From: Bacteroidota bacterium
GTDB lineage: Bacteria; Bacteroidota; Bacteroidia; 2-12-FULL-35-15
Reading direction: 5' to 3'
DNA length: 41,972 nucleotides
NCBI GenBank assembly: GCA_947380175.1
Contig: CANCPZ010000004.1
Coordinates: forward strand, 1 to 41,972
A program made the translations under genes and the position numbers. Every line of letters starts with the position of its first letter. The first letter of the stretch is position 1. The notes beneath the pieces were generated by a model. The model ran no database searches. It was not told where the DNA came from and saw only the letters and a program-made list of their open reading frames with translations. Of this stretch, positions 1 through 41,972 are shown in pieces.

Positions 1-419
1 TCTGTTAAACCAAAGCATCCCATCATATCGCCAGCAGCTAATTTAGGAAGGTATTTCATTTTTTGTTCTTCGGTACCATAGGCATAAATAGGGTACATTA
101 CCAAGGAACTTTGAACAGATGCAGTTGAACGCAAACCACTATCGCCACGCTCTAACTCTTGCATAATTAATCCGTACGAAATTTGATCTAATCCTGCACC
201 ACCATATTTTGTTGGTATATACGGACCAAAAGCACCAACTTCGGCTAAACCTTTAATCCATTGTTTTGGAAATACGCATGTTTGACAAGCTTCTTCCACA
301 ATAGGAGTTACTTCTTTTTTAACCCACGCACGGGCTGTTTCACGAATTAATTTGTGTTCGTCAGTTAATAACTCATCCATCAAATAATAATCGTGAGCTT
401 CAAATCTATCTGTTGCCAT
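1..419 (-). CDS. gcdH: Glutaryl-CoA dehydrogenase-like acyl-CoA dehydrogenase (partial)
   Basis: Reading the minus strand from the ATG at 417-419 gives an open frame that runs off the left edge, so only about the first 139 codons are present. It is not in the ORF track because its stop lies outside the window. The protein starts MATDRFEAHDYYLMDELL and contains RGDSGLRSTASVQSSLVMYP and GCFGLT. These match the N-terminal and middle parts of flavin acyl-CoA dehydrogenases, and the SVQSSLVM...PIYAYG stretch is most like glutaryl-CoA dehydrogenase. That family oxidatively decarboxylates glutaryl-CoA to crotonyl-CoA in lysine and tryptophan breakdown. The catalytic base and C-terminal domain are outside the window, so substrate is inferred from the N-terminal half only. 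A -7-like element lies just upstream. Confidence 0.78.
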   Translation of the reverse strand, partial: MATDRFEAHDYYLMDELLTDEHKLIRETARAWVKKEVTPIVEEACQTCVFPKQWIKGLAEVGAFGPYIPTKYGGAGLDQISYGLIMQELERGDSGLRSTASVQSSLVMYPIYAYGTEEQKMKYLPKLAAGDMMGCFGLT

Positions 420-444
420 TGTTTATTTTTAAAAATTTGTGAAA

Positions 445-452
445 CAAAAGTA
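445..452 (-). promoter_or_regulatory. Putative -7 element for the acyl-CoA dehydrogenase gene
   Basis: On the minus strand this reads TACTTTTG, a full match to the Bacteroidota -7 consensus TAnnTTTG, about 26 bases upstream of the ATG. No clear TTTG -33 box was found at the expected spacing. Confidence 0.45.
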
Positions 453-609
453 ATCAAATTAAAAAACTAGGTAAATTTTAATGAAATTAATTTTAAATTC
501 AAATCAAGTAAGTAGGTTAAAATCTAATAAATAAACTTGTTTTAGTACCAATATTAGTTGTGTTGTAACGTTTACAAATAGTGAATTGTTGAAAACGTTT
601 GTTAAAAAG

Positions 610-641
610 TTTGTAATCGCACAAAACGTAGCTTACCTTTA
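610..641 (+). promoter_or_regulatory. Putative promoter of the lytic transglycosylase gene
   Basis: TTTG at 610-613 is followed after 20 bases by TACCTTTA at 634-641, which fits the Bacteroidota pattern TTTG-N(about 19)-TAnnTTTG except for the last base. A start site near 648 would leave a leader of about 25 bases before the TTG start at 673, which supports that unusual start codon. The rest of the 421-672 gap is AT-rich with no other recognisable element. Confidence 0.4.
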
Positions 642-672
642 GAACACTAAATTTATAAAAAAATTATTTTTC

Positions 673-2103
673 TTGATTTTGAAAACGATAAAAAAAATAA
701 CTCGTATTTATTTTAAATTGTGCTTACTTACATTATTTCAAGTGGCTAACATATGTGCGTTTTCGCAATCCGACTTTAGTAAAGTATCTGTTATCGAAAA
801 ATACGTTGTCGGTTATAATGAAATTTCCAGAATGAAATTTATCAACGACTCAATGCTTTATGCTGAAGGTTGGCATACACTTCCTCAACCAAAATTTTGG
901 CAACAAGTAATGACTTTACCACCTGATTCGGCTATTGTTAATTTAGCATCTAGCCGTCAAATGTTTGCGCGTATTTCTGTTAAACAATGGAATTCATTAA
1001 GTGAAGTAGAGCACACCTTATATAAGGATAGCATCCGTAAGGCCAATAATATCACCGATAGCGCAACCGTATTTATTACGGCCGGCAAAAAAGATTTTTA
1101 TGAATTTAAAAAAGTAATGCCAACCATCAATAAATCAATTACGGTATTTAAGCAAAATGGTGTTGATCCTTGGTACGCTCAAGCAATATTATTAATTGAA
1201 AGTCCGGGCAAAACAAGCACAAAATCTGGAGTTGGAGCAAATGGTCCTTTTCAATTAATGAAAGATGTTGCCCGTCACGAAGGATTGATTGTAAATAAAA
1301 AAGTGGATGAACGCACAGATATTGAAAGATCGGCTTACGGCGCTTCGCGCTTAATTAAAACCATTTGTGTTCCTTATGTTCGTAAAATGCTAGACAGTGC
1401 GCATTTACAATACAATGAAACAGATTTATGGTTTCGATTGTTGGTATTACATTCGTATCATGCAGGTGCGGGCAATGTAGCAGGTGTTATTCGTAAAATA
1501 AATCCATGCGACGGTGGAATGCCTTTAATTCAAGAGGTTTGGAGAACAACGTACCATGGTTTTCAAAATGCATCCCAAAATTATTCTCAATTGGCATTGG
1601 CAGCGTTTTGTAATTTCGACCAGATGGTAATGCAACAAAACGATTCCGTTTTTTTAATTGAAGGCGATAAAATGTTAAATGCATATTCAATCTGCAAATG
1701 CGCACCTTACGATAAATGTAGCTATTTAGGAAATTGCATTTCAAAATATGAAAACGATTTAGTAGATGGAACAATCCCTTTCGATTATTTTTTTACAAAA
1801 ATTAAAGTTGTTGAAGCTGAATTAGGTGGTTTATCGCCATTAAAATACACGTTTAATGACGAACGTTATAATAACATTGGTTTTCAATTGTTGAAAGCAA
1901 AAAAAATGGAAGAAGCATATAAAGTTTTTAAATTAAACGAAACTAAATACCCAGATTCGTGGACTGTTTATCATGGTTTGGGTGAAACCTACCGTTTAAT
2001 GGGGCAAAAAGATTTAGCGCTATTGAATTACAAAAAATCGCTTAAGCTAAACCCTAATAATGAAGGCAGTTTACGTGGAATCACTCGCCTTTCATCTAAA
2101 TAA
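673..2103 (+). CDS. Secreted lytic transglycosylase (SLT domain) with C-terminal TPR
   Basis: This looks like an exported murein lytic transglycosylase that cleaves the glycan strand of peptidoglycan. Residues 1-31 form a signal peptide ending near CAFSQ. The SLT fold spans about residues 155-290: the likely catalytic Glu is E176 in ILLIES, followed by GPFQLM (191-196) in place of the family GxxQLMP motif, and HSYHAGAGNV (260-269) in place of AYNAGxGxV. Two TPR-like helices lie near the C-terminus (about 405-470: IGFQLLKAKKMEEAYKVF, then YHGLGETYRLMGQ). The start is TTG at 673, or TTG at 679; no upstream in-frame ATG exists, and the first internal ATG would remove the signal peptide. It is related to MltD-type enzymes but has no LysM repeats. 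The TPR tail could dock a partner protein, which is inference. Confidence 0.82.
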   Translation: MILKTIKKITRIYFKLCLLTLFQVANICAFSQSDFSKVSVIEKYVVGYNEISRMKFINDSMLYAEGWHTLPQPKFWQQVMTLPPDSAIVNLASSRQMFARISVKQWNSLSEVEHTLYKDSIRKANNITDSATVFITAGKKDFYEFKKVMPTINKSITVFKQNGVDPWYAQAILLIESPGKTSTKSGVGANGPFQLMKDVARHEGLIVNKKVDERTDIERSAYGASRLIKTICVPYVRKMLDSAHLQYNETDLWFRLLVLHSYHAGAGNVAGVIRKINPCDGGMPLIQEVWRTTYHGFQNASQNYSQLALAAFCNFDQMVMQQNDSVFLIEGDKMLNAYSICKCAPYDKCSYLGNCISKYENDLVDGTIPFDYFFTKIKVVEAELGGLSPLKYTFNDERYNNIGFQLLKAKKMEEAYKVFKLNETKYPDSWTVYHGLGETYRLMGQKDLALLNYKKSLKLNPNNEGSLRGITRLSSK

Positions 2104-2181
2104 TTTCCAATCTCCAAATACATTTTTTCGTAAATTAGCATTTCGCAAAAACATTAAATTTACTTGCGGATTTAAATTGCT

Positions 2182-4194
2182 GTGATACACAAAGAAGACA
2201 TAGATAAAATATTTGAAACAGCTCGTGTTGAGGATGTTGTTGCTGATTATGTTTCACTTAAAAAACGTGGTGCAAACTTAATTGGCTGTTGTCCTTTTCA
2301 TAATGAAAAAACGCCATCATTTTATGTATCACCAGCAAAAGGTATATACAAATGTTTTGGCTGTGGAAAAGGTGGGCACGCAATCAACTTCATTATGGAG
2401 CATGATAGGCTGACCTATCCAGAAGCACTTCGATATCTTGCAAAAAAATACCACATTGAAATTACCGAAGAGGAACAAACCGCTGAGCAAGTTCAATTTC
2501 AAAATGATCGTGAAAGTTTATTAGTTGTTTCGTCGTTTGCACAAAAACATTTTTCTGAAAATTTATACAATACCGATGAAGGTAAATCTATAGGTTTGGG
2601 GTATTTCAGAGAGCGAGGATTAAGAGAAGATATTATTGAAAAATTTCACTTAGGATATTCGCTAAATCAGCGTAACGCCTTTACAGACATCGCCCTTGCT
2701 ACCGGATACAAAATGGAGTATCTAGTAAAATCAGGGTTAACAATTGAATATAAAAATGAATCGGAAAGAGATATAGATGATGTTGACGAAGAAAAAAAAA
2801 CATCGCAATTAAAACACGTTGACCGTTTTTTTGGACGCGTTATGTTTCCAATTCAAAACCAAAGTGGAAGAGTAATTGCTTTTGGTGGCAGAACATTGCG
2901 AACGGATAAAAAAACTTCGAAATACGTTAATTCTCCCGAAACAGAAATTTACCACAAGAGCGATGTGTTGTATGGTTTATACCATTCGAAAGTTGCTATT
3001 CAAAAAGAAAAATTTTGTTTCCTTGTTGAAGGCTATATGGATGTAATTGCGATGCACCAAGCAGGGGTTGAAAATGTAGTTGCAAGTAGTGGAACAGCTT
3101 TAACAGCAGGGCAAATAAAATTAGTTCAGCGATTCACAAATGATATCATTATTTCGTATGATGGCGACCAGGCTGGTATTAATGCTGCTTTAAAGGGTAT
3201 TGATTTGTTGCTAGAAGAAGGGATGAATGTTAAAGTCCTTCTTTTCCCTGATGGCGAAGACCCTGATTCTTATTCAAAAAAAGTTGGAACACAAGAACTA
3301 AAAGATTTTATAGTCAATAACGCTCAAAATTTTATTGACTATCAAGCACATATTCTTACTAAAGGTACCAAAAATGATCCCTTAAAGAAAGCTGAAGCAA
3401 TTAAAAAAATTGTGTCGAGTATTGCGCTTATTCCAGATGCTATATACCGTTCGGTATATGTGAAGGAATGTAGCCGTATAATGGAAGTAGAAGAAGCTAT
3501 TTTGTTGAGTGAGTTGAATAAAATACGAAGTAAAAATTTCAATGAAAAAGGAACCAAAAATATTGCTCAAAGTTTTTCTCCCGATAACCTCAATATCAAT
3601 GAGGAGTTAATACAGGATGAAAAGAAAGCAAGTATAGAATCAACCGAACACCAAGAGCGTGATATCATTAGATTGCTAATGAATTATGGGAACAAAAAAG
3701 TTGCAATAGGCGGTGAAGATATAGATGCAGAAGGTAATTCAATATTAGTACATACGCTTGCTGAAGTGGTAATTCATGAACTGCAAAACGACAATATTAC
3801 TTTTGACAACAAAATTTACGCACTTATATTCAATGAATTTGTAGTAAAAATTGAAGCAGATACAATTCCTGAATTCAACTACTTTTTAAATCACGAAAAT
3901 TTGGACATCTGCTCACTAACTGTAGATTTAATTAGCAGCCCGTATTTACTTTCGAATTGGGAGAAACAAGGGATTTACCCTACGATGGAAGAAACGATTC
4001 TTAAAAAATCATTATACAATGCGGTATATGCGCTAAAGAGTCGAAAACTAGAAATAATGATTTACGACATTCAACGACAGTTAAAAGAAAACCCTCCCGA
4101 AGAAAAAATGATCCTACTTATGCAAACACAACATCAATTGCTCGAAGCAAAAAAAACATTTAATTCATTGTTAGGAAGGATTGTAGTCAAATGA
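2182..4194 (+). CDS. dnaG: DNA primase DnaG
   Basis: Primase makes the short RNA primers for replication and works with the DnaB helicase. The N-terminal CHC2 zinc-binding domain is clear: CPFH near residue 37 and CFGCGKGG near residue 58 give the Cys-x2-His...Cys-x2-Cys ligands. The catalytic core includes the RNAP-basic segment FGRVMFPI and FGGRTL, and the TOPRIM domain has VEGYMDV (catalytic Glu) and YDGDQAG (metal-binding Asp pair), about residues 275-335. The region after about 440 is less conserved and should be the helicase-binding domain. Length, 670 residues, is usual for Bacteroidota. The start is GTG at 2182; no in-frame ATG precedes the zinc domain. It lies 78 bases after the transglycosylase on the same strand. 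Confidence 0.97.
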   Translation: MIHKEDIDKIFETARVEDVVADYVSLKKRGANLIGCCPFHNEKTPSFYVSPAKGIYKCFGCGKGGHAINFIMEHDRLTYPEALRYLAKKYHIEITEEEQTAEQVQFQNDRESLLVVSSFAQKHFSENLYNTDEGKSIGLGYFRERGLREDIIEKFHLGYSLNQRNAFTDIALATGYKMEYLVKSGLTIEYKNESERDIDDVDEEKKTSQLKHVDRFFGRVMFPIQNQSGRVIAFGGRTLRTDKKTSKYVNSPETEIYHKSDVLYGLYHSKVAIQKEKFCFLVEGYMDVIAMHQAGVENVVASSGTALTAGQIKLVQRFTNDIIISYDGDQAGINAALKGIDLLLEEGMNVKVLLFPDGEDPDSYSKKVGTQELKDFIVNNAQNFIDYQAHILTKGTKNDPLKKAEAIKKIVSSIALIPDAIYRSVYVKECSRIMEVEEAILLSELNKIRSKNFNEKGTKNIAQSFSPDNLNINEELIQDEKKASIESTEHQERDIIRLLMNYGNKKVAIGGEDIDAEGNSILVHTLAEVVIHELQNDNITFDNKIYALIFNEFVVKIEADTIPEFNYFLNHENLDICSLTVDLISSPYLLSNWEKQGIYPTMEETILKKSLYNAVYALKSRKLEIMIYDIQRQLKENPPEEKMILLMQTQHQLLEAKKTFNSLLGRIVVK

Positions 4195-4259
4195 AAAAAA
4201 ATCTTAGCGACTCCAATTAATTGTTAATCCCATTTACATTTACCCAATAACTTCTGCTT

Positions 4260-5138
4260 GTGCTATTCAAAAATAAAAACCTTGCTTTACTTCATTTAAT
4301 TGTATTCATTTGGGGATGGTCTCCAATATTAGGCAAATTAATTTCTGTACAAGCCTTTCAATTGGTTTGGTTTAGAATGGGTATAACAATTATTGCTGTT
4401 ACAGCATATTTGATTTACGCAAAAATAAATTTACGAATCACGCGTAAAGATTTTTTAAAACTTACAGGAGTAGGTACCATTATTGCCTTTCACTGGTTTT
4501 GTTTTTACAATGCAATAAAAATTTCAAATGTTTCAATAACCTTAGTTGCGTTTGCAACAGGCACTTTATTTACTTCCATCATCGAACCCATTTTATTTAA
4601 ACGTAAAATAATTCGCTATGAATTAATTTTTGGAATGGTAATTATTGGTGCCATTGCAATGATTTTTAAAGTAGAAACACGTTATGCGTGGGGTATATTT
4701 TTTGGTATTCTTGCAGCCTTTACATCTTCGTTGTTTACAGTGATGAATGGCTTGTTAGTGAGACGCATTTCGTCACCAGTAATAACTATTTACGAATTAA
4801 GTGGTGGCTTTTTAGCCTTATCAATCTACCTTTTTTTTAACGGAAATTTTAATTGCAATTTTTTTGCAATCAGCAATGCTGACTGGCTTTGGCTATCTTT
4901 ATTTTCGATTGTTGGAACCGCATTTCCATTTATTGCCAGCGTTAATTTGATGAAAAAAATAAGTCCGTATACAATTACATTAACTGTTAATTTAGAAACC
5001 ATATATGGAATTATAATAGCTTATTTTATTTGGCAAAAAGATGAAGCAATGACTCCTGGATTTTATCTTGGCACCTTAATTATTCTAGCAACCATCTTTG
5101 GGAATAGCATATTGAAGCAATATTTAAAGAAGCAATAA
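4260..5138 (+). CDS. EamA/DMT-family transporter
   Basis: An inner-membrane protein of 292 residues with about ten hydrophobic segments, arranged as two EamA repeats (about 8-135 and 145-285). It opens with LLHLIVFIWGWSPILGKL, and the second half contains the conserved SLFTVMNGLLVRR and IVGTAFPFIASVNLMKKISP segments. EamA proteins export or import metabolites, often amino acids or related compounds, but the substrate cannot be read from sequence. The start is GTG at 4260. The gene sits 65 bases after dnaG and is followed by ispG; the order looks like simple co-orientation rather than a pathway operon. Confidence 0.85.
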   Translation: MLFKNKNLALLHLIVFIWGWSPILGKLISVQAFQLVWFRMGITIIAVTAYLIYAKINLRITRKDFLKLTGVGTIIAFHWFCFYNAIKISNVSITLVAFATGTLFTSIIEPILFKRKIIRYELIFGMVIIGAIAMIFKVETRYAWGIFFGILAAFTSSLFTVMNGLLVRRISSPVITIYELSGGFLALSIYLFFNGNFNCNFFAISNADWLWLSLFSIVGTAFPFIASVNLMKKISPYTITLTVNLETIYGIIIAYFIWQKDEAMTPGFYLGTLIILATIFGNSILKQYLKKQ

Positions 5139-5178
5139 AAGCATGGTTTTATCTTTTAATATTAATCCACAAAATAGT

Positions 5179-5186
5179 TAAATTTG
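5179..5186 (+). promoter_or_regulatory. Putative -7 element of ispG
   Basis: TAAATTTG is a full match to TAnnTTTG, 27 bases before the ispG ATG. The -33 position holds a T-rich stretch (CTTTTAAT) instead of a clean TTTG, so the promoter is plausible but unproven. Confidence 0.4.
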
Positions 5187-5213
5187 TAAATCTATTTAAC
5201 TTCAACAATAGCA

Positions 5214-7148
5214 ATGAGCACAATATACTGCAATAGTCTAACTCAATATTCAAGATATAAAACACGAATAGTATCAATTGGAGATGTTGCATTAGGAGGA
5301 AATAATCCTATTCGCATTCAGTCGATGACTACCACCGATACCATGAATACCATTGCTACGGTTGAGCAGAGTATTCGTATGATAGATGCCGGTTGCGAAT
5401 ATGTTCGTATTACCGCACCCAGTATAAATGAAGCGAGAAATTTAGAAAACATAAAAAAAGAATTACGAAATCGTGGCTACAACACACCACTGATTGCCGA
5501 CATACATTTTACACCAAATGCTGCGGAATTTGCTGCTCGCATAGTTGAAAAAGTAAGAGTAAATCCTGGAAATTACGCTGATAAAAAAAAGTTCGAAACT
5601 ATTGATTATACAAACAATTCGTATGATGTGGAGTTGGATCGTATTCGCGAACGTTTTACACCACTTGTAAAAATTTGTAAAGAGTACGGAACAGCTATGC
5701 GTATTGGAACGAATCATGGCTCATTGAGCGATCGCATATTATCTCGCTATGGTGATACCCCTCTTGGCATGGTAGAAAGCGCCTTAGAATTTTTACGTAT
5801 CTGCGAAGACAACAATTATTATAATATTGTTCTATCCATGAAAGCGAGTAATACACAAGTAATGGTTCAAGCGTATCGGTTACTGATAAAAACAATGCAG
5901 GAAAACAATATGAATTACCCATTACATTTGGGTGTTACAGAAGCAGGAGAAGGAGAAGATGGACGCATTAAATCAGCTGTAGGTATTGGCGCATTGCTCG
6001 AAGATGGAATTGGTGATACTATCCGGGTTTCATTAACAGAAGATCCTGAATTTGAAATTCCTGTTGCAAAAAATTTAGTTGACAGATATGTAAATAGGGG
6101 TAATCATAAAGCTATTGCTGAAACAAAAAATAATTTACCATACTCACCTTACGATTATAAAAAGCGTGAATCATCTGAAATCTTAAATATTGGTGGACAC
6201 AATGTACCTCGTGTAATTGCTGATTTTAGTGATAAACAAAAAATTACACCTGCCACTTTTTTTGCGGTCGGTTATAATTACTCTGTACCTTCCGATAAAT
6301 GGAATTTAACCGATCAGGCATGTGATTATATTTTCGTTGGAAACAATGTAGTTAATTTTGAAATTCCTGGTACATTGGGATTGATATACAATTCAAACAT
6401 TTGGAGTACTCTTAAAAATCATACAAGGTGTTTCCCTTTATTTAAATTCGATGACTTTTTAAAGTCAGAAAAAAAATCAACTGAATTAAATTTTGTTTCA
6501 ATATCGGTTAATGATATTTTAGAACCTACCAATCATTCAATCATTCAATCATTCAATTCTAAAGTTGTATTAATTCTCGAAACATCGAATGAACATGGTA
6601 TGGCAGAGCAACGTAGAATATTAGTTGAGCTGATGAATAACAATATTACCTTACCGGTAATTATCAAACGTAATTATTCGAATTTTTCTGAAGAAAAATT
6701 TCAACTGCAATCTGCAACAGATTTTGGTGCCTTATTTTTGGATGGATTTGGTGATGGAATTTGGATAAACCAAATAGCTTGCGCCTCACCTAAAAGTACT
6801 AATGCAACAGCATTTGGAATACTACAAGCTACACGTACCCGTATATCAAAAACAGAATATATTTCGTGTCCATCGTGTGGAAGAACTTTGTTCGACTTGC
6901 AACAAACAACAGCAAAAATTCGTAATCGTACCGATCATCTGAAAGGAATAAAAATTGGTATTATGGGCTGTATTGTTAATGGACCAGGCGAAATGGCTGA
7001 TGCCGATTATGGTTACGTGGGTACAGGTGTCGGGAAAATTACATTGTATAAAGGACGCGAAGTGGTAGAACGCAATATAAATTCTGAAAAAGCAGTAGAT
7101 GCCCTTATTGAATTAATTAAAAAATATGGCGATTGGGTAGAAAAGTAA
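5214..7148 (+). CDS. ispG: 4-hydroxy-3-methylbut-2-enyl diphosphate synthase, long (insert-containing) form
   Basis: IspG (GcpE) converts methylerythritol cyclodiphosphate to HMBPP in the non-mevalonate isoprenoid pathway, using a 4Fe-4S cluster. The N-terminal TIM barrel is obvious (PIRIQSMTTTDT near residue 30, then IADIHFTPNAAEFAARIVEKVRVNPGN). The cluster ligands are Cys552 and Cys555 in SCPSCGR and Cys586 in IMGCIVNGPGE, with Glu593 as the expected fourth ligand. At 644 residues it is far longer than the E. coli enzyme of about 370; the extra domain lies between barrel and cluster domain (about 290-535), as in other Bacteroidota and plants. Inside that insert a run of 8-bp repeats (6531-6558) encodes NHSIIQSFNS. 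The ATG at 5214 is well supported. Confidence 0.97.
   Translation: MSTIYCNSLTQYSRYKTRIVSIGDVALGGNNPIRIQSMTTTDTMNTIATVEQSIRMIDAGCEYVRITAPSINEARNLENIKKELRNRGYNTPLIADIHFTPNAAEFAARIVEKVRVNPGNYADKKKFETIDYTNNSYDVELDRIRERFTPLVKICKEYGTAMRIGTNHGSLSDRILSRYGDTPLGMVESALEFLRICEDNNYYNIVLSMKASNTQVMVQAYRLLIKTMQENNMNYPLHLGVTEAGEGEDGRIKSAVGIGALLEDGIGDTIRVSLTEDPEFEIPVAKNLVDRYVNRGNHKAIAETKNNLPYSPYDYKKRESSEILNIGGHNVPRVIADFSDKQKITPATFFAVGYNYSVPSDKWNLTDQACDYIFVGNNVVNFEIPGTLGLIYNSNIWSTLKNHTRCFPLFKFDDFLKSEKKSTELNFVSISVNDILEPTNHSIIQSFNSKVVLILETSNEHGMAEQRRILVELMNNNITLPVIIKRNYSNFSEEKFQLQSATDFGALFLDGFGDGIWINQIACASPKSTNATAFGILQATRTRISKTEYISCPSCGRTLFDLQQTTAKIRNRTDHLKGIKIGIMGCIVNGPGEMADADYGYVGTGVGKITLYKGREVVERNINSEKAVDALIELIKKYGDWVEK
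6531..6558 (+). repeat. 8-bp tandem repeat (ATTCAATC) inside ispG
   Basis: The unit ATTCAATC occurs just over three times in direct succession, with a partial AATC before and ATTCAATT at the end. It lies in the insert domain near residues 440-449. The unit length is not a multiple of three, so gain or loss of one copy would shift the frame. Confidence 0.85.
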
Positions 7149-7165
7149 AAGTGTATTTTTTTGTT

Positions 7166-7173
7166 TAAATTTG
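7166..7173 (+). promoter_or_regulatory. Putative -7 element before the small T9SS protein
   Basis: TAAATTTG matches TAnnTTTG and lies within a tandem 10-mer, TTTGTTTAAA repeated twice (about 7157-7180). The transcript would start about 15 bases before the ATG at 7195. No -33 box at usual spacing was found. Confidence 0.33.
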
Positions 7174-7194
7174 TTTAAACTTAAAAGCATACAC

Positions 7195-8094
7195 ATGAAA
7201 ATAATTTACTCGCTAATTTCCATTTTTATAATTTCTATTACTTCATCTTTTACACAAGTATTACCTAATGCAGGTTTCGAAAATTGGACGCATAATGCTT
7301 TTCCGAGTTACGATGCTCCAGATGGATGGAATAATTTAAATCCTTCAACAACAATAATAGGTACCACCACCTGTTACAAGGCCACATCCTTAGGCGATTA
7401 CCACAGTGGTTCATCCGCGATAAAATTAATTACAAAAACTGCGGCTGGACAAACAGCAAACGGCATTGCCACCACAGGGACCATTAATACCAGTGCGCAA
7501 ACTATTGTTGGAGGAGTTGCATTTACAGGGAGTCGCCCCGATAGTATTGCCGGTTGGTATAAATACACATCAGTAACAGGCGATAATGGTTTTGTTGAAT
7601 TACAATTATTAGGTACTGGTGGCGATGCCGATACAGTTGGTTATGTTCGATTTAAAACTCCTTCAACAACAATAGGCTCATATACTTATTTCAAAAAAGC
7701 GATTACTTATAGAAACGCAAACCCCATCGCAAAAACAATTTGGATTTTATCAGCTAGTGCAGATGCGATAACTCACTTTGTAGGTAGCACGCTTTTTATT
7801 GATGACTTACAATTGATCGTTAATCCTGCTACTACTGTTTTAGAATCCGTAAAACCCGAATTAACATTGGGGCCAAACCCTGCCACTGATCATTTAATAA
7901 TTAAAAATAATGTATCTCAAAAAACAATTTTCACTTTGTATGATATTACCGGCAGAAAAATGATTGAACAAAAATTAGACAATGTAACAAGTGTAATTGA
8001 TTTAATTTCATTACCACTTGGATTATACATCTATAGTATTGTTGACGAGACAAAAAAAGTAATTAAAACGGGCAAGATAGTTTTACAAAAATAA
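7195..8094 (+). CDS. Secreted protein with T9SS type A C-terminal sorting domain
   Basis: This 299-residue exported protein has a signal peptide (MKIIYSLISIFIISITSS, cleaved near FTQ). The body has an N-terminal NAGFENW...PDGWNN pattern seen in secreted Bacteroidota proteins with a jelly-roll-like, possibly carbohydrate-binding domain. The last 75 residues (LGPNPATDHLIIKN ... GRKMIEQK ... LPLGLYIYSI ... GKIVLQK) form a typical type A sorting domain that directs transport by the type IX system to the cell surface. The track's TTG start at 7171 is rejected: the ATG at 7195 gives a clean signal peptide, and the TTG overlaps the -7 element. A terminator follows. The function of the body domain is unknown. 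Confidence 0.85.
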   Translation: MKIIYSLISIFIISITSSFTQVLPNAGFENWTHNAFPSYDAPDGWNNLNPSTTIIGTTTCYKATSLGDYHSGSSAIKLITKTAAGQTANGIATTGTINTSAQTIVGGVAFTGSRPDSIAGWYKYTSVTGDNGFVELQLLGTGGDADTVGYVRFKTPSTTIGSYTYFKKAITYRNANPIAKTIWILSASADAITHFVGSTLFIDDLQLIVNPATTVLESVKPELTLGPNPATDHLIIKNNVSQKTIFTLYDITGRKMIEQKLDNVTSVIDLISLPLGLYIYSIVDETKKVIKTGKIVLQK

Positions 8095-8109
8095 ATTTAG
8101 ATCTATTTT

Positions 8110-8152
8110 AAAGCTGTTCATATAACTATATTGTTTATTGAGCAGCTTTTTT
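8110..8152 (+). terminator. Intrinsic terminator after the small T9SS protein
   Basis: An 11-bp stem, AAAGCTGTTCA paired with TGAGCAGCTTT (one G-U pair), encloses an 18-base loop and runs into a T tract. It ends 16 bases after the stop of the T9SS gene. It also shows that the TTG at 8131, used by the ORF track for the next gene, lies within the loop of a terminator. Confidence 0.8.
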
Positions 8153-8205
8153 GTTTTATAAAATTAAAGCTAATTTTTTTGATGAGATTATTTAAAAAAA
8201 ACTCT

Positions 8206-10593
8206 ATGATTAAACTATTTTTCACAGCCTTTTTTTTCGTTTTTATAAATACCTATTTGCAAGCTCAAAATTATGGCGTTTTAAAAGGCGTGGTAATGGA
8301 TACTGGCAGTAAAGAAACAATAATAGGGGCAACTATTTACGACTCTAACGATATTACCAAAGGTGTTATTAGCGACGTAAATGGCAATTATGAATTACGA
8401 TTAAGTTTAGGAAAACATAAAATAGTATGCTCTTATTTGAGTATGAAAGCGGATACGTTTTTTGTTTTTATTGATTCGATGAAAATAACTGAAAGCAATA
8501 TTTTATTAAAACCATTGGCATTGGAGTTACAAACGATGGTGGTGGTTGCAGGAAAATACGAGCAAAAAATTGAAGATATTACTGTTTCGATGGAAGTATT
8601 AAAACCAGCATTGATTGAAAATAAAAATTCAGCAAATATAAAATCTGCTTTGGATCAAACACCAGGATTAAATATTTTAGATGGCGAACCACAAATACGC
8701 GGTGGTAGCGGATTTAGCTTTGGTGTTGGAAGCAGAGTGGCAATTCTTTTAGATGGACTACCAGTAATGGCAGGTGATGCAGGTCGCCCTGAATGGAATT
8801 TTATTCCTGTCGAAAACATTGAACAAGTTGAAATTATAAAAGGGGCATCCTCTGTAACCTACGGTTCATCGGCCTTAAGCGGAAGTATAAATATTCGTAC
8901 TGCTTATGCAAAAGACAAACCAATTACAAAAGCAACGCTCTCATCAGGTATCTATGATTCACCTTCAATTGATAGCGCTAAATGGTGGAAAGGAATTGCA
9001 AACATGTCGAATTTTAGTTTTATGCATTCCCAAAAATTCGGGCAACTTGATTTTGTAATTGGAGGCATGGGAATTTACGATCATGGTTTTATTGGTCCGC
9101 CAACATATCACCCAAGCTTTGGGTCCCGAAATGATACTATCAGCGAATACGAAGTGGGAGAACGAACAGCACGTATCAATTTTAATTTACGTTATCGTCC
9201 TAAAAGTATACCCCAATTAAATTATGGTATTGGTGGAAACTTTATGAAATCAACAAATAACTTTTCACTAGTATGGGATAACGATAGCTCCGGAATATAC
9301 CGCGCTTTCCCAAAAACAATGACCTTACAAAACCAATATATTTTATATGTCGACCCATTCATCAACTACTTTACCAAAGGGGGCTTAAAACACAGTTTAC
9401 GTTCACGGTTTTTTTATACTAAAAATGAATTAACAAATAATCAATCAAACGAAACAAACGTGTCCTATAGCGAATATCAATTTACAAAAGCTCTTTCTAT
9501 AATTGCAGGTCTAAACATAACAGGTGGTTTAGTAATGAATCAAACCTATTCGCATGCCGATTTGTATAACAATGGAGTATCGCCTAATAATCGTTTGCAA
9601 AATTATGCAGCCTACACACAGTTAGATAAAAAAATATGGAACATAATTAATGCATCACTTGGTTTTAGGGAAGAATATTTTAAAATGAATAATGAAAAAA
9701 ATGTTTCAAAACCAATTTTCCGTTCAGGCTTAAATTTAAAATTAGCACAAGCAACTTTTTTACGATTCTCTTATGGGCAAGGTTATCGGTACCCAACAAT
9801 TACTGAACGCTATATCAGAACAAGAACAGGTGGTTTGGATGTATTCTCAAATCCTATATTAAAACCCGAAACAAGCTGGAATACTGAATTAGGAATTAAA
9901 CAAGGGTATAAAATAAATAATTTTATTGGCTTTATTGATGTTGCTGCATTTTGGCAAGAATATTCAAACACCATTGAATTTACCTACGGCTTTTGGGATA
10001 AACACAAAGACATATTTGGTGACGACAGTTTAGCAGCCGGTTTTAAATTCATAAATACAGGCGATACACGTGTTAGAGGTCTTGAAATATCGCTAGTTGG
10101 TGATGGAAAAATTGCAAAAGATTTATCCATAAGTTTTTTAGGAGGCTATACATACACTCTTCCTCAAGCCGTCCATCCAAACGAGGTGTTTGCAATTGAT
10201 AGTACTCCACAAAAAATGACTTACATTTTTACAAGTACCGATACAACAAATAATATTTTAAAATATCGATTTAGGCATATCGCTAAAGCGGATTTACAGA
10301 TTAAATATAATATCTTTTCAATCGGAGGAAGCTGGCATTATTATTCATTTATGGAAAACATTGATAAAACATTTTATCGTTTAGAAAACTTGCTTCATAG
10401 CGGAATTGAAAAATACAGAAATGAACATCGTACTGATTCGCATATATTTGATTTGCGCTTAGGGGTAGATGTATCGAAAAAACTAAAAGTAGCATTTGTG
10501 GTAAATAATCTTTTTAATAAAAGTTATTCGTTGCGCCCATTAAAAATAGAATCTCCACGTACATTTGCGATACAGCTATCTCTGAAATTGTAA
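8206..10593 (+). CDS. TonB-dependent outer-membrane receptor with carboxypeptidase-regulatory-like N-domain
   Basis: A 795-residue outer-membrane receptor that would import a large or scarce nutrient using TonB energy. After a signal peptide (MIKLFFTAFFFVFINTYLQAQ) comes a CarboxypepD_reg-like beta-sandwich (YGVLKGVVMDTGSKETIIGATI), usual in Bacteroidota. The plug domain follows (SALDQTPGLNILDGEPQIRG, VAILLDGLPV, VEIIKGASSVTYGSSALSG), then a long beta-barrel ending NNLFNKSYSLRP...FAIQLSLKL. I chose ATG 8206: it gives a textbook signal peptide and has the same A-rich AAAAACTCT context as the next gene; ATG 8182 is possible. The track start at 8131 lies inside a terminator. No SusD partner is adjacent, so this is not a typical polysaccharide locus. 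The ligand is unknown; siderophore, cobalamin or metal complexes are possibilities. Confidence 0.9.
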   Translation: MIKLFFTAFFFVFINTYLQAQNYGVLKGVVMDTGSKETIIGATIYDSNDITKGVISDVNGNYELRLSLGKHKIVCSYLSMKADTFFVFIDSMKITESNILLKPLALELQTMVVVAGKYEQKIEDITVSMEVLKPALIENKNSANIKSALDQTPGLNILDGEPQIRGGSGFSFGVGSRVAILLDGLPVMAGDAGRPEWNFIPVENIEQVEIIKGASSVTYGSSALSGSINIRTAYAKDKPITKATLSSGIYDSPSIDSAKWWKGIANMSNFSFMHSQKFGQLDFVIGGMGIYDHGFIGPPTYHPSFGSRNDTISEYEVGERTARINFNLRYRPKSIPQLNYGIGGNFMKSTNNFSLVWDNDSSGIYRAFPKTMTLQNQYILYVDPFINYFTKGGLKHSLRSRFFYTKNELTNNQSNETNVSYSEYQFTKALSIIAGLNITGGLVMNQTYSHADLYNNGVSPNNRLQNYAAYTQLDKKIWNIINASLGFREEYFKMNNEKNVSKPIFRSGLNLKLAQATFLRFSYGQGYRYPTITERYIRTRTGGLDVFSNPILKPETSWNTELGIKQGYKINNFIGFIDVAAFWQEYSNTIEFTYGFWDKHKDIFGDDSLAAGFKFINTGDTRVRGLEISLVGDGKIAKDLSISFLGGYTYTLPQAVHPNEVFAIDSTPQKMTYIFTSTDTTNNILKYRFRHIAKADLQIKYNIFSIGGSWHYYSFMENIDKTFYRLENLLHSGIEKYRNEHRTDSHIFDLRLGVDVSKKLKVAFVVNNLFNKSYSLRPLKIESPRTFAIQLSLKL

Positions 10594-10652
10594 ATCAGAA
10601 ACCTTTATTTAAAAACAAAAAAACTACCTTTTACATTTTTAAAAACTACTCT

Positions 10653-11171
10653 ATGAAATTTAAATTTTTAAAAACAATAATGCTCGTGTTTATTCATACA
10701 AGCGCCTCCAATGCTCAGGCTCTTCAAACTGTTCCTAATGTTGAACTAAAAAAATACGCTGGTAAGTGGTATGAAATTGCATCTTATCCGCAAACTTTTC
10801 AAAAAGGCTGCCACTGCACTACTGCCGAATATACCTTTACTGAAAAAGGTTATGTTATTGTTGAAAATAGATGCAATAGAGATAGTATTAATGGAAAACA
10901 ATCATACATTAAAGGAAAAGCTTTTGTTGAAAAAAATTCAGGTAATGCAAAATTAAAGGTTCAATTCTTTTGGCCTTTCAAAGGCAAATACTGGATAATT
11001 GATTTAGCTGATGATTATAGTTATGCTGTTGTGAGCCATCCTAACAAAAAATATTTATGGATTCTTTCAAGAACATCCCAAATGAATGATTCCAAGTATC
11101 AGGAAATTATTTTAAAGCTTAAACAAATAGGGTTTGATTTATCCAGAATTCAAATTACGAAACAACTATAG
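10653..11171 (+). CDS. blc: Lipocalin family protein (Blc-like)
   Basis: A small beta-barrel protein of 172 residues with a cleavable signal peptide ending near ASNAQA, so it should be periplasmic or outer-membrane associated. The signature GKWYEIASYPQTFQ (GxW at 37-39) is the first lipocalin motif, followed by a Blc-type pattern of strands (TAEYTF, YVIVENRC, KGKAFV, KLKVQFFWPFKGKYWIIDL, YAVVSHP, LWILSRT). Unlike E. coli Blc there is no lipobox cysteine after the signal. Blc proteins bind fatty acids or lysophospholipids in envelope maintenance. It lies 59 bases after the TonB receptor on the same strand and may be co-transcribed, though no functional link is evident. It ends facing the persulfide dioxygenase gene. 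Confidence 0.88.
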   Translation: MKFKFLKTIMLVFIHTSASNAQALQTVPNVELKKYAGKWYEIASYPQTFQKGCHCTTAEYTFTEKGYVIVENRCNRDSINGKQSYIKGKAFVEKNSGNAKLKVQFFWPFKGKYWIIDLADDYSYAVVSHPNKKYLWILSRTSQMNDSKYQEIILKLKQIGFDLSRIQITKQL

Positions 11172-11220
11172 TTTTGGGTAAAAAATAAAAATGACAAAAG
11201 GCTTAATTCTATCTTTTTTA

Positions 11221-12603
11221 TTACAAAAAAACAGGCTGAACAAGCGGCACAAACGCTTCCGAAATTTTAGCAATTCCACCACGAACATTGGTAATGTTTT
11301 TAAACCCATTTTTTTTCAGTAAGGATACTGCCATCATTGAACGATATCCTCCTGCGCAATGCACATAATAATGTTCGTTTTTATTTAATGTTGGCATTTG
11401 ATTTTCTAAATTACCCAACGCTATAAGTTGAGCATTTTCAATTACACCATTATTCCATTCGCCTGGGTTACGAACATCAATTATCTTTTTAGTATCAATT
11501 GATTGCGCAAATTCATCAGCATTTATACTTGATGTTATTTCAATTTTTTTCTCAGCTTGTTTCCAAGCGGCCACTCCCCCCTTTAAAAAGCCTTTCACAT
11601 TTTCGTAACCAATACGCGCTAATCTTAAAACAGCTTCTGTTTCTTTGCCTTCGTTTGTAATTAAAATCAGTGGTTTTTTTGCATCAAGTAAAGCTCCAAC
11701 CCAAGGGGCGTATTGGCCATCTAGTCCAATATTTATAGCGTTCTCAATAGTTCCTGATTCGTATTCACCTGGTGTTCTGGTATCTAAAATCAGCACATCC
11801 AATTTTGACATCGCATCAAACTCTTCAACAGAGAGTGCTTTGGTGTTTTTAGTAAGCACATCATCAATGTTTTCATATCCTTGTTTATTTAACACAGCAT
11901 CCATAAAAAAATATTTTGGAGGAGCGGTAAGACCTTCTGTTACTGATTTTACAAAATCTTGCTCCGACATTACTTGTAAAGCATAATTCATTTTTTTCTG
12001 GATTCCAATTGTAGAAAATGTTTCTTTTCCAATGTTCTTCCCACAAGCAGAACCAGCACCATGAGCTGGATATAAAATTACATCATCGGCTAAAACCTTT
12101 ATTTTTTCATTTAATGATTTGTATAATAGCGCAGCCAAATCTTCCCGAGTTAAATTACTTTTTATAGCTAAATCTGGGCGACCAACATCACCAACAAATA
12201 AAGTATCACCACTAAAAAGCGCATGCTCTTTTCCTGACTCATTAATTAATAAATAACAAGAAGATTCCATTGTATGACCTGGTGTATGTAAAACCTTTAA
12301 CCTGATATCCCCAATTTTAAATTCTTCATCATCATGTGCAGTAAGACTCTCAAAACCTGTTTCAGCAGTAGGTCCAAAAACAATTAAAGCTCCTGTTTTT
12401 TTTGCTAAATCAACATGGCCAGAAACAAAATCTGCATGAAAATGAGTTTCAAAAACATATTTAATTTTAGCATTTCGTTTTGCCGCAAGCTCAATATATG
12501 GTGCTGTTTCGCGCAATGGATCTATTATTGCTGCTTCTCCATTCGACTCGATGTAATACGCTGCTTCAGCTAAACATCCTGTATAAATTTGCTCTATGTA
12601 CAT
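11221..12603 (-). CDS. Persulfide dioxygenase fused to two rhodanese domains (CstB-like)
   Basis: A cytoplasmic, non-haem iron persulfide dioxygenase fused to sulfurtransferase modules. The N-terminal metallo-beta-lactamase fold (about 1-240) has ETHFHADFVSGH (His54, His56, Asp58), HTPGH (His110) and SGDTLFVGDVGRPDL (Asp133), the ETHE1 pattern. The first rhodanese domain (about 265-345) has no cysteine in its active-site loop (ITNEGKE), so it should be catalytically dead. The second (about 360-450) has HCAGGYRS with the likely persulfide-carrying Cys416. This order, dioxygenase, dead rhodanese, active rhodanese, is that of Staphylococcus aureus CstB, which turns persulfides into thiosulfate and sulfite. 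It follows a TauE exporter by 64 bases on the same strand, as expected for sulfite disposal. Confidence 0.88.
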   Translation of the reverse strand: MYIEQIYTGCLAEAAYYIESNGEAAIIDPLRETAPYIELAAKRNAKIKYVFETHFHADFVSGHVDLAKKTGALIVFGPTAETGFESLTAHDDEEFKIGDIRLKVLHTPGHTMESSCYLLINESGKEHALFSGDTLFVGDVGRPDLAIKSNLTREDLAALLYKSLNEKIKVLADDVILYPAHGAGSACGKNIGKETFSTIGIQKKMNYALQVMSEQDFVKSVTEGLTAPPKYFFMDAVLNKQGYENIDDVLTKNTKALSVEEFDAMSKLDVLILDTRTPGEYESGTIENAINIGLDGQYAPWVGALLDAKKPLILITNEGKETEAVLRLARIGYENVKGFLKGGVAAWKQAEKKIEITSSINADEFAQSIDTKKIIDVRNPGEWNNGVIENAQLIALGNLENQMPTLNKNEHYYVHCAGGYRSMMAVSLLKKNGFKNITNVRGGIAKISEAFVPLVQPVFL

Positions 12604-12667
12604 ATTTTTATTGTTTCAGATTCAAAATTAATCTATTTATATAAAGTAGAGTGTAACATTAATCACA

Positions 12668-13474
12668 TTATAAAATTCCCAAAGTAATTTCTTTCGAAAT
12701 AATATAAATGCCCATGAGTAATATAAACCAACCAAAAGCTGGCTTAAGCTTTACGCTACTTATAAATTTTGATAAATGGGTGCCTATTATAATTCCTATT
12801 ATAGCAAAACTTGAAAATAAAAAAAGAAAGCCCCAATCAAATTGATGCATTCCAAAATCACTAAAAAAACCAACACTTGAATTAATTGCAATAATTGCTA
12901 AAGAGGTTCCTATTGCTTTCTTCATAGATAATTTTTCGAGCATTATTAAGGCAGGAATAATAATAAACCCTCCACCTGCACCAACCAAACCAACCAATAC
13001 ACCAACAATAATTCCTTGCTGAAATATTAAAAAGTACCTAAACTGTTCATTGTTTTGATGCGTATCGATTTTTATGAGCGACGGTTTTCGAATCATTGAT
13101 AAAGAAGCGAGAATCATTAATACGGCTAACAAAAGCATTAGAATTGCATTTTTTGTTATTTCGGTTGGTCCGATATTGAACAAATGATCAGGAATAGCAT
13201 GCAATAAATATTTTCGAGTAATAAAAATACTTATTACCGATGGAAGACCAAAAACCAATACAGTGCGCATTGAAATTAAGTTGTTTTTAAAATACGTTAA
13301 ACTTCCTATAAAAGCGGATAACCCTACAATAAAAAGTGAATAGGATGTTGCATTTACTACTGGAATTCCAATAAGATAAACTAGAACAGGAATGGTAAGA
13401 ATTGATCCTCCAGCACCAATCAGACCGAGTGAAATACCAATTAAAATAGCTGCCGTATATCCTAAGTAAATCAT
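12668..13474 (-). CDS. TauE/SafE-family sulfite or anion exporter
   Basis: A 268-residue inner-membrane protein with about eight hydrophobic segments. It contains the two repeated family signatures: GISLGLIGAGGSILTIPVLVYL near residue 15 and GVLVGLVGAGGGFIIIPALIML near residue 160. TauE/SafE members export sulfite, sulfoacetate and related organosulfonates. The downstream CstB-like gene makes sulfite export the most likely role here, as tauE is also beside cstB in the staphylococcal cst locus. It is first in the transcript. The upstream region holds a short palindrome and direct repeats that may form an operator. No CstR/CsoR-like or other regulator gene is adjacent. Confidence 0.88.
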   Translation of the reverse strand: MIYLGYTAAILIGISLGLIGAGGSILTIPVLVYLIGIPVVNATSYSLFIVGLSAFIGSLTYFKNNLISMRTVLVFGLPSVISIFITRKYLLHAIPDHLFNIGPTEITKNAILMLLLAVLMILASLSMIRKPSLIKIDTHQNNEQFRYFLIFQQGIIVGVLVGLVGAGGGFIIIPALIMLEKLSMKKAIGTSLAIIAINSSVGFFSDFGMHQFDWGFLFLFSSFAIIGIIIGTHLSKFISSVKLKPAFGWFILLMGIYIISKEITLGIL

Positions 13475-13496
13475 AAAAATGTGTTTAAAATAAAAG

Positions 13497-13555
13497 TATT
13501 AAAATGGCAGCAATAAAATATAATATGGTAGTTACTAAGTAATATTAAAATGGCA
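13497..13555. promoter_or_regulatory. Possible operator region upstream of tauE: palindrome between direct repeats
   Basis: Two copies of TATTAAAATGGCA lie at 13497-13509 and 13543-13555, 46 bases apart, and the perfect 11-bp palindrome TTACTAAGTAA sits at 13532-13542 between them. This is directly upstream of the tauE start at 13474. On the minus strand TACTTTTA, a near match to the -7 element, lies at 13491-13498. A role as a regulator binding region is inference. Confidence 0.35.
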
Positions 13556-13622
13556 AAAAATTATGAATGACATCACCTCCGCAACATAGCGGATATAATT
13601 TTATTATTAACGAGCTTAAATT

Positions 13623-13658
13623 AAAAACATCCTAATAAAAGTTTATCAGGATGTTTTT
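13623..13658 (-). terminator. Intrinsic terminator of the large T9SS protein gene
   Basis: A strong stem, AAAAACATCCT(A/G)ATAAA paired with its complement around a 2-4 base loop, lies 17 bases past the stop of the minus-strand gene that ends at 13675. On the minus strand the stem runs into a T-rich tract. The sequence is nearly symmetrical and could also stop transcription from the left. Confidence 0.85.
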
Positions 13659-13674
13659 CTTTTTCATATTTTTA

Positions 13675-16600
13675 TTATTTACTAATTATCAATCGTTGAA
13701 TATTATTCTTGCCATTTATTGTGAGCGAAATAATGTAAATACCATTACTTAATTTAATGTTTTTTTCATTTTCAAAAGTATATTTATAACTCCCCGATAG
13801 TTGTTTTATGTTTATAATATTTGCAACTTTTATACCAAGCACATTGTAAATATCGAGCAATACAAGGGCGTCGTTACCAAGGGTATAATCAATAGTTATA
13901 TGTCCTGTTGAAGGGTTTGGATATACACTGAATTTATTTTCGATTGATGACGAAGGGTTATTGTTAACAGCGGTTGTTGAAGTATTAATAATAAAAATAC
14001 TTGTAGAATCGGCTGTATAGTTTAATGCATTGTAAGTATTACTAGTACCATCAACATGAACTGAATAGGACGAATCGGTACTAAGTCCTGTAATATCTAC
14101 ATACAAAGTATAACTTCCTGTATCCACATTTGCAAAACTGTATTGACCATTCATATCTGTAATTGTACAACCAGCTATTTGTGCTCCCGGATTTTTTCCC
14201 AACTTAACATCTACTCCCGGTATTGGATCCCCTTCTTGACGACCAAATCCAACTCCTTGTAAAATGGTACCACTCAATGTTCCTGGTCCTGCATTTGAAA
14301 CGGCCAATTGTTCTACCATTAAAATATTAGCTGTATCATTTATATTACATCCATGTATTTGAACCAAGGCAGAATCCCACATAAATTGATTGCCATAATA
14401 CGTTGGAATTAACGTTGGATAGGTTGATGAATTAGGAAATACTTTTATCAAATAATCGCCGTGATTAATTGCAGTAAAATTATAATATCCAATTGCATTT
14501 AGCGGGGCTATTTGAATGGTATCAAAATGAGTATTAAAAAGTTGGTATTTATATAGAATAGCGCTTCCATCAATAACATCACCTCCTGAATAACTAACAT
14601 GACCTGATAAATTTGTACTTGGTATTACGTCAACTAAGATTGATTTTGTGGTTGTACAAAAATCGGCATCGGTTACTGTTTGTGTATAACTGGTAGTATA
14701 TGCTGGTGAAACATTTATAGATGCCAAGGAGCTGGAGTTGTCCCACAATAATGTATAAGGGGGTGTACCTCCTGAAACTATTGAAAAAATGGATGTTGTA
14801 TCTCCCGAGCAAATAGGTGAGTTAGTTGCAAATAAGCTATCTTGTATCATGGAGGGAGTGGTAAGTACTGAAGAGTGGTAGTTTGTACACCCGTTTTTAT
14901 CAGTTACTACTATGGTATAAGTACCTGCAGGAAGATTTGAAATTGAATTAGTTGTATCGGACAAAGGAGACCAACTATAATGAAATGGAGCAGATCCACT
15001 AGCTGCGTAGCTTGTTGAGCCATTGCTTAAACCATAACAAGAAGGATTATTTAATGTTAAAACCGAAAGATAGGGTACACTATCAACCGATACTTGTAAA
15101 CTATCAGTTGCTATACAACCAAAAGGCGTAGAAACAGATAACAAAATATTGTAACTACCCAAAGCGAAAATATGTATTGGGTTTTGTAAAACGCTTGTCG
15201 ACTCATCACCAAAATTCCATATTCTAGTTGTTATGGAATCTCCTGTGATTGAAGATAAATCACTAAAATTAGTTTGATTACCTAAACACGTTGTTTGATT
15301 AGGGCCAGCATTGGCAATTGGTTGTGAATGAACCTCCACAGTTCCACTTCCTAATGCATTACATCCATTTAATGAATATGCACACGTGTACGTATATGTT
15401 CCAGGAGAGATTGGTGAAACCCTAATGGTGTCTGTTGTTTCTGGCATAGGTGTCCAATAATATGAACCACCTGTAACAGAAGGTGTTGCTGTTAATGTTG
15501 TTGAGGTACCAGCGCAAATGCTCTGGTTGTTAATCGAAATAGTTGGCAATTGGTTTACAGTAACTGTAGCAATAGCACTATCAGCACATGACCCAAACGT
15601 ACCAATTACTTTATAATTATTAATACCCAAAGGAGGATTAAAAGTAACACTGTCGCCTGCTGTAGAATTGATTCCTGGTGGCCATAAATATGACGCTGCC
15701 CCACTTGCTATCAGTGTTGCCGACTGCCCTGCGCAGATTGTTAACGAATTAACAGAAACTACCGGCAATGGGTTTATTGTTAACATTAACGAATCGAATA
15801 TTGAGGAACAAATTCCATTGGCTTTAAGGACCAATATTACTGAACCTGATGCGATATCTGATACAGAAGGTGTATATATCGTATTGACCAATGTTGGAGA
15901 AGAAAATGAACCTGTGCCATTTGTTGTCCAAACAGAAGAAATTGCACCTTCTATAAAACCAGCTAAAGAGGCCAATTGTCCAGCACAAATTGAAAGGTCT
16001 GATCCGGCATTGGCTGTAGGAGGGGCTGGTGGAGGATTAATAATTACACTTGTTGATGTTGATGAAACACACCCGTCAGCATTCGCAACAGTAAAACTAT
16101 GCTCTCCAGGAGTTAATCCCCAAAAAGTAGCTGATAAAGAGGTATCCGAAATACTTGTACTGCTAGCGACTTCGCTAATTGTCCATGTGCCAAACCTAGG
16201 CAAATTTGTGAAATATACACTTCCTACCACATTAGAGCAGTTTGGCTGAATAACCGAAGCTATTTGAGGGGAATTTGGAAGAGGTTTTACAGTAAATGCG
16301 CCAGATACAGTAGACGATTTAATTCCACAAGCACCTGTTACAACACAGTAATAATAATTCATACCAACAGTATCCGAACGAGGAGTATACGTTGCAGTTG
16401 TAGCACCACTGATAATCGCTCCACCTATACTGCTTTGCGTTAAATTTTTATACCATTGGTAGGTAAATGGTCCTGTACCACTCGCAGTTACAGAAATTGG
16501 GTTAAAATAAGAAGTGTTTGCACACACTGTTTGACTCGCTGTTGATTGATTAACAATGTTTGTTTGTGGATTAATAGAAATTGTGACTGTTGAACTCGCG

Positions 16601-16899
16601 GTATTACTTTGCACATCGGTAACTACAAGAGTATAGGTTGTTAAGGTCGCTGGCGCTGCAAGTGGGTTTGAAACATAAGATGAACCTAAACCAATAGTGG
16701 GTGACCAAACGTAAGTATATGGAGGAATTCCACCTGTAGCGACAGGGTTTCCAGATACACCTATGATTGTACTGTCTCCCAAACAAATTGATCTGTTTGG
16801 TCCCGCATTAGCTGTTAACTGAGCAAATAAATTAGTTGTTTGTGTTAAGATTAAGCAGTAAATAATTTTAATGCAAAACGAAGTGATTAGCTTTTTCAT
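13675..16899 (-). CDS. Large secreted multidomain (PKD/SprB/Ig-like) protein with T9SS type A sorting domain
   Basis: A 1074-residue surface or secreted protein. The signal peptide (about 1-27) ends in LFAQ. The body is a string of beta-sandwich modules: PKD-like (NAGPNRSICLGDSTIIG, 30-110), Ig-like (TVCANTS...YQWYKN, 118-205), several ICAG-type repeats (about 295-525), a canonical PKD domain (WNFGDESTSVLQNPIHIF, about 530-610), and a SprB-type repeat (NPSCYGLSNGSTSY...YTIVVTDKNGC, about 613-665). A carboxypeptidase-regulatory/SdrD-B-like domain follows (GVDVKLG...TDMNGQYSFANVDTGSYTLY, about 895-965). The last 85 residues (FSVYPNPSTGHITIDY...GIYIISLTINGKN) are a type A sorting signal. Such proteins act in adhesion, gliding or matrix binding. 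It has its own terminator and, upstream, a dyad shared with the suf promoter. Confidence 0.9.
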   Translation of the reverse strand: MKKLITSFCIKIIYCLILTQTTNLFAQLTANAGPNRSICLGDSTIIGVSGNPVATGGIPPYTYVWSPTIGLGSSYVSNPLAAPATLTTYTLVVTDVQSNTASSTVTISINPQTNIVNQSTASQTVCANTSYFNPISVTASGTGPFTYQWYKNLTQSSIGGAIISGATTATYTPRSDTVGMNYYYCVVTGACGIKSSTVSGAFTVKPLPNSPQIASVIQPNCSNVVGSVYFTNLPRFGTWTISEVASSTSISDTSLSATFWGLTPGEHSFTVANADGCVSSTSTSVIINPPPAPPTANAGSDLSICAGQLASLAGFIEGAISSVWTTNGTGSFSSPTLVNTIYTPSVSDIASGSVILVLKANGICSSIFDSLMLTINPLPVVSVNSLTICAGQSATLIASGAASYLWPPGINSTAGDSVTFNPPLGINNYKVIGTFGSCADSAIATVTVNQLPTISINNQSICAGTSTTLTATPSVTGGSYYWTPMPETTDTIRVSPISPGTYTYTCAYSLNGCNALGSGTVEVHSQPIANAGPNQTTCLGNQTNFSDLSSITGDSITTRIWNFGDESTSVLQNPIHIFALGSYNILLSVSTPFGCIATDSLQVSVDSVPYLSVLTLNNPSCYGLSNGSTSYAASGSAPFHYSWSPLSDTTNSISNLPAGTYTIVVTDKNGCTNYHSSVLTTPSMIQDSLFATNSPICSGDTTSIFSIVSGGTPPYTLLWDNSSSLASINVSPAYTTSYTQTVTDADFCTTTKSILVDVIPSTNLSGHVSYSGGDVIDGSAILYKYQLFNTHFDTIQIAPLNAIGYYNFTAINHGDYLIKVFPNSSTYPTLIPTYYGNQFMWDSALVQIHGCNINDTANILMVEQLAVSNAGPGTLSGTILQGVGFGRQEGDPIPGVDVKLGKNPGAQIAGCTITDMNGQYSFANVDTGSYTLYVDITGLSTDSSYSVHVDGTSNTYNALNYTADSTSIFIINTSTTAVNNNPSSSIENKFSVYPNPSTGHITIDYTLGNDALVLLDIYNVLGIKVANIINIKQLSGSYKYTFENEKNIKLSNGIYIISLTINGKNNIQRLIISK

Positions 16900-17002
16900 G
16901 GCATTGAGTATTTTATAAAATGATGGTAAAAATATTTCTTAAGAACGCATCTATGTATAATAAATTCGTAACCAAAAATAAAAATAAAATTTCACTAACA
17001 AG

Positions 17003-17010
17003 CAAATATA
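17003..17010 (-). promoter_or_regulatory. Putative -7 element of the large T9SS protein gene
   Basis: On the minus strand this reads TATATTTG, a full TAnnTTTG match. Transcription would start near 16996, leaving a leader of roughly 95 bases before the ATG at 16899. The expected -33 position overlaps the 17027-17045 dyad, and no TTTG is visible there, which might fit a promoter needing an activator. Confidence 0.42.
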
Positions 17011-17026
17011 ATCGACAAAATAAAAC

Positions 17027-17045
17027 ATTTAGACGTTGTCTAAAT
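17027..17045. promoter_or_regulatory. 19-bp dyad operator candidate (same architecture as the suf operator)
   Basis: The sequence ATTTAGACGTTGTCTAAAT has perfect 8-bp arms separated by 3 bases. Its centre would be near -40 relative to the predicted start of the large T9SS gene. The suf promoter carries ATTTAGATTGAATCTAAAT, with the same arm length, the same 3-base spacing and arms differing by one base. The shared design is seen directly; that one regulator binds both is inference. Confidence 0.55.
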
Positions 17046-17054
17046 AATAATAAC

Positions 17055-17116
17055 ATTTGTAAAAATGAAAGAGTCCATAAACTAATTAGTTTATGGACTC
17101 TTTCATTTTTACAAAT
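17055..17116. terminator. Perfect 62-bp palindrome, probable terminator of typA
   Basis: Bases 17055-17085 are the exact reverse complement of 17086-17116, so a 31-bp arm with no loop is formed. The core GAGTCCATAAAC is the most GC-rich part and is flanked by TTTCATTTTT/AAAAATGAAA, giving a T-rich side in both directions. It lies 38 bases past the typA stop, where a terminator is expected. A perfect arm of 31 bp is longer than a terminator requires. The ORF-track protein of 94 residues across it is a shadow. Confidence 0.75.
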
Positions 17117-17153
17117 AACTTCAATTTATTTTAAAAGAAAAACGCTGATGATA

Positions 17154-18965
17154 TTATTGAGAAACCATCTTTTTTTCATTTCGTTTGCGTTCAGTTTCAT
17201 CTAATAAAACTTTACGTAAGCGTATATTACTCGGAGTAATTTCAACATACTCGTCACCTTGAATATACTCCATCGCCTCTTCTAACGAAAAATTAATTTT
17301 TGGAGCAATACGCATTTTATCATCAGTACCTGACGCACGCATATTAGACAATTTTTTTTCTTTTGTAATATTTACAACAATATCATCCTGACGATTGTTT
17401 TCACCAATTACTTGACCTGTATAAATTGGATCACCTGGTTCAACAAAAAATTTACCGCGATCTTGTAATTTATCGATTGAATAAGCTATTGCTGTTCCTT
17501 GCTCACCTGAAATCAACACCCCATTGTTACGGCTTGGTATGTGTCCTTTCCAAGGTTCAAATGCTTTAAAACGGTGTGCCATAATAGCCTCACCAGCTGT
17601 TGCTGTTAAAATATTATTTCGCAAACCTATAATACCTCGAGACGGTATTTCGAATTCCAAGTGAAGTAAATCGCCTTTTGGCTCCATCAATAACATATCG
17701 CCTTTACGTTGACTTACATACTCAATTACCTTTCCAGAAACAGGTTCAGGAACATCAACTGTTAAGTATTCAATCGGTTCACATTTTTTTCCATCAATTT
17801 CTTTGATGATAACTTGTGGCTGACCTACCTGCAATTCATACCCTTCACGTCTCATCGTTTCAATCAAAACTGATAAGTGAAGAATACCTCGTCCAAAAAC
17901 TAAATAAGAATCAGCAGAATTCGTTTCTTCAACTTTCAATGCAAGATTTTTTTCCAATTCTTTGAACAAACGATCACGCAAGTGACGCGATGTAACAAAC
18001 TTACCTTCTTTACCGAAAAATGGCGAATTGTTAATCGTAAATAACATGTTCATAGTAGGCTCATCAATTGCAATAGGAGTAAGACCTTCTGGGTTTTCAA
18101 AATCCGCAATAGTATCACCGATTTCAAAACCTTCAATACCTGTAATGGCTACTATGTCGCCAGCTCCTACTTCTGTGGCTTTTAATTTACCTAACCCTTC
18201 AAATGTAAATAATTCTTTAATGCGAGATTTTACAACAGAACCGTCACGTTTTACTAATGATACCGGCATATTGTCTTTTATTGTGCCTCTTAATACTCTA
18301 CCAACTGCAATACGACCAACAAAAGAAGAATAATCTAATGAAGTAATCTGCATTTGTAAGGTTCCTTCATAACGAGGGGCATTAGGAAAATAATCAATAA
18401 TAACATCTAATAAATGGGTAATATCAGATGTTGGGTTTTTATAATCAGGGCCCATCCAACCTTGTTTCGAAGATCCGTAAACAGTTCTAAAATCTAATTG
18501 TTTTTCGGTAGCATCCAAATTAAAAAACAAATCAAATACCTGATCATGCACCTCTTCTGGACGACAATTTGCTTTATCAACTTTATTTATAACCAATACA
18601 ACTGTTTTGCCTTGAGCCAATGCTTTTTGAGTAACAAAACGTGTTTGAGGCATAGGTCCTTCAAACGCGTCTACTAAAAGCACAACCCCATCAGCCATGT
18701 TTAATACGCGTTCAACTTCGCCACCAAAATCAGCGTGGCCAGGAGTATCTATGATATTAATTTTTGTTCCTTTATATTGTACAGATACGTTTTTAGCTAA
18801 AATAGTGATGCCTCGTTCGCGCTCCAAGTCATTATTATCCAAAATTAATTCGCCAGACTCCTGGTTTTCACGAAATAATTTTCCGGTGTGTAAAATTTTG
18901 TCAACCAAAGTTGTTTTTCCATGGTCAACGTGGGCAATAATGGCAATGTTTCTAATGTTTTGCAT
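17154..18965 (-). CDS. typA: Ribosome-associated GTPase TypA/BipA
   Basis: A translational GTPase of the EF-G/LepA superfamily that binds ribosomes and is involved in stress adaptation and late 50S assembly. The G-domain motifs are complete: AHVDHGKTTLVDKI (G1), RERGITI (switch I), DTPGHADFGGEVERV (G3), NKVDK (G4). Beta-barrel domain II and the EF-G III/V-like domains follow, then the TypA-specific C-terminal region (RPSRNNGVLISGEQGTAIAYS...GDPIYTGQVIGENNR). At 603 residues the length is standard. The start is the ATG at 18965, with a good -7 element about 45 bases upstream. It is monocistronic, bounded by the 62-bp palindrome. Confidence 0.97.
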   Translation of the reverse strand: MQNIRNIAIIAHVDHGKTTLVDKILHTGKLFRENQESGELILDNNDLERERGITILAKNVSVQYKGTKINIIDTPGHADFGGEVERVLNMADGVVLLVDAFEGPMPQTRFVTQKALAQGKTVVLVINKVDKANCRPEEVHDQVFDLFFNLDATEKQLDFRTVYGSSKQGWMGPDYKNPTSDITHLLDVIIDYFPNAPRYEGTLQMQITSLDYSSFVGRIAVGRVLRGTIKDNMPVSLVKRDGSVVKSRIKELFTFEGLGKLKATEVGAGDIVAITGIEGFEIGDTIADFENPEGLTPIAIDEPTMNMLFTINNSPFFGKEGKFVTSRHLRDRLFKELEKNLALKVEETNSADSYLVFGRGILHLSVLIETMRREGYELQVGQPQVIIKEIDGKKCEPIEYLTVDVPEPVSGKVIEYVSQRKGDMLLMEPKGDLLHLEFEIPSRGIIGLRNNILTATAGEAIMAHRFKAFEPWKGHIPSRNNGVLISGEQGTAIAYSIDKLQDRGKFFVEPGDPIYTGQVIGENNRQDDIVVNITKEKKLSNMRASGTDDKMRIAPKINFSLEEAMEYIQGDEYVEITPSNIRLRKVLLDETERKRNEKKMVSQ

Positions 18966-19010
18966 TGTAAGATATTTATTATAATTTGATATAAAATTTT
19001 AAAGAGGGTG

Positions 19011-19018
19011 CAAAAGTA
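19011..19018 (-). promoter_or_regulatory. Putative -7 element of typA
   Basis: On the minus strand this reads TACTTTTG followed by CACCC, a full TAnnTTTG match about 46 bases before the typA ATG. A TTTG lies 24 bases further upstream, slightly beyond usual spacing. The 373-base gap 18966-19338 otherwise holds only AT-rich sequence and the divergent promoter for the next gene. Confidence 0.48.
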
Positions 19019-19225
19019 GTTATTTTTATTGGTAGTTGGGTGCAAATTTGTTGAATATAAATCAATTACATAGTATTTCTATTTAACAAATGATATTTAA
19101 AATTGTTTTTTACACGCATTTTTTACAAAAAAACAAGGAAAACACAATAGTTAGCCAAATTCTCTTTTTATCAAATTTACGCACAAAATAATTGCTTTAA
19201 AATAATTTTTATCAAATTTGTATGT

Positions 19226-19233
19226 TACTTTTG
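19226..19233 (+). promoter_or_regulatory. Putative -7 element for the small T9SS type B protein
   Basis: TACTTTTG matches TAnnTTTG in full. A start near 19240 would give a leader of about 100 bases before the ATG at 19339. No clear -33 box was found. Confidence 0.33.
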
Positions 19234-19338
19234 ACTTTAGTATTGCGTTAGGTTGAATAATAAATAATTTAGGGTTTTGAAATTACTGATCAAATTAAAA
19301 TTTTGAACATTTTAGCAAATCGAAATTCATTAAAACAT

Positions 19339-19707
19339 ATGAAGAGTTTAACCATATTTGCCTTTTTACTAGTCGCTCTTTCATTAAAATGCAAGGGTAA
19401 CAGTTTTGTTATTGGTAACACACTTGATTCAACAAGTGATGACACAGGGTATGTATTTACTCCAAATGGCGATGGCATTAATGATTATTTCAAAATTAAT
19501 ATTAGCAACTTAGAAACCGTAAGTTGCAAAATTTTTAATGGATGGGGGTTGCTTGTGGCGGAATTGAAGGCACCAAAAGATACTTGGGACGGAAGAACGA
19601 CATCTGGTGTCGAATGTGTTGGTGGGGTTTATTATTTTGTGCTATATGCAGTAGAAATGGATAATAAAATTCACAATCAAAAAGGGTTTATCCAGCTAAT
19701 AAAATAG
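19339..19707 (+). CDS. Very small secreted protein consisting almost only of a gliding-motility-associated (CHU_C, T9SS type B) sorting domain
   Basis: The ATG at 19339 gives a signal peptide (MKSLTIFAFLLVALSLKCKG) and a mature part of about 100 residues. Nearly all of that is the CHU_C/type B sorting domain: VFTPNGDGINDYFKI, then CKIFNGWGLLVAELKAPKDTWDG, GVYYFVLYA and a final QKGFIQLIK. In known proteins this domain follows hundreds of residues of cargo; here only about 15 residues lie between signal and domain. The track's TTG start at 19303 adds a non-signal-like extension and is less likely. It could be a degenerate remnant of a larger gene or a true mini-protein; no upstream coding remnant of cargo is visible. 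Confidence 0.8.
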   Translation: MKSLTIFAFLLVALSLKCKGNSFVIGNTLDSTSDDTGYVFTPNGDGINDYFKINISNLETVSCKIFNGWGLLVAELKAPKDTWDGRTTSGVECVGGVYYFVLYAVEMDNKIHNQKGFIQLIK

Positions 19708-19819
19708 AATCCATCCATGCTATTTTCCGAAATTAACAGCTTCCTAGTTTAAAAATATTTACTAACTCAAAAAACGGAAATCGTTTTCAATAAAATTACA
19801 ACACCAATAAAAAATTGCT

Positions 19820-20239
19820 TTGGGAAAACATGTGCTTGAAATAGAATACGATTACAATTTTGTATTAATTGGAATTTCATCACACGAAAAAGACTATCGA
19901 ATTTGCTGGGCGCTAAACAACATATTAAAATTGGATTTAGTGAAAATAGCCCCGCTTGAAATTAAAGATAAAAAACAAGACAAGCCGTCTTACTTTTCTT
20001 TGTTTGAATACCTGATTCCTGATGAGTTTATGGAATATTTTATTATTGCAAACCAAAGCGAAAAAGGAGTGCTTATTGCAGAACAAAAAAATATGGATTA
20101 TTTTTTTATTATAAGAGGAGAATTTGATGAAGACAAAGTAACTGAAATCATAAAAAAAATAAAAGACCTGTCGATTGTTCAAACAGCTGTAAGAATAGAT
20201 TTATCAACTTTAAAATTTAAACAAAATTTAATAATATAA
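19820..20239 (+). CDS. IPExxxVDY-family-like protein upstream of pyruvate kinase
   Basis: A small protein of about 139 residues, probably cytoplasmic, with no signal peptide or membrane segment. It resembles the IPExxxVDY family, which is typically found just before pyk in Bacteroidota. The signature is present in altered form: LIAEQKNMDYFFII, with Ala for Pro and Met for Val, followed by a helix (EDKVTEIIKKIKDLSIVQTA). The N-terminal half has LEIEYDYNFVLIGISSHEKDYRICWALN, typical of the family. The start is uncertain: TTG at 19820 or GTG at 19832, with no ATG in frame nearby. Pyk follows after 59 bases. The molecular function of the family is not established, and its position suggests a link to glycolytic output. 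Confidence 0.75.
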   Translation: MGKHVLEIEYDYNFVLIGISSHEKDYRICWALNNILKLDLVKIAPLEIKDKKQDKPSYFSLFEYLIPDEFMEYFIIANQSEKGVLIAEQKNMDYFFIIRGEFDEDKVTEIIKKIKDLSIVQTAVRIDLSTLKFKQNLII

Positions 20240-20298
20240 ACCAATTTTTATTCTACTTATAGAATCAAATTCGGAGAAAATAGACAATACTAAATACT

Positions 20299-21717
20299 AT
20301 GAAAAAAACAAAAATTGTAGCAACTCTTGGACCAGCATCAACTTCAGCAGATGTGATTGAAAAATTAATATTAGCAGGGGTTGATGTGTGCCGAATAAAT
20401 TTTTCGCATGGAGCTTACGATGCAGCATTAGAACAGATAAACAATGTTAGAGCTATAAATAAAAAACTAAACAAGCATACAGCAATTTTGGCCGATCTAC
20501 AGGGTCCTAAATTACGGATTGGCGTAGTAGAAAATAATGGAGTAGAACTTATTGCAGGTAATACAATTACTATTACAACTAATGAATGTATTGGAACAGC
20601 TGAACGTATTTTTATGACCTACCAACAATTTCCGAAAGACGTGAAAGTAGGTGAAAATATTTTGATTGATGACGGGAAATTACTTCTAACAGTTTTGGAA
20701 ACAAATGGTGAGGATGAAGTAAATGCCATTATTGTACATGGTGGCACCTTGTCGTCAAAAAAAGGCGTGAACTTACCAAATACTAAAGTATCGTTACCTT
20801 GCTTAACACCAAAGGATTTAAGGGATTTAGACTTTGCGCTTGACCATGATGTTGAATGGATAGGTTTATCTTTTGTAAGATCTGTAACAGATATTGTAGA
20901 ATTAAAAACATTGATAAAAAAACGCAATAAAAGTGCGCGAGTAATAGCAAAAATAGAAAAGCCTGAAGCATTAACAGAGATTGATAATATCATTGATATG
21001 ACCGATGCTATTATGGTGGCACGTGGGGACCTAGGAGTTGAATTACCAATGGAACAAGTACCAATGGTACAAAAAATGCTAGTTAGAAAATGTATTGCAA
21101 CGTCGAAACCGATTATCATTGCAACACAAATGATGGAAAGCATGATTACAAATTTTGCTCCTACTCGCGCCGAAGTAAACGATGTAGCAAATGCTGTTAT
21201 GGATGGCGCTGATGCTGTTATGCTAAGCGGAGAAACATCAGTTGGCAAATACCCTGTTAAGGTTATTGAAGCAATGTATCGCATTATTAAAAATGTTGAA
21301 CAAGAGGAAAGTATTTATTATAAAGAACACGCACCCTTGTTGAAAAACCAAACATTTATTACCGATTCTATTTGTTACAACTCTTGCGTAATGGCTAAGC
21401 AAGCAGATGTGAAAGCCATTGTATCAATGACAAACTCTGGATATACAGCATTTAAAATATCCAGCCACAGACCTAAAGCGCACGTTTTTATATTTACTGA
21501 TAACCCCTCACTCCTTACTACATTAAATTTGGTATGGGGTGTAAAAGGCTTTTATTACAACAAATATGAAAGTACGGACCAAACAATAACGGATATTAAT
21601 TCGATTTTAAAAGATAATGAATTGGTACATGTTGATGATATGGTAATAAACATTGCAAGCATACCAATGATAGAAAGAGGAAGAACAAACATGTTGAAAC
21701 TATCACAAGTAAAATAA
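20299..21717 (+). CDS. pyk: Pyruvate kinase
   Basis: Catalyses phosphoenolpyruvate + ADP to pyruvate + ATP, the last step of glycolysis, in the cytoplasm. The 472-residue protein has all main motifs: KTKIVATLGPAS at the start, RINFSHG, ILADLQGPKLRIG, VIAKIEKPEAL with the catalytic Lys, MVARGDLGVELP, PIIIATQMMESM and DGADAVMLSGETSVGKYP. The C-terminal allosteric domain is present (about 345-472). The upstream 59 bases contain a 16-base dyad, ATTCTA-CTTA-TAGAAT (20250-20265), which may be a weak hairpin. It probably shares a transcript with the IPExxxVDY-like gene before it and the Spx-like gene 18 bases after. Confidence 0.97.
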   Translation: MKKTKIVATLGPASTSADVIEKLILAGVDVCRINFSHGAYDAALEQINNVRAINKKLNKHTAILADLQGPKLRIGVVENNGVELIAGNTITITTNECIGTAERIFMTYQQFPKDVKVGENILIDDGKLLLTVLETNGEDEVNAIIVHGGTLSSKKGVNLPNTKVSLPCLTPKDLRDLDFALDHDVEWIGLSFVRSVTDIVELKTLIKKRNKSARVIAKIEKPEALTEIDNIIDMTDAIMVARGDLGVELPMEQVPMVQKMLVRKCIATSKPIIIATQMMESMITNFAPTRAEVNDVANAVMDGADAVMLSGETSVGKYPVKVIEAMYRIIKNVEQEESIYYKEHAPLLKNQTFITDSICYNSCVMAKQADVKAIVSMTNSGYTAFKISSHRPKAHVFIFTDNPSLLTTLNLVWGVKGFYYNKYESTDQTITDINSILKDNELVHVDDMVINIASIPMIERGRTNMLKLSQVK

Positions 21718-21735
21718 GTTGTTGATTAATAAATT

Positions 21736-22086
21736 ATGAAAAAAATATACGCTCTTAGCTCTTGCTCAACATGTATTAGGATAATTAATGACCTGGATTT
21801 AAAAAATAAAAACTTTGAATTTCAGGATATAAAAACTCAAAAAATAACACCGGCTCAGTTAAGTGAAATGAAAAACATTTCTGGCTCATATGAGTCGTTA
21901 TTCAGTCGAGTAGCTTTAAAATATAGGGCATTAGGTTTAGATAAAAAAGTACTAACCGAAGAAGATTTCAAAAATTACATTCTTGAAGAATATACTTTTT
22001 TAAAACGACCTGTAATTATTATTGAAAAAAATATATTTATAGGGAATTCCAAAAACACTGTTGCGGCTGTAAAATCAGCACTATAG
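21736..22086 (+). CDS. ArsC/Spx-family thioredoxin-fold protein
   Basis: A 116-residue cytoplasmic protein of the ArsC-like thioredoxin fold. The N-terminus MKKIYALSSCSTCIRI places a CxxC at Cys10-Cys13, the position and spacing of the Spx redox switch rather than the single catalytic Cys of classical ArsC. The C-terminal LKRPVIII corresponds to the conserved Arg-Pro segment of both. Spx-type proteins bind RNA polymerase in Firmicutes; in Bacteroidota members of this family are poorly defined and may instead be glutathione- or thiol-dependent reductases. Arsenate reduction is not supported by neighbours, as no ars genes occur. It is 18 bases after pyk, so probably co-transcribed. Confidence 0.82.
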   Translation: MKKIYALSSCSTCIRIINDLDLKNKNFEFQDIKTQKITPAQLSEMKNISGSYESLFSRVALKYRALGLDKKVLTEEDFKNYILEEYTFLKRPVIIIEKNIFIGNSKNTVAAVKSAL

Positions 22087-22151
22087 ATTAACACAGTATT
22101 ACCTAGCTAATAAAGGTATCAGAAAAAAGCATAAAAGGTAAATCATTCAAA

Positions 22152-23054
22152 ATGAATAAAAAAATACAGGCACATATTGCCTTGTTAATTGCTAACCTTA
22201 TTTATGGCGCAAATTATTCTATTGCAAAAGTGGTTATGCCTAAATATGTTGAACCTTTTGCTTTTGTTTTAATTCGCGTAAGTGGCGCTGTTATTTTATT
22301 TTGGATAATAAGTATTTTATTTGTTAATGAAAAAATAGACAAAAAAGACCTACCACGTTTAGCGCTTTTAGGATTATGTGGTGTTGCAATTAATCAGTTA
22401 TTGTTTTTGAAAGGATTGAGTTTAACCACACCTATAAATGCATCCATCATTATGGTTTCAAACCCTATTGTTGTGTTACTGATTGCTGCAATTTTTCTGA
22501 AAGAAAAAATATCCTTAACAAAAACAATTGGTATATCTATAGGAATAACAGGAGCTTTACTTCTGTTGCTTTTTAATAAAAAATTCTCGTTCGGCTCCGA
22601 AACAATTGCAGGCGATATTATGGTACTAATTAACTCCTTATCGTGGGGAATATATTTGGTTTTAGTAAAACCACTAATGAAAAAATACAACACGTTTACT
22701 ATTGTAAAATGGGTGTTTTTATTTGGATTTATTTATGTTCTACCTTTTGGATTTAATGAAATGAAATTGGTAAAATGGAACGAAATGCCCTCATTGGTAT
22801 ATTGGGATATTGCATTTGTAGTATTAGGAACCACATTTTTTGCTTACCTTTTAAACACTTACGCTTTAAGAGCTTTAAGCCCATCTATTGTAAGTATATA
22901 TATTTATTTACAACCATTTTTAGCTACACTTATTGCCATTTATTATTATCGTAATGATGAACTGGATTTACGAAAAATTATTTCAGCAATACTTATTATC
23001 ATTGGGGTATATTTAGTGAGTAGGCCATTGAAAAATACAAAGGAGTTATTATAA
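22152..23054 (+). CDS. EamA/DMT-family transporter
   Basis: A second EamA exporter-type inner-membrane protein, 300 residues with about ten hydrophobic segments in two repeats. Conserved parts include LLIANLIYGANYSIAKVVMP at the start, the LFLKGLSLTTPINASIIMVSNPIVVLLIAAIFLKE region of the first repeat and SIVSIYIYLQPFLATLIAIYYYRNDE of the second. It is clearly different from the transporter at 4260-5138, so the two are not a recent duplication. Substrate is unknown. It sits between the Spx-like gene and yicC, all on the plus strand. Confidence 0.87.
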   Translation: MNKKIQAHIALLIANLIYGANYSIAKVVMPKYVEPFAFVLIRVSGAVILFWIISILFVNEKIDKKDLPRLALLGLCGVAINQLLFLKGLSLTTPINASIIMVSNPIVVLLIAAIFLKEKISLTKTIGISIGITGALLLLLFNKKFSFGSETIAGDIMVLINSLSWGIYLVLVKPLMKKYNTFTIVKWVFLFGFIYVLPFGFNEMKLVKWNEMPSLVYWDIAFVVLGTTFFAYLLNTYALRALSPSIVSIYIYLQPFLATLIAIYYYRNDELDLRKIISAILIIIGVYLVSRPLKNTKELL

Positions 23055-23126
23055 TTATTTCTTAATTACATCTATCTATTTAAGCCAAATCTTCAATTCA
23101 TACCGTTTTTCGTCCTCTAAAAATCT

Positions 23127-23134
23127 TACATTTG
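23127..23134 (+). promoter_or_regulatory. Putative -7 element of the yicC-gmk unit
   Basis: TACATTTG fully matches TAnnTTTG, 22 bases before the yicC ATG. A T-rich CGTTTTT stretch lies near the expected -33 position. Confidence 0.45.
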
Positions 23135-23156
23135 TTTCAAATAAAAAACAAAGTAT

Positions 23157-24032
23157 ATGATTAAATCAATGACTGGATTTGGTAAATCCACAAGTGAAAT
23201 TTCAAATAAAAAAATTACCGTAGAAGTGCGTTCACTAAATAGTAAATCGTTGGATTTAAATTTAAGAATCCCTTACATTTACAAGGAAAAAGAACTTGAG
23301 TTACGAAGTGATATATCAAAACAAATAGAACGCGGGAAAGTTGATTTAACAGTATATACCGAATCGACACAAGAATCACTACCTATTGCAATAAATAAAA
23401 CGCTGGCAAAAACATATTATAACGAATTAAAATCTTTGTCGGAAGAATTAAATGAAGACAAGCAAAATCTTTTAGCACTTGTTCTTAAAATGCCTGAAGT
23501 AATGAAGGCCGAAAGAGAGGTTATAGAATTAGATGAAACAGAATGGAAAGAGGTAATAAATACAGTAAACAAAGCAATTGAAGGGTTTCAAAAATTTCGT
23601 TCAGATGAAGGAAAAATACTTTCAAACGAATTTGAAACACGTATAGGTATTATTTACAGGCTTTTGGAAGAAGTTGTTAATCTTGACAATGCGCGTGTTC
23701 AAAACATTCGTACACGAATAAAAAACAACATTACAGAGTTGGTTGAAAAAGAAAAAATAGATGAAAATCGTTTTGAGCAGGAGTTAATTTATTACATCGA
23801 AAAATTAGATATTACAGAAGAAAAATTACGCTTAAAAACACACCTGGATTATTTTATTAAAACTATGCAAGAGCCTTCTGGTGGTCGAAAACTAGGTTTT
23901 ATTTCTCAAGAAATTGGAAGAGAAATAAATACGATTGGCTCAAAAGCAAATGATGCTGGAGTACAAAAACTAGTTGTACAAATGAAAGATGAGTTGGAAA
24001 AAGTAAAAGAACAAATGTTAAACGTTTTATAA
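23157..24032 (+). CDS. yicC: YicC/YloC-family endoribonuclease
   Basis: A 291-residue cytoplasmic protein. It opens with the family hallmark MIKSMTGFGKS and ends with the conserved C-terminal block GRKLGFISQEIGREINTIGSKAND and an acidic helix (MKDELEKVKEQMLNVL). YicC-like proteins are now regarded as endoribonucleases acting in RNA turnover; catalytic residues are in the acidic C-terminal domain. A charged, coiled middle (about 90-200) is typical. It lies 14 bases before gmk, a pairing conserved across many bacteria, which supports the call. Confidence 0.93.
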   Translation: MIKSMTGFGKSTSEISNKKITVEVRSLNSKSLDLNLRIPYIYKEKELELRSDISKQIERGKVDLTVYTESTQESLPIAINKTLAKTYYNELKSLSEELNEDKQNLLALVLKMPEVMKAEREVIELDETEWKEVINTVNKAIEGFQKFRSDEGKILSNEFETRIGIIYRLLEEVVNLDNARVQNIRTRIKNNITELVEKEKIDENRFEQELIYYIEKLDITEEKLRLKTHLDYFIKTMQEPSGGRKLGFISQEIGREINTIGSKANDAGVQKLVVQMKDELEKVKEQMLNVL

Positions 24033-24046
24033 GAATACGATAAAAA

Positions 24047-24637
24047 ATGCAAGGCAAACTTATCATATTTTCGGCACCATCAGGAGCAGGCAAAACAACC
24101 ATTGTTCACTACTTGCTTGATAGAATTGCATCTTTGGAATTTTCCGTTTCGGCCTGTAGTAGACCTATTCGAAAAGGAGAAGAATATGGCAAAGATTATT
24201 ATTTTTTATCCATAGATGAATTCAAACAAAAAATTAAAAACGAGGAATTTATTGAATGGGAGGAAGTGTATAAAGATAATTTTTACGGCACTTTAAAAGC
24301 AGAAATAGAGCGCATTTGGAAAAAAGGAAAGCATGTAATTTTTGATGTGGATGTTGTTGGAGGATTGCATTTAAAAAATCAATTTGGCGACAAGGCCTTA
24401 GCAATTTTTGTTATGCCCCCTTCAATAGAGCACCTCGAAAATCGTTTAAAATTTAGAGAAACCGAAACACCCGAAAGTATTGCTCGCAGAATGGGCAAAG
24501 CTGAAAACGAACTTAAAACAGCAGACTTGTTTGATAAAATAATTGTGAATGATAAATTGGCTTATGCTTTTGCTGAAGCAGAAAAAGTTGTTGAAGAATT
24601 TTTAGGACAAAATTTAAATACTGAATCTACATTGTAA
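24047..24637 (+). CDS. gmk: Guanylate kinase
   Basis: Phosphorylates GMP to GDP with ATP in purine salvage and nucleotide synthesis. The P-loop is at the start (IFSAPSGAGKTTIV), followed by the GMP-binding segment (SRPIRKGEEYGKDYYFLSIDEFK) and the lid (RRMGKAENEL). The length of 196 residues is usual. It follows yicC by 14 bases and precedes the ACMSD gene by 2 bases, so the three are probably one transcript. In many relatives nadD follows gmk; here it does not. Confidence 0.97.
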   Translation: MQGKLIIFSAPSGAGKTTIVHYLLDRIASLEFSVSACSRPIRKGEEYGKDYYFLSIDEFKQKIKNEEFIEWEEVYKDNFYGTLKAEIERIWKKGKHVIFDVDVVGGLHLKNQFGDKALAIFVMPPSIEHLENRLKFRETETPESIARRMGKAENELKTADLFDKIIVNDKLAYAFAEAEKVVEEFLGQNLNTESTL

Positions 24638-24639
24638 TT

Positions 24640-25656
24640 ATGAAAACATTAACAATTGACATACATACGCATATTTTGCCTGAACACATTCCAAATTGGA
24701 AAGAAAAATTTGGCTATGGCGGCTTTGTTCAATTACAGCACCACAAGCCTTGTTGCGCAAATATGGTGTTAGACGATGGAAAGTTTTTTCGTGAGATTGA
24801 AGACAATTGTTGGAGTGCTGAAAAACGTATTACCGAATGTAATCACCATCATGTAGATGTTCAAGTGCTTTCAACTGTTCCGGTAATGTTTAATTATTGG
24901 GCAAAGCCAAAAGATTGTTTAGAATTATCGATGTTCCTGAACGATCATATTGCAGGCATTGTACAACGTTTTCCAAAAAGATTTATTGGTTTAGGAACTA
25001 TACCCATGCAAGCTCCCGAATTAGCAATAAAAGAATTAGAGCGTTGTAAAAAAATTGGTTTAGCTGGAATACAAATTGGTTCACACGTTAACGACTGGAA
25101 TTTAAATGATATTAATTTATTTTCAATATTTGAAGCTTGTGAAAAACTTGAGATGGCAGTATTTGTGCACCCTTGGGATATGATGGGGCAAGAAAAAATG
25201 CAACGATATTGGTTACCTTGGCTAGTAGGTATGCCTGCCGAAACATCGCTTGCAATCTGCTCCATGATATTTGGCGGTGTTTTTGAACGCTTACCAAATT
25301 TACGAGTGGCCTTTGCTCATGGTGGTGGCTCTTTCCCTTCAACCATAGGCCGTATAGAGCATGGTTTTGATTGTCGACCAGATTTAGTTGCGATAGATAA
25401 TCCTGTAAACCCAAGAGCTTACCTTGGTAAGTTTTGGATAGATAGTTTAGTGCACGATAAATCAATGCTTGATTATGTAATAAATCTTTTTGGTGCAAAC
25501 CGAATTGCACTTGGCACAGATTACCCATTCCCTTTAGGAGAGCTACAACCGGGAGCTTTAATTAAAGGTACTACTTACGAACAAAATGTAAAAGAATTAT
25601 TACTAAATGGTTCGGCTTTGGAATGGTTGGGGTTAAATAAAGAGCTGTTTATTTAA
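24640..25656 (+). CDS. Amidohydrolase family: 2-amino-3-carboxymuconate-6-semialdehyde decarboxylase (ACMSD)
   Basis: A 338-residue cytoplasmic zinc enzyme of the amidohydrolase-2 superfamily. The closest recognisable relative is ACMSD, which decarboxylates ACMS in the kynurenine pathway and so diverts tryptophan carbon away from quinolinate and NAD synthesis. Metal ligands are visible: IDIHTHILP (His9, His11), VFVHPWDMMG (His near 177), FAHGGGSFP and LGTDYPFPLGE (Asp near 294). The segment GRIEHGFDCRPDL resembles the ACMSD substrate-binding region. It starts 2 bases after gmk, so is probably translated from the same message, and its stop codon overlaps that of the convergent hydrolase. No other kynurenine-pathway gene is present in the window. 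Confidence 0.88.
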   Translation: MKTLTIDIHTHILPEHIPNWKEKFGYGGFVQLQHHKPCCANMVLDDGKFFREIEDNCWSAEKRITECNHHHVDVQVLSTVPVMFNYWAKPKDCLELSMFLNDHIAGIVQRFPKRFIGLGTIPMQAPELAIKELERCKKIGLAGIQIGSHVNDWNLNDINLFSIFEACEKLEMAVFVHPWDMMGQEKMQRYWLPWLVGMPAETSLAICSMIFGGVFERLPNLRVAFAHGGGSFPSTIGRIEHGFDCRPDLVAIDNPVNPRAYLGKFWIDSLVHDKSMLDYVINLFGANRIALGTDYPFPLGELQPGALIKGTTYEQNVKELLLNGSALEWLGLNKELFI

Positions 25657-26459
25657 TATTTTTTTCGATAGCACCTTAAAGCAAATGCTTCCAATGCTTT
25701 CATTGTTTCTGTGGGAGCTTCGTAAAACCCCATGTGTCCTGCATCTTCCAACATTACTACTGATGGATATTTGCATACCCCTATTTGTGGATACATTGTT
25801 TCATAATTTATTACACCATCTTTTTTCCCGATAATAAAAAGTATTGGGTATTCGGCAAACTTCAAAATCAATTCACGATTTTTTCGCTCTTTCATCCCTT
25901 CCAAACTGTTTATAATTGATTGTTTTGAAACAGTTGATGCTATTTGCTTGACTAAATCAAGCTGTTTGGTAAGTTTGCTGATATTTTCGGGAGCAAAAAG
26001 TGATGTTACTATTTCATTAACATAATATTTGTGTTCTTTTTTTACCAAACGGATTACGCGCTCTCTTTCTTTTTTCTTTTCTTCCGAATCAGCTAACGAC
26101 GTGGAATTAAACAAACACAACCCACTTATATTTTCTGGGTATAATTCTGCAAAAGTTAATGCAGCGTATCCTCCCATGGAATGCCCGGCAAGCACATAGC
26201 GCCTCACTCCTACTTTATCTAAAACGGCTTTTACAGATTGTGCTAACAATTCCATGCTGTGATAATACCCTATGGATGGGGTTTTCCCATGCCCAGGTAA
26301 ATCAATACTTATAACACGAAATTTTTTTGAAAGCTCTTTTGTAAAATCACTCCAAACTAAATGCGAACCCAAAAAGCCATGTAAAAAAACTATTACACGT
26401 CCTTTGCCAACATCGTTAAAATTGATTTTTGTCTTTTTAAATTCGACCTTCTTTATCAT
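25653..26459 (-). CDS. Alpha/beta hydrolase
   Basis: A 268-residue cytoplasmic alpha/beta-hydrolase fold protein. The catalytic triad is easily assigned: Ser94 in GHSMGG, Asp214 in GKKDGV and His242 in AGHMGF; the oxyanion motif is FLHGFLGSH. A charged helical cap (about 122-195, KKKERERVIRLVKKE) sits between strands six and seven. The fold includes esterases, MenH-like lyases and C-C hydrolases; nothing fixes the substrate. Its last four bases overlap the end of the ACMSD gene on the opposite strand, so there is no room for a terminator between the two. Confidence 0.88.
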   Translation of the reverse strand: MIKKVEFKKTKINFNDVGKGRVIVFLHGFLGSHLVWSDFTKELSKKFRVISIDLPGHGKTPSIGYYHSMELLAQSVKAVLDKVGVRRYVLAGHSMGGYAALTFAELYPENISGLCLFNSTSLADSEEKKKERERVIRLVKKEHKYYVNEIVTSLFAPENISKLTKQLDLVKQIASTVSKQSIINSLEGMKERKNRELILKFAEYPILFIIGKKDGVINYETMYPQIGVCKYPSVVMLEDAGHMGFYEAPTETMKALEAFALRCYRKKY

Positions 26460-26501
26460 TTACGTTTAACATTGTAATCAAATTTATATTTCGATTTAAA
26501 A

Positions 26502-26536
26502 CAAATATAACGATATAGTTTTTTGTAAAAAACAAA
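26502..26536 (-). promoter_or_regulatory. Putative promoter of the alpha/beta hydrolase gene
   Basis: On the minus strand TTTG (26536-26533) is followed after 23 bases by TATATTTG (26509-26502), a full -7 match. A second full match, TAAATTTG, lies closer to the gene at 26486-26479. The 302-base gap 26460-26761 holds this promoter, the kup promoter and an inverted repeat (26553-26588). Confidence 0.42.
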
Positions 26537-26552
26537 TAAATAAGTTGCTCGA

Positions 26553-26588
26553 ACAATAGTTTCGTTTATTATAAAATATAACTATTGT
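26553..26588. repeat. Inverted repeat in the hydrolase-kup intergenic region
   Basis: ACAATAGTT at 26553-26561 and AACTATTGT at 26580-26588 are perfect 9-bp inverted repeats with 18 bases between them. They lie between two divergent promoters. They could be an operator for either gene or chance in AT-rich DNA. Confidence 0.5.
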
Positions 26589-26726
26589 AATCGTGTATTG
26601 TGATTTTTATCTTGTTGTTGTTATTTAATGATTAACGAATAAATAATGTAAATAAAAATGTCACACATCAAAAATTCACTTGTCATTATTTATTACTTTT
26701 TTAAACTCGAATGTTTTAATATTTTG

Positions 26727-26734
26727 TAATTTTG
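26727..26734 (+). promoter_or_regulatory. Putative -7 element of kup
   Basis: TAATTTTG is a full TAnnTTTG match 28 bases before the ATG at 26762. It overlaps the TTG at 26732 used by the ORF track, which argues that the TTG is not the start. No good -33 box was found. Confidence 0.4.
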
Positions 26735-26761
26735 TTGGCTTTAAAAAACAGCACCATATTA

Positions 26762-28735
26762 ATGGGAAAAGAACATCATCACGTTCACAAAGTATCAGCA
26801 GCGGCATTACTTGTAACACTAGGTATTATTTTCGGAGACATTGGTACCTCTCCATTATATGTATTAAAAGCAATAGCCGGTGAAAAACCTATAGATGCTG
26901 AAACAATAAAAGGAGGACTCTCCTGTATTTTTTGGACGCTTACATTACAAACCACATTAAAATATGTAATCCTCACACTTCGTGCTGATAACAAAGGTGA
27001 AGGAGGTATTTTTTCGCTATATGCACTTGTACGCAGAGCTAAAATCAAATGGTTAATGTACCCTGCTATTATTGGGGGTAGCACTCTTTTAGCAGATGGT
27101 ATAATTACCCCACCTATTTCTGTTGCATCTGCCGTTGAAGGGTTGCGTGGCATTAATCCAAACATACAAACCGTTCCGATTGTTATCTGCATACTTGTTG
27201 TTTTATTTACATTACAACAATTTGGAACAAAATTTATTGGAAAGTTTTTTGGACCAATTATGTTTGTATGGTTTTTAATGTTAGCCATTTTAGGGGTTTC
27301 TCAACTTGTCTTTAATATCGGTATCATTAGTGCTATAAATCCTTATTATGCTTACAAATTACTTTTTATTCACCCTGGAGGCTTTTTAGTATTAGGTGCT
27401 GTATTTCTTTGTACTACAGGTGCCGAAGCGCTATATTCCGACTTAGGACACTGTGGAAGAGAGAATATTCGCATTAGCTGGTTTTTTGTAAAAACAGCAT
27501 TGTTATTGAATTATTTTGGGCAAGGGGCGTGGCTAATTTCGCAACAAGGTCAGGTTTTGGTAACTAAAAATGCATTAGGGGAAGTAGTAAAATCAATTAA
27601 TCCATTTTTTGCCATTATGCCAAATTGGTTTATTCCTGCAGGTATTATTATTGCAACAATGGCTGCCGTAGTTGCAAGTCAAGCATTAATTAGTGGGTCA
27701 TTTACGTTAATTAATGAGGCTATTCGTCTAAACTTTTGGCCTAAAGCAAAAGTTAAATACCCTACCGATTTGAAAGGACAACTTTATATTCCTTCGGTAA
27801 ACTGGTTGCTTTTAGCTGGATGTATAGGCGTTGTGCTTTATTTTAAAGAGTCTTCTGGAATGGAGGCTGCATATGGTTTAGCAATTGTACTTACCATGTT
27901 AATGACTACCACACTTTTGACTTATTATATGATTATTAAGCGCTATAACCGTGTATTTACCTTTGCTTGCCTAATAACCTATATAACAATAGAAACATCT
28001 TTCTTAATAGCCAATCTAAATAAATTTACTCATGGAGGTTGGATTACTTTATTAATTGCGAGTTTACTTATTTCCATAATGATGGTGTGGTATTTTGCTA
28101 GAAAGATTAGGAATAGATATGTGGAATTTGTAAAACTTGTGGACTATTTGCCTGTATTAGAAGATTTAAGTAGAGATTTAACTATTCCTAAATACGCTAC
28201 TCATTTGGTATATTTAACAAGTGCAAATAATATTGAGGAAATTGAATCTAAAATCATTTACTCCATTATGCAAAAACAGCCCAAGCGTGCTGATATCTAT
28301 TGGTTTGTGCATGTTGATGTTGTTGATGAACCTTATCGAATGGAGTATAAAGTGTGTGAATTTATTCACGATGATGTTATCCGTATCGACTTTAGATTAG
28401 GATTCCGGGTGGCCCCAAAAGTAAATGTAATGTTTAGAAAAGTGGTTGAGGATATGGTGAAAAATAAAGAAGTGGATATCACGAGTCGTTATAAGTCGCT
28501 TAACAAAAATAATATTATTGGCGATTTCCGTTTTATTGTTATCGAAAAATTCTTATCCTATGAAAACGAATTACCATTCTACGAAAAAGTTATTTTGGAT
28601 GTTTATGCTTTCATTAAACATTTAAGCTTATCGGAAGAAAAAGCATTTGGGTTGGACACAAGCTCCGTTACTGTTGAAGCTGTTCCTCTTATCATTACAC
28701 ACCCAAAAGAGTTAAATCTAAAAAGGATTCCATAA
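26762..28735 (+). CDS. kup: Kup/HAK/KT-type low-affinity potassium uptake protein
   Basis: An inner-membrane K+/H+ symporter of 657 residues. The N-terminal signature TLGIIFGDIGTSPLYVLKAIAG is that of the Kup family, followed by about twelve hydrophobic segments to residue 460 (GGIFSLYALVRRA, LADGIITPPISVASAVEG, STTGAEALYSDLGHCG-like region) and a soluble C-terminal domain (about 465-657). I chose ATG 26762 over the track's TTG 26732 because the TTG lies in a predicted -7 element. A His-rich GKEHHHVHK lies at the extreme N-terminus. No trk or kdp genes are nearby, and no c-di-AMP riboswitch-like structure was recognised upstream. Confidence 0.95.
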   Translation: MGKEHHHVHKVSAAALLVTLGIIFGDIGTSPLYVLKAIAGEKPIDAETIKGGLSCIFWTLTLQTTLKYVILTLRADNKGEGGIFSLYALVRRAKIKWLMYPAIIGGSTLLADGIITPPISVASAVEGLRGINPNIQTVPIVICILVVLFTLQQFGTKFIGKFFGPIMFVWFLMLAILGVSQLVFNIGIISAINPYYAYKLLFIHPGGFLVLGAVFLCTTGAEALYSDLGHCGRENIRISWFFVKTALLLNYFGQGAWLISQQGQVLVTKNALGEVVKSINPFFAIMPNWFIPAGIIIATMAAVVASQALISGSFTLINEAIRLNFWPKAKVKYPTDLKGQLYIPSVNWLLLAGCIGVVLYFKESSGMEAAYGLAIVLTMLMTTTLLTYYMIIKRYNRVFTFACLITYITIETSFLIANLNKFTHGGWITLLIASLLISIMMVWYFARKIRNRYVEFVKLVDYLPVLEDLSRDLTIPKYATHLVYLTSANNIEEIESKIIYSIMQKQPKRADIYWFVHVDVVDEPYRMEYKVCEFIHDDVIRIDFRLGFRVAPKVNVMFRKVVEDMVKNKEVDITSRYKSLNKNNIIGDFRFIVIEKFLSYENELPFYEKVILDVYAFIKHLSLSEEKAFGLDTSSVTVEAVPLIITHPKELNLKRIP

Positions 28736-28797
28736 ATAAAAAAAATGAAGTTATAACGGAAGTTATATTTCATTTATTAATAATTGGTGAAAATTTA

Positions 28798-28805
28798 TAT
28801 CTTTA
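28798..28805 (+). promoter_or_regulatory. Weak -7-like element before the YceI-like gene
   Basis: TATCTTTA matches seven of the eight positions of TAnnTTTG, 30 bases before the ATG at 28836. No -33 box stands out. Confidence 0.28.
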
Positions 28806-28835
28806 AAACTAATAATAATCAAAAACTAAAAGCAA

Positions 28836-29417
28836 ATGAAACTAAAAGCACTTTTTACATTAGCAACCGTAGCAACACTTTCGGTTGCATTTAAATTAAC
28901 AGAATCATCAACATGGACAGTAGATAAGTCTCATGCTAAATTAGGCTTTACAGTAAGTCATTTAATGGTATCGGATGTAGAGGGTTGGTTTAAAACTTTT
29001 GATGCAAACATTACAGCTACGAATGAAGATTTTTCGGACGCCGTAGTCGAAATGACAGCAGATGTTGCAACGATTAATACAGAAGATGAAAATCGTGACA
29101 AACATTTAAAAACAGCTGATTTTTTTGATGTACAAAAGTTTCCTACATTGACTTTTAAAAGCTCTTCTTTCAAAAAAGTAGATGCGCTTAATTACAAGGT
29201 AAAAGGTAATTTAACAATGCACGGCATAACAAAACCTATTGAACTTAATGCTACCGCAAAAATTGGAACAAATCCAATGAGCAAAAAAACCATTGCAGGA
29301 TTTAAAATTACTGGGCTAATAAACCGCAATGATTTTGGCCTAGGAGTTGCAATACCTGGAGCTATTGTAGGAGAAGATGTTTCAATTGTTGCTAATGTAG
29401 AATTCGTAAAAAAATAA
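28836..29417 (+). CDS. YceI-family periplasmic protein
   Basis: A 193-residue exported protein with an N-terminal signal segment (MKLKALFTLATVATLSVAF) and one YceI beta-barrel domain. The family pattern is complete: WTVDKSHAKLGFTVSHLMVSDVEGWF at the start, TEDENRDKHLKTADFFDVQKFPTLTFKSSSF in the middle, and GNLTMHGITKPIEL and NRNDFGLG near the end. YceI proteins form a lipocalin-like barrel that binds long isoprenoid chains such as polyprenyl or quinone tails. The ligand and role here are not shown by sequence. It lies 100 bases after kup on the same strand. Confidence 0.92.
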   Translation: MKLKALFTLATVATLSVAFKLTESSTWTVDKSHAKLGFTVSHLMVSDVEGWFKTFDANITATNEDFSDAVVEMTADVATINTEDENRDKHLKTADFFDVQKFPTLTFKSSSFKKVDALNYKVKGNLTMHGITKPIELNATAKIGTNPMSKKTIAGFKITGLINRNDFGLGVAIPGAIVGEDVSIVANVEFVKK

Positions 29418-29496
29418 TTTTTTACATTTTGTAGCACCAATTAATACTGATTTCATTTTAAAAAGGAATCAGCCCTATTGCCTTTATCTTGCTACA

Positions 29497-30324
29497 ATGA
29501 AACTAAAAGATTTGAAAACCATTTCAAATGGTTTAACTCAAACCGAAAAAATGCCGGTATTATTTTTAGGCCACGGCAGCCCAATGAATGCAATTGAAGA
29601 AAATGAATTTGTTATAGGTTTTAAGAATGTTGGAAAAGATATTCCAAAACCAAATGCAATCTTAATTGTTTCTGCTCATTGGGAAACAAAAGGAACCTTT
29701 GTAACAGCTATGGATAAACCTCGAACCATTCACGATTTTCGAGGCTTTCCAAAAGCTTTATTTGATATAGAATATCCTGCACCTGGTTGTCCCGAATTAG
29801 CATTTGAAACAAAAAAAATTATTACAAAAACCCAGATTGGATTAGATGAACAATGGGGTTTGGATCATGGCGCATGGACCGTTATTAAACACATCTACCC
29901 AAACGCTGATGTACCAATAATACAAATGAGTATTGATTATACACAAGGTGGACAGTACCATTACGAATTAGCAAAAGAACTAGCATCGCTTCGTAACAAA
30001 GGGGTTTTAATTGTTGGGAGCGGAAATATGGTTCATAATTTAGCAATGATTGCATGGGATAAATTAGATGCAGATAACTATGGATATGACTGGGCAATTG
30101 AAGCGATTGAAAAAATGAAAGAGTATATTTTGTCCGACAACTTCCAGCCATTAATTAATTTTAAAAACCAAGGAAAAATTTTCGATTTAGCCATTCCAAG
30201 CCAAGAGCATTATTTACCATTAATTTATAGTTTGGCTTTAAAAGAGCGCTACGAAAAAATTACACTCTTTAACGACAAGGCTATTGGAGGTTCATTAACT
30301 ATGACATCATTAAAAATTAGTTAA
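29497..30324 (+). CDS. ygiD: LigB/YgiD-type extradiol ring-cleavage dioxygenase (4,5-DOPA dioxygenase-like)
   Basis: A 275-residue cytoplasmic metalloenzyme of the class III extradiol dioxygenase family. Likely metal and active-site histidines are His26 (FLGHGSP), His61 (VSAHWE), His79 (HDFRGFP), His124 (GLDHGAW), and one near the C-terminus (PSQEHYLPL). E. coli YgiD opens the ring of 4,5-DOPA; homologues act on varied catechols, and the physiological substrate in this organism is unknown. Length and motif order fit YgiD closely. It follows the YceI gene by 79 bases and converges on sufD. Confidence 0.9.
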   Translation: MKLKDLKTISNGLTQTEKMPVLFLGHGSPMNAIEENEFVIGFKNVGKDIPKPNAILIVSAHWETKGTFVTAMDKPRTIHDFRGFPKALFDIEYPAPGCPELAFETKKIITKTQIGLDEQWGLDHGAWTVIKHIYPNADVPIIQMSIDYTQGGQYHYELAKELASLRNKGVLIVGSGNMVHNLAMIAWDKLDADNYGYDWAIEAIEKMKEYILSDNFQPLINFKNQGKIFDLAIPSQEHYLPLIYSLALKERYEKITLFNDKAIGGSLTMTSLKIS

Positions 30325-30336
30325 CAATTTTTAATG

Positions 30337-30377
30337 CTTTTTTTTAAAAAAAGGAAATAAAAATGTACCTTTTTATT
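30337..30377. terminator. AT-rich bidirectional terminator candidate between ygiD and sufD
   Basis: Two A/T-only dyads lie side by side: C-T8-A7-G at 30337-30353 and AATAAAAA-TGTACC-TTTTTATT at 30356-30377. The second overlaps the sufD stop. Neither has a GC-rich stem, but converging genes end here and no better terminator exists. Confidence 0.35.
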
Positions 30378-31668
30378 CGAATCTTTTCGAAATTTTTTCT
30401 TCAACAAAATCACGTAACTCAACAATCTTAATCGTATCAACTACCTCGGAAGCAAAGGCGTGCATCAACATTTTTTTTGCACTGATTTCACTTATGCCAC
30501 GTGCTCGTAAATAAAACACCTTTTCTTCATCTAGCTTACCTGTTGAGGTGCCATGCGAGCACTTTACATCGTCGGCATAAATTTCTAATTGTGGTTTTGT
30601 ATTGATTGTTCCATCATCACTTAACAAAATATTTTTGTTTGATTGAAATGCATTTGTTTTTTGAGCATCTTTCCGAACATATATTTTTCCATTGAAAGTT
30701 GCTGATGATTTATCTTCAATGATTCCCTTGTAAAGTTCATTGCTATTGCAGTTTGGTTTACGATGATCAACCAATGTGTGATTATCGACCACTTGATTTT
30801 CGTTCGTCAAATACAACCCATTCAAATTCGATTCAATGTGCTCTCCAGCTAAAACGATTGCTAAATTATTGCGAACAAATGAGCCACTTAATGTGAATGT
30901 TTCGGTAGTGAAAACACTTTTTGTATTTTGATTTACATGTGTTGTATTTAACAAAAAACCAAATTCTTTTTCATCTTGTATTTTATAATGATCTACAATC
31001 GAGTTTTCGCCAATAACAATTTCTGTCAATGCATTGTTAAATGTTTTGGCTTTAGAATCAATGTTTCTGAACGATTCAATAATTGTAACATTTGCATTTC
31101 CATCAACTACGATTAAATTACGCGGATTAATAATTGTGTTTTCAGAAACAGAGGAAATATGAATGATGTGAATAGGTATTTCAATAATTGCACCTTTTGC
31201 AATATGTATAAAAACACCACCATTTGTTAATGCAGTATTTAAAGCTACAAATGGGTCTGCATCAACATCTGAATATTTTGAAAAATGTGTTTGAAATATT
31301 TCATTACTTGAGGCCACAGTAATATCAATAATTTGCAACCCCTTTGGTAAGTTAGTTAATTCAGAATTCGATAAATTTAAAACACCATTTTCTATTGCAA
31401 TAACAATAGCATTTTTTAAAATATGAGTATCTACAAGTTGTTCGCGACTAATTTTATGTTGACTTGAAAAAGCAAATTCGCCTTTCAAAATCAACCCCAA
31501 ATTAACATACTTATATTCTTCACTCTTGCGACTTGGAATACCTTGTTTGGCAAAGCTTTCCATCGCTCGACTGCGCAAAGTTAAATCACCAAAAAATGAA
31601 TTTTTTGAATAGTCGAATTCTGCAATCAATTTATCTTTTATTGTATTTTGTTTTGTAACTGTTTCCAT
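30373..31668 (-). CDS. sufD: Fe-S cluster assembly protein SufD
   Basis: Scaffold partner of SufB and SufC in the SufBC2D complex that builds Fe-S clusters. The 431-residue protein has the family layout: a helical N-terminus (SFAKQGIPSRKSEEYKYVNL), a long right-handed beta-helix core and a helical C-terminus with CSHGTSTGKLDEEKVFYLRARGISE, where the His of CSHG matches the functional SufD His. It is last of four genes in the operon and starts 13 bases after sufC. No sufS or sufE follows, although those often do in Bacteroidota. Confidence 0.95.
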   Translation of the reverse strand: METVTKQNTIKDKLIAEFDYSKNSFFGDLTLRSRAMESFAKQGIPSRKSEEYKYVNLGLILKGEFAFSSQHKISREQLVDTHILKNAIVIAIENGVLNLSNSELTNLPKGLQIIDITVASSNEIFQTHFSKYSDVDADPFVALNTALTNGGVFIHIAKGAIIEIPIHIIHISSVSENTIINPRNLIVVDGNANVTIIESFRNIDSKAKTFNNALTEIVIGENSIVDHYKIQDEKEFGFLLNTTHVNQNTKSVFTTETFTLSGSFVRNNLAIVLAGEHIESNLNGLYLTNENQVVDNHTLVDHRKPNCNSNELYKGIIEDKSSATFNGKIYVRKDAQKTNAFQSNKNILLSDDGTINTKPQLEIYADDVKCSHGTSTGKLDEEKVFYLRARGISEISAKKMLMHAFASEVVDTIKIVELRDFVEEKISKRFE

Positions 31669-31681
31669 CCAATGAATAAAT

Positions 31682-32437
31682 TTATGCTCCTATTTCTTCT
31701 TTAATAAAATCATACCCTTTTTCTTCAAGCTCTAAAGCCAATTCTTTAGAACCAGTTTTAACAATTTTTCCATTAAATAAAACATGAACCACATCAGGTA
31801 CAATATAGTCTAACAAACGTTGGTAATGAGTAATAACAATGGTTGCATTGTCTTTTGATTTTAATTTGTTTACTCCGCCAGCAACAATTCGAAGTGCATC
31901 AATATCAAGCCCGCTGTCAGTTTCATCTAAAATAGATAAACAAGGATCAAGCATTGCCATTTGAAAAATCTCATTGCGTTTTTTTTCACCACCACTGAAA
32001 CCTTCATTCACTGAACGGTTTGCAAGCTTTCCATCGAGTTCAACTAATTTTTGTTTTTCTTTTAAACGAGCTAAAAAATCTTTTGCTTCCATAGGTTCTA
32101 AACCTTTGTATGCCCTAATTTCATTGATCGCCGTTTTTAAAAAATTAACATTGCTAACTCCGGGAATTTCTATCGGGTATTGAAACGCGAGAAATAAACC
32201 TTCTCTTGCTCTGTCTTCTGGAGAAAGTTCTAATAAATTTTTTCCATTAAATATTACGGAACCTTCGGTAACTTCGTAATCTTCACGACCAGCAAGCACA
32301 GAAGATAAAGTGCTTTTACCTGAACCGTTCGGTCCCATAATCGCATGAACTTCTCCTGCTTTTATTTCTAAATTAATTCCCTTTAGAATTTCTTTTCCCC
32401 CTATAGAGGCATGTAAATTTTTTATTGATAACATCAT
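31682..32437 (-). CDS. sufC: Fe-S cluster assembly ATPase SufC
   Basis: The ABC-type ATPase of the SufBCD complex. Walker A is GPNGSGKST (about 35-43), the signature is FSGGEKKRNEI, Walker B with the unusual SufC wording is LSILDETDSGLDIDA, and the switch His is in VITHYQR. At 251 residues the length is standard. The start is ATG ATG at 32437/32434; either is possible. It lies 74 bases after sufB and 13 bases before sufD. Confidence 0.97.
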   Translation of the reverse strand: MMLSIKNLHASIGGKEILKGINLEIKAGEVHAIMGPNGSGKSTLSSVLAGREDYEVTEGSVIFNGKNLLELSPEDRAREGLFLAFQYPIEIPGVSNVNFLKTAINEIRAYKGLEPMEAKDFLARLKEKQKLVELDGKLANRSVNEGFSGGEKKRNEIFQMAMLDPCLSILDETDSGLDIDALRIVAGGVNKLKSKDNATIVITHYQRLLDYIVPDVVHVLFNGKIVKTGSKELALELEEKGYDFIKEEIGA

Positions 32438-32511
32438 TTTTTGTTTTTACAATTATGGCACAATTCACACTAAGAAAGAATTTTTTATAGTCTTAGCTGT
32501 GAATTTATTTT

Positions 32512-33963
32512 TTATCCTACAGACCCTTCTAAGCTCACCGACAATAATTTCTGTGCTTCCACAGCAAACTCCATAGGTAATTTATTTAATACTTCTTTAC
32601 AATAACCATTCACAATTAAACCAATTGCTTTTTCATTGTCAATTCCTCTTTGTTTACAATAAAATAATTGATCTTCACCAATTTTTGAAGTCGTTGCTTC
32701 GTGCTCTACTATAGCTGACTTATCTTTTATTTCGATATAAGGAAATGTGTGTGCACCACATTTATCACCCATCAATAAACTATCACATTGCGAAAAATTA
32801 CGGGCGTTACTAGCACCCTTTGCAATACGAACCAAACCTCTATAACTATTGTTACTAAAACCAGCAGAAATTCCTTTTGATATAATAGTGCTTCTAGTGT
32901 TTTTTCCTAGATGTATCATTTTTGTGCCTGTATCGGCTTGCTGATGGTTATTTGTAAGGGCAACTGAGTAAAACTCTCCGATGGAGTTGTCGCCTTTTAA
33001 AATTACTGAAGGATATTTCCAGGTAACTGCTGATCCAGTTTCTACCTGCGTCCAAGAAATTTTTGAATTGTCTTCTAAACAAACACCTCGCTTTGTAACA
33101 AAATTAAAAATTCCACCTTTCCCATTTTTATCACCAGGGTACCAATTTTGAACGGTACTGTATTTAACTTCTGCATTTTTGTGAGTAACAATTTCTACAA
33201 CAGCAGCATGTAATTGATTTTCATCACGCATAGGAGCGGTGCAACCTTCAAGATAACTCACATAAGCATCTTCATCGGCAACAATTAAGGTACGTTCAAA
33301 CTGACCGGTTCCCGAGGCGTTGATTCGGAAATAGGTAGAAAGCTCCATTGGACAACGAACTCCTTTTGGAATGTAACAAAACGATCCATCTGTAAATACT
33401 GCTGAATTGAGAGCAGCATAAAAATTATCGGTATATGGAACCACCGAACCCATATATTTTTTAACCAATTCGGGGTGTTCCTGAACAGCTTCGCCAAATG
33501 AACAAAAAATAATACCCTTCTCAGATAATGTTTCTTTGAAAGTTGTTTTTACTGAAACGCTATCCATTACAATATCCACAGCAATTCTGCTTTCAACACC
33601 ACTTAAACGTTTTTGCTCTTCGATACTAATACCAAGTTTTTCGAAGGTTTTTAATAATTCAGGATCAACTTCATCTAAACTATTTAATTGCACTTTAGGT
33701 TTTGGAGCCGAATAGTAAATGATGTCTTGAAAATTTGGCTTGATGTATGAAACGTGAGCCCAATTAGGCTCCTCCAGTGTTAACCAATATTTAAAAGCTT
33801 TTAAGCGATATTCCAACATCCATTGTGGCTCATTTTTTTTCTTAGAAATAAAACGAATAATGTCTTCATTTAAGCCTTTTGGAGCATTATCCGCTTCAAT
33901 ATCTGTTACAAAACCGTACTTATATTCCGAACTAATTTGTTCTGCTAAAATTTCGTTTGCCAT
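32512..33963 (-). CDS. sufB: Fe-S cluster assembly protein SufB
   Basis: The main scaffold on which the nascent Fe-S cluster is assembled. The 483-residue protein carries the canonical blocks: [15 protein letters not shown] near the start, [52 protein letters not shown], and [19 protein letters not shown] followed by [21 protein letters not shown] near the end. The Cys and Glu residues used in SufB-SufD cluster formation are in the last two blocks. It begins 12 bases after sufA. Confidence 0.97.
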
Positions 33964-33975
33964 TTCTGATTTTTA

Positions 33976-34302
33976 TTAAACCCCAAAACTTTCACCACAA
34001 CCACAAGTACGAGCAGCGTTTGGATTATTAAACACAAACCCTTTACCATTAAGACCTCCGGTATAATCAAGCTCTGTACCTATTAAATACAAAAAACTTT
34101 TTTTATCCACGGCAATCTTAATTCCTTTGTCTTCAAAAACCTGATCACCTTCCAAAATTTGGTTATCAAATTCTAATTTGTAGGAAAGCCCTGAACACCC
34201 ACCACCATCAACACCTACACGAATAAATGTGCCTTCGGGACGATTTTCGTTTTTTATTAAATTTAACGCGTGTTGTTTTGCATTTTCGGAAACTGTTATC
34301 AT
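33976..34302 (-). CDS. sufA: A-type Fe-S carrier (SufA/IscA/ErpA family)
   Basis: A 108-residue carrier that receives clusters from SufBCD and passes them to target enzymes such as IspG. The three conserved ligands are Cys36 (GGCSG), Cys100 and Cys102 (CGCGESFGV). First gene of sufA-sufB-sufC-sufD, so its upstream region controls the operon. The gene name follows context; sequence alone cannot separate SufA from ErpA. The start ATG at 34302 follows a leader of about 60 bases containing the 19-bp operator candidate. Confidence 0.93.
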   Translation of the reverse strand: MITVSENAKQHALNLIKNENRPEGTFIRVGVDGGGCSGLSYKLEFDNQILEGDQVFEDKGIKIAVDKKSFLYLIGTELDYTGGLNGKGFVFNNPNAARTCGCGESFGV

Positions 34303-34343
34303 TCTATTATGTATTTAAATCAAGTAGTTTGCTTCTTATTCTT

Positions 34344-34362
34344 ATTTAGATTGAATCTAAAT
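34344..34362. promoter_or_regulatory. 19-bp palindromic operator candidate of the suf operon
   Basis: ATTTAGATTGAATCTAAAT is a perfect dyad with 8-bp arms, 3-base spacing and a central G at 34353. It begins where transcription is predicted to start (about 34362) and covers the first 19 bases of the leader, a classic repressor position. The same layout recurs at 17027-17045. The arms loosely recall metal-responsive DtxR/MntR-type sites; an Rrf2-type (IscR/SufR) regulator is also possible. The regulator is not in the window. Confidence 0.6.
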
Positions 34363-34368
34363 CGAATA

Positions 34369-34399
34369 CAAACTTACCTAAAGTTAGCTGTTTTTGCAA
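34369..34399 (-). promoter_or_regulatory. Promoter of the suf operon
   Basis: On the minus strand TTG (34399-34397) is followed after 20 bases by TAAGTTTG (34376-34369), a full TAnnTTTG -7 element. Both boxes and spacing fit Bacteroidota promoters, making this one of the best in the window. The 34344-34362 operator lies immediately downstream. Confidence 0.6.
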
Positions 34400-34458
34400 G
34401 TAAATTGGCGCTCATTTTATGAATAAAATTATAGCTTCGATAAAACTACAAAAAAAAT

Positions 34459-34466
34459 TATCTTTG
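34459..34466 (+). promoter_or_regulatory. Putative -7 element of the glycosyltransferase pair
   Basis: TATCTTTG is a full TAnnTTTG match, 28 bases before the ATG at 34495. It is divergent from the suf promoter about 70-90 bases away. Confidence 0.45.
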
Positions 34467-34494
34467 GAAATAAATTTCAACTAAGACTATACTA

Positions 34495-35229
34495 ATGTTT
34501 TACTATAAAAAATGGGCAATTGTAGTTCCGATGGCCAACGAGGAAGAAGATTTTAAGCCTTTTATAGAGATGCTTAATTTTGTTATTAACGAATTAAATC
34601 CAGGGAACGTATATTTTGTCATTGATAAAGCTTCGAATGATCGAACACTTAATTTATGTCAGGAATTATCCGCTAAAGATCCTCGATACATCACTGTTTG
34701 GGCTCCCGAAAATCGCAATGTGGTTGATGCGTATGTTAAAGGATTAAAAGTTGCATACGAAGCTGGTCACGAAATAATTATTGAAATGGATGCAGGTCTT
34801 TCACATGACCCACGTGCAATACCAATGTTTTTGCGTGTTTTAAACGAAGGGAACGAATGTGCATTTGGAAGTAGATTTATTAATGGTGGTTCGATGGGCG
34901 ATTCGCCTTTTAAACGAAAATTGTTATCTAAAACAGGAACTGTATTAGCAAACGTCTTATTAGGTACCACTTTACTTGATATGACATCAGGATACCAGGG
35001 GTTTCATCGCGATATTGTAGCAAAAATAATTGCTCACAATTTTAAATCGAAGGCCCATTTTTATCAAACGGAATTGCGTTATTTGCTTCGTAAACGGAGA
35101 ATTTTTGAAGTGCCAATACATTATCAAGCTCCATCACCAAGGGTTTCGAAAAATGCAATTAAAAACGCATACCAAACTTTATTTTATTATTTTTTTCAAC
35201 GATTAATAGGTAACAAACCAACATTATAA
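34495..35229 (+). CDS. Family 2 glycosyltransferase (DPM1-like)
   Basis: A 244-residue GT-A fold enzyme related to dolichol/polyprenol-phosphate sugar transferases. Recognisable blocks are AIVVPMANEEEDF at the start, VIDKASNDRT (nucleotide binding), EMDAGLSHDP (position of the metal-binding DxD, here with Gly where DPM1 has Asp), GSRFINGGS and LDMTSGYQGFHRDI. There is no C-terminal membrane domain, so it would act in the cytoplasm or at the inner face. Donor and acceptor sugars cannot be read. It is translated 6 bases before a STELLO-family gene, so the two probably function together. Confidence 0.85.
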   Translation: MFYYKKWAIVVPMANEEEDFKPFIEMLNFVINELNPGNVYFVIDKASNDRTLNLCQELSAKDPRYITVWAPENRNVVDAYVKGLKVAYEAGHEIIIEMDAGLSHDPRAIPMFLRVLNEGNECAFGSRFINGGSMGDSPFKRKLLSKTGTVLANVLLGTTLLDMTSGYQGFHRDIVAKIIAHNFKSKAHFYQTELRYLLRKRRIFEVPIHYQAPSPRVSKNAIKNAYQTLFYYFFQRLIGNKPTL

Positions 35230-35235
35230 ATTTAT

Positions 35236-36240
35236 ATGTCCAAATCACTAATTATTACATCTATTGCAAACGATAAGCACCCTATTTTAAAAACTTTTTC
35301 TGAGGAGTGTAAATCTAACAATGTATCTTTTATTGTTATTGGTGACACAAAATCTCCAAACGAATTTAACTTGGAAGGGTGCGATTTTTGGAGTATTGAA
35401 CGTCAATTAACATTACCTTTTCAATTAGCTAAAATTTTACCAACCCGCCACTACGCTCGAAAAAATTTAGGTTATTTATTAGCTATTAAAAATGGCTGTA
35501 CCGAGTTGCTTGAAACAGATGATGACAATATTCCTAACAAAGAATTTTGGAATAAAAAAGAGCGAGAAGTGATGAGTAGCAATTTCGAAAATTCAGGTTG
35601 GGTAAATGTATATCATTATTTTACAAAACATAAAATTTGGCCCCGAGGCTTCCCTTTGGAAGAATTACAAAACGAACAAATCGATATCAATACGTTAAAG
35701 CAAACAAAAACTGATTGTCCTATTCAACAAGGATTAGCAGATGAAAACCCAGATGTGGATGCGGTGTACCGATTAACATATCCGTTACCAATTAATTTTG
35801 AAATAGAAGCAAAATTATCCTTAGGAAAAAATGCCTGGAGCCCATTTAACAGCCAAAATACATATTGGTTTAAAGATGCTTTTATGTTGATGTACTTGCC
35901 ATCGTATTGTAGTTTTAGGATGACAGATATTTGGAGAAGCTATGTGGCACAACGTATTGCTTGGGAATGTGGTTGGAGTATATTATATCACGAACCAACT
36001 GTTTGGCAACAACGAAACGAACATAATTTAATGAAAGATTTTGAAGATGAAATTTCTGGATATACCAATAATTTGAATATCTGTAAAGAGTTACAAAATC
36101 TGGCATTGAAAAAAAGCAAAGCAAATATTGCGGAAAATCTAATTACATGTTATCAAAAATTAATTGATCTTAATTTAGTTGGAAAAGAAGAAATGACATT
36201 GCTAAAAGCTTGGATTAAGGATATTTCAGCGCTTTTATAA
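35236..36240 (+). CDS. STELLO/DUF288-family glycosyltransferase-like protein
   Basis: A 334-residue protein without signal or membrane segments. I recognise the DUF288 (STELLO) family, known from plant Golgi proteins and nematodes, with bacterial members. Features include SLIITSIANDKHPILKTF at the start, the ARKNLGYLLAIKNG motif and an acidic TDDDN (94-98), a probable metal/nucleotide-sugar DxD site. These are followed by WPRGFPLEEL, LTYPLPINFE and FRMTDIWRSYVAQRIAWECGW. The fold is GT-A-like, related to reversibly glycosylated polypeptides. No bacterial function is established to my knowledge. The gap of 6 bases to the upstream GT2 suggests a shared operon. Confidence is high for the family, low for any activity. 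Confidence 0.68.
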   Translation: MSKSLIITSIANDKHPILKTFSEECKSNNVSFIVIGDTKSPNEFNLEGCDFWSIERQLTLPFQLAKILPTRHYARKNLGYLLAIKNGCTELLETDDDNIPNKEFWNKKEREVMSSNFENSGWVNVYHYFTKHKIWPRGFPLEELQNEQIDINTLKQTKTDCPIQQGLADENPDVDAVYRLTYPLPINFEIEAKLSLGKNAWSPFNSQNTYWFKDAFMLMYLPSYCSFRMTDIWRSYVAQRIAWECGWSILYHEPTVWQQRNEHNLMKDFEDEISGYTNNLNICKELQNLALKKSKANIAENLITCYQKLIDLNLVGKEEMTLLKAWIKDISALL

Positions 36241-36251
36241 TATCATTAAAC

Positions 36252-36272
36252 AATAATATCAATGATATTATT
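36252..36272. repeat. Dyad upstream of rpoN
   Basis: AATAATATC-AAT-GATATTATT is a perfect 9-bp inverted repeat with a 3-base centre. It lies 12 bases after the STELLO stop and 28 bases before the rpoN -7 element. ATATCATT at 36240-36247 gives another arm that can pair with AATGATAT. It may be an operator near the rpoN -33 region or a weak AT-rich terminator. Confidence 0.5.
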
Positions 36273-36299
36273 CATCAAATATTAGGGATAAATATTTGT

Positions 36300-36307
36300 T
36301 ATTTTTG
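36300..36307 (+). promoter_or_regulatory. Putative -7 element of rpoN
   Basis: TATTTTTG is a full TAnnTTTG match, 17 bases before the rpoN ATG at 36324. Confidence 0.42.
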
Positions 36308-36323
36308 TAAAAAAATCGCTTTT

Positions 36324-37781
36324 ATGTTAAGGCAAGTACAATCACAAAAATTACTTTCGAAACTTTCACCACAACAAATTCAGTTAATGAAATTGTTGCA
36401 ACTACCTACCATTGCTTTAGAACAACGCATTAAAGAAGAAATGGAAATCAATCCTGCTTTGGAAGAAGGCGTAAATACAGATGAAGAAACGAACAACGAT
36501 ATAGAAGATGAAAATTACGATGATGCTCCAAAAGAAGACGATAACCAACGCGATGATTTTACTATCAGCGATTATATGGATGAAGATGAGGGCGCGTCAT
36601 ATAAGTTAAAAGCCAACAATATCAGTCCCGACGAGGAACGAAAAGAAATTCCTTTTTCTGTTGGAGTTACATTTCAGGATGTACTAGAGAGCCAATTAGG
36701 GATGAAAGAATTGACTGATCACGAATACCTTGTTGCGAGTTATCTTATTGGCACCTTAGATGACGATGGTTATTTACGTAGAGATTTAGCTTCGATTGTA
36801 GATGATATAGCATTTTCACAAAACATAGAAACGAATGAAGAGGAGCTAAATAAGTTATTACGTGTAATTCAAGAGTTTGATCCTGCAGGCGTTGGTGCGA
36901 GAGATTTACAAGAATGTTTGTTAATTCAGCTGAAACGAAAAGATGTTCAAACAATGATCGTTGAACTTGCTACAGAAGTTGTAGAAAAGCAAATGGATGA
37001 GTTTTCAAAAAAACATTACGATAAGATTTCGAAAAAGTTAGAAATTGACGATGAGCTTTTAAAAGAGGTGATTCAGGAAATTTTAAAATTAAATCCGCGG
37101 CCTGGTAATTCCATGTCCGATGGACAAAAAAGCCAACAACAAGTAATTGCCGATTTTAGCATTACCAATGAAGATGGCGAATTAATACTTACGCTGAACT
37201 CTCGCAATTTACCAGATTTAAAGGTTAGCAAGGAGTATGTAAAAATGCAAGAAGAGTATTCAAAGGATAAAAAGAAGGAAAGTAAAGAAGCGTCTACCTT
37301 TTTAAAACAAAAAGTTGAAGGAGCAAAATGGTTTATAGATGCATTAGAGCAAAGAAGTTATACCTTACTTTACACCATGAATGCTATTATGGAGTATCAG
37401 CGTGAATATTTTTTAGAGGGAGATGAAACCTTATTAAAACCAATGATTTTAAAAGATATTGCTGAAAGAATAAATTTAGATATTTCAACCGTTTCACGGG
37501 TTTCAAATAGCAAATATGTTCAAACACCATTTGGTACTTTTTTAATAAAAAACTTTTTTAGTGAGTCGCTTTCTACCGATAGCGGTGAAGAGGTTTCGAC
37601 ACGTGAAGTAAAAAAAATATTAACAGATTGTATTGCTACCGAAAGTAAAAAAAAGCCGTTAACAGACGATAAACTAAAAAAGGTGCTCAACGAAAAAGGT
37701 TACAACATAGCACGAAGAACAATAGCTAAATATCGCGAACAACTTGACATTCCGGTTGCACGATTAAGAAAAGAATTGTAA
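36324..37781 (+). CDS. rpoN: RNA polymerase sigma-54 factor
   Basis: Sigma-54 directs RNA polymerase to -24/-12 promoters and needs an AAA+ activator. Region I is Gln/Leu rich (SPQQIQLMKLLQLPTIALEQRI, 1-45); region II is strongly acidic (about 46-95); the core-binding region spans about 105-300 (FDPAGVGARDLQECLLIQL, NPRPG). The HTH block includes DISTVSRVSNSKYVQTPFGTF, and the RpoN box ARRTIAKYRE is at 463-472. The length of 485 residues is normal. Its stop codon is followed immediately by the ATG of the next gene, so the two are translationally linked. No sigma-54 activator gene is in the window. Confidence 0.97.
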   Translation: MLRQVQSQKLLSKLSPQQIQLMKLLQLPTIALEQRIKEEMEINPALEEGVNTDEETNNDIEDENYDDAPKEDDNQRDDFTISDYMDEDEGASYKLKANNISPDEERKEIPFSVGVTFQDVLESQLGMKELTDHEYLVASYLIGTLDDDGYLRRDLASIVDDIAFSQNIETNEEELNKLLRVIQEFDPAGVGARDLQECLLIQLKRKDVQTMIVELATEVVEKQMDEFSKKHYDKISKKLEIDDELLKEVIQEILKLNPRPGNSMSDGQKSQQQVIADFSITNEDGELILTLNSRNLPDLKVSKEYVKMQEEYSKDKKKESKEASTFLKQKVEGAKWFIDALEQRSYTLLYTMNAIMEYQREYFLEGDETLLKPMILKDIAERINLDISTVSRVSNSKYVQTPFGTFLIKNFFSESLSTDSGEEVSTREVKKILTDCIATESKKKPLTDDKLKKVLNEKGYNIARRTIAKYREQLDIPVARLRKEL

Positions 37782-38429
37782 ATGGATACCGCAATCAGTA
37801 ATTCAACATTAGGTGCAATTGAGCTTAAGTTAGCAAAAATTATCTCCATTATTTTTCACCCTTTGTTAATGCCAACATATGGCTTCCTAATTATTTTATA
37901 TACCAAAAATTATTTTTCAACTTTTACACCAACCAATTTAAAACTAGTAATACTAAGCGTAACTTTTATTTTCACATTTGTTCTTCCTGCTATCAATGCA
38001 CTTATTTTACTGAAGATGGGACGTATTAAAAGTTTGGAGATGAAAACAAATAATGAACGTATAACACCTTATGGAAGTGCAACAGTATATTATTTTGCTT
38101 TGTATTATTTATTTTACAATGCTGGCTTTCCAAGTGTTTTTAAGGTTGTTGTTTTAGGTGCTGCAATTTCTATATTAATTATTTTAGTGATAAATTTTAA
38201 ATGGAAAATTAGTGCGCATACAGCTGGCATTGGTGGCATTGCAGGTGCTATTACAGGCTTAATTTATAGACTACAAATAGATGTTCATTTTATTTTAATG
38301 CTTGTGTTATTTATTGCAGGTATTGTTGGATATGCACGTTTAAAATTAAATGCTCACACACCATCGCAAATATATTTAGGTTTTTTTTTAGGGCTTTCTG
38401 TTGAGTTATTACTGATGATTTTTTATTGA
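37782..38429 (+). CDS. PAP2-like integral membrane protein
   Basis: A 215-residue protein with about six hydrophobic segments. It resembles the PAP2 phosphatase superfamily: KTNNERITP fits the first motif (Lys...Arg-x-x-Pro), SAHTAG stands where PSGH is usual, and RLKLNAHTPSQ fits the third motif (Arg-x5-His-x3-Asp) with Gln replacing the Asp that activates the catalytic His. The histidines and arginines are kept, so it could be a phosphatase with altered chemistry or a lipid-binding relative. The ATG directly abuts the rpoN stop, with no gap. Four bases later comes xdhC. Confidence 0.7.
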   Translation: MDTAISNSTLGAIELKLAKIISIIFHPLLMPTYGFLIILYTKNYFSTFTPTNLKLVILSVTFIFTFVLPAINALILLKMGRIKSLEMKTNNERITPYGSATVYYFALYYLFYNAGFPSVFKVVVLGAAISILIILVINFKWKISAHTAGIGGIAGAITGLIYRLQIDVHFILMLVLFIAGIVGYARLKLNAHTPSQIYLGFFLGLSVELLLMIFY

Positions 38430-38433
38430 TACC

Positions 38434-39195
38434 ATGAGCAGCATCTACCCTAAAATAATTAATGTAGAAAATGGAAATACAAAGGCTGCTTTGGTTACTA
38501 TTATTGCTACTAAGGGTTCTGTTCCCCGTAAATCGGGTTCAAAAATGCTGGTATATCAAAATGGTAAAATAGAAGGATCTGTCGGAGGTGGTGCTCTCGA
38601 AAAAAAAGTAATCTCTCAAGCTTTAGATGTTTTAAAAAATAACGCATCGCAAATTGTAACACATAATTTGGTGAGTGAACTTGCCATGTGTTGTGGTGGT
38701 ATCGTTGAACTTTTTATTGAACCTATTATGAATAGAAAAAAAGTATACATTTTTGGTGCAGGTCACATCGGAAAAGCATTAGCCAAATTTGCTATCGACC
38801 TTGATTTTAATGTTACTTTGATTGATGAACGATGTGATTCTTTTGAAGGATTTGAAATCCCAGAATGTGTTTTAATTAATAACCATCACGCTACAGCTGT
38901 TGATGAACTATGTTTTGACGAAAACACCTTTGTTGTAATACTTACACACAATCACGCGTACGATAGAGAAATACTTGCACTGACATCTGTAAAACCTCAC
39001 AAATATATTGGAATGGTTGGTAGCGATCGCAAAGTGTTAATCGCTAAAAAAAATATCATTGCATCTAATATTCTTACCGAAAAAGAACTTGAACGCATTG
39101 ATATGCCAATAGGTTTAAATATTGAAGCTATTACACCTCAGGAAATTGCAATTAGTATTTTGGCAAAACTGATTGAGATAAGAAATAAAAAATAG
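38434..39195 (+). CDS. xdhC: XdhC/CoxI-family molybdenum cofactor maturation protein
   Basis: XdhC binds molybdenum cofactor, promotes its sulfuration and inserts it into xanthine dehydrogenase. The 253-residue protein has the N-terminal XdhC domain (TIIATKGSVPRKSGSKMLVY...GSVGGGALEKK, and AMCCGGIVELFIEPI with the conserved Cys pair) and a C-terminal Rossmann domain (VYIFGAGHIGKALAKFA, then MVGSDRKVLIAKKN). It starts 4 bases after the PAP2-like gene and is 72 bases before xdhA, which supports the assignment. Confidence 0.93.
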   Translation: MSSIYPKIINVENGNTKAALVTIIATKGSVPRKSGSKMLVYQNGKIEGSVGGGALEKKVISQALDVLKNNASQIVTHNLVSELAMCCGGIVELFIEPIMNRKKVYIFGAGHIGKALAKFAIDLDFNVTLIDERCDSFEGFEIPECVLINNHHATAVDELCFDENTFVVILTHNHAYDREILALTSVKPHKYIGMVGSDRKVLIAKKNIIASNILTEKELERIDMPIGLNIEAITPQEIAISILAKLIEIRNKK

Positions 39196-39267
39196 TTTAA
39201 TATTTACCTGAAGCGATTTTTTGTTTAATTTCAGTATTATTTAGTTTACCCAAATTTTATTCGGATT

Positions 39268-40719
39268 ATGCTACAAACAATATCATTTGTTTTAGACGGA
39301 AAAATAGAGACTATTGATTTTAGTAAAAACTATAATCCTACTACTACCGTATTAAATTATTTACGAAGCATGCCTACTCATAAAGGTGTTAAGGAGGGTT
39401 GTGCCGAAGGCGATTGTGGAGCTTGCACCATTGTTGTTGGCGAATTAACACACGATGATAAAATTCGATATAAAGCAATTGATTCGTGTTTGCTTTTTTT
39501 GCCGATGATACATGGTAAACAATTAATAACCGTCGAGAATTTATCAAGGACAAAAGGTGTTGCTGATATTTTGCATCCGGTTCAAAAAGCAATGGTTGAT
39601 TGCAATGGAAGTCAATGTGGATATTGCACACCCGGAATTATTATGTCAATGTTTTCACTTTATAAAAATGAAAATAATCCTACCAAAGAAACAATTGAAG
39701 ATGCTCTAACAGGAAATCTTTGCCGCTGTACCGGTTACAAACCAATTATTGAAGCAACAACTAAGTCGTGCATAAATAATGGTGTAGACCAATTTACAGA
39801 TGATGAAAAAAACATGGTGGAATTATTATTGCAAATTAAAAAAGCAAGCAAATCAATTGAAATACAGAGCGGAAAACAAACTTATTTTCAACCAAAAACA
39901 AAAGCCGAAGCATTACAATTAAGAAGCGAAAAACCTAATTCAATAATAATAAATGGTGCTACCGATGTGGCTTTGCGAGTTACTAAACGGCATGAACTAT
40001 TGGAAGAAATAATTGATTTATCAAATATTGATGAATTAAAAAAATGTGTTAAAACGGAATATCACATTAAGTTTGGATCGGGAATGACTTTAGAAAATGT
40101 GAAAAGTATTGCGAAAGAGGAATTACCTGCACTGTATGAAACACTTGCAGTGTTTGGCTCAAAGCAAATTAGAAGCTTAGCAACTTTTGGTGGAAACATT
40201 GGTTCTGGCTCTCCTATTGGCGACACATTGCCAACATTAATGGCATATAATGCTGAAGTAAAATTACAAAGCATTGATGGGGAACGCAGAATAAATATGA
40301 ATAATTATATTTTAGCATATCGTAAAACAGAGCGTCAGCAAAACGAAATTATTACTAAAATTATAATTCCAAAGCCCTCACCAAAAACAATTGTAAAATT
40401 CTATAAAGTATCTAAGCGCAAAGACCTTGATATTTCGACAGTAAGTGGAGGGTTTAGTATTACATTAAATAATAATATTGTTGAGGCAATAACACTTGCA
40501 TATGGTGGCATGGCGGCTGTTACAAAACGAGCTGAAAAAGCAGAAAAACATTTAGTTGGAAAAACCTGGGATAGAATTTTTGTTGAACAAGCTATGGAAA
40601 CGATAGCAGATGATTTTACACCTATCTCAGATGCTAGATCTGGAGCTGAATTTAGAGCTATTGTAGCACAAAATTTGTTACTAAAATTTTGGAGCGAAAC
40701 AACCAAAATGGAAATTTAG
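39268..40719 (+). CDS. xdhA: Xanthine dehydrogenase small subunit (2Fe-2S and FAD domains)
   Basis: Carries electrons from the molybdenum subunit to NAD. The first 2Fe-2S site is EGCAEGDCGAC (Cys45, Cys50, Cys53, with Cys74); the second is QCGYC and LCRC (Cys117, Cys120, Cys152, Cys154). The FAD-binding domain (about 185-365) includes INGATDVALR and FGGNIGSGSPIGDTLPTLMA, and a C-terminal flavoprotein domain completes the 483 residues. The layout matches bacterial XdhA. The catalytic subunit XdhB is not next to it: after 43 bases comes pheS on the other strand. Confidence 0.94.
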   Translation: MLQTISFVLDGKIETIDFSKNYNPTTTVLNYLRSMPTHKGVKEGCAEGDCGACTIVVGELTHDDKIRYKAIDSCLLFLPMIHGKQLITVENLSRTKGVADILHPVQKAMVDCNGSQCGYCTPGIIMSMFSLYKNENNPTKETIEDALTGNLCRCTGYKPIIEATTKSCINNGVDQFTDDEKNMVELLLQIKKASKSIEIQSGKQTYFQPKTKAEALQLRSEKPNSIIINGATDVALRVTKRHELLEEIIDLSNIDELKKCVKTEYHIKFGSGMTLENVKSIAKEELPALYETLAVFGSKQIRSLATFGGNIGSGSPIGDTLPTLMAYNAEVKLQSIDGERRINMNNYILAYRKTERQQNEIITKIIIPKPSPKTIVKFYKVSKRKDLDISTVSGGFSITLNNNIVEAITLAYGGMAAVTKRAEKAEKHLVGKTWDRIFVEQAMETIADDFTPISDARSGAEFRAIVAQNLLLKFWSETTKMEI

Positions 40720-40733
40720 ATTTTTACCTTTCC

Positions 40734-40770
40734 TATTGTAAAAAATATTTTTACAGTGTTTTTTACAATA
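40734..40770. terminator. Bidirectional terminator between xdhA and pheS
   Basis: TATTGTAAAAAA (40734-40745) pairs perfectly with TTTTTTACAATA (40759-40770) around a 13-base loop. The stem includes the pheS stop codon (40763-40765). A and T tracts on both sides suit termination of both converging genes. Confidence 0.65.
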
Positions 40771-41785
40771 CCGATTTAAATTGCTTTAAAAAACGTACAT
40801 CGTTTTCAAAAAATAAACGAAGGTCTTTTACTTGGTATTTTAACATAGCAATGCGTTCAATGCCCATTCCAAAAGCAAAGCCACTGTATTGTTTACTATC
40901 TATTTTGCAATTATCAAGAACAGCAGGATCTACCATTCCACAACCTAAAATCTCTACCCAACCAGCACCTTTGCAAATGTTGCAACCATTGCCTTTGCAA
41001 AACGGACAAGAGATATCCATCTCGGCACTTATTTCGGTGAAAGGGAAAAACGATGGACGTAAACGTATTTTCGTTTCTTCGCCAAACATTTCTTTTGAGA
41101 AATATAAGAGCGTTTGTTTTAAATCTGCGAAAGAAACTTTTTTATCAATATACAAACCCTCTACCTGATGGAATTGGCAGTGTGCACGAGCTGAAATAGC
41201 CTCGTTACGATATACTCTGCCAGGTGAAATTGTGCGAATAGGAGGTTTGCTGTTTTCCATTATATGAACTTGAACAGATGATGTTTGTGTGCGCAATAAA
41301 ATGTCTGGATTTTCACTAATAAAAAAGGTATCCTGCATATCCCTTGCCGGATGATCTTCAGGCGTGTTCAGCGCAGTAAAGTTGTGCCAGTCGTCTTCTA
41401 TTTCTGGTCCTTCCGAAACTGTAAATCCAATACGAGAAAATATTTCTACCATTTGATTTCTAACTAGCGATAACGGATGGCGAGATCCCGCAGCCAACGT
41501 TTCGGAGGGTAAGGTTAAATCATGGGATGTTTTTTTTGTATCCTCTTCGTCTTCAAATTTTTCTTTTAATTCAATTATTTTATCCTGCGCTTTATTTTTA
41601 AGTTCATTTAATTTTTGTCCTATTTCCTTACGTAATTCAGGAGAAACGGTTTTAAATTCCTCGAATAGTTCGGTAACTTTTCCTTTTTTACTTATTATTT
41701 TTATTCGAAATTCTTCAACATGCTCTTTGCTTTCGGCAACAAAGCTTTCTATTTCTTTTAATAATTCTTCTATTTTACTTTTCAT
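40763..41785 (-). CDS. pheS: Phenylalanyl-tRNA synthetase alpha subunit
   Basis: Forms the alpha2beta2 enzyme that charges tRNA-Phe. The N-terminal coiled-coil arm (about 1-90, KIEELLKEIESFVAESKEHVEEF) is followed by the class II catalytic domain. HPLSLVRNQMVEIFSRIGF contains motif 1, FHQVEGLYIDKKVSF is motif 2 and GFAFGMGIERIAMLKY is motif 3. Phe-binding segments TQTSSVQVH and GCGMVDPAVL are present. A length of 340 residues is typical. pheT is not beside it, as is common in Bacteroidota, where the subunits are often separate. The stop lies inside a shared terminator. Confidence 0.97.
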   Translation of the reverse strand: MKSKIEELLKEIESFVAESKEHVEEFRIKIISKKGKVTELFEEFKTVSPELRKEIGQKLNELKNKAQDKIIELKEKFEDEEDTKKTSHDLTLPSETLAAGSRHPLSLVRNQMVEIFSRIGFTVSEGPEIEDDWHNFTALNTPEDHPARDMQDTFFISENPDILLRTQTSSVQVHIMENSKPPIRTISPGRVYRNEAISARAHCQFHQVEGLYIDKKVSFADLKQTLLYFSKEMFGEETKIRLRPSFFPFTEISAEMDISCPFCKGNGCNICKGAGWVEILGCGMVDPAVLDNCKIDSKQYSGFAFGMGIERIAMLKYQVKDLRLFFENDVRFLKQFKSVL

Positions 41786-41804
41786 TATTTTGAACTAATT
41801 TTTA

Positions 41805-41812
41805 CAAAGATA
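41805..41812 (-). promoter_or_regulatory. Putative -7 element of pheS
   Basis: On the minus strand this reads TATCTTTG, a full TAnnTTTG match, 20 bases before the ATG at 41785. No clear -33 TTTG was found. The remaining bases to 41972 are AT-rich, with no gene or T-box-like structure recognised. Confidence 0.45.
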
Positions 41813-41972
41813 ATAATCTGCATAAATATTGATGAAGTAATATGCAACCGAAATGGTTGAATAACCAATCATTTTAAACAGCAATATAAAGCTTGTAACA
41901 ACACTACATTAAAAATTATCACTCTTTTCAATTGTTTGAATCTATTGTTATTGTTTTAACATTAAATGTTTT

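Follow-up and report, generated by a model that had tools for sequence, protein, structure and literature searches.

A conserved Fur-box-type operator at the suf operon of a Bacteroidota bacterium and a weak look-alike upstream of a T9SS-sorted protein gene

Two 19-bp palindromes in a 41,972-nucleotide stretch of a Bacteroidota genome (hereafter the window, which denotes the whole stretch analysed) raise the question of whether Fe-S cluster assembly and a surface protein answer to one regulator. One palindrome lies upstream of a gene for a T9SS-sorted protein and the other at the suf promoter, and the original prediction read them as operators of a shared regulator that links Fe-S assembly to an adhesin. 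Upon re-reading, the coordinates and letters of both palindromes are exact, ATTTAGAC-GTT-GTCTAAAT at the first site and ATTTAGAT-TGA-ATCTAAAT at the second, and both are intergenic. The TAnnTTTG elements described beside them are also present: TATATTTG spans 17010-17003, and TAAGTTTG directly precedes the suf site on the minus strand.

17027..17045, minus strand: perfect 8-3-8 palindrome, a weak Fur-box look-alike upstream of the T9SS-sorted protein gene (letters, matrix and profile search)
34344..34362, minus strand: Fur-box-type operator of hesB(sufA)-sufBCD, ATTTAGATTCAATCTAAAT on the minus strand (conservation, top genome match and published Fur box)

A genome scan recovered the exact pattern twice in the 2.63-Mb assembly, both copies being inside the window. 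When up to two mismatches were allowed, 20 sites were found in the genome versus 29 for the reversed control, and there is no enrichment; mismatch counting alone is therefore uninformative, and a position matrix and related genomes are needed. Perfect 8-3-8 palindromes number five in the window versus approximately 2.1 per simulated 42-kb window, and the other three are at 29516, 36253 and 40737. A palindrome of this form within one base of the suf arm occurs in 1.3% of the simulated windows, a figure that is weak evidence because the comparison was chosen after the fact. The two palindromes differ in standing: the suf site is a conserved operator, and the 17027 site is a weak look-alike.

The suf site opens an operon with the following elements.

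34369..34376 (approximate), minus strand: TAAGTTTG, the Bacteroidota-type -7 element of the suf promoter, immediately ahead of the operator (sequence read directly)
33976..34302, minus strand: hesB/sufA, A-type Fe-S carrier of 108 aa, the first gene of the operon (Pfam Fe-S_biosyn)
32512..33963, minus strand: sufB (Pfam SUFBD_core)
31682..32437, minus strand: sufC (Pfam ABC_tran and place in the operon)
30373..31668, minus strand: sufD (Pfam SUFBD_core)

The hesB ATG follows the operator by 41 bp, and the predicted transcription start coincides with the operator or slightly precedes it. It matches all 14 outer bases of the Bacteroidota Fur box ATTTAGAATNATTCTAAAT, scores 24.6 with the matrix, and is the best match of the genome in the profile search (18 bits). 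To follow the site through the genus, suf loci were collected by a HesB protein search, which returned 30 including this genome; one was dropped because only 38 bp of upstream sequence was available. A dyad whose arms carry no more than two mismatches is present in all 29 genomes with usable upstream sequence, 21–43 bp ahead of the hesB start codon and just after a TAnnTTTG-like -7 box, which occupies the same place in most of these promoters. Shuffled hesB upstream sequences of the genus give a mean of more than four arm mismatches. The suf half of the original prediction, which had been made to depend on conservation ahead of sufA/hesB orthologues, passes that check.

Outside the genus, the suf loci retained from a SufB search, which cover several Bacteroidota orders by name and a few Ignavibacteria, were scored at a cut-off of 11 with a matrix trained on the genus sites and two Riemerella boxes alone, with the suf sites of these outside loci excluded from training. 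A site was found at 51 of the 79 loci, compared with 0.6% of shuffled upstream sequences and none inside sufB; the matrix gave no good site at the remaining 28. Judged by its conservation, the suf site is a real operator far above chance, and its regulator is most likely a metal-responsive one.

The genes that carry the motif elsewhere in the genus point in the same direction. The strict form ATTTAGAN5TCTAAAT occurs at 48 sites in 36 genus genomes versus 6 for the reversed pattern. Of the 46 sites in the other genomes, 37 lie, as we read their gene neighbourhoods, beside genes of iron or haem type, namely suf (19), a ctaB/cyoE-like UbiA prenyltransferase gene (11), TonB receptor genes (3), hemA (2), a multihaem cytochrome c gene (1) and an outer-membrane porin-like gene (1). 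Where Pfam has a model, it confirmed representative neighbours; the prenyltransferase is assigned at the family level only, the porin-like gene has no Pfam hit, and one of the counted suf sites (L018) was assigned by synteny at a contig end. As far as these gene assignments go, the genes beside the motif form an iron and haem set.

Several further sites were observed. The dyad of the UbiA prenyltransferase gene, which occurs in 11 genus genomes, is mostly 116–142 bp upstream (L110, L117, L123, L174, L184 and others) and often asymmetric, ATTTAGAAATGGTCTAAAT. A dyad precedes the porin-like gene both in this genome and in G011 (L010, L178), and in this genome the porin-like gene is followed by a gene resembling a Rieske protein. 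A weaker candidate site lies 106 bp ahead of nuoA in this genome. Profile matches inside genes of this genome (C141, C131, C202 and C37) were taken as chance. Within the window, 8095-8113 (ATTTAGATCTATTTTAAAG; score 14.2) is another weak Fur-box look-alike, between the genes for a T9SS-sorted PCMD protein and a TonB-dependent receptor; it is directly behind the stop of the preceding gene and against a terminator-like repeat, and was left as chance or weak.

The gene sufS, which is on a separate contig of this assembly (C50), has an upstream dyad of its own. The dyad, ATTTAGAATNATTCTTA(A/C)(C/T) or a close variant, is found in 30 of 30 genus genomes, mostly 13–17 bp ahead of the start codon, with distances of 35 and 43 bp in two cases, and overlaps the -7 element TAACTTTG in most of the 30. 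Both SUF units, hesB-sufBCD and sufS, carry a common site by sequence, each at its own promoter; on this evidence, the regulatory partner of hesB-sufBCD is sufS and not the adhesin gene.

Which protein reads the suf dyad? The letters of the motif are identical to the published Fur box of Riemerella anatipestifer, ATTTAGAATTATTCTAAAT, a 19-bp dyad predicted from Fur-regulated promoters (PMC5609570) that has EMSA support at several promoters (PMC5609570, PMC10986502) and whose mutation derepresses rhuH (PMC11967795). A later paper quotes a different, E. coli-like Fur box for R. anatipestifer (PMC7976709). The genome encodes one Fur (G000:C101), which has a FUR domain with E = 2.1e-27, Fur proteins as the nearest solved chains, and purA downstream; Flavobacterium psychrophilum likewise has a single Fur with purA downstream (PMC9331221).

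The original prediction had suggested a loose likeness to DtxR/MntR-type sites; the arms contain TTAGA...TCTAA, which is loosely DtxR-like, and one DtxR-family protein is indeed encoded. However, the nearest model of this protein is MntR (below its cut-off), its gene adjoins an NRAMP-like transporter gene, and no such dyad is upstream of either gene, while the match of the motif to the Bacteroidota Fur box is exact. Its gene neighbourhood and the absent self-site led us to reject DtxR as the regulator, and we regard a reading of the suf dyad by such a protein as highly improbable. From these comparisons, the genome's single Fur, and not the DtxR protein, is the likely regulator of the suf site.

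A different iron or Fe-S sensor, in particular an Rrf2/IscR-like protein, could read the suf dyad instead of Fur. The genome has two Rrf2 regulators (C98 and C44) with conserved cysteines, one of them directly downstream of a cysteine desulfurase gene. Against this possibility, the motif matches an EMSA-supported Fur box and also stands ahead of TonB receptors, hemA and the UbiA prenyltransferase gene, and neither Rrf2 gene has such a site, the best upstream matches having 3–4 arm mismatches. The regulator self-site that had been anticipated is thus missing from the dtxR-like gene and from both Rrf2 genes. The cysteine desulfurase upstream of the Rrf2 gene (L193, G000:C98) carries an N-terminal extension and is similar to the enzyme that family 2 encapsulins take up as cargo.

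A further point in favour of such a sensor comes from R. anatipestifer, in which the suf genes are up in low iron also in the fur deletion mutant and are absent from the listed Fur targets (PMC5609570 Tables 3-5); suf may therefore also, or instead, answer to another factor. But the listed Fur targets retain an iron response in that mutant as well (PMC5609570), so the R. anatipestifer data are not clean. Taken together, we consider it improbable that an Rrf2/IscR-like protein replaces Fur at the suf dyad. At these suf sites, Fur may be joined by a second factor.

With Fur as the regulator, control would proceed as follows. As expected from established Fur biology, Fur loaded with Fe2+ would, under sufficient iron, occupy two dyads: the 19-bp one across the hesB-sufBCD start region and the one overlapping the -7 box ahead of sufS. 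Occupation of both dyads would block initiation, such that Fe-S assembly would be held down by repression. In low iron, Fur would leave and both suf units would be expressed together.

It remains to ask whether the 17027 palindrome belongs to this regulon. Its surroundings contain the following features.

13675..16899, minus strand: T9SS-sorted surface or secreted protein of 1074 aa (PKD, SdrD_B, SprB and Por_Secre_tail domains)
17003..17010, minus strand: TATATTTG, a -7 box candidate for the T9SS protein gene (sequence read directly)
17055..17116, minus strand: 62-bp perfect inverted repeat with 31-bp arms and no spacer, separating typA from the T9SS gene and most likely terminating typA

The T9SS protein gene is downstream of typA. 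Its product was described as giant, which overstates a large protein of 1074 aa; its T9SS sorting tail is borne out, and its best relatives share approximately 40–51% identity over part of the protein. The palindrome begins approximately 17 bp upstream of TATATTTG, over the expected -33 region.

Both palindromes could be Fur boxes, the 17027 site being the weaker, in which case iron starvation would induce suf and the T9SS-secreted protein. The outer arms, ATTTAGA/TCTAAAT, are matched perfectly, and a plausible promoter has its expected -33 region where the palindrome lies. Its matrix score of 13.9 exceeds the cut-off of 11 used at the suf loci, 0.09 such scores are expected per window, and a one-sided C at position 8 is seen at UbiA-gene sites in relatives. 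The inner bases speak against this reading. A Fur box was taken to have T at 9, A at 11, and A or T at 8 and 12; the 17027 site has C, G, T and G at 8, 9, 11 and 12, and the training sites rarely or never show G at 9, T at 11 or C/G at both 8 and 12. The scores are 13.9 versus 24.6 for suf with the matrix and 6.0 versus 18 bits in the profile search, which ranks the site outside the 17 best matches of the genome. With the first matrix it scores 13.7, and none of the 73 training sites falls under 14.0. A 17027-type score is expected by chance approximately 5.5 times per genome, and 6.0 bits is at the noise level for the window.

Comparison with relatives points the same way. At the typA loci of 29 relatives, neither the T9SS gene nor the site is found, and the neighbour of typA differs in every relative in which it is readable; none of the relatives compared shares the locus. 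No comparable site lies upstream of approximately 30 related T9SS genes in relatives. The GAC-N3-GTC subtype of the 17027 site occurs nowhere else in 36 genus genomes, and as a singleton it was ruled out as the operator of another conserved regulator. We therefore consider it unlikely that both palindromes are Fur boxes. The more specific proposal, that iron starvation via Fur co-induces SUF and a lineage-specific T9SS surface protein through a weaker Fur box of recent origin at 17027, is likewise rather unlikely. On sequence grounds, a link between Fe-S assembly and the adhesin via a common operator is not supported.

The palindrome might instead act in RNA, as an additional weak terminator following the 62-bp hairpin of typA, or be due to chance. 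Read in the typA direction, it forms a second hairpin after the long hairpin, with a U-rich stretch behind it, the two fold together at -45.6 kcal/mol (z = -12.8), and the excess of perfect 8-3-8 palindromes in the window is compatible with a hairpin or chance origin. However, the stem is AT-rich with two G-C pairs, it was not called by the terminator scan, and the long typA hairpin alone would suffice for termination. A hairpin or chance origin is thus a possible but somewhat doubtful account. Relatives also have hairpins behind typA, with arms of up to 19 bp, none as long as 31 bp.

Most likely, the palindrome at 17027 represents an inverted repeat specific to this lineage, whose AT-rich arms give it the look of a Fur box, and we infer that it has no Fur role. 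As a whole, we think it probable that the suf site is the Fur box of a Fur-controlled hesB-sufBCD and sufS system, with the 17027 palindrome most likely outside the regulon.

The appealing connection of Fe-S assembly with an adhesin is set aside here as unsupported, and the result provides a well-supported, testable prediction, namely that a Fur-type operator controls hesB-sufBCD and sufS in the genus and many suf loci across Bacteroidota. It could also help settle the Riemerella data, in which suf responds to iron without Fur. The suf operator belongs to a known kind and is possibly undescribed so far at such breadth; within an incomplete coverage of the literature, we found no paper that reports a Fur-type operator of suf at this breadth.

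DtxR, IdeR and MntR are iron or manganese regulators with AT-rich dyads. Unlike the suf site, their operators have another consensus, and the DtxR-family gene of this genome, beside an NRAMP-like gene, lacks the dyad upstream. In E. coli, Fur represses sufABCDSE, SUF is the Fe-S system of iron limitation, and apo-IscR and OxyR are additional activators of suf. The likeness to E. coli is a Fur operator at the suf promoter, here predicted from sequence; the Fur box sequence differs, and the suf genes form two separate units here, hesB-sufBCD and sufS, both of which have a box. Compared with R. anatipestifer, the difference is that suf is not among its listed Fur-box genes and is iron-responsive without Fur. 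Its Fur box is a 19-bp dyad, ATTTAGAATTATTCTAAAT, placed approximately 100 bp or less from the start codon of iron and haem receptor genes; the 17027 site deviates from it at the inner bases, whereas the suf and sufS sites described here fit.
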